A program made the position numbers and the translations under genes. Shown piece after piece: positions 1 to 39,594 of a DNA stretch of 39,594 nt. Within the stretch, counting starts at the first letter, position 1. Every line of letters begins with the position of its first letter. The notes under the pieces were generated by a model. The model was not told the origin of the DNA. It was given only the letters and a program-made list of their open reading frames with translations, and did no database searches. The DNA comes from a virus, in IMG/VR virus record IMGVR_UViG_3300022821_000048, positions 1 through 39,594 of that record; one strand, 5' to 3'.

Positions 1-127
1 ACCTGCCTTTTGCGATGCGCATATCTTGGGATAGGAAAAAGAAAACAAAGCGCATACAATGTCATAGATTAATAGCTACAAGGCTTGAAAATGTGCTGCT
101 TGATATATTGGTTCACTACGGGTATGA
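1..127. repeat. Terminal direct repeat, left copy
   Basis: Identical to 39468-39594 over all 127 bases. It lies inside the endolysin gene, and joining the two copies restores one continuous reading frame. This marks the contig as circular or circularly permuted. The length of 127 equals a k-mer size often used by short-read assemblers, so it is more likely an assembly overlap than a physical terminal repeat. Confidence 0.95.
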
Positions 128-392
128 ACGTATTGTGGAGCTTGGTATTGACCTGTACGGTGGGTGTTTTAATTACAGAGAAATGCGAGGGGGAACTGAA
201 TTGAGTTCGCATAGCTATGGAACTGCAATTGATTTAGATCCTGACAGGAATTTGCTGCATGAAACAGCTAAAACGGCACGATTTGCAAGGCCTGAATACA
301 AGCCAATGATTGATATTTTTTACAGTTACGGATTCATTAATTACGGAGTAGAGTTCAATTTTGATTGGATGCACTTCGAGGACAGATATTAA
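1..392 (+). CDS. Endolysin, M15-family peptidase (3' part; 5' part is at 39380-39594)
   Basis: This is the C-terminal part of a 159-residue peptidoglycan peptidase whose start codon lies at 39380; the reading frame crosses the contig join. Zinc-ligand motifs of the M15 (VanY/D-Ala-D-Ala carboxypeptidase-like) family are visible: [10 protein letters not shown], giving H100 and D107 of the joined protein, and DWMHFE near the end, giving H154. The length suits a single catalytic domain without a cell-wall-binding domain. It lies between small coiled-coil and membrane genes and a holin-like gene, so host lysis is the likely role. An in-frame ATG at 15 would give a shorter protein, but the join makes the upstream start much better. 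Confidence 0.9.
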
Positions 393-405
393 ATTAAAAA
401 ATAAT

Positions 406-633
406 ATGACAAACAAAGTAATTTCAAAACAATTCTCTTTAAAGTCAAGGGATGTTTTCAGAGCGTTAATCATGGCAGTCTTAACACCTGCATTAGTAAT
501 AATTCAGCAATCGGTTGAGGCTGGAATTTTAGAATTTAATTGGCAGGCTATCGCTATGGCTTCCGTAGCTGGGGGGCTTGCTTATTTGGTTAAGAATTTC
601 CTAGAACCTACAAAAACTATTGAAAAACTATAA
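406..633 (+). CDS. Holin-like small membrane protein
   Basis: A 75-residue protein starting at the ATG at 406, 13 bases after the endolysin stop. It has a basic N-terminus followed by two hydrophobic stretches, about residues 19-32 and 40-56, and a short charged tail. Size, topology and position next to the endolysin suggest a holin that permeabilises the inner membrane. I recognise no specific holin family, so the call rests on topology and context. An in-frame TTG at 361 would place the start inside the endolysin gene and is less likely. Confidence 0.6.
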   Translation: MTNKVISKQFSLKSRDVFRALIMAVLTPALVIIQQSVEAGILEFNWQAIAMASVAGGLAYLVKNFLEPTKTIEKL

Positions 634-716
634 TGGAAGCGTACCAGATAACCTTGCTAGTGATGGCAGTCTGCATACTTGCAGGAATGGTGTATAAGAT
701 TTGGTTTGAGGATTAG
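633..716 (+). CDS. 27-residue single-span membrane miniprotein
   Basis: Its ATG overlaps the preceding stop codon (TAATG at 631-635). The product is almost entirely one transmembrane helix (ITLLVMAVCILAGMVY) ending in KIWFED. The overlap suggests translational coupling to the holin-like gene. It could be a second lysis component or a holin modulator. The short length keeps confidence moderate. Confidence 0.5.
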   Translation: MEAYQITLLVMAVCILAGMVYKIWFED

Positions 717-719
717 TTA

Positions 720-750
720 CCACAATACAGCAGATTATGCCATATTGTGG
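720..750. terminator. Hairpin between convergent transcription units
   Basis: CCACAATA (720-727) and TATTGTGG (743-750) form a perfect 8-base-pair stem, with a possible inner GCA/TGC pairing. It lies just after the plus-strand lysis genes and just before the end of the minus-strand block, the expected place for a bidirectional terminator. There is no long T-run on either side, so the function is inferred from structure and position. Confidence 0.45.
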
Positions 751-775
751 AATGTTTATGGCCACAAGCGATTAG

Positions 776-1156
776 TTATAGGTAAGCATAAGTCCCGTAG
801 TTGGCGGACACCCAAACCCCCCTATCAAGCGTTATCGGATTTGTCATTTCAATTTCGTAGCAATGCAAAAAGAAAGGAATATCATTCGCAAAATAAACAC
901 GCTTTTTTATATGTGGAGTGTCCGCACATCTGCAATTTGTTTTAATGAAGTTTTCAAGTTCTAATCTATTTTCAAACTCAAATCCCTTTCTTTTTAATCC
1001 TTCAATTATACAATCATCTAACTGCTTATTGAGTTGAGAAGAAAGCCTACCTATAACATCCGCTATAAGTAATGGCGGGTCTTGTGGTAAGTCAAAGCTT
1101 GTGCGTTCTAATTTCATTTGTGCTAATTTTAAAGTGAGTAGTTCTAAATCCGCCAC
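776..1156 (-). CDS. Conserved-looking hypothetical protein
   Basis: A 126-residue protein from a GTG at 1156; an in-frame ATG at 1117 gives 113 residues beginning MKLERTSF and may be the true start. The sequence is soluble and mixed in character (KQLDDCIIEGLKRKGFEF, then a segment with several Cys near VYFANDIPFFLHCYEIEM). I do not recognise a characterised family. It is the last gene of the leftward block, ending 26 bases from the convergent-unit hairpin. The plus-strand frame here is the weaker alternative. Confidence 0.7.
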   Translation of the reverse strand: MADLELLTLKLAQMKLERTSFDLPQDPPLLIADVIGRLSSQLNKQLDDCIIEGLKRKGFEFENRLELENFIKTNCRCADTPHIKKRVYFANDIPFFLHCYEIEMTNPITLDRGVWVSANYGTYAYL

Positions 1157-1175
1157 TACTCATAGCGGAATGACG

Positions 1176-1310
1176 TTATACCTCGTCCCAAGCCTTCAAT
1201 ATAACCCGTTTAAACGCCTTTACAAACCAGCAGATTAAACCTCCAATGATTAAGCATGGTAATATTACAGCTAACAGGCAAGCGAGGACTTGAATGGTGT
1301 GGTCGGTCAT
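1176..1310 (-). CDS. 44-residue membrane miniprotein
   Basis: Begins MTDHTIQVLA, followed by one long hydrophobic segment (about residues 8-31) and a basic amphipathic tail (KAFKRVILKAW). Its ATG overlaps the stop of the 50-residue gene upstream (ATGA at 1307-1310), a stop-start coupling seen throughout this genome. Function unknown; a membrane role during infection is plausible. Confidence 0.6.
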   Translation of the reverse strand: MTDHTIQVLACLLAVILPCLIIGGLICWFVKAFKRVILKAWDEV

Positions 1311-1459
1311 GGTGTAAAATGTCTAAGTTGACTTGATGTAGTTATACCGTAAGTTACTCTATATGGCTCAATAGAACTCCCGTAAAAAGTCCAACGATTT
1401 AATTTAGAATCCCAAATAGTAGTAGTCTTTACTACCCATTTAGATGAATCTGTGAGCAT
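1307..1459 (-). CDS. 50-residue hypothetical protein
   Basis: Reads MLTDSSKWVVKTTTIWDSKL and continues with a Trp/Tyr/Thr-rich sequence that looks like a small beta-rich domain. The stop overlaps the next start (ATGA), which supports both frames. Its start lies inside the tail of the 19-codon ORF at 1440-1499. I do not recognise the family. Confidence 0.55.
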   Translation of the reverse strand: MLTDSSKWVVKTTTIWDSKLNRWTFYGSSIEPYRVTYGITTSSQLRHFTP

Positions 1460-1499
1460 AATTTTCGGCTTCCTGTTCTATTTCCTCTTTAGTTTTCAT
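1440..1499 (-). CDS. 19-codon ORF coupled to the gene upstream
   Basis: Reads MKTKEEIEQEAENYAHRFI and then stops. Its ATG overlaps the stop of the 56-residue gene (ATGA at 1496-1499). The charged helical N-terminus looks like the beginning of a normal protein. It may be a leader peptide, or the 5' remnant of a gene whose frame was lost before the 50-residue ORF that follows in another frame. Confidence 0.35.
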   Translation of the reverse strand: MKTKEEIEQEAENYAHRFI

Positions 1500-1666
1500 C
1501 TCTTTCTAAATTTAATTACTGCTTCAATTTGTTCATCGGTTAAATCGAAAAGCCTTTTTACCTTTTCTTTGCCATCAATTATAATAGCTATTTTCAAAGC
1601 TGAAACGGATAACCTACGACCTTTTAAAGTGTAATATCCGTGTCGTTTAAGTTCGATTAGGCTCAT
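1496..1666 (-). CDS. 56-residue basic hypothetical protein
   Basis: Begins MSLIELKRHGYYTLKGRR and ends in an amphipathic helix rich in Lys and Arg. Composition and size fit a small nucleic-acid-binding or host-takeover protein, but no family is recognised. Downstream coupling by ATGA at 1496-1499 supports translation. Confidence 0.6.
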   Translation of the reverse strand: MSLIELKRHGYYTLKGRRLSVSALKIAIIIDGKEKVKRLFDLTDEQIEAVIKFRKR

Positions 1667-1711
1667 AGTAATTCTATTTTAGTTAAACCCGATTAATGCA
1701 ATCGGGAGAAG

Positions 1712-1933
1712 TTATTCCATCACTATTCCGTGACCTTTGCAATCAGGGCAAGTATCAGTATCGTACTCAGCGACTTCTTTACAGTCTATGCAGATACCGT
1801 TTATAATATCATCTCCGCAGCATTTAGAGTACCATTCATTTACTCTACCAGAGCCATCGCAAGTCGGGCAATCCTGATTAACATGGTCAAACTCTTTGCC
1901 GTGTTCGATGTAATCGTGTTGGTCTTGGGTCAT
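1712..1933 (-). CDS. Small zinc-finger protein with CxxCxGxG repeats
   Basis: A 73-residue protein with four cysteine pairs: C22/C25 (CPTCDGSG), C38/C39, C48/C51 (CIDC) and C62/C65 (CPDCKGHG). The two CxxCxGxG units match the DnaJ-type zinc-finger repeat, here without a J domain. Such proteins bind zinc and usually contact protein or nucleic acid. Its ATG overlaps the stop of the gene upstream (1930-1933). Confidence 0.7.
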   Translation of the reverse strand: MTQDQHDYIEHGKEFDHVNQDCPTCDGSGRVNEWYSKCCGDDIINGICIDCKEVAEYDTDTCPDCKGHGIVME

Positions 1934-2145
1934 GGTTGCTCGTTTGTTTTTTCAGGAACATTTTCAACGCTTCCATATTTTTCTAATAAAGGCTCTACTT
2001 CATCCCAAATACTATACCCCTTATCTAAAAGTTCAACAGCATTATTTAATTGCTCTTTTACCATTGGCATAAGCATTGGAATTTTGATTGCATTATCTAA
2101 ATTGTATCTAGCATTTTGCAGACATTCTAAAATTGATACACTCAT
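1930..2145 (-). CDS. 71-residue hypothetical helical protein
   Basis: Starts at the ATG at 2145 and is predicted mostly helical (a Leu/Asn-rich amphipathic N-terminal half, acidic C-terminal half ending EKTNEQP). No family is recognised. It is stop-start coupled to the zinc-finger gene, so the two are probably made together. Confidence 0.6.
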   Translation of the reverse strand: MSVSILECLQNARYNLDNAIKIPMLMPMVKEQLNNAVELLDKGYSIWDEVEPLLEKYGSVENVPEKTNEQP

Positions 2146-2193
2146 AATTATTTTTTTAGTTATTACTGATTAAGTGAACCTAAATGGGTTATA

Positions 2194-2250
2194 CCACCAA
2201 ATCCCCAAGCCTTGTGAGCGTTGGGGTGGTGGATTCCTGACTTGCAGGAA
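2194..2250. other. Two adjacent hairpins in an intergenic segment
   Basis: The first pairs 2194-2199 (CCACCA) plus 2203-2208 (CCCCAA) with 2221-2232 (TTGGGGTGGTGG): 12 base pairs with a 3-base bulge. The second pairs TTCCTG (2234-2239) with CAGGAA (2245-2250) around a 5-base loop. They sit between the minus-strand genes at 2260-2463 and 1930-2145. No T-run follows on the minus strand, so an RNA-processing or structural role is as likely as termination. Confidence 0.45.
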
Positions 2251-2259
2251 CAGGGATGG

Positions 2260-2463
2260 CTAATTTTTAATCACATTAGAAACTTCATACATATACCCTT
2301 CGCTGAATTCTTTAGCCTGCTCGAGGTCATCAGCCTCTTCCTGATCCCCCGTTTTGATTACGTAGTCGGCCCCGTAAAAGTTTCCATCTTCATCGTAGCA
2401 TTTAATTTTAAAGGCTTTGGCTCCTGCCGGTTGTGCGAGCCATTCTGTTTTGTTAAGTGTCAT
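2260..2463 (-). CDS. 67-residue hypothetical protein
   Basis: Starts at the ATG at 2463 (MTLNKTEWLAQPAGAK); a TTG nine bases earlier is in frame but less likely. It has an acidic middle (KTGDQEEADDLEQAKEF) and a small alpha/beta look. It is the first gene of the leftward block, facing the divergent promoter region at 2464-2593. Family unknown. Confidence 0.65.
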   Translation of the reverse strand: MTLNKTEWLAQPAGAKAFKIKCYDEDGNFYGADYVIKTGDQEEADDLEQAKEFSEGYMYEVSNVIKN

Positions 2464-2593
2464 AATCTGCAAGTTTTAATATGCTGAATTGCATATACAA
2501 TAGTAAGTATATTAATTGATATAAAAAAATAAAAGTGAAAATAAATTTTTAAATATATTTTTTATTCTGATATATTATAGCTAATATTGCCTT
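2464..2593. promoter_or_regulatory. Divergent early promoter region
   Basis: A very AT-rich spacer between the leftward gene starting at 2463 and the rightward gene starting at 2594. On the plus strand TAATATTG (2582-2589) is one mismatch from the Bacteroidota -7 box TAnnTTTG and lies four bases before the ATG at 2594. On the minus strand TACTATTG (complement of 2498-2505) is a similar one-mismatch match. No clear -33 box is seen for either. Confidence 0.45.
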
Positions 2594-2761
2594 ATGAAAG
2601 AGAAACTAATATCTAAGGCAGAGCAAAAGCGATTAGATCGTTTTGCCGAAATACGCAAAGAGTTTAATAACTACTCAGGCTCAAAAACATTAATCGTAAA
2701 AAAGCTATCAGAAAAATTTAAGGCCTCATTACCTACCATATATAAAGCATTAAACTCATGA
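2594..2761 (+). CDS. Small helix-turn-helix protein
   Basis: A 55-residue protein. Residues 31-55 (KTLIVKKLSEKFKASLPTIY, then KALNS) fit a helix-turn-helix with a recognition helix at the C-terminus; the N-terminal half is a charged helix. As the first gene of the rightward early operon it may control early transcription. Its stop overlaps the next ATG (2758-2761), and a near-consensus -7 box lies four bases upstream of the start. Confidence 0.65.
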   Translation: MKEKLISKAEQKRLDRFAEIRKEFNNYSGSKTLIVKKLSEKFKASLPTIYKALNS

Positions 2762-2856
2762 AAATATTCGAAACAATACTATTACCACTTGCGAGGCTTG
2801 TGGTTTTATCTGCAATGGCATTTGTGGCTTACACTATTATATCTAATTTATTATGA
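2758..2856 (+). CDS. 32-residue membrane miniprotein
   Basis: Starts in ATGA with the gene upstream and ends in ATGA with the gene downstream (2853-2856). The sequence is one hydrophobic helix (ILLPLARLVVLSAMAFVAYT). Being locked between two overlapping junctions supports translation. Function unknown. Confidence 0.6.
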   Translation: MKIFETILLPLARLVVLSAMAFVAYTIISNLL

Positions 2857-3050
2857 TCGTAGAATTTGAAGGCATAACAGCTGAGATTAATCCGAATGAC
2901 CTAGATGAATCATTCATTGATATTTATTTCAGCAGTAATTTAATACGGTTCATTTTATCAGAATCAAACTGGGCTGCCATAAATGGATGGAATGATGAAG
3001 GGTATAGTATCAAAACTGAAATTGAAGGTAAAATTTTAAACTTTATATAA
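2853..3050 (+). CDS. 65-residue acidic hypothetical protein
   Basis: Begins MIVEFEGITAEINPNDLDES, acidic and likely alpha/beta. No motif is recognised. It continues the chain of overlapping early genes and is followed two bases after its stop by the next ATG. Confidence 0.65.
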   Translation: MIVEFEGITAEINPNDLDESFIDIYFSSNLIRFILSESNWAAINGWNDEGYSIKTEIEGKILNFI

Positions 3051-3052
3051 TC

Positions 3053-3352
3053 ATGACAAAACAAGAAATCGACACCCAGCTGAGCAAGGCTCAGAGAGTG
3101 CCACAGGACGGATACCAATGGATGAAAGGTATATGCGAGCCAGTAAACGTCAAAGAATTGATAAACAAGACTAAAATTGAACGGCTTGAGATTCAAAAAC
3201 GCAATTTGATATTACACATTGAACATTTGCAATTTGTTATCAAATCAGTTATTGATGATTTGCCTATTGACTTTAGGGAATTAATGTATAAGCAAATTTC
3301 AGATAGTAGAAAAATTATTCAGGATATAGCGAATCAAGAAAATGGAAACTAA
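3053..3352 (+). CDS. 99-residue hypothetical protein with helical C-terminal half
   Basis: The N-terminal part contains SKAQRVPQDGYQWMKGICEP; residues 37-95 form long charged helices that could be a coiled coil. No enzymatic motif is seen. It lies in the early operon; a following 13-codon ATG-to-stop frame at 3342-3383 is too short to call. Confidence 0.65.
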   Translation: MTKQEIDTQLSKAQRVPQDGYQWMKGICEPVNVKELINKTKIERLEIQKRNLILHIEHLQFVIKSVIDDLPIDFRELMYKQISDSRKIIQDIANQENGN

Positions 3353-3407
3353 CAAGAAAATAGCAGATCAATTTATAAACTAATTAAAATTATTAGAGTA
3401 AAATATC

Positions 3408-3635
3408 ATGAGAAATATAGCACACCGAGTAAATAGAGATGGTTCAATCTCAAAGGTTCATACCGTTAATCAGATTAAAGAGGAAGAGCCGCCGACAATA
3501 ACCATGCGCAACCAATCAATATGGATGCATTCAATAGAACGGTCATCTAATCCTAAAGAGGGTTTTCAATCACTTGCTTTGTGTATTGGTATGTTAATTA
3601 TCGGATGGGTGTTCTTTTACATTTTAACTTCATGA
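3408..3635 (+). CDS. 75-residue tail-anchored membrane protein
   Basis: A polar N-terminal domain of about 50 residues is followed by a C-terminal transmembrane helix (LALCIGMLIIGWVFFYILTS). This topology places the polar part in the cytoplasm at the membrane. The stop overlaps the next start as ATGA. Function unknown. Confidence 0.65.
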   Translation: MRNIAHRVNRDGSISKVHTVNQIKEEEPPTITMRNQSIWMHSIERSSNPKEGFQSLALCIGMLIIGWVFFYILTS

Positions 3636-3751
3636 AAATCAAAGACCCGGAGAACCTGATCGCATTCTGGGTGATTGTCTCAGCTTGTGCGGCATTGTTA
3701 ATATTCTTTTTAATGGGAATATTTATTAAATTTTATATACAGATAAGATGA
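3632..3751 (+). CDS. 39-residue membrane miniprotein
   Basis: Begins MKIKDPENLIAFWVIVSACA with a hydrophobic stretch to about residue 35. It overlaps both neighbours by ATGA (3632-3635 and 3748-3751), good evidence that it is translated in the same operon. Function unknown. Confidence 0.6.
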   Translation: MKIKDPENLIAFWVIVSACAALLIFFLMGIFIKFYIQIR

Positions 3752-4005
3752 CTAAAGTAATAGACCTCACGGAAGAGGCGAAAGAAGAAAAGGTGTTGAA
3801 GTGGATTGAGTTGGTTTATTTTATTGCAGACCAATTTTCAATAGTACCAATATTAGTATCAGGATGCAAAATAGTTAGTAATTCTTGGGATTCGCTCACT
3901 CTATTGTGTAAGGATTACAGGAAATCAGGATATGATCTAATGTTTGCATCAAATGAGGAATCGCAATGCCTTTACCTCGGACATTTTAATGACGGCATAA
4001 TATGA
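3748..4005 (+). CDS. 85-residue hypothetical protein
   Basis: A charged N-terminus (MTKVIDLTEEAKEEKVLKWI) is followed by a mixed alpha/beta sequence with three Cys residues. No family is recognised. It is stop-start coupled on both sides. Confidence 0.65.
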   Translation: MTKVIDLTEEAKEEKVLKWIELVYFIADQFSIVPILVSGCKIVSNSWDSLTLLCKDYRKSGYDLMFASNEESQCLYLGHFNDGII

Positions 4006-4124
4006 ACGATCAAGACAGTTACCCGAATCGCCTATCCCATCACAAGCCTTCGGGCTGGGCAGTTATAAACCTACTAATGGCATGGGCTTTTTTTGGATTA
4101 TTGTATTTTATTTTGCTATATTAG
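4002..4124 (+). CDS. 40-residue tail-anchored membrane miniprotein
   Basis: Starts in the ATGA overlap at 4002 and ends at TAG 4122-4124. About 18 polar residues precede a hydrophobic C-terminal helix (AVINLLMAWAFFGLLYFILL). It closes the first run of coupled early miniproteins, just before the structured RNA at 4136. Confidence 0.6.
   Translation: MNDQDSYPNRLSHHKPSGWAVINLLMAWAFFGLLYFILLY
4092..4124 (+). promoter_or_regulatory. Candidate Bacteroidota promoter for the 4136 RNA
   Basis: TTTG at 4092-4095, 21 bases, then TATATTAG at 4117-4124, one mismatch from TAnnTTTG. The expected start site, near 4130, is just before the first hairpin of the element at 4136-4211. The boxes lie inside the end of the 40-residue ORF. 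Confidence 0.45.
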
Positions 4125-4135
4125 TAAAAGAGTTA

Positions 4136-4211
4136 CGGCATTTAGGGATGCCGATCCACTAACTTAAAGAAATTGCCCGGCGGTTCTCCCTAGTTCCAAA
4201 GGGCATTATTT
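4136..4211 (+). ncRNA. Paired-hairpin RNA element, second member
   Basis: Hairpin 1 pairs CGGCAT (4136-4141) with ATGCCG (4148-4153) around the loop TTAGGG. Hairpin 2 pairs TGCCC (4174-4178) with GGGCA (4201-4205); its loop contains CTCCCTAG, whose CCCTA (4188-4192) is complementary to TAGGG (4143-4147) in loop 1. A T-rich tract follows and the next ATG is at 4217. The plan matches the stronger element at 8677-8764. It could be an attenuator, a small RNA with a terminator, or a leader for the recombination genes. Confidence 0.5.
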
Positions 4212-4216
4212 TTCAC

Positions 4217-4375
4217 ATGGAAAATTTACCAACAAGCAGAGAAATTCTTATCAAAGAATCCGAAAGTCAAATCAAGTCTATTAAATGGGATATTGAATAT
4301 CACGAGACCAAAATCAATGAAGCTATTATAAAATTAAACTTGGCAGAATTTGCCTTAAATGAATTGAAGAAATGA
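4217..4375 (+). CDS. 52-residue coiled-coil protein
   Basis: Starts shortly after the structured RNA and ends in an ATGA overlap with the annealing-protein gene at 4372. It is Lys/Glu-rich and helical (MENLPTSREILIKESESQIK onward), probably a short coiled coil. It may be an accessory factor of the recombination genes with which it is coupled. Confidence 0.65.
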   Translation: MENLPTSREILIKESESQIKSIKWDIEYHETKINEAIIKLNLAEFALNELKK

Positions 4376-5031
4376 GTACAGAAATTCAACAGTACAAGCT
4401 CCCGACATTACAGGAGCTTTACAAAGATACCGACTTAACGGTACAGGCAGACCAGCTATTAGTCATACTGAATCAGCAACCTCCAGCCGCATGGGTTAAA
4501 AAACACCCGTACATAGCTAATTACAATTACCTACCTATTGACAAAGTAGAGTATCTCTTAAAAAAGATATTTAAACGCTACCGAATTGAAGTTTTAAGAG
4601 AGGGTACATCTTTCAACGGAGTTTATGTAGTCGTACGGGTTCACTATCTTAACCCGATTACGGGAGAGTGGGATTTTCACGATGGAATTGGGGCTCAGCA
4701 GTTACAGACCGCAAAAGGAACAAGTCCAGCAGATTTAGCAAATATCAATAACGGTGCTTTGTCTATGGCGTTTCCGATTGCGAAAACCGTGGCAATAAAG
4801 GATGCTTGCGATCATTTTGGTACTACGTTTGGAAGCGATTTGAACCGTAAAGATACCTTTGCTTTTCAGGCTGATGCAAAATTAGCAGATGTTGCAAAAA
4901 CTAAAGAAGAACAGCGTATGGAAAAACTAATTGAAAAAGCAAAAGATAGGGAAACCTTAGAAGGATTAAAATCACACTTAACAGAAAAATTACAAACTCA
5001 ATTTGATACAAAATGGAATCTTTTAAAATAA
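4372..5031 (+). CDS. Putative single-strand annealing recombinase (Rad52/ERF/RecT-like)
   Basis: A 219-residue protein. A core with FNGVYVVVRVHYLNPITGEW, GIGAQQLQTAKGTSPADLAN and AIKDACDHFGTTFGSDLNRK resembles phage annealing proteins of the Rad52/ERF type, in which a helix before a (F/L)GxxxGxxL-like segment is typical. A charged helical tail follows from about residue 170. The next genes are a PD-(D/E)XK exonuclease and an SSB-like protein, the usual partners of a lambda-Red-style recombination set. The exact family needs a profile search; context supports the role strongly. Confidence 0.65.
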   Translation: MSTEIQQYKLPTLQELYKDTDLTVQADQLLVILNQQPPAAWVKKHPYIANYNYLPIDKVEYLLKKIFKRYRIEVLREGTSFNGVYVVVRVHYLNPITGEWDFHDGIGAQQLQTAKGTSPADLANINNGALSMAFPIAKTVAIKDACDHFGTTFGSDLNRKDTFAFQADAKLADVAKTKEEQRMEKLIEKAKDRETLEGLKSHLTEKLQTQFDTKWNLLK

Positions 5032-5711
5032 GAGCATCAGGCGGCCACTTCATAGATGGCATTAAAGGGCTAGGTAAAATAGGCGAAACGTATTTAAAAC
5101 AATGGCTTAAAGAAAAGCTATACGCCCGTAGAGAGGATATAAAGTCAAAGTATATCACCAAAGGAAATGTACAGGAGGAAGAGGGATTTACTCTTATGGC
5201 CACAGAGTTAAATCTAGGAATGGTTTATAAAAACGTAGAATACTTCGAAGATGAATATTTTTGCGGAACGCCAGACTTGATAACAACCGATACGGTTTAC
5301 GACAATAAGTGCTCCTGGTCGCTCGCTACGTTTCCTATGTTTGAAACCGAAATTCCTAATCAAGACTATGAAACACAGCTTCAAATCTATATGCACTTGA
5401 CGGGTAAAAAGAAAGCAGTCTTATGTTACACGTTAATTGATGCTGATTACTTTGAAATTCAAAGACAGGCTAAATGGTTAACTAATCCTGACGAAATATA
5501 TCGAATGATTACTAATTTGGTTTATACGAAATACTTTGCCAATGAATTATTTCAAGAGTTTTGCCCGACTTCAACAAGAAAATACTTCATAGAAATACCA
5601 GACAACAAAAGAATCAAAACATTTGAAATTAACTACAATCCTGAAAAAATAGAAAAACTAATAACACGAGTAAAAGAATCACGTAACTTTTTAAACAATT
5701 TAATTAAATAA
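5013..5711 (+). CDS. PD-(D/E)XK exonuclease (lambda exo/RecB-like)
   Basis: A 232-residue protein. Motifs in order: an acidic segment after KG (E55/E56), GTPDL with D88, DNK with D97 and K99 as the (D/E)xK pair, and a downstream Q122 in YETQLQIYMHLTG. This matches the YqaJ/Cas4/RecB nuclease fold used to resect double-strand ends for the annealing protein encoded just upstream. The ATG at 5013 overlaps the previous gene by 19 bases, which suggests coordinated synthesis. Confidence 0.85.
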   Translation: MESFKIRASGGHFIDGIKGLGKIGETYLKQWLKEKLYARREDIKSKYITKGNVQEEEGFTLMATELNLGMVYKNVEYFEDEYFCGTPDLITTDTVYDNKCSWSLATFPMFETEIPNQDYETQLQIYMHLTGKKKAVLCYTLIDADYFEIQRQAKWLTNPDEIYRMITNLVYTKYFANELFQEFCPTSTRKYFIEIPDNKRIKTFEINYNPEKIEKLITRVKESRNFLNNLIK

Positions 5712-5713
5712 TC

Positions 5714-6082
5714 ATGGGTAATATTAGCACAAAAATTAATCTTGCAGGCTTAAAACAGGCCGCAATTATCACATCTGGGAGAAACAAAGATGTAGAATGT
5801 ATTTTAATTCCGATTAATCAAAATCATTTATTCAAGTCTGATAAGGGCGCGGTGTATCTCGATTTGCAGGGATTTGAGTATAAGAATACAAAAGCGGATA
5901 GTAAAGACACGCACATAGTGAAACAATCACTACCGAAAGATATATTCTCTGCAATGTCAGACGAAGAAAAGAAGGCCATGCCGATTCTGGGGAATCATAT
6001 CGTTTGGGGCGAATCTGGCGGTGGAGCAAGAGCGGAAGCAGGCGCGGTTACGGTTGCTGATCCCGATGACTTACCGTTCTAA
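5714..6082 (+). CDS. SSB-like single-stranded DNA-binding protein
   Basis: A 122-residue protein with a beta-rich N-terminal region that could form an OB-like fold, a Gly-rich linker (GESGGGARAEAG) and an acidic tip ending DPDDLPF. This tail closely resembles the conserved SSB C-terminal tip (DDDIPF type) that recruits partner proteins. Position after the recombination nuclease fits. The core itself is divergent, so the call rests on tail, size and neighbours. Confidence 0.65.
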   Translation: MGNISTKINLAGLKQAAIITSGRNKDVECILIPINQNHLFKSDKGAVYLDLQGFEYKNTKADSKDTHIVKQSLPKDIFSAMSDEEKKAMPILGNHIVWGESGGGARAEAGAVTVADPDDLPF

Positions 6083-6083
6083 A

Positions 6084-6266
6084 ATGAAACGAGATCTTTC
6101 AAAGAGGGTTAATAAGGCTCTGATTTTGGATTACATTCGCGATCCTAATCAGACCTTAGCAACTCTTTCTATTAAGCATGGATATAAAGACAGATATAGC
6201 GCATCGTACCAGATCGAAAAATATTTTAAGTTAAGTAAAGAAGAAAAAAATAAATTATTAAGATGA
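6084..6266 (+). CDS. Small helix-turn-helix-like protein
   Basis: A 60-residue basic protein from the ATG at 6084, one base after the SSB-like stop. Residues 10-50 (NKALILDYIRDPNQTLATLS and following) look like a winged or simple helix-turn-helix with a basic C-terminal helix. A DNA-binding role is inferred. It ends in an ATGA overlap with the next gene. Confidence 0.55.
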   Translation: MKRDLSKRVNKALILDYIRDPNQTLATLSIKHGYKDRYSASYQIEKYFKLSKEEKNKLLR

Positions 6267-6529
6267 TACTAATATCAATAAAATCGGAAATAATGGACTG
6301 TAAAAAGCAGTACGAGAAAGACACGGACGCAGAGAAGTTTCTCAAACGGGTCAAGAAAATACATAATCTATCGCGGTTCATGCAGTTTAGGAAGCCGGAG
6401 TATAAACGAAAGCGGTTAGCCTACTGCATATTGCTAAAAGACTGGAAACGCAACCTTTCCGCCGCCATCCCCCTCCGCATCGAAATAATCAACACAAACG
6501 CAAACCAATTACAACTTCAAATAAAATGA
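6263..6529 (+). CDS. 88-residue basic hypothetical protein
   Basis: Highly basic and helical (for example FLKRVKKIHNLSRFMQFRKP). An in-frame ATG follows at codon 11. It is coupled by ATGA to both neighbours, the second being the sliding clamp gene. A nucleic-acid-binding role in replication is plausible but not shown. Confidence 0.6.
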   Translation: MILISIKSEIMDCKKQYEKDTDAEKFLKRVKKIHNLSRFMQFRKPEYKRKRLAYCILLKDWKRNLSAAIPLRIEIINTNANQLQLQIK

Positions 6530-7605
6530 AAATAACAGTAAACAGAACAGAACTTTTAACAGCTTTGAAAGCGGCTGGTAAAGCCGTTGGAAACGGAAAT
6601 GCAATTCCTATAATCGGATCCTATCTATTCGATATTACAAAAGAATCAGCTACAATAACGGGCGGTAATATGTCGGTTTTTGTTTCAGTTAATTGCAATT
6701 TGAAATCCGATAAGGCGGAACGGGTTTGCATCCCGGCTGTTAAACTGCAAAGAATAGTTTCAGCTTTACCAGAACAACCATTAACGATGACCTTTGCGAA
6801 TGACATCGTAACGATTAAGTGCGATACCGGTCGTTATTCCATCCCGTATCAATCAGGCACAGATTACCCTAAAGTAGATTTAGCGGACGGTGCGGGTTTT
6901 AGCTTATCTGGCGGACTTTTACCCGATGCGATTGGCAAGACTGCATTTGCAATATCTACGGATGACCTTCGCCAAAATTTAGCAGGATTACACATATCGT
7001 GTACTAACGGATTATTAAGGATTGAAGCGACCGATGCGCACGTATTATCAACTATGCAAATAGCTACCGAATCCGATCCATTCGATTTGATAATACCACG
7101 TACAACAATTCCAATACTTTCAGGGTTTGAGCTTGAAAACGTAGATGTAGTGTATAATAAAAATCTGATTACTTTTAAAACGGGGTTATTGGTTATTACT
7201 TCGCGATTATTAGATGCTACATTCCCGAATGTCGATGCGGTTATTCCACGCGATAATCCCGTTAATGTCGCAGTTGATAGATTGCAATTACTGGCGGCGG
7301 TTAAACGGGTGTCAATTTTAGCAGATATGAACGAGTTATTAAAAATGGTTGTTTCCGATGGGACTGTAACTTTGACTTGCTCGGATGTAGATTTGAGCCA
7401 GGAATCAGAGGAGGTTGTAAAAGCTGTCACTACAGGGGAGTTGACCATTGGGTTAACGGGATCTCAGGTGGCTACGTTGCTGGGGAAATTAGAAGGGGTT
7501 ACGGCTTATATTGAGGGGTCAAATGAGAAACGGGCTATTCTATTCAGTGACGGCTCGGAGATCGGAACGGATTTATTTTTGGTTATGCCGATGTTGTTAT
7601 GTTAG
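6526..7605 (+). CDS. dnaN: DNA polymerase III beta subunit-like sliding clamp
   Basis: A 359-residue protein, about the normal length for a bacterial clamp. Recognisable features are the MKITVNRTELLTALK start, AAGKAVGNGNAIPIIGSYLF, the middle FSLSGGLLPDAIGKTAFAIS with LRIEATDAHVLST, and the end LFLVMPMLL, which corresponds to the clamp C-terminus (consensus MPMRL, here with Leu in place of Arg). As a dimeric ring it would tether DNA polymerase to DNA. No phage DNA polymerase is visible, so it presumably works with the host replicase. The start forms ATGA with the gene before. Confidence 0.9.
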   Translation: MKITVNRTELLTALKAAGKAVGNGNAIPIIGSYLFDITKESATITGGNMSVFVSVNCNLKSDKAERVCIPAVKLQRIVSALPEQPLTMTFANDIVTIKCDTGRYSIPYQSGTDYPKVDLADGAGFSLSGGLLPDAIGKTAFAISTDDLRQNLAGLHISCTNGLLRIEATDAHVLSTMQIATESDPFDLIIPRTTIPILSGFELENVDVVYNKNLITFKTGLLVITSRLLDATFPNVDAVIPRDNPVNVAVDRLQLLAAVKRVSILADMNELLKMVVSDGTVTLTCSDVDLSQESEEVVKAVTTGELTIGLTGSQVATLLGKLEGVTAYIEGSNEKRAILFSDGSEIGTDLFLVMPMLLC

Positions 7606-8465
7606 GCATACCATATATGGGGAGTAAGCGTAAGTTATCTTCCGATATACTTCGATTTATAATGTTAAGGCACGGCAAAATTACTGACTTTTACGATTTA
7701 TTCGGAGGTGGCGGTTCTGTTTCATTTACGGCAATAAAAGACTATCGGTTCAATGTTCACTACAATGAGTTAAATAGTCATATTTTTGAGCTTGTTAAAT
7801 ATTTAAAAAGCAATAAAACCCTTGATTCTAAATTTTATCAGTGGGTAAACCGTGATCAATTCTTTGATCAGATTAGTAAAGTAGATGCAGATTGGTATTC
7901 TGGCTTTGTTATGTCTTGCTGGAGCTTTGGGAATAGCCAGACTTGTTATTTATACGGGAAAGATATTGAAGAAAAGAAACGGCTGGCACATGAGTTTGTC
8001 GTACATGGCGATTTATCGGCAATGATGGGGCTCGGTCTTGATATACCCGAGCTAATGAATATCAAAGGGCTTCACGAGCGTAGGGTTTTGTTTTGCAGGC
8101 ATATTGAAAAGGTAACTAAAACGCATTATCAGCTGCAAAGTCTGGAAAGGCTGGAAAGGCTGGAAACAAGCAACCTATCTTACGAAAACGTAATTATAAA
8201 AGGTAATAATCCTGTAATTTATTGTGATATACCATATAAAGGAACTGGGGAATATAAGGAAGGGAATTTTAATCATGACCTTTTTTATAAATGGGCTGCT
8301 GAAATTAACTATGCCGTTTACATTTCGGAATATAACACTCCCTTTCAAGAAGTTCACGCCTTCACACACCGGAGTAGTTTATCAGCAACTAATAACGCAA
8401 AGAAAACCGTTGAAAAGATTTTCTGGAACGGGAAAGGGAATATTAATCAAACCAAACTATTCTAA
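7599..8465 (+). CDS. D12-class DNA N6-adenine methyltransferase
   Basis: A 288-residue protein. Motifs: YMGSKRKL at the N-terminus, DLFGGGGSVSF (about 33-43) as the SAM-binding motif I, and CDIPYKG (D210-Y213) as motif IV. Motif IV is normally DPPY in this class; here the first Pro is Ile. The C-terminus NQTKLF is typical. It would methylate adenine in DNA, giving protection from host restriction or timing of replication. LERLERLE at about 182-189 comes from a 9-base tandem repeat (8140-8165). It overlaps the clamp gene by 7 bases. Confidence 0.85.
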   Translation: MLGIPYMGSKRKLSSDILRFIMLRHGKITDFYDLFGGGGSVSFTAIKDYRFNVHYNELNSHIFELVKYLKSNKTLDSKFYQWVNRDQFFDQISKVDADWYSGFVMSCWSFGNSQTCYLYGKDIEEKKRLAHEFVVHGDLSAMMGLGLDIPELMNIKGLHERRVLFCRHIEKVTKTHYQLQSLERLERLETSNLSYENVIIKGNNPVIYCDIPYKGTGEYKEGNFNHDLFYKWAAEINYAVYISEYNTPFQEVHAFTHRSSLSATNNAKKTVEKIFWNGKGNINQTKLF

Positions 8466-8650
8466 TGAAGTCAAAGCCCATAACCTCTCGCCACCACTAT
8501 GTCGATTGCTGCGGTGCCGAATTCATCATGCACAGGATAGGTGATAGCTGGACTGGAAAATATACCAATCGACCCGGGAAAGCTGATTTTGCAACTACTG
8601 AAAAGGATGTAAAAAAGATGCTGAGTTTTGGAAGGTGGATTGAGATATAA
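8465..8650 (+). CDS. 61-residue hypothetical protein
   Basis: Begins MKSKPITSRHHYVDCCGAEF; small, with two adjacent Cys and several His that could bind a metal, and ends FGRWIEI. It shares its first base with the last base of the methylase stop codon. It is the last gene before the paired-hairpin RNA at 8677. Family not recognised. Confidence 0.6.
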   Translation: MKSKPITSRHHYVDCCGAEFIMHRIGDSWTGKYTNRPGKADFATTEKDVKKMLSFGRWIEI

Positions 8651-8676
8651 TTGTTATATTGCATTGTAATTAAAGA

Positions 8677-8764
8677 TTACTGAAAATAGGTAGAGGGATT
8701 TTCAGTAATATTGCAAACCATTAACGCCTGAATAACCCCTCTACGTTATCAGGCTTTTATTTTT
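8677..8764 (+). ncRNA. Paired-hairpin RNA with 8-base kissing loops and T-rich terminator
   Basis: Hairpin 1: TTACTGAAAAT (8677-8687) pairs perfectly with ATTTTCAGTAA (8698-8708), loop of 10. Hairpin 2: GCCTG (8726-8730) with CAGGC (8750-8754) and ATAAC (8732-8736) with GTTAT (8745-8749), leaving a loop of exactly 8 bases, CCCTCTAC (8737-8744). This loop is the exact complement of GTAGAGGG (8690-8697) in loop 1. TTTTATTTTT follows and the ATG of the next gene is at 8765. Hairpin 2 plus the T-tract looks like an intrinsic terminator; formation of the kissing pair could regulate it. An 8-base full-loop complementarity is unlikely by chance. Confidence 0.75.
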
Positions 8765-9037
8765 ATGGACATAACTTGTCAAAGATGCGGTTTAATCAAT
8801 GATTATTCAGAACGCATAGCCGGGCCGCATAAATCCGCATATTGTAACGGATGTGGAAATTACATAAAACATTTACCGAAAAATAAGCCTATTAAAATCC
8901 ATTTCGGGAAATATGCGGGGCGTGAATTATCAACTCTTACAGAGCCAGATGATTTACGATACCTTCATTGGCTTTCTGGTTGTGATATTAAGCCTAATCT
9001 AAAGCAGGCTATTTTAGAACATATTAAAAAAAATTGA
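8765..9037 (+). CDS. Zinc ribbon plus DUF3820/ExoX-C-like protein
   Basis: A 90-residue protein. Cys pairs C5/C8 and C27/C30 form an N-terminal zinc ribbon. The C-terminal half, IHFGKYAGRELSTL and later YLHWLSG, matches the small domain known as DUF3820 or the exonuclease X C-terminal domain, often attached to replication or repair enzymes. It directly precedes the primase/helicase gene and is directly preceded by the structured RNA, so both genes may be controlled by it. Confidence 0.7.
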   Translation: MDITCQRCGLINDYSERIAGPHKSAYCNGCGNYIKHLPKNKPIKIHFGKYAGRELSTLTEPDDLRYLHWLSGCDIKPNLKQAILEHIKKN

Positions 9038-9038
9038 T

Positions 9039-11306
9039 ATGGCTGAAAAAACAGACCTAGGCAAGTGTAAAAAAATGCTTGATAGTGGATTATCGTTAGT
9101 CACTATCGGGGATTCTAAGATCCCAAATTTCGCATGGAAAAAATTCCAGACCGAAGCGCACACGAAAGAATCATTTGAAAAGGATTACCTATACTCAGGC
9201 GGAATCAAACGTAAGGACGGAACGGAAATACCAGCTACTTTAGGTGTTGGAATAATTACAGGTTTTAACGGAATCGAGGTTTTTGATATTGATTTAAAGA
9301 TACTCCCATCATTAAAAGAGCAGCAGGATTTTTGGAATGAATACGTTTCATTCTTAAAAGACAATATTGATGGATTCGATGATAAGTTTGTAATTTATAA
9401 GACTGTTAATAACGGCTATCATATTTTATATAAATGTTCAATAGTTGGCGGGAATCAGAAAATTGCTAAATTAAAGGAATATAAGGAGGCTATAATTGAA
9501 ACCCGTGGGAATGGCGGTTATGTTTTTATTTATGATAATCAGGTATCTAAGAAATCGTATTACGAAATTCAGGAAATATCAGAATTTGACAGGAAGGTAT
9601 TGTTTGAATGCTCAAAGTATTATAATTATATACATGAAGAAGAACCGATAAAGCAGGAAGAGCAGGTATCAAATAACCCACCATGGAAGGATTACAATGA
9701 CAAGACTTCAATTTTCGATGTCATCAAAGACGAATTTAGTATAGTTAGAAATCTATCTGATAAATATATTATAAAGCGTTCTGGAGCTACATCCCCACAC
9801 TCCGGGTATGTATATAAGAACTCAAATTGTATGTACTTATTTAGTACAGGTACTATTTACCCGAATGAAAAATTAATCAGTCCATATTCAGCGTATACGA
9901 TTAAATACCATAACGGAGATTATAAGAAGTCCGCAAGTGAATTGTATTCCAAAGGTTTTGGAGACAGGGTAGTAACTAAGGTTAAAGAGCTTGAAAAAGA
10001 ACCTAAAATAGTATTACCAACATTACAATTCCCAATTGACATATTCCCGAAGGAGATACAAAACTACATGGTTTTATGTCAGCAGACCTTGGATAGTTCT
10101 ATTGATTATATGGGTTGTTCTTTACTTTGGATGCTTTCCGTAACGATCGGAAATTCAATCCATGTCCAAATCAAGACAGGGTGGCAGGAGACAGGCAATG
10201 TCTGGATTAGTATAGTTGGGAAGGCAGGTATTGGAAAGACCCCTTCAATATCTCATATAGTTTTTCCGTTAATGAAATCTAATAGCAGAGAGCAGAAAAA
10301 GCATATCAAGGAGATGAAAAAATACATGGCGTACATGGAACTTGATAAAAAAGAGAGACAAAATACAGAAGAGATTAAGAAGCCTTTTAAAACGCAGTTC
10401 ATAGCTAATGATATAACTCTTGAAGCCTTGGTAGATCTGCATGAAGAAAATAAAAATGCAGTAGGTGTATTTAAGGATGAATTAGCAGGCTGGCTTAAGG
10501 ACATGAATAAATACCGTGCTGGTTCCGATATGGAGTTTTGGCTCAGTACATGGTCTGGTAAATCAGTCTCATTGAATCGGAAAACCGCTAAAAGCTCATT
10601 TGTTGAACGTCCATTAATTCCTGTACTTGGTGGTATTCAGCCGGGCGTACTGGATGGATTTTATACCGATGAAAATAAGGATAACGGTTTTATAGATAGA
10701 ATGCTGCTCTGCTATCCAGATTTATCGGTTGAATATTTTAATGACAATGAGATCAGTCAGGAGGTAATTGAATGGTATTCAAGTTACATGATTAGTTTCT
10801 ATGAAGGTATGAAACGGCAAATGGTAAAATACAACAATGATGATGAAATAGAGCCGATTATAGCAAGGTTTTCCAATGAAGCTAAGATAGAGTGGAAGCG
10901 AATATTTAATTCGATTACAGACCAGCAGAATAGCGATGAGGAGAATGAATATATAAAGTCTATGCTACCAAAGCAGAAATCTTATATCCCGAGATTTGCA
11001 CTTTTGCTAAATACCTTGAATTGGTATGATAATCAAGACACCGAAGATTATCGTTTTATTTCAAAACGGTCTTTATTGGATGCCGAAAAGTTGTCTATTT
11101 ATTTTATAAATATGGCTAAGAAGATTAAAATATCCAGCTCCGAGGTTAATGATATTAAGCGATATGTAAGAGCTAATCAGGCGAAAACATCTTTTGAAAA
11201 GTTCGAGGAGTTGTACAAGCAGAACCCTGAAATTAATAAAACAGAATTAGCGGAGATTTTGGGGGTAAGTAGGAAGACAATTTATAAATATGTCGCAAAA
11301 GTGTAA
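9039..11306 (+). CDS. Primase-polymerase-like/DUF3987 helicase replication protein
   Basis: A 755-residue multidomain protein. The N-terminal 190 residues resemble bifunctional primase-polymerase domains (LGVGIITGFNGIEVFDIDLK with an acidic DxD, and ETRGNGGYVFIY). The middle part, about 330-700, has the DUF3987 helicase look with a Walker A-like GKAGIGKTPS near residue 394 and a DELAGW segment. The C-terminus KTELAEILGVSRKTIYKYVA is a helix-turn-helix. It likely recognises the origin, unwinds and primes. The putative origin of repeats starts exactly at its stop codon, which lies inside the first repeat. Confidence 0.8.
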   Translation: MAEKTDLGKCKKMLDSGLSLVTIGDSKIPNFAWKKFQTEAHTKESFEKDYLYSGGIKRKDGTEIPATLGVGIITGFNGIEVFDIDLKILPSLKEQQDFWNEYVSFLKDNIDGFDDKFVIYKTVNNGYHILYKCSIVGGNQKIAKLKEYKEAIIETRGNGGYVFIYDNQVSKKSYYEIQEISEFDRKVLFECSKYYNYIHEEEPIKQEEQVSNNPPWKDYNDKTSIFDVIKDEFSIVRNLSDKYIIKRSGATSPHSGYVYKNSNCMYLFSTGTIYPNEKLISPYSAYTIKYHNGDYKKSASELYSKGFGDRVVTKVKELEKEPKIVLPTLQFPIDIFPKEIQNYMVLCQQTLDSSIDYMGCSLLWMLSVTIGNSIHVQIKTGWQETGNVWISIVGKAGIGKTPSISHIVFPLMKSNSREQKKHIKEMKKYMAYMELDKKERQNTEEIKKPFKTQFIANDITLEALVDLHEENKNAVGVFKDELAGWLKDMNKYRAGSDMEFWLSTWSGKSVSLNRKTAKSSFVERPLIPVLGGIQPGVLDGFYTDENKDNGFIDRMLLCYPDLSVEYFNDNEISQEVIEWYSSYMISFYEGMKRQMVKYNNDDEIEPIIARFSNEAKIEWKRIFNSITDQQNSDEENEYIKSMLPKQKSYIPRFALLLNTLNWYDNQDTEDYRFISKRSLLDAEKLSIYFINMAKKIKISSSEVNDIKRYVRANQAKTSFEKFEELYKQNPEINKTELAEILGVSRKTIYKYVAKV

Positions 11307-11569
11307 CCCTAGTGTAACCGGGTTACAGTAAAAGTACACACTTTAAATGCTCTTAACTAACTGATTTATAAATAGTTATATAGTTTGTAACCAGTGTAAC
11401 CGGGTTACACCAGAGAAATAAAAATAAAAAACTTAAATGAAAAATATATTTTTTTTTATTCGTATTGTAACCGGTTACAACTTTTACCTTAAAAAGTACA
11501 CTGGTATATATTTAAACTACGTTTTTGGTGTAACCCCCTACTGTAACCTAGGTAACACTAAAGGTTACA
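11302..11569. other. Putative replication origin with iterons
   Basis: TGTAACC occurs at 11302, 11313, 11386, 11395, 11466, 11529 and 11542, and its complement GGTTACA at 11321, 11403, 11473 and 11563, with one variant GGTAACA at 11551. Pairs form palindromes: the same 15-mer TGTAACCGGGTTACA at 11313-11327 and 11395-11409, and TTGTAACCGGTTACAA at 11465-11480. A very A/T-rich tract (11415-11460) lies among them and could be the unwinding element. Position after the primase/helicase gene supports an origin; an operator array is the alternative. No gene is seen in 11307-11576. Confidence 0.65.
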
Positions 11570-11576
11570 CTTGGCC

Positions 11577-11807
11577 ATGGCACTAAAACACCTAAAAACA
11601 GACGGTCAAGGCAACGTAGTCACCAACCCGAAACTAGAAACCTACAAGGCAAAACCGAAACCATATACCGAATCTCAATGGATGCGGAATTATAGACTAG
11701 AAAGGAATCGGGTACTTTGGAAAATGTATCCAGAGAGCAGATTAGAGATTGAAGAAATGACAAATGAAATGAAACAGAATTGGAAAACACAAGATAAAAG
11801 GAAATGA
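11577..11807 (+). CDS. 76-residue basic hypothetical protein
   Basis: Starts at the ATG at 11577, just after the last iteron; an in-frame TTG at 11571 is less likely. It is rich in Lys, Arg, Glu and Asn with the segment SQWMRNYRLERNRVLWKMYP. No family is recognised. It is one base from the nuclease gene. Confidence 0.6.
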   Translation: MALKHLKTDGQGNVVTNPKLETYKAKPKPYTESQWMRNYRLERNRVLWKMYPESRLEIEEMTNEMKQNWKTQDKRK

Positions 11808-11808
11808 C

Positions 11809-12294
11809 ATGAAACATAAATTAGTATCACTAAATGACATTTTTGGGATTGGTAAAAATGACCCAATGAACGCATTTCACTCCCCTCCAAAGTCAAGGGG
11901 CAAAATTATCAAACCAGGGCAGATTAAGAAATCGGAATGGAGCGAACAATTAACTTTCTGTAAGTGGCTAAAACTAGAATATCCAGAACTTAGATTTAGA
12001 TCTGATATTCAGTCAGCAGGCGAACTATCACCGCAGATGCAGAACATTACTAATATTTTGGACCCTTTCAGTGGATGGCCGGATATTATGATTTACCACG
12101 GTTCAGGATTAGGCATTGAAATGAAACGCAAAGATTCAGGCACGTTCTTAAAAGATGGAAGCCTTAGTAAAGGCAAGCACGTACAGGAACAAAATCAGAT
12201 GCACAACTTTTTGAGGTCAATTGGCTGGCAAGTTCATTTCGTTGAAGGTGCTGAAAATGCAAAGGAATTAACAATTAAATATTTGAAATCATGA
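11809..12294 (+). CDS. VRR-NUC-like PD-(D/E)XK nuclease
   Basis: A 161-residue protein. Catalytic motifs are visible: GWPDIM with D92, LGIEMKRK with E104 and K106 as the ExK pair, and a C-terminal core HNFLRSIGWQVHFVEGAENA typical of VRR-NUC domains. An N-terminal extension of about 40 residues is polar. Members cleave branched or structured DNA; here a Holliday-junction or replication-fork role near the origin is likely. It ends in ATGA with the MazG-like gene. Confidence 0.8.
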   Translation: MKHKLVSLNDIFGIGKNDPMNAFHSPPKSRGKIIKPGQIKKSEWSEQLTFCKWLKLEYPELRFRSDIQSAGELSPQMQNITNILDPFSGWPDIMIYHGSGLGIEMKRKDSGTFLKDGSLSKGKHVQEQNQMHNFLRSIGWQVHFVEGAENAKELTIKYLKS

Positions 12295-12551
12295 AAACTA
12301 AAATATTAAAAAAAGCCATCCAATATTTCGGTACTAACCGGCAAGTTGATAAGGCCATCGAGGAAATGGCAGAGTTGACCAAAGAATTATTGAAAATTCG
12401 GCATGATGCTGAAATGGAAACCATTCTGGACCTTAAATGTGAGCTCGCAGATGTAAAAATAATGATAACACAACTTGAATTAATCTTCGGAAATGTAGAT
12501 AAGGAAGTTGAGTTTAAAATGCAACGTCTAGAGAGGAGGATGGGAGCATGA
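12291..12551 (+). CDS. MazG-like NTP pyrophosphohydrolase
   Basis: An 86-residue all-alpha protein. The metal-binding pattern ExxE (E25/E28) and ExxD (E51/D54 in ELADV) fits the MazG-like family, which hydrolyses nucleoside triphosphates to monophosphates and can clean or tune the nucleotide pool during phage replication. Short phage forms of this size are common. Start and stop both form ATGA overlaps. Confidence 0.7.
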   Translation: MKTKILKKAIQYFGTNRQVDKAIEEMAELTKELLKIRHDAEMETILDLKCELADVKIMITQLELIFGNVDKEVEFKMQRLERRMGA

Positions 12552-12739
12552 AAATACCCAAAATAATAAACAAGGCTGAGCTAGCCGCTGAAATGTTTCC
12601 AAATAGCACCAGGCCCAGGCAGTTGCTATACAACAAGGAAAATAACATTTCCGGTGCCAGATTTACAGAGAACGATTTTTTGAAGATGAAAGCTATCATA
12701 AAAATCCATATAGGTAGGTTTGTCATAGAAATGTCATAA
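12548..12739 (+). CDS. 63-residue hypothetical protein
   Basis: Begins MKIPKIINKAELAAEMFPNS; the middle (RQLLYNKENNISGARFTEND) suggests a small DNA-binding helical domain, but no family is recognised. It is the last gene of the long early operon before the promoter at 12753. Confidence 0.55.
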   Translation: MKIPKIINKAELAAEMFPNSTRPRQLLYNKENNISGARFTENDFLKMKAIIKIHIGRFVIEMS

Positions 12740-12752
12740 AGTATAATAACTA

Positions 12753-12783
12753 TTGACAAGAGTCTATATATATGTTATCTTTA
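12753..12783 (+). promoter_or_regulatory. Bacteroidota-type promoter
   Basis: TTG at 12753-12755, 20 bases, then TATCTTTA at 12776-12783, one mismatch from the TAnnTTTG -7 box. Predicted start about 12790, giving a short leader to the ATG at 12807. It separates the following genes from the early operon. Confidence 0.55.
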
Positions 12784-12806
12784 TACTATACAAAGAAACA
12801 AAGATC

Positions 12807-13106
12807 ATGAAAAAGTTTAGCAAAGCATTTGGAGAAGTAGAGGTTATAAGCGAAGATAAAAACGTAACTGTTATTGTCATAATAGCAACAGGAGAGCAAA
12901 AAAAATTAGCAACTCCTTATGCTAACCTTTCAAGCGAGCCTTTTGTAAAAGTGGTTACTAAAAAAGTAGTAACAGTTCAAAGAGAGTTAACCAAAGAAGA
13001 AAAAGATCATTTAGAGTACATATCTCCAAAATTAGATTGGATAGAGGAAAGAAGCAGAAGAGATAGAAAAGCCGGAAGATCAGGCGGTATATCAATATGG
13101 AAATAA
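12807..13106 (+). CDS. 99-residue hypothetical protein
   Basis: Starts at the ATG at 12807, downstream of its own promoter; an upstream in-frame start at 12753 would begin inside the -33 box and is rejected. The N-terminal half is beta-rich (GEVEVISEDKNVTVIVIIAT), and the C-terminal half is charged, ending RRDRKAGRSGGISIWK. Family unknown. Confidence 0.6.
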   Translation: MKKFSKAFGEVEVISEDKNVTVIVIIATGEQKKLATPYANLSSEPFVKVVTKKVVTVQRELTKEEKDHLEYISPKLDWIEERSRRDRKAGRSGGISIWK

Positions 13107-13131
13107 TTTAAACCATTAAAACTTAGCAATC

Positions 13132-13455
13132 ATGAAAACAACAACCAAAGCAATCGTAATTAAAAAATTAGAGAAATTACCAAGTGTGGAAATAGTTTCT
13201 CAATGGGGGATTTATAAGCCTTTCAAAAAGTCAACCGTAGCATATAAAATGGTTGAAGAATTTCTAAGGAATACTACAAAAGCAATAAGGCCATGTTATA
13301 CATCTGGTAGTGGTAGGTTTACGAGTAACCAAGATCATACCGTAGCAGTAAGAAAAATAATAGATGCATTAGGTCTTGATTATACTATCGAAAATGATGC
13401 CCCTCGTGGAGGTGTAGGCGGTACGCTTATTGTTTTTACGACTAAATTTAGATAA
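13132..13455 (+). CDS. 107-residue hypothetical protein, full-length paralogue of 14289-14390
   Basis: Basic, with the C-terminal segment LGLDYTIENDAP, then GGVGGTLIVFTTKFR. Its last 30 residues resemble the 33-residue ORF at 14289 (LG, ND, A, RG, VxG, LI, TTKxR shared). The stop codon lies inside the 35-base direct repeat 13450-13484. No family is recognised. Confidence 0.65.
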   Translation: MKTTTKAIVIKKLEKLPSVEIVSQWGIYKPFKKSTVAYKMVEEFLRNTTKAIRPCYTSGSGRFTSNQDHTVAVRKIIDALGLDYTIENDAPRGGVGGTLIVFTTKFR

Positions 13456-13484
13456 CCCTTCAAGCTCTGCAAGGTCTTACAGGA
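13450..13484 (+). repeat. 35-base direct repeat, left copy
   Basis: Identical to 14385-14419, 935 bases away. It covers the last codon and stop of the 107-residue gene and the following 29 bases (CCCTTCAAGCTCTGCAAGG and on). The bases outside differ, so the repeat edges are sharp. It bounds the cassette-like segment. Confidence 0.95.
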
Positions 13485-13486
13485 TT

Positions 13487-13560
13487 ACGTAACCGTAAAC
13501 TTTCGGATTTGCACCAAATTTGATGCGATATGCTAAATAATTTTATGTTTTATATTACGT
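13487..13560. repeat. Degenerate attC-like palindrome
   Basis: ACGTAACCGTAAAC (13487-13500) and GTTTTATATTACGT (13547-13560) are complementary at 10 of 14 positions. The right arm closely resembles the matching arm of the site at 14031-14059. A smaller palindrome GCACCAAATTTGATGC (13511-13526, one mismatched pair) lies between. It abuts the direct repeat on the left and the first GTT core on the right. Confidence 0.4.
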
Positions 13561-13580
13561 GTTACCAAATCGTTTTAATG

Positions 13581-13680
13581 TTTGGTAACGGTTGGGTGTA
13601 TGAGTAGTGTGGTTTTATACACACATTCAACTTATAAATAAATTTATTAACCACATTACTTATACACTTTGTTATAGGTA
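13581..13680. repeat. attC-like site A
   Basis: Inverse core TTTGGTAAC (13581-13589), an unpaired spacer of seven bases, then an 18-base arm 13597-13614 that pairs with 13649-13666 (16 of 18 Watson-Crick, two G.T), a short unpaired spacer, then the next core GTTATAGGTA (13671-13680). The order inverse core, arm, loop, arm, core is that of an attC recombination site, and the outer cores belong to neighbouring cassettes. Confidence 0.55.
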
Positions 13681-13696
13681 TGTAAAATTTAATTTT

Positions 13697-13924
13697 ATGA
13701 TACAAATACCAATACCGTTGAGAGATGAATTTAAGGATAAAGTAAAAAACTTTTGTTCTTCTAATAATATAGACTGGGGAACTGTTTATAGTGAATGTTT
13801 AAATGAAGGTGTTAGTGGAACACAAGAACAGATTAGGTTAGTAGAAGATTACATAGAAGAATTAGAACAAGAACGATTGAACTACAGAAAGAACAAAAGT
13901 TTTTGGTGGAGGATATGGAATTAA
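13697..13924 (+). CDS. Cassette ORF 1, 75-residue hypothetical protein
   Basis: Starts at the ATG at 13697 (MIQIPIPLRDEFKDKVKNFC); a longer in-frame start at 13607 would run through the attC-like site and is rejected. It is mostly helical and acidic, ending RKNKSFWWRIWN. The ORF begins 16 bases after the GTTATAGGTA core and its stop lies in the inverted repeat before the inverse core at 13932, the compact layout of an integron cassette. Function unknown; such cassette proteins are often novel. Confidence 0.65.
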   Translation: MIQIPIPLRDEFKDKVKNFCSSNNIDWGTVYSECLNEGVSGTQEQIRLVEDYIEELEQERLNYRKNKSFWWRIWN

Positions 13925-13931
13925 ATTTTAT

Positions 13932-14059
13932 TACCTATAACGGTTTGTATATGAAACGTTGCAGACCGAAACTAAATAGATAAACACAAAGAATTGAATT
14001 ATTAATAAACTTTAAAAAAAGACCACTAAAGCAATGTTTTATATACGTTGTTATGTGGC
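13932..14059. repeat. attC-like site B
   Basis: Inverse core TACCTATAAC (13932-13941), spacer, arm GTATATGAAACGTTGC (13947-13962) pairing with GCAATGTTTTATATAC (14031-14046) at 14 of 16 plus two G.T, spacer, then the next core GTTATGTGGC (14050-14059). The central loop is about 68 bases. The right arm resembles that of the degenerate site at 13547-13560. Confidence 0.6.
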
Positions 14060-14069
14060 GTTAATTATT

Positions 14070-14201
14070 ATGAAAGCAAACGAACCAATGAGTTGGACAA
14101 AAAAGCAAACGCAACAATACGGACTATTTTTAGCTGGACTTGGTGCTTTTATTGGCAGTTTAATTACTTATGGATTGATGAAAATTATTCCTTTACTGTA
14201 A
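14070..14201 (+). CDS. Cassette ORF 2, 43-residue membrane protein
   Basis: Begins MKANEPMSWTKKQTQQYG, followed by a hydrophobic helix (LFLAGLGAFIGSLITYGLMK). The ATG lies 10 bases after the GTTATGTGGC core and the TAA ends one base before the inverse core GCCACATAAC. The ORF fills the segment, which supports both the gene and the cassette reading. Function unknown. Confidence 0.65.
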   Translation: MKANEPMSWTKKQTQQYGLFLAGLGAFIGSLITYGLMKIIPLL

Positions 14202-14202
14202 T

Positions 14203-14212
14203 GCCACATAAC
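14203..14212. repeat. Inverse core of the last cassette (truncated attC-like site)
   Basis: GCCACATAAC is the exact reverse complement of the core at 14050-14059. The following bases (TAGTCGCTTGGAGC) look like the left arm of an attC-like site, but no matching right arm is found before the paralogue fragment at 14289. A short hairpin ACTACCT/AGGTGGT follows at about 14251-14271. The right half of this site seems to have been lost. Confidence 0.5.
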
Positions 14213-14288
14213 TAGTCGCTTGGAGCTACAAACATTCCCTAATACAACACACTACCTTTATGTTTAGGTGGTAATTAATCAAACAACC

Positions 14289-14390
14289 ATGATTTTAAAT
14301 AAATTAGGTATCGAGTTTGTTTTGTCAAATGATGCTATAAGAGGATCAGTCACGGGAAACTTAATTACCATAACGACTAAGATAAGATAA
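14289..14390 (+). pseudogene. 33-codon 3' fragment paralogous to the 13132-13455 gene
   Basis: Reads MILNKLGIEFVLSNDAIR and on to ITITTKIR. It aligns with the last 30 residues of the 107-residue protein but is diverged, so it is not a recent copy. Only the end of the gene is present; the rest appears to have been replaced by the cassette segment. It ends inside the right copy of the 35-base repeat. An ATG with an A-rich leader means it may still be translated. Confidence 0.55.
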
Positions 14391-14419
14391 CCCTTCAAGC
14401 TCTGCAAGGTCTTACAGGA
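14385..14419 (+). repeat. 35-base direct repeat, right copy
   Basis: Exact copy of 13450-13484, again covering the last codons and stop of a paralogous gene. Two bases downstream starts an intrinsic terminator, which the left copy lacks. This suggests that the left copy was separated from its terminator by the inserted segment. Confidence 0.95.
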
Positions 14420-14421
14420 CA

Positions 14422-14447
14422 CCCGGTCAGAAATGATCGGGTTTTTT
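14422..14447 (+). terminator. Intrinsic terminator
   Basis: CCCGGTC (14422-14428) pairs with GATCGGG (14435-14441) around the loop AGAAAT (one G.T pair), followed by six T residues. It ends the unit upstream of the ParB-like gene. Confidence 0.85.
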
Positions 14448-14463
14448 AATGTGAAAAAATGTT

Positions 14464-14471
14464 TATCTTTG
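14464..14471 (+). promoter_or_regulatory. Consensus -7 promoter box four bases from a start codon
   Basis: TATCTTTG matches the Bacteroidota -7 box TAnnTTTG exactly. The upstream position expected for the -33 box falls in the T-run of the terminator. Only four bases separate the box from the ATG at 14476, so the transcript would have almost no leader. Confidence 0.6.
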
Positions 14472-14475
14472 AACT

Positions 14476-15072
14476 ATGAGCAAAATATCGGATTTAATAT
14501 TTGACGATAAGAATTTCAATAAAGGTACTGCATCGGGTAAAAACTTGATGCAAAAATCTTTAAGTAAATTCGGGGCAGGTCGTAGTGTATTGGTAGACAA
14601 GTCGAATAATATTATTGCAGGAAATAAAACCGTTGAGAACTTTAAAGAATTAGGGTATAATAAAATAAATATTATTGACTCTGATAAAGATACGTTGGTA
14701 GTTGTTAGACGTAACGATATTGATTTAGATACACCCGAAGGCAGGGAATTCGCCTTGGCAGACAACCAAACAGCAAAAGTTAACATTGATTTTGATTTTG
14801 ATATACTGGGGGAGGAACTTGAAGAAGGTACTTTGGAGGAGTGGGGTTTAGAAAATGAAACACAAGTTGATTATTCTTTATTAGACGCTGATAGCGATAT
14901 TGACAACCAAATTAATGAAATGACTAATGGTGTTAAAAAAGGAGTTCAAATAGAATTTGAACCCGAACATTATGAAGAAGCGTACTCACTTGTAAAGTTT
15001 TGGCGTGATCAAGATGCTTATGTAGGTAAAATGATATTGGATTTTTTGAAAGCTGAAAAAAATAATATATGA
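14476..15072 (+). CDS. ParB/Srx-like domain protein
   Basis: A 198-residue protein. The N-terminal part NFNKGTASGKNLMQKSL, RSVLVDKSNNIIAGNKT (the box around residues 46-51) and ALADNQTAKV (about 94-102) match phage ParB-like nuclease-fold proteins, which are commonly fused to or followed by DNA methylases. The C-terminal part is acidic (EELEEGTLEEWGLE). It overlaps the FkbM methyltransferase start by four bases. Its role may be to guide or regulate modification of phage DNA; that is inferred from the neighbours. Confidence 0.75.
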   Translation: MSKISDLIFDDKNFNKGTASGKNLMQKSLSKFGAGRSVLVDKSNNIIAGNKTVENFKELGYNKINIIDSDKDTLVVVRRNDIDLDTPEGREFALADNQTAKVNIDFDFDILGEELEEGTLEEWGLENETQVDYSLLDADSDIDNQINEMTNGVKKGVQIEFEPEHYEEAYSLVKFWRDQDAYVGKMILDFLKAEKNNI

Positions 15073-15761
15073 TGCAATCAGAAATTAAAGGAATCAAATT
15101 CTATCATCGAGAAAATACTAGCGATTTAAAAACATTCGAAGAAGTTATCGGAAAAGATGTTTATCGTAAAAAAGGGATGACAATTGAAAAAGGCGAAACT
15201 TGGATTGATTGTGGAGGGAATGTAGGAGCATTCACTTTATTGGCGTGTAGTTTAGGTGCAAATGTAATTGTCTATGAGCCTGACCCAAACAACTGCAAAA
15301 TGATTGAAAAGAATCTAAAATTAAACGGGTTTACTGCTGAAATTAAAAACGTTGCTTTGGTTCATAACGATAGTAAACAAGCGAATTTATATGTAGGTAA
15401 CAATGGAAATGTATGGCGAAATTCATTATTTAAAAACTGGAATGGCAAAGGTATAAAGGTAGATTGTGTTAAATTTGACGAAGTAATCCCTGACGGTGTT
15501 TGTATTAAAATTGATATTGAAGGTGCTGAAATGCCAATTCTAGAAAAAACAAATAAGAAGTTTAAAAAAATGGTTTTTGAGTGGAGTTTTGATATTGATG
15601 ACTCTTTATTTAGGTTCTGGAATATAATTGAAAAATTAGAAAAAATTTATAAAATAGCAAGTATTGGAAATACCGCAAAGTTCATAAGTAGAGATTATGA
15701 TACTTGGCAAAAGTCTTGGTTTCCAGCTTGCACAAACGTTTTTTGTTATGAAAAGAATTGA
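15069..15761 (+). CDS. FkbM-family SAM-dependent methyltransferase
   Basis: A 230-residue class I methyltransferase: IDCGGNVGAFTLLA (about 46-59) is the SAM-binding loop, VIVYEPDPNN (67-76) holds the acidic residue that binds the ribose, and CIKIDIEGAEMPILE (145-159) is the hallmark of the FkbM family. Family members methylate oxygen or nitrogen on sugars, lipids or other small groups. Here it lies between a ParB-like gene and a dioxygenase gene, which raises the possibility that the substrate is modified DNA. It overlaps the next gene by 14 bases. Confidence 0.8.
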   Translation: MMQSEIKGIKFYHRENTSDLKTFEEVIGKDVYRKKGMTIEKGETWIDCGGNVGAFTLLACSLGANVIVYEPDPNNCKMIEKNLKLNGFTAEIKNVALVHNDSKQANLYVGNNGNVWRNSLFKNWNGKGIKVDCVKFDEVIPDGVCIKIDIEGAEMPILEKTNKKFKKMVFEWSFDIDDSLFRFWNIIEKLEKIYKIASIGNTAKFISRDYDTWQKSWFPACTNVFCYEKN

Positions 15762-16533
15762 TTTAATAAAAGTAGAGCACGATACTAAAGTAGGGCAAGA
15801 GTGTCCGTACATCGAGCCTAACATTTTAGAGGATTGCATTTTTTATGAAGATGGTGTTCCGATTGGGTTTTACATTAAACATATGCCTGAGAAGATGTGT
15901 AAGCTGGCGGACTTAGCGAATGCCGAGTTTAATAGCAAAAGAGTGCCAAAAGAAGGTAGAGTTGGCTTATCTGGTGAGGGTAGCGTTTTGGGTAGAAAAA
16001 CAAGACCATTATTTGAAGGTATGTCAACAATATTAGGCTCTGTAACGGCAAAGCCTCATTTAGGCAGACCTTGGCAAAACATCGCTTCAACACACTCTTT
16101 AAAAAAATCGCAACCGTTTATCAAAGCAATGCTACTTTTAGCAAAAGAAAGCGAAGCACTTATAAAGGAAATACTGCCAGAGCAATACGAAGCACAAAAA
16201 AAACTATTTGAGCAAGTAAATAATAAATGGAAGTTTGGCAACCTTTGGACAAGCTCAATTTCTAATTATAATATATCAGCACCATTCCATAGGGATATAG
16301 GTAATATAGTAGGGGCGGTGAATGTTATTATCACAAAACGATTAAATGCCAAAGGTGGCAATTTACACCTCCCTGATTATGGGGCAACGATGGATAGCGC
16401 AAATAACTCTATCTTAGTTTATCCAGTTTGGAAAAACATTCACGGTGTAACACCTATAATGCCAACAAAAGATGGAGGGTTTAGAAATAGTTTAATATTT
16501 TACCCTTTAAAAGCGTTTGTAGGCTTAAAATAA
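15748..16533 (+). CDS. 2-oxoglutarate/Fe(II) dioxygenase, TET/JBP-like
   Basis: A 261-residue protein from the ATG at 15748. The iron-binding HxD (H181, D183 in PFHRDIGN), the distal His (H232 in NIHGVTP) and the 2-oxoglutarate-binding Arg (R246 in GFRNSL) are all in order and spacing for this superfamily, and GGNLHLPDYG resembles the GGxLxLP segment of TET/JBP enzymes. Those enzymes hydroxylate the methyl group of thymine or 5-methylcytosine in DNA. An upstream start at 15697 would overlap the methyltransferase more and is less likely. The DNA substrate is inferred, not shown. Confidence 0.65.
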   Translation: MKRIDLIKVEHDTKVGQECPYIEPNILEDCIFYEDGVPIGFYIKHMPEKMCKLADLANAEFNSKRVPKEGRVGLSGEGSVLGRKTRPLFEGMSTILGSVTAKPHLGRPWQNIASTHSLKKSQPFIKAMLLLAKESEALIKEILPEQYEAQKKLFEQVNNKWKFGNLWTSSISNYNISAPFHRDIGNIVGAVNVIITKRLNAKGGNLHLPDYGATMDSANNSILVYPVWKNIHGVTPIMPTKDGGFRNSLIFYPLKAFVGLK

Positions 16534-16559
16534 AACGGTCACAATAACGGTCAATAACC

Positions 16560-16931
16560 ATGGGCAAAGAACATTTACTAAAAGGTCACGCACCCACTCA
16601 ATTTCCTTTACAAGACCCTACAAAAGGTGGTCGCCCCGTATCTATCCGCAACCAATTAAAAGACCTATTGGAAGCAGAGGGAAATGTAACGATGCCAGCA
16701 AATCAGGTGGTAAAGATTAACGATGACGGGAGCGTAATTTTAAAACTACCTACCCAAATGCAGTTAGCAATGAAGTTGAGCAGTTGGGCGATGTCAAAAC
16801 GTGGCAATGATTCGTTAAAAGCTATTCAAATGATTATGGAACAGGTAGACGGGAAACTAAAGCAGGATATTGGAGTTTCTGGCGAAATGAGTCTAATTTG
16901 GAATGAGATCAAAAAATACGAAACTAAATAA
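16560..16931 (+). CDS. Putative terminase small subunit
   Basis: A 123-residue protein with a basic N-terminal segment (TKGGRPVSIRNQLKDLLE) and a helical C-terminal half. It immediately precedes, with a TAATG overlap, the large terminase gene. Size and location fit the small subunit, which recognises phage DNA for packaging. The sequence alone is not decisive. Confidence 0.65.
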   Translation: MGKEHLLKGHAPTQFPLQDPTKGGRPVSIRNQLKDLLEAEGNVTMPANQVVKINDDGSVILKLPTQMQLAMKLSSWAMSKRGNDSLKAIQMIMEQVDGKLKQDIGVSGEMSLIWNEIKKYETK

Positions 16932-18244
16932 TGGAACTTTCCATAAAGCAGACCATAGCTTTAGATTATTTAGAGGATGATATTACAAAAGAGCTTGAAT
17001 TTGGTGGAGGTGCAGGTGGAGGAAAGTCAGCTTTAGGATGCTATTGGCAGATTAAACGAAGATTACAATATCCCGGCACAAGAGGATTGATTGGCAGGGC
17101 ATCTTTAAAAACATTAAAGGACACGACATTAAACACTTTCTTTCAGGTTGCATCCATGCAAGGGCTAAAAGCTATCAATCATTTTAATTACAATCAACAA
17201 TCAAATATTATAAAATGGTTTAATGGAAGTGAAACCTTGTTAAAAGATTTATTTCTTTACCCATCAGACCCAAACTTTGACGAATTGGGATCGCTTGAAA
17301 TTACAGATGCTTTCATTGATGAAAATAACCAGATAGTTGAAAAGGCTTGGAATATTGTAAAATCTCGTATTAGATACAAATTAGACGATTTTGGATTAAT
17401 TCCTAAAATGATGGGGTCTTGCAACCCTTCAAAAAATTGGGTTTATAATCGTTATTACAAACCATTTAGAGATGGAACACTCCCAGAGGATAAGAAATTC
17501 GTACAGGCTTTAATTTCAGATAATCCGTATATCTCGAAGCATTACAGAGATAATTTATTAGGGTTAGATAAAAACTCAATCGAAAGGCTTTTGTATGGTA
17601 ATTGGGAGTATGATGACGACCCTTCATCTTTAATACCGATTAACAAAATTTACGATTGCTTTAGCAATGAATTTGTAGACGATGGTGAAATGTACTTATC
17701 TGCTGATATTGCACGATTTGGCAGAGATAAAACAGTTATTGGTATATGGAGCGGATTCAGGCTAATTAAAATAATTACCATCGACAGAAACAAAGTAACC
17801 GAGGCAGCTGATCGTATAAAATTATTGTGCAGAGAGTTTTCAATTCCAATTAGGAACGTAATTATTGATGATGATGGAGTTGGTGGAGGTGTAACGGATA
17901 TACTTTCCGGGTCTGTTGGGTTTGTAAATAATTCAAAACCTATCGAAAATTCACAGTCAGGAGAAATTGAAAACTACAATAATTTAAAATCACAGTGCTA
18001 TTTTAAGTTAGCAAATCAGATAAATTGTTCAAATTTGTATATTGCCGAAAATGAATATAGGGATTTGATTGTTCAGGAATTGGAGCAGGTCAAGCAATAT
18101 AACCAGGATAAGGATGGCAAAAAACAAGTATTACCAAAGGATAAGGTCAAAGAATTAATAGGAAGATCTCCGGATTTCTCAGATATGATTATGATGCGTA
18201 TGTGGTTTGCTTTGGGTAAGAGATTTGAATTTGCAATAAAATAA
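16931..18244 (+). CDS. Terminase large subunit
   Basis: A 437-residue packaging motor. Walker A is GGGAGGGKS (25-33), Walker B is ITDAFIDE ending D130/E131, and the nuclease domain shows LSADIARFGRDKT from about residue 256, with a further acidic cluster IIDDDGVGGG. It translocates and cuts phage DNA at the portal. Length and layout are normal for siphoviruses. Confidence 0.93.
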   Translation: MELSIKQTIALDYLEDDITKELEFGGGAGGGKSALGCYWQIKRRLQYPGTRGLIGRASLKTLKDTTLNTFFQVASMQGLKAINHFNYNQQSNIIKWFNGSETLLKDLFLYPSDPNFDELGSLEITDAFIDENNQIVEKAWNIVKSRIRYKLDDFGLIPKMMGSCNPSKNWVYNRYYKPFRDGTLPEDKKFVQALISDNPYISKHYRDNLLGLDKNSIERLLYGNWEYDDDPSSLIPINKIYDCFSNEFVDDGEMYLSADIARFGRDKTVIGIWSGFRLIKIITIDRNKVTEAADRIKLLCREFSIPIRNVIIDDDGVGGGVTDILSGSVGFVNNSKPIENSQSGEIENYNNLKSQCYFKLANQINCSNLYIAENEYRDLIVQELEQVKQYNQDKDGKKQVLPKDKVKELIGRSPDFSDMIMMRMWFALGKRFEFAIK

Positions 18245-18257
18245 TTACATTTACACA

Positions 18258-18422
18258 ATGAAAACAACTGCATACGAAGTTTTAATTATATTTGCAATAG
18301 GTTTTTTACTATTTTCGTTTATTGCAGGGAGTATAGATGCTATCAAATGGGGCGTTATATTGCGCTCAATCTACATTTTAGTATGTTCGGCTGTTTTTTT
18401 AATTAATAAGAGATATGGCTAA
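18258..18422 (+). CDS. 54-residue two-span membrane protein
   Basis: Starts at the ATG at 18258, 14 bases after terminase, with its stop in a TAATG overlap with the portal gene. Two hydrophobic helices (VLIIFAIGFLLFSFIAG and ILRSIYILVCSAVFLI) flank a short polar loop. It sits between terminase and portal, an unusual place for a membrane protein; a role in superinfection exclusion or membrane-linked assembly is possible. Confidence 0.65.
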   Translation: MKTTAYEVLIIFAIGFLLFSFIAGSIDAIKWGVILRSIYILVCSAVFLINKRYG

Positions 18423-19825
18423 TGTTTAAGGGGTTATCGAAAATTATAGGCAGCTTTCCAGCAGTTGAGAATAATATTCTCAGCCAAATAGCCTATCAGT
18501 ATTTTACCAATAACGATATTGTATGGTATGATAATGCACAAGCCGAGGTATTTGTTAATCGTGGATATAGGCAGAACGCAAATGTTTATGCTATAATCCG
18601 AAAGATTGGAGATAAAAACAAAGTAGCTCCTTTGTTAGTTTATACCGAAAAGTCAGGAAAGAATCTTACCACAAAATATAAGCAATATAAATTTTCTGGT
18701 AATTCAGATACACATACGCAATCTATTGCTATGCGGTCAAAGGCTTTAGAGTTTGCAGAAGGTACGGATTTGGGCAGGCTACTAAAACAACCAAACCCGC
18801 ATCAAACATGGTCGGAGTTTATGGATGATGTGTCAGGATTCTATAATACGTGCGGTGAGGCGTTCATTTATGGTGTAGGGCCCGGAGAAGATTCAAAGAA
18901 CTTCGGAAAATATACAGAGCTTTATGCAATGCCCTCTCACTTAGTTACAATCGTAGCTGGGGATATAATGAATCCAGTCAAAGGTTATAAGCTACGAATT
19001 GGCGATGTGACTAAAGAGATTGCAGCAAGGGATGTTTGCCATATTAAAATGTTTAACCCTTATTGGACTGTCACAGGAGATCAGCTAAGAGGTCAAAGCC
19101 CATTGCTTGCAGGATTAAAGTATTTGAAACGTAATGATGTAGGTTTATATTCATCTTCAAAGCTATTAGAAAACAGAGGTGCCGAAACAATCGTCAGTCC
19201 GAATCATCCCGATTCAAAGTATTGGTTAAATCCGTCACAGGTATCTGCAACCGAACAAGCATTGGGCGAAAAGATTAACGGCCCTGCAAATAAAGGTAAA
19301 ACCGTAGTTTCTGGCATGCCGTTACAGGCGATTCAATTAGGTTTAAGCCCTCAAGCCTTGCAGATCATTGAGTCAATGAATGACGATGTAACTACATTAT
19401 GTTCACTTTGGGGGATAGACCCAATATTATTAGGTCGCGGTACGGGCACCTATTCCAATCAGGAGCAGGCACGTAAAGCATTAGTAACTGATATTACTAT
19501 CCCGTTCCTGAACATGATTGAGCAGAAATTAATGCAATGGTTAGTACCTGCCTATTCAAAATCAGATAAAGTAGATTACGTTGTTGACTTTGATACGACT
19601 GTATATCCTGAATTACAATCTGATATGAAGCTAATTAAAGAAGTTTACTTAGATTCTCAGGTATTGACAACGGATGAAAAGCGTTTAATGATCAACTTTG
19701 ACGAGGATGGCAGCCCTGAAGCTAAAGTCATTTTAGTTGATGCAGGAAAAATTCCTTTATCAGATGCAGCAAGTGCATTACCAGACGATGGATCAGCAAA
19801 AGACCTCTTTGGAGATTATCGCTAA
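18422..19825 (+). CDS. Portal protein (HK97-type)
   Basis: A 467-residue protein located right after terminase. Features include YRQNANVYAIIRKIGDKNKV near the N-terminus, QTWSEFMDDVSGFYNTCGEA, and the later WGIDPILLGRGTGTYSNQEQ, common in phage portals where the stem contacts DNA. It forms the dodecameric ring at one vertex and is the docking site for the packaging motor. Confidence 0.88.
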   Translation: MFKGLSKIIGSFPAVENNILSQIAYQYFTNNDIVWYDNAQAEVFVNRGYRQNANVYAIIRKIGDKNKVAPLLVYTEKSGKNLTTKYKQYKFSGNSDTHTQSIAMRSKALEFAEGTDLGRLLKQPNPHQTWSEFMDDVSGFYNTCGEAFIYGVGPGEDSKNFGKYTELYAMPSHLVTIVAGDIMNPVKGYKLRIGDVTKEIAARDVCHIKMFNPYWTVTGDQLRGQSPLLAGLKYLKRNDVGLYSSSKLLENRGAETIVSPNHPDSKYWLNPSQVSATEQALGEKINGPANKGKTVVSGMPLQAIQLGLSPQALQIIESMNDDVTTLCSLWGIDPILLGRGTGTYSNQEQARKALVTDITIPFLNMIEQKLMQWLVPAYSKSDKVDYVVDFDTTVYPELQSDMKLIKEVYLDSQVLTTDEKRLMINFDEDGSPEAKVILVDAGKIPLSDAASALPDDGSAKDLFGDYR

Positions 19826-19952
19826 TGAGCGTTATCCAATCCCTGCAAAGTGTTGCGCAATTCGATTAAGGCAGATACTTGCTAAAAGAAAATTACTCAT
19901 AGAACGACTTCAAAATGACAGACAGACAGATAGCGAGATTATACCAGCGTGA
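19788..19952 (+). CDS. 54-residue basic hypothetical protein
   Basis: Begins MDQQKTSLEIIANERYPIPA and continues as a basic helix (RLRQILAKRKLLIERLQ). It overlaps the portal end and the start of the Mu F-like gene by 38 bases each and fills the gap between them. The overlaps are longer than usual here, so it could be spurious, but the amino acid pattern looks coding. Confidence 0.45.
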   Translation: MDQQKTSLEIIANERYPIPAKCCAIRLRQILAKRKLLIERLQNDRQTDSEIIPA

Positions 19953-20697
19953 TCTTAATCGCTATCTGAAATTTGCTTATCGTGAATTTTATAAAGCATT
20001 ACGAGAACAAGTCACTCCATCCATAGAAAACCCATTTGCACAGGTATCTGCCGAACCAATGACACGAGCTTATAATCGTGTATATGAATATGCAGGCGTA
20101 GATCAAGCGAAAAAAGAATATGCACGTATTAAGAAACAGGAAGGAACAAAAGTAGAGCTACAATTACTATTAGCTACTTGGCGGCTTTGGATGAATGAGT
20201 ATGTAGTGAACAACTTAGCTACTATGATTACTCAGGTTAGCGATAACACCCAAAGCGCAATTAATAGAGCTTTACAGGATGCTTTAGATGCAGGGGATAG
20301 TCAAAAGCAAACGGCTGCAAGGATATACCGTTACACGCTTGGCGAAATTGGCAGAGTACGCTCCCGATTGATAGGCAGAACGGAAGTTACCAGAGCAACT
20401 AATGTTGGTAAGCGCAGGTCAGCAGATGACTACGGTAAATTGAATACAGGAATAGCCATGTATAAAAAATGGATTCATGTCCCACAAAAAGAAAATCGAG
20501 ATACTCATGTAACCGAGGGCAATAAGCCTCCGATACCGATAGATGACGATTTTCAGGTACTGAGTCAGGAAACAGGAGGGGTTACGCTAATGGCACAGCC
20601 GGGAGATCCGACGGCAGGGGCAGCACAGACTTGTAATTGCGGGTGTACAGTTATTTATATGTCTGAAAGATTTGCAAGAAGGAATTATAAAATGTAG
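19915..20697 (+). CDS. Mu F-like/SPP1 gp7-like minor head protein
   Basis: A 260-residue protein. The C-terminal half has IGRTEVTRATNVGKRRSADD, KKWIHVPQKENRDTHVTEGN and CNCGCTVIY, the conserved pattern of the phage Mu protein F/SPP1 gp7 family. These proteins bind the portal and help head assembly or DNA ejection. It is the last gene before a strong terminator. Confidence 0.85.
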   Translation: MTDRQIARLYQRDLNRYLKFAYREFYKALREQVTPSIENPFAQVSAEPMTRAYNRVYEYAGVDQAKKEYARIKKQEGTKVELQLLLATWRLWMNEYVVNNLATMITQVSDNTQSAINRALQDALDAGDSQKQTAARIYRYTLGEIGRVRSRLIGRTEVTRATNVGKRRSADDYGKLNTGIAMYKKWIHVPQKENRDTHVTEGNKPPIPIDDDFQVLSQETGGVTLMAQPGDPTAGAAQTCNCGCTVIYMSERFARRNYKM

Positions 20698-20733
20698 ATT
20701 AGTACTTTCATAATTTTAGTTTTAGAGTTTGAG

Positions 20734-20765
20734 AGTAGGCCGTCGGGAGATAGCCTACTTTTTTT
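20734..20765 (+). terminator. Intrinsic terminator
   Basis: AGTAGGC (20734-20740) pairs perfectly with GCCTACT (20753-20759) around a 12-base loop, followed by a T-tract. It closes the packaging/portal unit and isolates the sugar module that follows. Confidence 0.9.
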
Positions 20766-20803
20766 GTTTTATATATTGTGAGATTTAATAGTACTTTAGT
20801 AGA

Positions 20804-21001
20804 ATGAAAAGAATCACAGTCATAATGCCCGATGAGATTTACGATAAGATTGTAAACCTTTGCGAGCAAGAAAAACGTAAAAAGTCCCAAATGGCAGTCT
20901 TACTGATTGAGGGAGGATTGCAGTTGGCAGGAAATCGGAATACACAAGGTACTTTGATAGATAAATTAAAGATTCTTGAAGTTAAATACCCAAACGTATA
21001 A
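20804..21001 (+). CDS. Ribbon-helix-helix (CopG/Arc-like) protein
   Basis: A 65-residue protein. The N-terminal ITVIMPDEIYDKIVNLCEQ, followed by KRKKSQMAVLLIEGGLQ, is a typical ribbon-helix-helix DNA-binding fold. It is encoded six bases before the big glycosyltransferase gene and likely regulates the sugar module or itself. Confidence 0.7.
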   Translation: MKRITVIMPDEIYDKIVNLCEQEKRKKSQMAVLLIEGGLQLAGNRNTQGTLIDKLKILEVKYPNV

Positions 21002-21007
21002 AAACAA

Positions 21008-23290
21008 ATGAACACAAAGCTCCTGCGGCTTAACGATCTTGAAAGGTCCCCGTTATGGGATACAGGGAATCGAAAGTTTTTACATAGATGGAAAGAACAC
21101 AATCAAATATTTACTAACGAAATGGCTAAAGCTAAAAAACCAAAAGGTTTAAAAATCCTAATTACTACCGTATTTGACAGAAACTACAAAGAAGCTGGCA
21201 AAACAATGTTTAATACGATTCGTAGATACACCGATTGTACAAACGTAGATTTCAAAATCATTACGGCAGATCCCGAAGTGCTAAAAGAATTCGGAGCGGA
21301 TAACTGTCATTTTGTAACTGATGAAATTAAGGCCAGATATGCAAATGTTAAATATAGTGTTGATTTGCCGGAAAACAAATACGCAACTTCGTGGTATAGG
21401 TACGAAATATTTAATATAGTTGGTTATGATCGGGTATTGTGCATTGATTGTGATTGTATTTGTATTCAGGATATTTCTTATCTATTTTCAGATGAATTGA
21501 ACGAATTTGATTTGATTTCAGTTGAAGATCATATCGTATCTAAATGCTTTATGGCTCATGTTCCTGCTTTGGAACGTCAAGGCTTACGGTTTGAGAAATT
21601 AATTCAACGGATGAAGGATGGTAAGATTGATATTCAGCCTGCTTTATTAGTTGCTAATAAGTCAATAGTAAATAATAAATGGTATAGCAAATTGCTTGAT
21701 TATGCTAATTCCGCGCCGTTCTCTTATTCCATTGATGAAGGCATCCTAAATGACTTTATATACATGGAAGGCTTAAAGATTAATCTTTTGCCTTTAGAAT
21801 GGGATTATCAGGACTGCTATGAGATTCATTGCAGAACGCTTCCAATACCATCAAATCCTATCATTGTACATTGTCAGGAATCGAAGCCTTTTAAAAAGAC
21901 TAAAGCACAAATAGACAAACGTATGCACAAATGGCATGACCTTTGGCATGAGCAAGCTAAACCTATCTTACAAAAAACAATCATTGCTATTATTATTTGG
22001 AACAGATTTGATAATCTTAAGTTATGGCTTAATTGCTGGAATCAATGTGATAGATCAGGAGCAGAATTAATTATTGTGCATAACCTTGAGCAAGACAATG
22101 AAAGGTACGCTCAATTATGTAGCGATTATGGGATTAAGTATGTTCCGCGTGAAAACAAAGGGTTTGATATTGGCGCATTTCAGGATGTGTGCAAAGAACG
22201 GCTAAAAGGATTTCCAAATAAATGGGATAGCTTAATATGGATTACAGATGACTGCATCCCGATGGCTAAAGATTTCGCAAGGCAATATTTAACGCACTTA
22301 GAAGCAGGTAATTTGCCATGTTACGAAATATCAGACGTTGTAAAAACACACGTTAGAACAACAGGCTTTTCAGTTACAAAGGAGGTTGCTAAAAAGCTAA
22401 CATTCCCAAAAGACCCGATTGAAAATAGAGAAGATTGCTATCACTTTGAGCATAAAAGCAAAACGGCTTTATATGAGCAGATTATCAGCATGGGTAAAAA
22501 GCCTGTAATGATAGCACCCGACTTGAAAACCTCCCCTTTATGGGATGAAGGCGTTAGAGGTCATTTAGAATTGAAGGGCAAACATGAGCAGGTTTTTCCT
22601 CCACTTCCAAAAGGAGTAACCAAATTAGAAAATAATAGTGTGCTTGACCGTTTAGCTATCAAACATAAATGCGATAAGTCCTCCCATTATCATAACTATT
22701 GCGTTAAGTATGACAGGTTACTTTCACAATATAGAGATACATTTACTTCCATCTTAGAGATAGGGGTAGCACAAGGTCAGTCTGTCAGTATGTGGGCAGA
22801 TTACTTTACAAAGGCCATCATTCATGGTGCTGATATTTCAAAGGCTTCCGAATCATGCGAGTCTTATTCTGAAAGGATTAAATTCCATTTGCTTGATCAG
22901 CGGAATTTAGCACAACTTAAAAACATGGAGCAGTTTTCACCATTTGACTTAATTATAGACGATGGCAATCACTTTTGGATGGAGCAGATACTAACTTTTC
23001 AAACCTTGTTTCCTTATGTTAAATCGGGAGGAATTTATATTGTCGAGGATACCACAACTTCGTACTGGAGAGAGTACAAAAACGGAAGAATTTCACCTGT
23101 TGAGTATTTTAAAACCTTTGCAGATGATGTTCACTTAAAAGGCCGTAGGGGAAGCATTCCATTGAATGCCCCTACTGAATTTGGAGATTGGGCAAAGGGA
23201 TGGCACAGGAGAGAGGATTGTCACACAGGCGTGCCGTTATTCGATTCGGTTCAGTTTATGAATGGTTTTATAGTAATTACGAAAGCATGA
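21008..23290 (+). CDS. Three-domain glycosyltransferase/glycosyltransferase/methyltransferase
   Basis: A 760-residue fusion. The first domain (about 35-310) looks like a nucleotide-sugar transferase with a metal-binding DCDC in VLCIDCDCICIQD near residue 145. The second (about 320-520) resembles a GT2-like domain (IIAIIIWNRFDNLKLWLNCW, then WITDDCIP near 410). The third (about 540-760) is a SAM methyltransferase of the CmcI/macrocin type with LEIGVAQGQSVSMW near 584 and LIIDDGNHFW. Together they could build and methylate a glycan. Presence among head genes suggests a virion or DNA target. The stop overlaps the next ATG. Confidence 0.75.
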   Translation: MNTKLLRLNDLERSPLWDTGNRKFLHRWKEHNQIFTNEMAKAKKPKGLKILITTVFDRNYKEAGKTMFNTIRRYTDCTNVDFKIITADPEVLKEFGADNCHFVTDEIKARYANVKYSVDLPENKYATSWYRYEIFNIVGYDRVLCIDCDCICIQDISYLFSDELNEFDLISVEDHIVSKCFMAHVPALERQGLRFEKLIQRMKDGKIDIQPALLVANKSIVNNKWYSKLLDYANSAPFSYSIDEGILNDFIYMEGLKINLLPLEWDYQDCYEIHCRTLPIPSNPIIVHCQESKPFKKTKAQIDKRMHKWHDLWHEQAKPILQKTIIAIIIWNRFDNLKLWLNCWNQCDRSGAELIIVHNLEQDNERYAQLCSDYGIKYVPRENKGFDIGAFQDVCKERLKGFPNKWDSLIWITDDCIPMAKDFARQYLTHLEAGNLPCYEISDVVKTHVRTTGFSVTKEVAKKLTFPKDPIENREDCYHFEHKSKTALYEQIISMGKKPVMIAPDLKTSPLWDEGVRGHLELKGKHEQVFPPLPKGVTKLENNSVLDRLAIKHKCDKSSHYHNYCVKYDRLLSQYRDTFTSILEIGVAQGQSVSMWADYFTKAIIHGADISKASESCESYSERIKFHLLDQRNLAQLKNMEQFSPFDLIIDDGNHFWMEQILTFQTLFPYVKSGGIYIVEDTTTSYWREYKNGRISPVEYFKTFADDVHLKGRRGSIPLNAPTEFGDWAKGWHRREDCHTGVPLFDSVQFMNGFIVITKA

Positions 23291-25212
23291 AAATAGTACT
23301 ATTCGGAGGCTCTGGCATTTTAGGAACAGAAATGCAGAAACATTATAATCTTAATTACCCATCACGAGCGGAGGTTAATATTACTAAGATGTCTGATATA
23401 TTGATTTACTTGAAGTCAATTAGACCTGATGTTTTGATTAACGGGGCGGCGGTTACGGACAATCGAATAGTTGAAAAGAATCCGATATCAGCTATTGATA
23501 CGAATATTATCGGTTCTGCAAACTTAGCGGTTGCCTGTTTGTCGTTAAATATCCGATACGTTTATATTTCGACTGATTACGTTTATCCAGGTGATCATGG
23601 AAACTATCAGGAATCAGATCCGATTATGCCGTTCAATCTTTATTCATGGACAAAGCTGGGCGGTGAATGCTCAGCGGTGGCAGTTAAGAATCATTTAATT
23701 ATCCGTACTTCATTTGGGGCTAATACATTTCCATACAAAGAGGCATTTACCGATAAATGGACTTCAAAGGATTATGTAGATCAAATCGCACCTTTAATTT
23801 ACGAGGCTTCAATCAGTCCATTAATAGGGGTTCTAAATTTAGGAACTGAAAGGAAAAACCTATTTGAGCACGCATCAGATAGAAGTGTAGTAAGTCCTGT
23901 AAAGATTGGAGATACTAATTTTGCAACGCCTTACGATACTTCATTAAACTTGCAACGGTGGCAGAATTACAAAGATGATAAGTCAATCGCTAAGCCTCAT
24001 ACAAATTGCAGGGTTTGCGGTTCGGATAAGTTAGTCAAGTATCTTGATTTAGGATTGATGCCTTTGGCTAATAATCTGGAATCAAAAGCAACGGATGCCA
24101 AAGCAAAAGAGCGGTTCCCGTTACAAGTCATGTTTTGTGAATCATGCTCACTATCTCAGTTATCAGTAGTTATCGACCCTGAAAAGATGTTTAGTTACTA
24201 TACTTATCGTAGTAGCGTAAATAAGCCGTATATTCAGCATTGCAGGGAAATGGCAGTACAACTTGATATAGCTTATGAATTGCATACCGATAGCTTCCAT
24301 ATCGACATAGCCGGTAATGATGGAACTTTGCTAAATACTTTCAAAAAAGTAATTAATCACAAAGTCCTAAATATTGACCCTGCATCAAACCTAACTGCAA
24401 TATCAGAAGCAAATGGAATACCTGCTATATCAGACTTTTGGGGACAGGATGTTGCTATTGATGTGGTAAATACATACGGTCATGCAGACTTATTTACAGC
24501 GACTAACGTTTTTGCTCATTTAGACGATGTTAAAGGATTTTTACAGGCTTGCGAATATGCTTTGGCAGATAAGGGGGTATTAGTCATTGAAAATCCTTAC
24601 TTGATAGACTTTATTGAGAATATGGAATTTGATACGGTTTATTTTGAGCACGTTACTTATTGGAGCTTAACTCCCTTAGTGAAATTATGCGATCAGGTTG
24701 GATTGAGGGTTATTGATATTGAAAAACAAAACATACATGGCGGAACGATGCGGTATATTATTGCTAAAGATCAAGCGTATGAGCAATCTTGTAGAGTAAA
24801 TAAATTATTAATCTCTGAGTTTGAATATACCCATCTATCAAAATACACCGATTGGTCAGCTAAAGTCTATGATTTGGTTGGCAACTTTTCGGCTCAATTA
24901 CTTGCACTTAAGAAGTCTGGTAAAAAGATTGCATCGTTCGCAGCGAGTGCCAAAGGCAACACGTTACTAAACATGGCAGGAATGAACACCGATATAATTG
25001 ATTTCATTGCAGACGACACGCCTGAGAAGATTGGTAAGTTTTCACCAGGTACAGGAATCCCGATTGTTGGAATCGGTGAGGTTAAAAAACATGAGCCTGA
25101 TTACATTGTCATTCTGAGTTGGAACTTTACCGATGCAATCATTGAAAGGTTAAGACCTGTTTATAAAGGGAAGTTTATCGTACCGATACCTGAATTTAAG
25201 ATTATAGAATGA
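23287..25212 (+). CDS. Fusion of RmlD-like sugar reductase and sugar C-methyltransferase
   Basis: A 641-residue fusion from the ATG at 23287. The N-terminal domain (1-220) is an extended short-chain dehydrogenase: FGGSGILG for NAD(P) binding (about 6-13) and YSWTK (Y118, K122) as the catalytic pair, close to dTDP-4-dehydrorhamnose reductase. From about 240 come a zinc-binding part (CRVC, later CESC), a SAM-binding methyltransferase core and the C-terminal FAASAKGNTLLN domain, the layout of NDP-hexose C-methyltransferases. It would make a C-methylated deoxy sugar nucleotide from a host 4-keto sugar. ATGA overlaps occur on both sides. Confidence 0.78.
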   Translation: MKIVLFGGSGILGTEMQKHYNLNYPSRAEVNITKMSDILIYLKSIRPDVLINGAAVTDNRIVEKNPISAIDTNIIGSANLAVACLSLNIRYVYISTDYVYPGDHGNYQESDPIMPFNLYSWTKLGGECSAVAVKNHLIIRTSFGANTFPYKEAFTDKWTSKDYVDQIAPLIYEASISPLIGVLNLGTERKNLFEHASDRSVVSPVKIGDTNFATPYDTSLNLQRWQNYKDDKSIAKPHTNCRVCGSDKLVKYLDLGLMPLANNLESKATDAKAKERFPLQVMFCESCSLSQLSVVIDPEKMFSYYTYRSSVNKPYIQHCREMAVQLDIAYELHTDSFHIDIAGNDGTLLNTFKKVINHKVLNIDPASNLTAISEANGIPAISDFWGQDVAIDVVNTYGHADLFTATNVFAHLDDVKGFLQACEYALADKGVLVIENPYLIDFIENMEFDTVYFEHVTYWSLTPLVKLCDQVGLRVIDIEKQNIHGGTMRYIIAKDQAYEQSCRVNKLLISEFEYTHLSKYTDWSAKVYDLVGNFSAQLLALKKSGKKIASFAASAKGNTLLNMAGMNTDIIDFIADDTPEKIGKFSPGTGIPIVGIGEVKKHEPDYIVILSWNFTDAIIERLRPVYKGKFIVPIPEFKIIE

Positions 25213-25739
25213 TTATCCACTTCATACAACCATTCCATCCCGACAAAAACATAGGGAAAGAATTTAACTCACGTATTGCAGAACTGCCAGCCGATTGCTA
25301 TATCTGCCTACGTGATCAGGATACTTTACCACTCCGATCTGATTGGGGAGCACAAATCTATCAGGTAATTGAAGCTAATCTAGATTTTGATATTATCGGG
25401 TGTATGACAAACCGATTAAAAGCTCCGTATCAATTAGTAAATGGAAAGTTCAATTCAGATCCCGACATTTCAAATCATATCGAAATAGCAAATAATCAAT
25501 GGGATAAGTACGGTACTCAAGTGACAGGCGTTCCAATAGTAGCAGGGATGTGCATGATATTTCATAAATCCGTTTGGGAAGCTATCAAGTTTAAAGAGAA
25601 TTCAATATTCTTTGATAAGGAATTCTGTCAGTCAGCAAAAGGGCGGTTTAATGTGGGGGCTGCTAAAGGGGTGTATTTGTTTCATTTGTATAGATGGGGG
25701 GCTGAGAATCCGTACACCTATGTCAATCATTTAAGATAA
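25209..25739 (+). CDS. Small GT2-like glycosyltransferase
   Basis: A 176-residue protein with CYICLRDQDTLPLRSDWG (acidic DQD metal site), DIIGCMTNRL and VAGMCMIFHKSVWEAI, then FFDKEFC; this matches short GT2-type transferases with a DxD and a conserved late Asp. It is the third member of the sugar module and is coupled to the fusion gene by ATGA. Its end overlaps the convergent gene at 25727 by 13 bases. Confidence 0.7.
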   Translation: MIIHFIQPFHPDKNIGKEFNSRIAELPADCYICLRDQDTLPLRSDWGAQIYQVIEANLDFDIIGCMTNRLKAPYQLVNGKFNSDPDISNHIEIANNQWDKYGTQVTGVPIVAGMCMIFHKSVWEAIKFKENSIFFDKEFCQSAKGRFNVGAAKGVYLFHLYRWGAENPYTYVNHLR

Positions 25740-25936
25740 TCCGTAACGTCAATATAAACTCCCTCCACAAATATTTTGGCAGTCTTATCTTTACCGTTAT
25801 AATAAAATTCCTTTAGGGTTGGGTTAGAATAAACCTTAACAGTCCAGATGCTATTAGGAGCTTTAATACATTTAATTAACCCATCTTTGAATTGAATAAA
25901 CTCATTGATGTAGGATTGTTTTACTTCTTCTTCCAT
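25727..25936 (-). CDS. 69-residue hypothetical protein
   Basis: Starts at the ATG at 25936 (MEEEVKQSYINEFIQFKDGL); mostly beta-looking with basic patches, ending DVTDYLK. It is the last of three overlapping minus-strand genes and overlaps the glycosyltransferase end tail to tail. No family is recognised. Confidence 0.65.
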   Translation of the reverse strand: MEEEVKQSYINEFIQFKDGLIKCIKAPNSIWTVKVYSNPTLKEFYYNGKDKTAKIFVEGVYIDVTDYLK

Positions 25937-26307
25937 GTTATTTTTGGTGGATTTAGTTTAACCCATTCTAAAATAGCTTTACATTTTATTTCAAATAATT
26001 CATCTTCAATCCATACTCCTCTTATAGAAGTACCCCAATTTAGTTTCCCATGCAAAAATGGCATATTTACCATAGTTAGGTATGTAAGGTATTTGCTATC
26101 GGATTGGTTTTGATACTCAAATGTTTTCTTTAATATTAGGGCTTCGATAACTTCAATCATTCCCTGAGCAAAAAGTTTAGATATATCGCTATCGTAGCAA
26201 GTAAAATCAAATATATCCTCGCCTAAATATTCCAATTCAGATGGCTTGCACTCATTATACTGGCTATCCTCCCAACCTATTTGTATTTCTTTTATAATTT
26301 TGTCCAT
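25921..26307 (-). CDS. 128-residue acidic hypothetical protein
   Basis: Acidic and soluble, with IQIGWEDSQYNECKPSELEY near the start and a basic Lys tail. It overlaps the genes before and after by 16 bases each. No catalytic motif is recognised. As part of a separately regulated minus-strand unit it could be an accessory or defence-related protein. Confidence 0.65.
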   Translation of the reverse strand: MDKIIKEIQIGWEDSQYNECKPSELEYLGEDIFDFTCYDSDISKLFAQGMIEVIEALILKKTFEYQNQSDSKYLTYLTMVNMPFLHGKLNWGTSIRGVWIEDELFEIKCKAILEWVKLNPPKITWKKK

Positions 26308-26480
26308 GTTATCTCATTTTGATAATATCCGAATTTGGAAAACCATCTCTTAATGGTGCTTTCCTTTAGTTCACCATTCAAAAACCTACGCTTAAATAGG
26401 AATGCTGCTTGAGCCGACATATACGGAGCGTACCATTTATGCTCTGATGTTATGAGTTTGAATATCTGTTCTGTATTCAT
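26292..26480 (-). CDS. 62-residue basic protein, putative autoregulator
   Basis: Begins MNTEQIFKLITSEHKWYAPY and has a helical, basic middle (FKRRFLNGELKESTIKRWFS) that resembles a helix-turn-helix with a recognition helix around STIKRWFSKFGYY. It is the first gene of the minus-strand unit, and its start overlaps one of two operator-like repeats. DNA binding is inferred. Confidence 0.55.
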   Translation of the reverse strand: MNTEQIFKLITSEHKWYAPYMSAQAAFLFKRRFLNGELKESTIKRWFSKFGYYQNEITWTKL

Positions 26481-26515
26481 ATATCAAATATACAAAACTG
26501 TTCTGTATATCAAAA
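26466..26515 (-). promoter_or_regulatory. Promoter with paired operator repeats
   Basis: On the minus strand TTTTG (complement of 26511-26515) is followed after 18 bases by TATATTTG (complement of 26485-26492), an exact -7 box, four bases before the ATG at 26480. CTGTTCTGTAT occurs directly repeated at 26466-26476 and 26498-26508, 32 bases apart; the second copy lies between the two promoter boxes. TATACA/TGTATA (26489-26494/26504-26509) forms an inverted repeat there. A repressor binding both copies would block transcription. Confidence 0.65.
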
Positions 26516-26554
26516 CTTTACAGATGCATTTTTATAATATTTATTTTTACATCA

Positions 26555-27217
26555 ATGAATCAGCTAACAAAAGACCACAATTCCGAAATTAAGGAGCTTG
26601 ACGATAAGAAAGGCTATGTGGAAGCTATTGCTAATGCTTATAATAATGAGGATAGCGATGGGGATATTTCGCATCCCGGTTCATTCATGAAAACTGTTTC
26701 CGAAGGTCGTAAAAAGCTAAGAGTTTACAAGAATCACGACACCCGTTTACTAATCGGAGTGCCTAAAGAATTAAGGCCAGAGCATCCCGATGGATTATTC
26801 ACAGGTACTCAATTCAATATGGAAACCGATTTAGGAAAGGATATGTTTAACGATATTAAGTTAATTCACTCCAACGGTCAGGAAGCTGATTTGTCAATTG
26901 GCTATCAGGTTATAAGACGCGATCAGAAGAACTCAAAGATTATTACTGAATATAACCTACGGGAATATTCATTCTTAACAAGTTGGGGAGCTAACCCAAA
27001 TGCGGTTGTATTAGGTGCTAAATCAAGCGCATCCGATATAATCGACCATTTAACTAAAATGTATAACCTCCCTTATTCCGATTCAAGACTATTGGAAGTT
27101 GAAAAAATACTTAAATCACTCACAACTGCGCCGCCCGAAAGCACCCAGAAAGATGAGCCGATTGATGCGAAACAATTATTCATTCACATTAAAAATTCAT
27201 TCCGTTATGGAAATTAA
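26555..27217 (+). CDS. Prohead protease (HK97 family)
   Basis: A 220-residue serine protease: VYKNHDTRLLIG (His about 60), then EADLSIGYQV (Ser about 113), with NLREYSFLTSWGANPNA, the pattern of the HK97 prohead protease family. It cleaves scaffold and capsid N-termini during head maturation. The major capsid gene follows with an 11-base overlap. Confidence 0.88.
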   Translation: MNQLTKDHNSEIKELDDKKGYVEAIANAYNNEDSDGDISHPGSFMKTVSEGRKKLRVYKNHDTRLLIGVPKELRPEHPDGLFTGTQFNMETDLGKDMFNDIKLIHSNGQEADLSIGYQVIRRDQKNSKIITEYNLREYSFLTSWGANPNAVVLGAKSSASDIIDHLTKMYNLPYSDSRLLEVEKILKSLTTAPPESTQKDEPIDAKQLFIHIKNSFRYGN

Positions 27218-28496
27218 AGAAATAACAGACGCTATTGAATTAGCGTCTAAAGGCCTGAAAGATGGCGTAGATGGTGCAAAAACACAAGCAACCGAGGCAT
27301 TAGCAGAAGCTAAAAAAGCACTTGAGGCACTTGAGGCAAAAGCAACCAAAGAAGATATTTCAGGTATTAAATCTGAATTGGAAGCAAAGGTAAAAGAGCT
27401 ACAGGATCAGCACGATGCTCTGTCAACTAAAATGAATAAGAAAAGCGAATCAACTCGCAAACTAAAATCATTTGAGCAGGCATTCACCGAAGCATATATG
27501 GCTCAAGCTGAAACTATTAAAGCGATCATCAAAAACGATGGTAAGCAAGATGGCCCTTTAGTATTCGACTTGAAAGAAGCCGTAACAATCGGAGATTTTA
27601 ACACGATTGAAGCCGTAGGTTCTGAAAGCAATTACTCATTAACCCAAAATACAGGCATTATAAGCCCGATTCGTAAACGCCAATTAACTTACTTGCAAAA
27701 CGTATCGACAGGCTCAATGACTAAGCCTTATGCGATGTGGATTGAGGAATTGGACGAGCAAGGCACACCAATCTTCATAGGAGAAGGAGATACTAAAACA
27801 TTCCTTTCTGTTCGTTACGAGGAGCGTCAAATGGTTGCTAAGAAGATCGCAGTTTACGGAAAGGTGACTACCGAGTTTATGGATGACCTGCCTCAGTTAA
27901 TGAGCTACGTTCAAAACAACTTAATGAAGCGTGCTGATATTGTGACTGAAACAGGCTTATTTTCAGGCCCCGGAACAGGTGACGATCTTAAAGGACTTGA
28001 CGAATACGCGACTGCATTCACAGGCTCTACAATGGCCGGAACTATCACAGATGCGAATGAGTTTGATGTTTTAATCGCTGCAATCCTGCAAGTTAAAAAG
28101 GCTTTCGGTATTCCAACAGGATTCTTTGTTAACGAAGGCTTCCTTGCTAAAATGATTTCAACTAAAACCACTCTTGGAGAGTACACAAACCCAACTGCGT
28201 TTTTAGGACAAGATGCACAAGGTTACACCACCTTACAAGGTGTTCGATTGATCGGTACTAATGCTTTAGATTCTTTAGGAATTGATTTCATTGGTGGTGA
28301 CTTATCAGTAATCAACGTACTATTCCGTCAGGGCATGAGAGTCCAGATTGGATTGGATGGAAACGACTTTATCAATAACAAGAAAACAATCTTGTTAGAG
28401 CAGAGGTTAGTCCAATTTGTATCTGCAAACGATGTACAGGTAATTATCAAAGGTGACTTTGCTACTGCTGAAGCATTGCTTGAAGCTACAACGTAA
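27207..28496 (+). CDS. Major capsid protein (HK97 fold)
   Basis: A 429-residue protein from the ATG at 27207. Residues 1-95 are a Lys/Glu/Ala-rich coiled coil, the scaffold-like delta domain usually removed by the protease encoded just before. The rest shows SYVQNNLMKRADIVTETGLF, GPGTGDDLKGL and the late FRQGMRVQIGLDGND typical of HK97-fold capsids. An intrinsic terminator follows, as expected for a highly expressed gene. Confidence 0.92.
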   Translation: MEIKEITDAIELASKGLKDGVDGAKTQATEALAEAKKALEALEAKATKEDISGIKSELEAKVKELQDQHDALSTKMNKKSESTRKLKSFEQAFTEAYMAQAETIKAIIKNDGKQDGPLVFDLKEAVTIGDFNTIEAVGSESNYSLTQNTGIISPIRKRQLTYLQNVSTGSMTKPYAMWIEELDEQGTPIFIGEGDTKTFLSVRYEERQMVAKKIAVYGKVTTEFMDDLPQLMSYVQNNLMKRADIVTETGLFSGPGTGDDLKGLDEYATAFTGSTMAGTITDANEFDVLIAAILQVKKAFGIPTGFFVNEGFLAKMISTKTTLGEYTNPTAFLGQDAQGYTTLQGVRLIGTNALDSLGIDFIGGDLSVINVLFRQGMRVQIGLDGNDFINNKKTILLEQRLVQFVSANDVQVIIKGDFATAEALLEATT

Positions 28497-28518
28497 TCAA
28501 GTAACTCATAAGATAAGA

Positions 28519-28552
28519 GCCCTGTTATCTGCTAAAGGTGGCAGGGTTTTTT
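28519..28552 (+). terminator. Intrinsic terminator after the capsid gene
   Basis: CCCTG (28520-28524) pairs with CAGGG (28542-28546), with extra ATC/GGT pairing inside, followed by six T residues. It lies 24 bases after the capsid stop. Confidence 0.8.
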
Positions 28553-28564
28553 AATTACCTATCA

Positions 28565-28729
28565 ATGAAAATCGAATACATTAAATCCCATAAGTCAGGG
28601 AACAGAGGCAAAATCGCAGAAGTATCTGATAGCTTTGGTCATTACTTGATTATCTCAGGTCATGCCTTGCAGTTGACTAATAAGATGGATAAAAGAGTTT
28701 ATAAAACTAAAGGGAATGTATCAAAGTAA
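28565..28729 (+). CDS. 54-residue hypothetical protein
   Basis: From the ATG at 28565: a compact beta-like domain (MKIEYIKSHKSGNRGKIAEV) ending basic. It overlaps the connector gene by 14 bases. Such small proteins after the capsid gene are common in Bacteroidota phages; role unknown. A start at 28538 lies inside the terminator and is rejected. Confidence 0.6.
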   Translation: MKIEYIKSHKSGNRGKIAEVSDSFGHYLIISGHALQLTNKMDKRVYKTKGNVSK

Positions 28730-29315
28730 GATAATAACCGATTTAACTGAAGAGCCTGTAAGCCTGCAATATTGTAAGGACTTTATGGAGATTGATTTTA
28801 CGGACTTTGACACGCTAATAACCAGGCTAATTAAAGCAGCTCGAATATCATCTGAGAAGTTTACAGGATTGGCATATGGTAAAAAAGAAATACAATTAGT
28901 CAGCAATCAGTATAAAGTTGATTTGCCTTATGCTCCTTTTAAGGAGATTAAAACATTAGTTGATGCTGATGGGAGTGCAATTACTTCGACTAATTACGAC
29001 TTATTCGGGTATGACACGCCACAGATTAAAGTTGGTTTGCCATGTACTCCATCAAATTATGATCCATATTACGATGTTTTGGGGTCACTTTTAAGGACTT
29101 ATAATGAATGGACTTTAAATTATTATACAGGTTATTATACTGAGGCTGCCTTGGTAGTGACAAATACGTTACCAGAAGATTTAAAGTCAGCAATTTGCAT
29201 GAGAGTTGAAACGGCATTTAAATATAGAGCAGATGCAAGCAATGAGCAGGTGAGTAAGGCTATTAATACAAGTACTGAATTAGAGTTTAGTTACCGTTTA
29301 AATCCGATTGTATAA
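28716..29315 (+). CDS. Head-tail connector (gp6-like)
   Basis: A 199-residue protein. The helical start SLQYCKDFMEIDFTDFDTLI, ARISSEKFTGLAYGKKEIQL, and the final helix with RVETAFKYRAD fit the gp6-like connectors that dock under the portal. Position after capsid and before head closure supports it. The stop overlaps the next start as TAATG. Confidence 0.75.
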   Translation: MYQSKIITDLTEEPVSLQYCKDFMEIDFTDFDTLITRLIKAARISSEKFTGLAYGKKEIQLVSNQYKVDLPYAPFKEIKTLVDADGSAITSTNYDLFGYDTPQIKVGLPCTPSNYDPYYDVLGSLLRTYNEWTLNYYTGYYTEAALVVTNTLPEDLKSAICMRVETAFKYRADASNEQVSKAINTSTELEFSYRLNPIV

Positions 29316-29653
29316 TGACCGGAAATTATGATCAGATAGGTACTTTCATTGACTATCAGGACATATCTGATGGAGCAGGAGGCACAACGCCTGACAGAAT
29401 TGAATTATTAACGACTTATATAGCTATTGATCAAATCCGTTCTCGTTCTGATTTGGAGCAAATGGAACGGAATTTAGAGCAGATCTATAAGCTAAGAATT
29501 AAATATCGGGAGGCTTTTACGCCAAACAACTTAATGTACTTGGAGTGGAACAGTTACCAATACACAATTAATTCAGTTGAGTTACAGGGCACAAGGCATA
29601 AAAGAGAATACACAATGTTGATTGTTCAGGATAGAATAATAGAAACTACGTAA
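29315..29653 (+). CDS. Head closure/head-tail adaptor protein
   Basis: A 112-residue beta-rich protein (YQDISDGAGGTTPDRIELL, and RSRSDLEQMERNLEQIYKLR) resembling SPP1 gp16-like stoppers. Order connector, closure, gp10-like and completion protein is canonical. It overlaps both neighbours. Confidence 0.7.
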   Translation: MTGNYDQIGTFIDYQDISDGAGGTTPDRIELLTTYIAIDQIRSRSDLEQMERNLEQIYKLRIKYREAFTPNNLMYLEWNSYQYTINSVELQGTRHKREYTMLIVQDRIIETT

Positions 29654-30129
29654 TGGCAAATGCAACTATTAAAATTCAGGGTTTAAAGTCACTTGAAAAG
29701 CGGTTAAAGCGATTGAGTGAGCAGACTGTTCAGGATGTGAAGTTGCAGGTTTTAGATAGTGCGACACAAATAGAACAGGATGCGATTAGTAATGCTCCTA
29801 ACTTTTTATTTATTATGGGTAAAAAATCGGGTCCCGAAAGTATTAGCGTAGCTCAGTTTATAAATAAAACGCCTTCAAATAATGGCTTTGCATTTGACGT
29901 AGGTATTGAAGCTAACACACCGATTCCGATTTACGTAGAGTTTGGAACGGGTACAGATGCGGCTTCATACGTGCCTACATTACCAAAGGAAGTGCAGGCA
30001 GCTGCTCGAAAGTTTTATAAAAATGGTAAAGGCAGAATAATGAAACAACCTTATTTAATACCGGCTTTCCTAAAAGAAAGCCCTTTATTTATTGCAGAGT
30101 TAAAAAAGATACTTAAGAAAAATGTTTGA
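29653..30129 (+). CDS. HK97 gp10-like tail-connection protein
   Basis: A 158-residue protein; IKIQGLKSLEKRLKRLSEQT at the start and PIYVEFGTGTDAASYVP with QPYLIPAF match the HK97 gp10 family, which joins heads to tails. It overlaps the next gene by 8 bases. Confidence 0.8.
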   Translation: MANATIKIQGLKSLEKRLKRLSEQTVQDVKLQVLDSATQIEQDAISNAPNFLFIMGKKSGPESISVAQFINKTPSNNGFAFDVGIEANTPIPIYVEFGTGTDAASYVPTLPKEVQAAARKFYKNGKGRIMKQPYLIPAFLKESPLFIAELKKILKKNV

Positions 30130-30580
30130 AGTACAGACCGAGTTGAGGCAGGCTTATTTAGCTAAATTATCCACGGTAGCAATATCGGGGGTATCAATTC
30201 CATTCTATGATGAAAGGGTAGGAGCTGCACCTGCGCAAATCGGTACTGCAATAGCTTACGGAATTATCACAAACCAAACGGCATCCGATATAATGATAAA
30301 ATGCGGTTTTTATCAGGACTGCTCAATTACAGTTGATATCGTGACTAAGTTTCCAAAGCAAAAAGGTGGTAAGCTATTATCAGAGCAAATCTCAAATGAG
30401 GTTTTGCAATTACTGAGAACGGGAAGCACGTTGGATTACCCAACAATGGATAACTTTCAAATCGTAACTGTTCGAAAAACGTTAGACAGAGGATTAACCG
30501 AGGACAACGTAGCCGATTCGGTATATCGCAAAATATTAATATTTACACATAAAATTAAACAGATTTCAACAACCACTTAA
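30122..30580 (+). CDS. Tail completion/terminator protein (DUF3168-like)
   Basis: A 152-residue protein with an N-terminal helix, SIPFYDERVGAAPAQIG and SITVDIVTKFPKQKGGKLLS, as in tail terminator proteins that cap the tail tube. It sits immediately before the major tail protein. The family match is by pattern and order. Confidence 0.65.
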   Translation: MFEVQTELRQAYLAKLSTVAISGVSIPFYDERVGAAPAQIGTAIAYGIITNQTASDIMIKCGFYQDCSITVDIVTKFPKQKGGKLLSEQISNEVLQLLRTGSTLDYPTMDNFQIVTVRKTLDRGLTEDNVADSVYRKILIFTHKIKQISTTT

Positions 30581-30590
30581 ATAAATAATT

Positions 30591-31022
30591 ATGGCAACTT
30601 TTGTAAACGGGGATGACAGCATCCTATCAATTCTAAGGGCAGGTGATTACGTTCCAATCGCTTGCTTAACTTCTAACGGCACATCTGAAAATGTGACCTT
30701 TAATGAAGTGCAAACTAAATGTGATCCGGGAGTAATTCAGGTTACGCCAAATGCTTATAGCTATTCTAAATCATTGGAAGGTTTGCTAACAGATACAACC
30801 TCCGCTGGGGGTAATACTGCTTTAGCTTCTTGGGATTACCTGAAAGGCCTTGAGAGGGCAAAGACTTTGATTTATTGGAAAGAAGAAATCGGAAGCCCTG
30901 CATTTGTTACTGAATATGGAGAGGGGTATTTTGAAAGTTTAGATATGACTGCTGCTGCTGGTGAAAATATTACTTTCACAGGGTCAATTAAAGGTAACGG
31001 AGAGATTTCACAAACTACCTAA
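30591..31022 (+). CDS. Major tail protein
   Basis: A 143-residue tube subunit: PIACLTSNGTSENVTF, SLEGLLTDTTSAGGNTAL and ENITFTGSIKGNGEI are typical of small TP901-1-like tail tube proteins. It precedes the chaperones and the tape measure, as expected. A related protein is encoded at 35428-35871. Confidence 0.8.
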   Translation: MATFVNGDDSILSILRAGDYVPIACLTSNGTSENVTFNEVQTKCDPGVIQVTPNAYSYSKSLEGLLTDTTSAGGNTALASWDYLKGLERAKTLIYWKEEIGSPAFVTEYGEGYFESLDMTAAAGENITFTGSIKGNGEISQTT

Positions 31023-31025
31023 TTT

Positions 31026-31424
31026 ATGGCAGAGATTTTTAAACTACCTGTAAGAACGGGAGTTGATAGTTCAGGGAATCCAATTTTTTCTGATATGGAT
31101 TTCCATTGCGGAACTTATGCGACTGAAAAGACGCTTGAAACAATGGGTATTTTATTGTCCGATATTGGTAACGCTTTAGATCAGAAATTCGTGCCTACTA
31201 TTCGGCATTTTATTTACTTTTCGGCGAAGGATGCTCAAAGGTTAAAGACTGAAAAAGGACAAGCGATTGATTTTCCTTATGATCCTGACGATGTATATGA
31301 TTGGTTAGACGAATGGGGAGGCGGTAATTCTGAAAAGGTGGGTGAGTTTACGGCTAAGTTGCTAAGTGCTTTAGGTGGCACTCAGGAAGGTACAGAACAA
31401 AAAAAAAGCAAGGAGATAGCCTAA
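31026..31424 (+). CDS. Tail assembly chaperone, short form (gpG-like)
   Basis: A 132-residue acidic protein ending EQKKSKEIA. It lies between the tail tube and tape measure genes. Near its end is a run of nine A residues (31399-31407), at which a -1 frameshift would give the longer form to 31738. It keeps the tape measure soluble during tail assembly. Confidence 0.8.
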   Translation: MAEIFKLPVRTGVDSSGNPIFSDMDFHCGTYATEKTLETMGILLSDIGNALDQKFVPTIRHFIYFSAKDAQRLKTEKGQAIDFPYDPDDVYDWLDEWGGGNSEKVGEFTAKLLSALGGTQEGTEQKKSKEIA

Positions 31425-31738
31425 AGTTAATTTGGAAATCTGACATTTTACAGGTTGCAGTTGGTGAGATAGGGTTAACGTATGATTATTTTTATAGCTT
31501 ATCGCTTGCAGAGTACTATATTATTTTAGATGGGTATAGAGCAAAGCAATTAGAGGAGTTAAAAACAATCAGATGGCAAACTTGGCAAATAGTAAGGCAT
31601 AATCCATTTCTAAAAACACCGCCTGCAAGTCCTGACAAGTTACTGAAATTTGCAGATGAGGAGGAAGCGGACGAGCAAAGAACACAAAAGGCAGCGGAAA
31701 AATTAAAAGAAGCAATTAAAAACCATGGCAGACGCTGA
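31026..31738 (+). CDS. Tail assembly chaperone, frameshifted long form (gpG-T-like)
   Basis: A -1 shift at the A-run gives about 237 residues. The added part starts KQGDSLKLIWKSDILQVAVG, contains RWQTWQIVRHNPFLKTPP and ends EAIKNHGRR, stopping at TGA 31736-31738. This extension has no good start codon of its own but a fully open, coding-looking frame, just as in lambda G/GT. It overlaps the tape measure start by 14 bases. Confidence 0.85.
31399..31408 (+). other. Slippery site for -1 ribosomal frameshift
   Basis: Nine A residues followed by G, read as CAA AAA AAA AGC in frame 0; slipping one base back yields AAG CAA and enters the open downstream frame. Zero-frame termination is at 31422-31424, 14 bases after the run. 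Confidence 0.8.
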
Positions 31739-33467
31739 ATTAAAAGTACGGATAGATGCGGAGATAGGTAATTTCTCAAGTAAACTTAAAAAGGGTGAGC
31801 AGGATTTATCTAATTTTTCGGGTAAGGTTAGCGCCGACTTAAAAAAGACTGCCGCAAGTGCCGCAAGTGTTTCAGCTCAGTTAGGGGGATCTGTTGCAAA
31901 AGGATCTAATCAGGCTGCTTTTGCATTGACTAACTTAGGCAGAGTTGCTCAAGATGCGCCTTTTGGTTTCATTGGTATCCAAAACAACTTGAATCCCTTG
32001 CTTGAGTCATTTCAAAGATTAAAGAAAGAAACAGGCTCTGCTGGGTCAGCGTTAAAGGCTTTAGGTGGTTCATTGCTTGGTGCAGGCGGTTTAGGTCTTG
32101 CATTATCGGTTGTTAGTGCTGGAATACTTTTATATCAGCAATATCAGCAAAAGGCAAATAAAACTGTCAAGGAGGCTAAAACTAGCGCAGATGAATATGC
32201 CAATTCATTAGGTCAGGTACAGAGAGCGCAGTTAGTGGGTGCGCAATCTGCTGCACAGGAAACAACTACGCTTAATTTATTATTTAAGCAATATCAAAAT
32301 GGAGCGCTTTCATTAGATAAAAGGAAGTCAGCCTACAATGAGATTCAAAGGTTATACCCTGCCTATTTTGGGAATATAAAATTTGAACAGGAAGCTTCTA
32401 TAAAAACAAAAGATGCATATGATAAATTAACTACTTCAATATTAGCTACTGCAAGAGCAAGAGCTGCAGGGGATTTAATTACTAAGAATTCTCAACGGCA
32501 ATTAGAGAATGAGCAAAAGATAATTGATTTAACAACTGCAGGAGATAAAGCAAAAATAACAACGGCAAAAGCATTGCAAGCAGCAAAAGTAGCTGGTGGT
32601 GAATTAGGTCAAGCTAAAGCAGATTTGGCATTAACAGATTCTTTGCGAAATCAAAGTGAAATACAGAAACAAATAAATAATTTAAAGACAGATTCTAATA
32701 TCCTTAGAGATAAGAATTTGCAGCTTGAAAAGTCTGTTAATACAGAGCTTGAAAAAGGGGCGGTTTTATCAGGTAGTTTAGGAGGTGATAGGTTAAAGAA
32801 AGTAGACGAGGCTAAATTTGCACGCGAAAAAAAGATAGGCATTGAACGGTTAAACTCTTTAGATACTTTCTTAGCTAAATATAGAGCTACTGAGGCGTTA
32901 ATCAATAAAACACCTTTAATCGGTTTGCCTCCCGATATTACAACAAGGTTAACCGAGCCATTAACAACTTTTTCAGATTATGTAAAAGGTGATATTTTGC
33001 CAAATCTCGGAAGCTCATTTAAAACTTTCTTTGATGATATTTTAATGAATGGTAAGTTTTCCTTTGCCTCATTGGGGAAAAGCATAATAAGTACGTTTGC
33101 ATCCGTTTTGGCGAGTGAGGCCACTACGGGGATATTAGGTCTTTTAGGAGATAAAGGAGCACAAAAGAAAGGAAATCTATTTAGTACAGTTGGTAAGGCT
33201 TTGGGTATTGGTGGGAAAGGGCTTGGTGCTTTAGGTGGTATTTTGGGAGGTGTTGGTATTGCAGTTGCCGGGGCTTCATTGTTAGGTGGATTATTCAAAA
33301 AGAAACAACCAACACCACAGCCTGCATACAGCACAAGCACAGCCACAACTTCATCAGCTTCATCCGTAGATTTTGGGGGAGGTCGCGTAGTGTTTGAAAT
33401 ATCGGGCGTTAACTTAGTAGGTGTTCTAAATCGTGCAGGGGCTAAACTTCAAAGATTCGGGCCATGA
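31725..33467 (+). CDS. Tail tape measure protein
   Basis: A 580-residue helical, Ala/Gly/Lys-rich protein. A coiled N-terminal part is followed by hydrophobic segments (LLGAGGLGLALSVVSAGIL near 125, and ALGGILGGVGIAVAGASLLG near 515) and a Thr/Ser-rich linker before a small C-terminal domain. It sets tail length and passes through the tube. At about 1.5 angstroms per residue it predicts a tail near 90 nm. The end overlaps the tail tip gene by ATGA. Confidence 0.85.
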   Translation: MADAELKVRIDAEIGNFSSKLKKGEQDLSNFSGKVSADLKKTAASAASVSAQLGGSVAKGSNQAAFALTNLGRVAQDAPFGFIGIQNNLNPLLESFQRLKKETGSAGSALKALGGSLLGAGGLGLALSVVSAGILLYQQYQQKANKTVKEAKTSADEYANSLGQVQRAQLVGAQSAAQETTTLNLLFKQYQNGALSLDKRKSAYNEIQRLYPAYFGNIKFEQEASIKTKDAYDKLTTSILATARARAAGDLITKNSQRQLENEQKIIDLTTAGDKAKITTAKALQAAKVAGGELGQAKADLALTDSLRNQSEIQKQINNLKTDSNILRDKNLQLEKSVNTELEKGAVLSGSLGGDRLKKVDEAKFAREKKIGIERLNSLDTFLAKYRATEALINKTPLIGLPPDITTRLTEPLTTFSDYVKGDILPNLGSSFKTFFDDILMNGKFSFASLGKSIISTFASVLASEATTGILGLLGDKGAQKKGNLFSTVGKALGIGGKGLGALGGILGGVGIAVAGASLLGGLFKKKQPTPQPAYSTSTATTSSASSVDFGGGRVVFEISGVNLVGVLNRAGAKLQRFGP

Positions 33468-35431
33468 TTTACAACCTTAGATATTATTTTACTTTTTATT
33501 CAGATCGAGATAAGCGCAACCCGTTGGTTATTGATGAGTATCTATGTAATATATCAGAACTTGACGGAGTGGATGCCTCAGAGGAAATCGAAGCACAGGA
33601 AAGCCCGATTATCATTGACTATAATAATAGCTCAGATAATAAGATGCAGCCATTACGAGGTTCTGAATGTACGTTAAATCTAATCGCTACCGAAAACTTC
33701 CAATTACAAGACCTTTACACAGAGAATGAACAAAAGTGGTTAGTTGAAATTTACCGTAATGCTTCATTAATTTGGTCGGGTTTCATTATTCCTGATGGGT
33801 GCCAAGAATCCTTTGCTTTCACACCTTACACGATTCAAGTTAATGCAGTTGATGGATTAGGATTAATTAAGAATCTTTCCTATGTTCAAAACGATGGTAA
33901 CTTTTGGTTAGGCAAACAATCATTTTTAGAGGTTATTTATAACTGCCTTAATCGTTTAGCCTATCCTTCAATCGTAATTAATACTTGCGTAAATATCTAC
34001 CCTTCATCTTACACGCCTTCAGATACTTTAGACCCTTTAAATACTACTTTTGTCGATGCTCAAAGGTTCCTGAAAGACGATGAGATTAACCCTATGAACT
34101 GCCAGGAGGTTATGGATTCTATTCTAAAGCAATGGACTGCATGCATCATTCAATCAGAGGGTGAGTGGTATATTTATAGGCCAAATGAAGCAGCTTTATC
34201 AGATACTTTAGTTTTCAGGTCATATACAGATAATGTTTATACGGGTACGGTTTCTAAAAACATTAAACAAATTTTAGGGGGCTATTCTCAAGGCTTAATT
34301 ATTGCACCTTACTTCCATATTCTGACTGATCAGTTAAGCATGATTGAACGGGCTTATAAAAATGTTTCAATGTCTTATAAGTATGGAGTAAAGCAGAATC
34401 CTGATGAAGAGTTAGACAATCCGACTTTTGCAGGTTTTTCGCGCGGGTGTGTTGGTGATCCTGCTCTGCCTTGTGATGATGTAACTATACCTGGATGGAC
34501 TAAAACCGGGGTTATGTTTTTAGGTACTTATTTATCGGGTGGGTTAATATTCTACTCTGATTTAGGCACTTATCCGACACTAACAAATTATTATGAGAAC
34601 GATAATTTAGTACCTGTAACCTTTAATTCAAGCGTTCAAAATTATGTAAAGTTTGTAATTGATTATGAAAATCCAGCCTTTATAAATGGTACGGATATGA
34701 ACTTTGTTATTAGCTTAACAGATGGCTCAATTGTTTGGTATCTTCAAGCAGATGGGAGCTGGGCAATTACGGCAGTTGAGCCGGGGATTAATTATTATTC
34801 TCTACGATCTTTATCTGGAACAACAGGAAGTGCAACCATAACAACTAATACCGTACCATCAAGCGGAAATATTACATTCCGCATTTTAGCGCCTTCGGGA
34901 ACAGTTGAGAATATTGTATATACTTCAATTTCTGCAAAAGTATATTTAGATTTAGGTGTTCAGGTTGGGGAGATTCATATAGCAACGCAAACAGGAGAAT
35001 TCAGTTTTGTGCCTGACACCATTGATGTTTTTACGGGGGATAGCGTTTCATCCCTATATCTCGGTGCAATCTACGAAAGCGATGAAACAACACTAACTGC
35101 ATTATGGAATCGCAGAGGGATAGCAGAATCGGGATTAGCAAACACCTATGCAGTAAGTAAACCGTTTTTAAGGCTTGCAGTTGAGGAACTTCAAAGAATG
35201 TACGCAGGCCCTTTTGTAAAGTTTGAGGGATCTGTTTTTAATTATTTCAATCCTTTATCTTTGTTTGAAATTGATTTAGTAACGGGCAGGTTTATGCCGG
35301 TATCTTTACGTTATGATTTACAAGCGAATATCTGTAAAATGGTTCAAACAAGAATCGCAAATACAGAGATTACAATGGATTACACATTAGAGCCTGATTA
35401 CGGAGAAACTACTAAAGTGACTGTAAAATGA
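33464..35431 (+). CDS. Tail tip/distal tail protein
   Basis: A 655-residue protein placed right after the tape measure. The N-terminal 230 residues are beta-rich (NLIATENFQLQDLYTENEQK and SGFIIPDGCQESFAFTPYTI) with the look of baseplate hub or distal tail proteins. The middle has SFTV-like beta segments that may bind carbohydrate. It probably forms the tip that contacts the cell. The exact family is not certain. Confidence 0.7.
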   Translation: MIYNLRYYFTFYSDRDKRNPLVIDEYLCNISELDGVDASEEIEAQESPIIIDYNNSSDNKMQPLRGSECTLNLIATENFQLQDLYTENEQKWLVEIYRNASLIWSGFIIPDGCQESFAFTPYTIQVNAVDGLGLIKNLSYVQNDGNFWLGKQSFLEVIYNCLNRLAYPSIVINTCVNIYPSSYTPSDTLDPLNTTFVDAQRFLKDDEINPMNCQEVMDSILKQWTACIIQSEGEWYIYRPNEAALSDTLVFRSYTDNVYTGTVSKNIKQILGGYSQGLIIAPYFHILTDQLSMIERAYKNVSMSYKYGVKQNPDEELDNPTFAGFSRGCVGDPALPCDDVTIPGWTKTGVMFLGTYLSGGLIFYSDLGTYPTLTNYYENDNLVPVTFNSSVQNYVKFVIDYENPAFINGTDMNFVISLTDGSIVWYLQADGSWAITAVEPGINYYSLRSLSGTTGSATITTNTVPSSGNITFRILAPSGTVENIVYTSISAKVYLDLGVQVGEIHIATQTGEFSFVPDTIDVFTGDSVSSLYLGAIYESDETTLTALWNRRGIAESGLANTYAVSKPFLRLAVEELQRMYAGPFVKFEGSVFNYFNPLSLFEIDLVTGRFMPVSLRYDLQANICKMVQTRIANTEITMDYTLEPDYGETTKVTVK

Positions 35432-35871
35432 TGAATGGGAATGATTGCATATTATATTGGAATGACGAGCCTATTGCGTGCCTTACATCAAATGGTTTAA
35501 GCGAGGCGGTGACTTTCATTAATACGGCAAAGAGAACGCAATCAGGGGCTTTAAAATCGCTCCCTTTGGCAAACTCTTACCAAATCAGTTTCGAGGCGGT
35601 TATGGTTTCCGATTTAGGTATGTCATGGGATGATTTAGCAATATTAACAAGAGCGCAAGTAATTGGGGGATGGGAGATGACAGGCACTAATGACTCAGGG
35701 CTTGGATTTCTTTCTAATCTCGAAATAGTGTCAAATTCGGGCGGAATTATTACATTTACGGGAGCAATTATAGGCTTTGGTGAAATTATACCGACTGATT
35801 TAGATCAAAACGTATGGTATCAAGACGTAGATACTTACGTAGATAACGGAGTTTATGTATTTGTAAATTAA
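35428..35871 (+). CDS. Major-tail-protein-like paralogue
   Basis: A 147-residue protein whose start resembles the tail tube subunit at 30591: PIACLTSNGLSEAVTF against PIACLTSNGTSENVTF, and later IITFTGAIIGFGEI against ITFTGSIKGNGEI. The pattern suggests duplication and use in the tail tip. It overlaps the tip gene by ATGA. Confidence 0.75.
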   Translation: MMNGNDCILYWNDEPIACLTSNGLSEAVTFINTAKRTQSGALKSLPLANSYQISFEAVMVSDLGMSWDDLAILTRAQVIGGWEMTGTNDSGLGFLSNLEIVSNSGGIITFTGAIIGFGEIIPTDLDQNVWYQDVDTYVDNGVYVFVN

Positions 35872-35876
35872 ATATT

Positions 35877-36194
35877 ATGCCAGTAGTTGGAATATATACA
35901 AAAGATTTTCCAGCATTCTCAGGAACGCTGGCAGATACGACCTTAATAGTAGTTGCTGAAACAGGTAATGCAGTTACATACCGTACTACTATTGGAGCGT
36001 TACGTGACTTATCAATCGTTCTAAATGCAACAACGGCAGAGTTAAGCGTAGATGAATTAAATGCAGCGTACCCGAATGCCGAAGCTCCTTTTCAGGTAGT
36101 ATGCGAATCAATTACAGATAATCCATTAATATACATAAAAGGCTCTTTAAGTTGGTATAGCATCCCACTTGGAGGCGTAGCAGCAACGACATGA
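35877..36194 (+). CDS. 105-residue tail-associated hypothetical protein
   Basis: Beta-rich, Thr/Ala-rich (PAFSGTLADTTLIVVAETGN and TYRTTIGALRDLS), a style typical of fibre-attachment or baseplate wedge proteins. It ends in an ATGA overlap with the fibre gene. Role inferred from position. Confidence 0.6.
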   Translation: MPVVGIYTKDFPAFSGTLADTTLIVVAETGNAVTYRTTIGALRDLSIVLNATTAELSVDELNAAYPNAEAPFQVVCESITDNPLIYIKGSLSWYSIPLGGVAATT

Positions 36195-38746
36195 AAAAAC
36201 TAATCTTTTTAATCTTATTATTGCCTCTTTTCGCACAGGCTCAAACGACCTACCAATTAAATTACGATTCGATACGGGTTGGTAAAACCGCAGGAACGGG
36301 CGGAACTTCGCTATACGGGAAAGTCTACCTAAAAAATGTATCACTTGGCTTGGTATCAGATAGTATTTTGGTAGTTCGTAATGGAAGGATATTTAAGGTG
36401 CTTAAAACTAACGGAACGGTAACTTCGGTTGCAGCCTTGACTTTAGGCACAAGTGGAACAGATTTATCTTCAACAGTAGCCACAGGCACAACAACGCCAG
36501 TCATAACCCTAAATGTACCTACGTCTTCGGCAGCTAATCGGGGCGCTTTGAGTGCCGCTGATTGGACAACCTTTAATAATAAAACCTCAAATACAGGAAC
36601 AGTCACATCTGTATCAGGAACTTCCCCTATATCAGTTGCAACTAGCACAACAACGCCTGTTATAAGTATGACAGCAGCAAGTGCGGCAAATGAGGGGTAT
36701 GTTACTACTGGAACGCAGACGATTGCAGGAGCAAAGACGTTTAATTCTACAATTGTCGGGAGCGTTAACGGCAATTCAGCAACAGTAACCACCAACGCAA
36801 ATCTAACAGGAGTGGTCACATCAGTGGGCAACGCTACATCTTTAGGCTCTTTCACATCTGCAAATCTTTCAACCGCTTTAACAGATGAAACAGGAACAGG
36901 GAATGCGGTTTTTTCAGCTTCTCCAACTTTAACTGGAACGGTAACAGGGGCTGCCGCCAATTTCAGCGGAAATGTTGGCGTAGGAATCGCAAGTCCTTCT
37001 GATAGGCTTGTTGTTGTTGGAGCTACAAATAACACAGGTTTTGAATTTGGGAACGGTGCGACAAATTTAGCAACCCTTCAAATATACGATAGGGTTGCAG
37101 CAACTTACAGAAATTGGACTACTAACTCGCTTTCATATATTTGGAACGTTAACGGGGCGAGTACTGGGATGGGGTTATCAAGTGCAGCAGTTTTAAATTT
37201 ACAAAGTTTAGCTGGCTCTGGTGATGTTTTGACTTCTGCAAATAATTCAGGTATTGTCGGAAAAGTAACAATTGGGTCTGGTCTTTCTTTATCGGCAGGT
37301 ACATTAACTGCAACGGGTGGAAGTGCTGGCACTATAACAGGAAGCGGAACGGCTGGTAAATTGGCAAAGTTCAATTCTGCTTCTGATATTGGCGATGCTT
37401 CAAGTTTAACAATTTCTGGCTCAGATCTGCAAGTTGCAGGTGTAGTTCAAGGGACTGCACTTACATCAACAGTTGCAACAGGAACAGCACCATTAACCGT
37501 CACATCGACAACACCCGTAACTAATCTTAGTATTGGAGGTAGCGCAGCTACTTTAACGACTAATAGGGCGATTTGGGGGAATAATTTCAACGGTTCAGCA
37601 GACGTAAGTGGAGCGATAATAGGAGCGACTACAATAGACGCTTCTTCGGATGTAACGGTAGGAGGGAATCTTTTATTAGGCTCGACAACTCCTGCTGTTA
37701 ATGGAACAGGAATTTTTAAGATTATCAAATCTAATAGTGCAACAAATTGGCAGATTTCTACTAATAACACTCTTTCAGGTGCTTTAGAGCTTACACCATC
37801 AACAGCAGCAGGAGGGAGCACTTTCACTACTCCAGTTATGTATTTAACACCGACAAGCATTGTTGCAAATCAAGCTATAACAGGGGATTTAACGGGCAAC
37901 GCTTCAACAGCCACCGCTTTGCAAACAGCACGTACAATTTCAGGAACTTCATTTGACGGAACGGCAAATATTACCTTAAATAATTCAGGGATAACCAACG
38001 GGGCTGGGTACATCACAAGTTCGGCACTTAGTGGATATGCACCTTTAGCTTCCCCGACTTTTACGGGAACAGTTTCGGGCATAACAGCCGCAATGGTGGG
38101 ACTTGGAAATGTAGATAACACTACGGATGCGGGTAAGCCTGTTTCAACAGCCACTCAAACAGCGTTAGACCTAAAGGCTAATTTGGCAAGTCCAGCCTTG
38201 ACAGGTACACCTACCGCGCCAACTCAAACAGCGGGTGATAATAGTACTAAGATAGCTACTACGGCGTATGTGGACACCAAATTTGCAAGTACATCCAATA
38301 GACAGTTGAAAGATTGGTATGCAGACGCAAACAATGTAAGTACAACGGAAACTGATTTAATGACTTATACAGTGCCGGGTAACACGTTGGTGAATAATGG
38401 GGATAAATTGGCGTTTACATTTTCAGGGATTTTCGCTGCAAATGCAAACGGGAAAACAATAACGGTATATTTCGGAGGAACAACCGTGTTTAATCTGTTT
38501 GTAAGCACTTCAGGAACCTCTTGGGTGATTTCAGGAACAATTTTTAAAGATAGCGCTACTACCTATAGGTACAATGTGACCGATATTTTTGGACCATCGT
38601 TTCAAAGTTGGCGAGAATCTTCTACGGCTGGAACGGTTACTAATTTTACAGGAACAAATGTTTTCAAACTTGCAGCAACAGGCGGAGCATCATCAGATAT
38701 TACAGCACAAATGGGAACTTTAGAATTTAAACCAGCAGCATTATAA
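36191..38746 (+). CDS. Long tail fibre/receptor-binding protein with signal-peptide-like start
   Basis: An 851-residue protein. It begins MKKLIFLILLLPLFAQAQ, a textbook secretion signal (two Lys, hydrophobic core, A-Q-A cleavage site), unexpected for a virion protein. Residues 60-690 carry repeats such as GTVTSVSGTSPISVAT and SPTLTGTVTGAAANFSG, and later SPALTGTPTAPTQTAGDN and TKIATTAYVDTKF, common in fibre shafts. The last 140 residues form a distinct domain (VPGNTLVNNGDKLAFTFSG) likely to bind the receptor. Overlaps occur with the gene before. Confidence 0.8.
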   Translation: MKKLIFLILLLPLFAQAQTTYQLNYDSIRVGKTAGTGGTSLYGKVYLKNVSLGLVSDSILVVRNGRIFKVLKTNGTVTSVAALTLGTSGTDLSSTVATGTTTPVITLNVPTSSAANRGALSAADWTTFNNKTSNTGTVTSVSGTSPISVATSTTTPVISMTAASAANEGYVTTGTQTIAGAKTFNSTIVGSVNGNSATVTTNANLTGVVTSVGNATSLGSFTSANLSTALTDETGTGNAVFSASPTLTGTVTGAAANFSGNVGVGIASPSDRLVVVGATNNTGFEFGNGATNLATLQIYDRVAATYRNWTTNSLSYIWNVNGASTGMGLSSAAVLNLQSLAGSGDVLTSANNSGIVGKVTIGSGLSLSAGTLTATGGSAGTITGSGTAGKLAKFNSASDIGDASSLTISGSDLQVAGVVQGTALTSTVATGTAPLTVTSTTPVTNLSIGGSAATLTTNRAIWGNNFNGSADVSGAIIGATTIDASSDVTVGGNLLLGSTTPAVNGTGIFKIIKSNSATNWQISTNNTLSGALELTPSTAAGGSTFTTPVMYLTPTSIVANQAITGDLTGNASTATALQTARTISGTSFDGTANITLNNSGITNGAGYITSSALSGYAPLASPTFTGTVSGITAAMVGLGNVDNTTDAGKPVSTATQTALDLKANLASPALTGTPTAPTQTAGDNSTKIATTAYVDTKFASTSNRQLKDWYADANNVSTTETDLMTYTVPGNTLVNNGDKLAFTFSGIFAANANGKTITVYFGGTTVFNLFVSTSGTSWVISGTIFKDSATTYRYNVTDIFGPSFQSWRESSTAGTVTNFTGTNVFKLAATGGASSDITAQMGTLEFKPAAL

Positions 38747-38750
38747 AGAA

Positions 38751-38960
38751 ATGACACAAGAACAATTCAACACCGAAATCGAAGTAATCCAAAAACCTAG
38801 AATAGCTGCTATTCCTTTTTTATGGGGAGTGCTTAAAGGATGGGTGTTTAAGAATTGGGAATCTATATTAATATTACTTTTAAAGTTAGCTTTAAGTAAA
38901 TATAAGGGCACTAAATTGGTTGCTTTAATTAGGCAAATTTTAAACGAATTACAAAAATGA
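38751..38960 (+). CDS. 69-residue membrane-associated protein of the lysis block
   Basis: Polar N-terminus (MTQEQFNTEIEVIQKPRIAA), then a hydrophobic/amphipathic segment (FLWGVLKGWVFKNWESILILLLKLALS) and a basic end. It overlaps the next gene by ATGA. Together with it, it may be a holin or spanin-like component. Confidence 0.6.
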   Translation: MTQEQFNTEIEVIQKPRIAAIPFLWGVLKGWVFKNWESILILLLKLALSKYKGTKLVALIRQILNELQK

Positions 38961-39244
38961 CACAAGCAACTAACTTTTTAGAGTTTGGCAATCTTTTATT
39001 GATTATTGGACTCCCTTTGCTGGCTGCCGTAATTGGATTTCTATCCTACCTACGTGGTCATTTTAATCATTTAGCTGAATCCCGTAAAGCAAAAGAGAGG
39101 GAGGTTAATGAAAATAGGGAGATGTATATTAAGATGGTGGTTCAAAACACTATTGACGGGCAAATTAAAGAGATCCACGATATGATTTCAGAACTTGGGA
39201 AACGTATTGATAAACTTTTTGCACTATTGAAGAATGAAAGATGA
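38957..39244 (+). CDS. 95-residue membrane-anchored coiled-coil protein
   Basis: An N-terminal transmembrane helix (NLLLIIGLPLLAAVIGFLSYL) is followed by a long charged helix to the end. This topology resembles inner-membrane spanin subunits or holin partners. It lies two genes before the endolysin and overlaps the next gene by 11 bases. Confidence 0.6.
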   Translation: MTQATNFLEFGNLLLIIGLPLLAAVIGFLSYLRGHFNHLAESRKAKEREVNENREMYIKMVVQNTIDGQIKEIHDMISELGKRIDKLFALLKNER

Positions 39245-39383
39245 AATATTAAGAATGAGTGAGAATATTACTAAATTATCAGATTACTTTTTGGAACTCA
39301 AGTCCGAAAATACTAATCTAAAAAATGAAAATGAACGACTTAAAGAGGAAATTCAGATGTTATTAAATGAGATAAATAAATGA
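39234..39383 (+). CDS. 49-residue coiled-coil protein
   Basis: Begins MKDEILRMSENITKLSDYF and continues as a Leu/Asn/Glu helix with heptad spacing (LKSENTNLKNENERLKEEIQ), a leucine-zipper-like coil. Its stop overlaps the endolysin start as ATGA (39380-39383), which fixes the endolysin start. Confidence 0.65.
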   Translation: MKDEILRMSENITKLSDYFLELKSENTNLKNENERLKEEIQMLLNEINK

Positions 39384-39594
39384 GGTACAAACGCCCGACA
39401 ACTGACAAAAGGAATTTAAAGTACGGAAAAGCTAATCCGCAAGGTCGTGGTTATTTGGTTTGGGTTTACCTGCCTTTTGCGATGCGCATATCTTGGGATA
39501 GGAAAAAGAAAACAAAGCGCATACAATGTCATAGATTAATAGCTACAAGGCTTGAAAATGTGCTGCTTGATATATTGGTTCACTACGGGTATGA
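39380..39594 (+). CDS. Endolysin, M15-family peptidase (5' part; continues at position 1)
   Basis: Starts at ATG 39380 (MRYKRPTTDKRNLKYGKANP), runs through the terminal repeat and continues in frame at base 1 of the window to the stop at 390-392. The joined protein has 159 residues. The first 34 residues present here are basic and may help bind the cell wall; the metal-binding motifs lie in the part at 1-392. Confidence 0.9.
   Translation, partial: MRYKRPTTDKRNLKYGKANPQGRGYLVWVYLPFAMRISWDRKKKTKRIQCHRLIATRLENVLLDILVHYGY
39468..39594. repeat. Terminal direct repeat, right copy
   Basis: Exact copy of 1-127; see the left copy. The unique genome therefore spans 1-39467. Confidence 0.95.

Follow-up and report, generated by a model that had tools for sequence, protein, structure and literature searches.

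The phage genome analysed here (the window; IMG/VR record IMGVR_UViG_3300022821_000048, 39,594 nt) very probably carries two integrase-less cassette arrays that stem from a phage-encoded integron system and were acquired in trans. The window is a phage related to Flavobacterium phage 11b: a direct repeat of 127 nt is present at its termini, it encodes an HK97-type capsid protein, and its TerL is 56% identical to that of phage 11b and 36% identical to that of Polaribacter phage P12002L. A profile search found no tyrosine recombinase of the PF00589 family anywhere in the 39.6-kb record, while two attC sites, attC1 and attC2, are situated approximately 265 nt apart. With at least two close attC sites and no integron integrase nearby, the window taken alone is a CALIN, an integrase-less cassette cluster such as Qi et al. 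(2023) have described from phages. The preliminary description of this DNA had proposed that the phage holds an array of integron-like cassettes but no integrase, and the proposal is supported by the missing PF00589 match, the phage genes and the attC sites, which are matched both by a covariance model and by close relatives.

Two cassette arrays and their putative acceptor sites

Array 1 (13545-14238, plus strand; Table 1) is located between the genes at 13132-13455 and 14476-15072 and is ordered as an attC remnant, a 29-nt unit, attC1, cassette 1, attC2, cassette 2 and a 26-nt sequence, so that two cassettes and an ORF-less unit accompany two complete attC-like sites, and an integrase is absent. 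The three GTT...AAC segments with exact inverse cores noted earlier are indeed present, as are the long imperfect palindromes, the arms of which agree at 89% in attC1 (13596-13614 with 13649-13667) and at 88% in attC2 (13947-13962 with 14031-14046); the first of the three segments, however, is an ORF-less 29-nt unit and not an ordinary cassette. The reading of this hairpin as a cassette was dropped once its loop, TCGTTTTAATG, matched the conserved loop of a known short attC type (L018, L036, L042), and an analogue of the unit, GTTATAAAATCGTTTTAATGTTTTATAAC, adjoins the attI in L143. No 5′ arm was found for the attC remnant at 13545-13560.

In cassette 1, imperfect pairing extends for approximately 24 bp, and the same type of cassette start is also found in about 25 viral loci. 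The cassette-1 ORF has a relative with 42% identity in the phage contig L003, and the cassette-2 core is also found in L149 and L231; neither the cassette-1 ORF nor the cassette-2 ORF has a match in Pfam, and Rfam gave no convincing family match over 12700-14600. The cassette-1 ORF also contains a perfect 16-bp inverted repeat (13745-13760 and 13889-13904), of which the L003 relative keeps 15 bp (near 5047-5061 and 5187-5201) despite the 42% protein identity. Array 1 is furthermore flanked by a 47-nt direct repeat, 94% identical, at 13438-13484 and 14373-14419, which corresponds to the 3′ end of the gene at 13132-13455 with its flank and recurs after a 33-codon fragment resembling the C-terminus of that gene.

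A second array, overlooked in the preliminary description, is located on the minus strand at 775-1177 and was discovered through a weak match of the covariance model at 1064-1164. Over 135 nt its attC and core share 84% identity with L137/L145, from contig G026. Both arrays in the window terminate at a 26-nt sequence, the two copies of which are identical at 21 of 26 positions, and as judged from sequence these appear to serve as attI-like acceptors in a phage lacking its own recombinase. The 26-nt acceptor is absent from the other viral contigs searched and from the INPHARED phages. The likeness of the regions around the two copies (690-774, minus strand, and 14213-14290, plus strand) seems to extend beyond the 26 nt, with a hairpin of differing sequence followed by GTGGTAAYTAATC. 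The comparison of terminase relatives yielded no relative with an empty site for either array, the flanking genes being too seldom conserved, and the 31 relatives gave one attC match altogether (L072).

Table 1 Features of the two cassette arrays in the window.
Feature	Position	Strand	Basis or remark
Probable 3′-arm remnant of a truncated attC	13545-13560	+	Weak; 13545-13564 is 80% identical to the attC2 3′ arm (14034-14053)
ORF-less 29-nt unit, GTTACCAAATCGTTTTAATGTTTGGTAAC	13561-13589	+	Ends GTTACCAAA/TTTGGTAAC
attC1	13587-13673	+	16-bp stem, unpaired spacers; covariance model R1; belongs to the downstream ORF
Cassette 1 body, GTTATAGGTATG...TTACCTATAAC	13671-13941	+	Exact inverse cores GTTATAGGTA/TACCTATAAC
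Cassette-1 ORF, 75 aa, function not assigned	13697-13924	+	Sequence
attC2, longer type, ~114 nt	13939-14052	+	Identity to the attC of L231/L237
Cassette 2 body, GTTATGTGGC...GCCACATAAC	14050-14212	+	Exact inverse cores
Cassette-2 ORF, 43 aa, one apparent membrane-spanning stretch	14070-14201	+	Sequence inspected by eye
Putative attI-like acceptor, copy A, TAGTCGCTTGGAGCTACAAACATTCC	14213-14238	+	Immediately after the last AAC of array 1
Putative attI-like acceptor, copy B, TAATCGCTTGTGGCCATAAACATTCC	749-774	-	Immediately after the last AAC of array 2
Cassette body of array 2, GTTATAGGTA...TACCTATAAC	775-1057	-	Core pair same as in cassette 1
ORF of array 2, 113 aa	776-1117	-	Start codon within the attC loop
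attC of array 2	1055-1177	-	Sequence

The attC sites and the strand that folds

The attC covariance search proposed in the preliminary description was carried out with a model of our own, R1, for which 18 attCs from other viral contigs were used and those of the window left out. The model matched 13587-13673 on the plus strand with 73.7 bits (E 6.8e-14), as opposed to 10.7 bits for the same place on the minus strand, and its next-best place in the window had an E value of 0.42. The attC2 region (13939-14065) scored 12 bits with R1, attC2 being of a different size class from the model; over 134 nt it shares 88.8% identity with the attC in L231/L237, where a cassette with the attC2-like attC and the core GTTATGTGGC directly abuts the attI-like site belonging to a phage recombinase. 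The stem arms of attC1 are near-identical in L149, L143 and L226, all of which are recombinase-bearing arrays, and overall the attCs of the window show roughly 84-92% identity to attCs in such arrays. Counting of inverse pairs against shuffled sequences (2 pairs on the plus strand versus 0.6 expected) is weak on its own.

The attC consensus consists of a 16-bp stem with compensatory changes at 13 of the 16 pairs and contains two G.U-rich positions, at one of which G.U is kept in 15 of 18 sequences. Since G.U pairs become A.C mismatches on the opposite strand, the conserved G.U together with the compensatory changes suggests that the attC hairpin folds from the ORF-sense strand, which also gives the more stable fold in 52 of 65 attC sites. 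The arm mismatches in the window, all of them G.T on the plus strand and raised as a caveat in the preliminary description, are informative in this respect and would be explained by folding of the ORF-sense strand. On the same structural grounds, compensatory pairs and strand-specific G.U, the ORF-sense strand is probably the recombination substrate. In one attC type (L223 2206-2331 and 2597-2722, L005, L025) the loop contains two tRNA-like stretches, GGTTCGATTCC and GGTTCGACTCC, in which ARAGORN calls no tRNA.

Recombinase-bearing arrays in other viral contigs

Related arrays, the search for which had likewise been proposed, were found in large number in viral contigs. A pattern search with the start of cassette 1 returned 44 stretches, about 25 of them with an exact inverse core downstream, and several viral contigs carry arrays of 5-16 cassettes. 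Nine array-bearing contigs encode a tyrosine recombinase of approximately 270 aa, mostly at the end of the array, and an alignment of nine recombinases of this kind retrieved 222 relatives in viral contigs, 80 of which were fetched. In 60 of the 71 loci with enough upstream sequence the array, of 1-12 cassettes, terminates at an attI-like site within 100 nt of the recombinase gene. The junction AAC/TATTATATATA is conserved in 77 of 79 recombinase loci versus 9% of random stretches and is likely used as attI. By sequence, many other phages hold the complete system, composed of a tyrosine recombinase of approximately 267 aa, an attI-like site just upstream of its gene and an array of attC-plus-ORF units ending there; as in integrons, the putative attI is located between the recombinase and the array, and the array begins at it. 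The chain finder also yields spurious long-segment chains, and the conclusions here use high-scoring chains with ORF-filled cassettes.

Cassettes of the window type are found in many IMG/VR contigs, including contigs of 115 and 246 kb with a T4-type capsid gene. The T4-type major capsid protein was recognized in G019 (E 5.5e-78) and in the 246-kb G026 (E 1.3e-34), both of which carry a recombinase and an array, and also in related array-carrying phages of 429 and 462 kb, while G015 and G004 contain phage replication and lysis-control genes. Searches with Terminase_6N and Gp23 were negative for most of these contigs, so that the phage identity of the remaining ones rests on IMG/VR or on other genes; the recombinase-bearing contigs are mostly metagenomic, with the T4-type capsid confirmed in two, and some could be misassigned. 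The 12-cassette array at L017 1034-9374 (G006, 169 kb) contains five N6/N4 DNA methyltransferase genes, which are probably counter-restriction cargo. Arrays at L151 7848-8655 (G024) and L152 7667-8573 (G006) stand beside tyrosine recombinases outside the main phage clade, so that recombinases from several lineages may act on these cassettes.

The polarity of the cassettes differs between the two kinds of arrays. In the phage arrays 198 ORFs face the recombinase and 10 face away from it, whereas the same kind of script counted 0 towards and 25 away in bacterial IntI integrons, and in a class 1 integron used as control the ORFs were likewise divergent from the integrase. Relative to the orientation of the recombinase gene the attCs of both groups read AACG...TTGTT, and therefore it is the ORFs that are turned in the phage arrays, not the sites. 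Where the same cassette was present in two arrays, the upstream attC was common in 9 pairs and the downstream attC alone in none; against this, one cassette body is paired with a different attC (L036). Among the cassettes with a long attC, the ORF starts inside the attC in 64 of 102, compared to a mean of 42% and a maximum of 52% upon swapping of the attCs. As the upstream attC is co-inherited with the ORF and many ORFs start within it, the cassette unit is the attC followed by the ORF. This departs from the usual, although not absolute, integron rule that an ORF comes before its attC, with transcription leading away from attI, and because the attC comes first each cassette brings its own 5′ region.

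The phage recombinase has no counterpart of the specific insert that marks the IntI-family integrases. Against the integron integrase model TIGR02249 the phage proteins score approximately 138-155 bits, below the cut-off of 265, in two stretches around the insert, and the alignment to the Vibrio IntI4 structure 2A3V likewise falls into two pieces with the intervening insert missing from the phage protein. A tree of 81 sequences places the phage recombinases in one clade (99/93) apart from IntI (100/100), although a constraint joining the phage clade with IntI gives p 0.18 and the separation is not significant. Bacterial homologues with 42-50% identity were considered as the true home of the system, but no arrays were found beside the 30 examined.

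Origin of the cassettes and relation to known integrons

Lacking a recombinase, the window phage probably received its cassettes in trans, and the question becomes which pool they came from. They could form an ordinary CALIN, with cassettes taken from an integron of the bacterial host and moved by the host IntI, and nothing about them specific to phages. IntI integrons are a frequent feature of the phylum sampled, with 70 of 247 genomes carrying them, and an attC of P12002L was recombined by IntI1 in E. coli (PMC9892861). Such an origin nevertheless seems unlikely, as the cassette-1 start is nearly missing from a 257-Gb genome collection, where the scan gave two stretches, one a chance match and the other a true one in a phage-like contig, yet it occurs in more than 20 viral contigs; moreover, the bacterial arrays of the phylum show the opposite ORF direction and other attC sequences, while the attCs of the window closely match those of phage arrays. 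The earlier suggestion that the phage picks up integron cassettes is thus upheld, with the amendment that the cassettes seem to come from other phages and not from Bacteroidota chromosomes.

Exchange of a different kind could have produced similar arrays if the phage recombinase were a phage or plasmid integrase standing at the array end by chance and the likeness of the attCs let cassettes be exchanged by homologous recombination, for which the attC families are similar enough and of which the cassette body with a different attC in L036 could be an instance. This is very improbable, given that homologous exchange would not predict the co-location in 60 of 71 loci, the junction motif in 77 of 79 or the exact core match within each cassette. 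Scarcely credible is the reading in which the segments are MITEs or other small transposons bounded by terminal inverted repeats, with the palindromes unrelated to them; the inverse complementarity does reach approximately 24 bp into the cassette and exceeds a classical R box, but the ends vary between cassettes and match within each, and the units stand in tandem with covarying palindromes between them, abutting a recombinase and an attI-like site. Nor did the inverted pairs turn out to be transposon ends common to unrelated loci, the outcome that would have spoken against a cassette array.

In the reading preferred here, of cassettes from a phage-encoded system, the recombinase would join two AA/C sites and thereby excise a cassette as a circle, which could then be inserted at attI or at another attC in the manner of IntI. 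That the phage recombinase moves the cassettes is likely from the arrangement of the loci. For the window phage, insertion would have taken place in trans, either through the recombinase of a co-infecting phage or through an IntI of the host, next to the two copies of its own attI-like sequence.

Among the known systems, the closest to the window are the CALINs of the virulent phages P12002L, Tetrasphaera TJE1 and Pseudoalteromonas PH101 (Qi et al. 2023, PMC9892861), which likewise consist of attC cassettes without an integrase; P12002L, a distant relative by TerL, also shares the short attC loop TCGTTTTAATG with the window. That study found complete integrons solely in temperate phages (Vibrio, P1, Shewanella), and its available part describes no phage-specific recombinase clade, attI or inverted polarity. 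A literature search, with most subscription papers and preprints outside it, returned no account of recombinase-bearing phage arrays or inverted cassettes. The phage systems resemble classical integrons in that the 5′ end of the recombinase gene is at attI, where the array begins, in the AACG...TTGTT ends of the attC hairpin with the same polarity to the gene and in the exact core pairing within cassettes. In contrast to class 1 integrons and the Vibrio superintegron, the ORFs face attI and the recombinase, which is of another clade and shorter (~267 aa, insert missing), and the array-to-gene distance is approximately 50 nt instead of 220 nt. The "reverse" integrons of Treponema denticola (PMC3607928, PMC7691350) are similar in that the recombinase and the cassette ORFs are transcribed in the same direction; there, however, intI is turned and points at attI while the cassettes keep the ORF-then-attC order, whereas in the phage systems the recombinase gene keeps its customary place and it is the ORFs that are reversed.

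Altogether, the arrays suggest that phages possess their own integron-like system for swapping genes, in which the genes are oriented opposite to those of bacterial integrons. A wider proposal, which we find nearly evenly poised but leaning towards doubt, would be that phages evolved an IntI-independent integron lineage with a short recombinase, its own attI and the attC as a 5′ module that often provides the N-terminal coding start, and that integrase-less phages share its pool in trans via dedicated acceptors.

Integrons are known as bacterial platforms, and to our knowledge the phage examples are few and partly taken from host integrons. If the present interpretation is true, there would be a platform specific to phages, with over 200 relatives among viruses, reversed cassettes and a recombinase that falls short of the usual integron model in length, which would explain the shuffling of small accessory genes, including those of DNA methyltransferases, in large phages. 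IntegronFinder-type searches look for the C-terminal region of IntI and are expected to miss the complete phage systems. Such systems would also provide a natural test of the integron definition, namely whether an integron requires the IntI insert and an ORF that precedes its attC.
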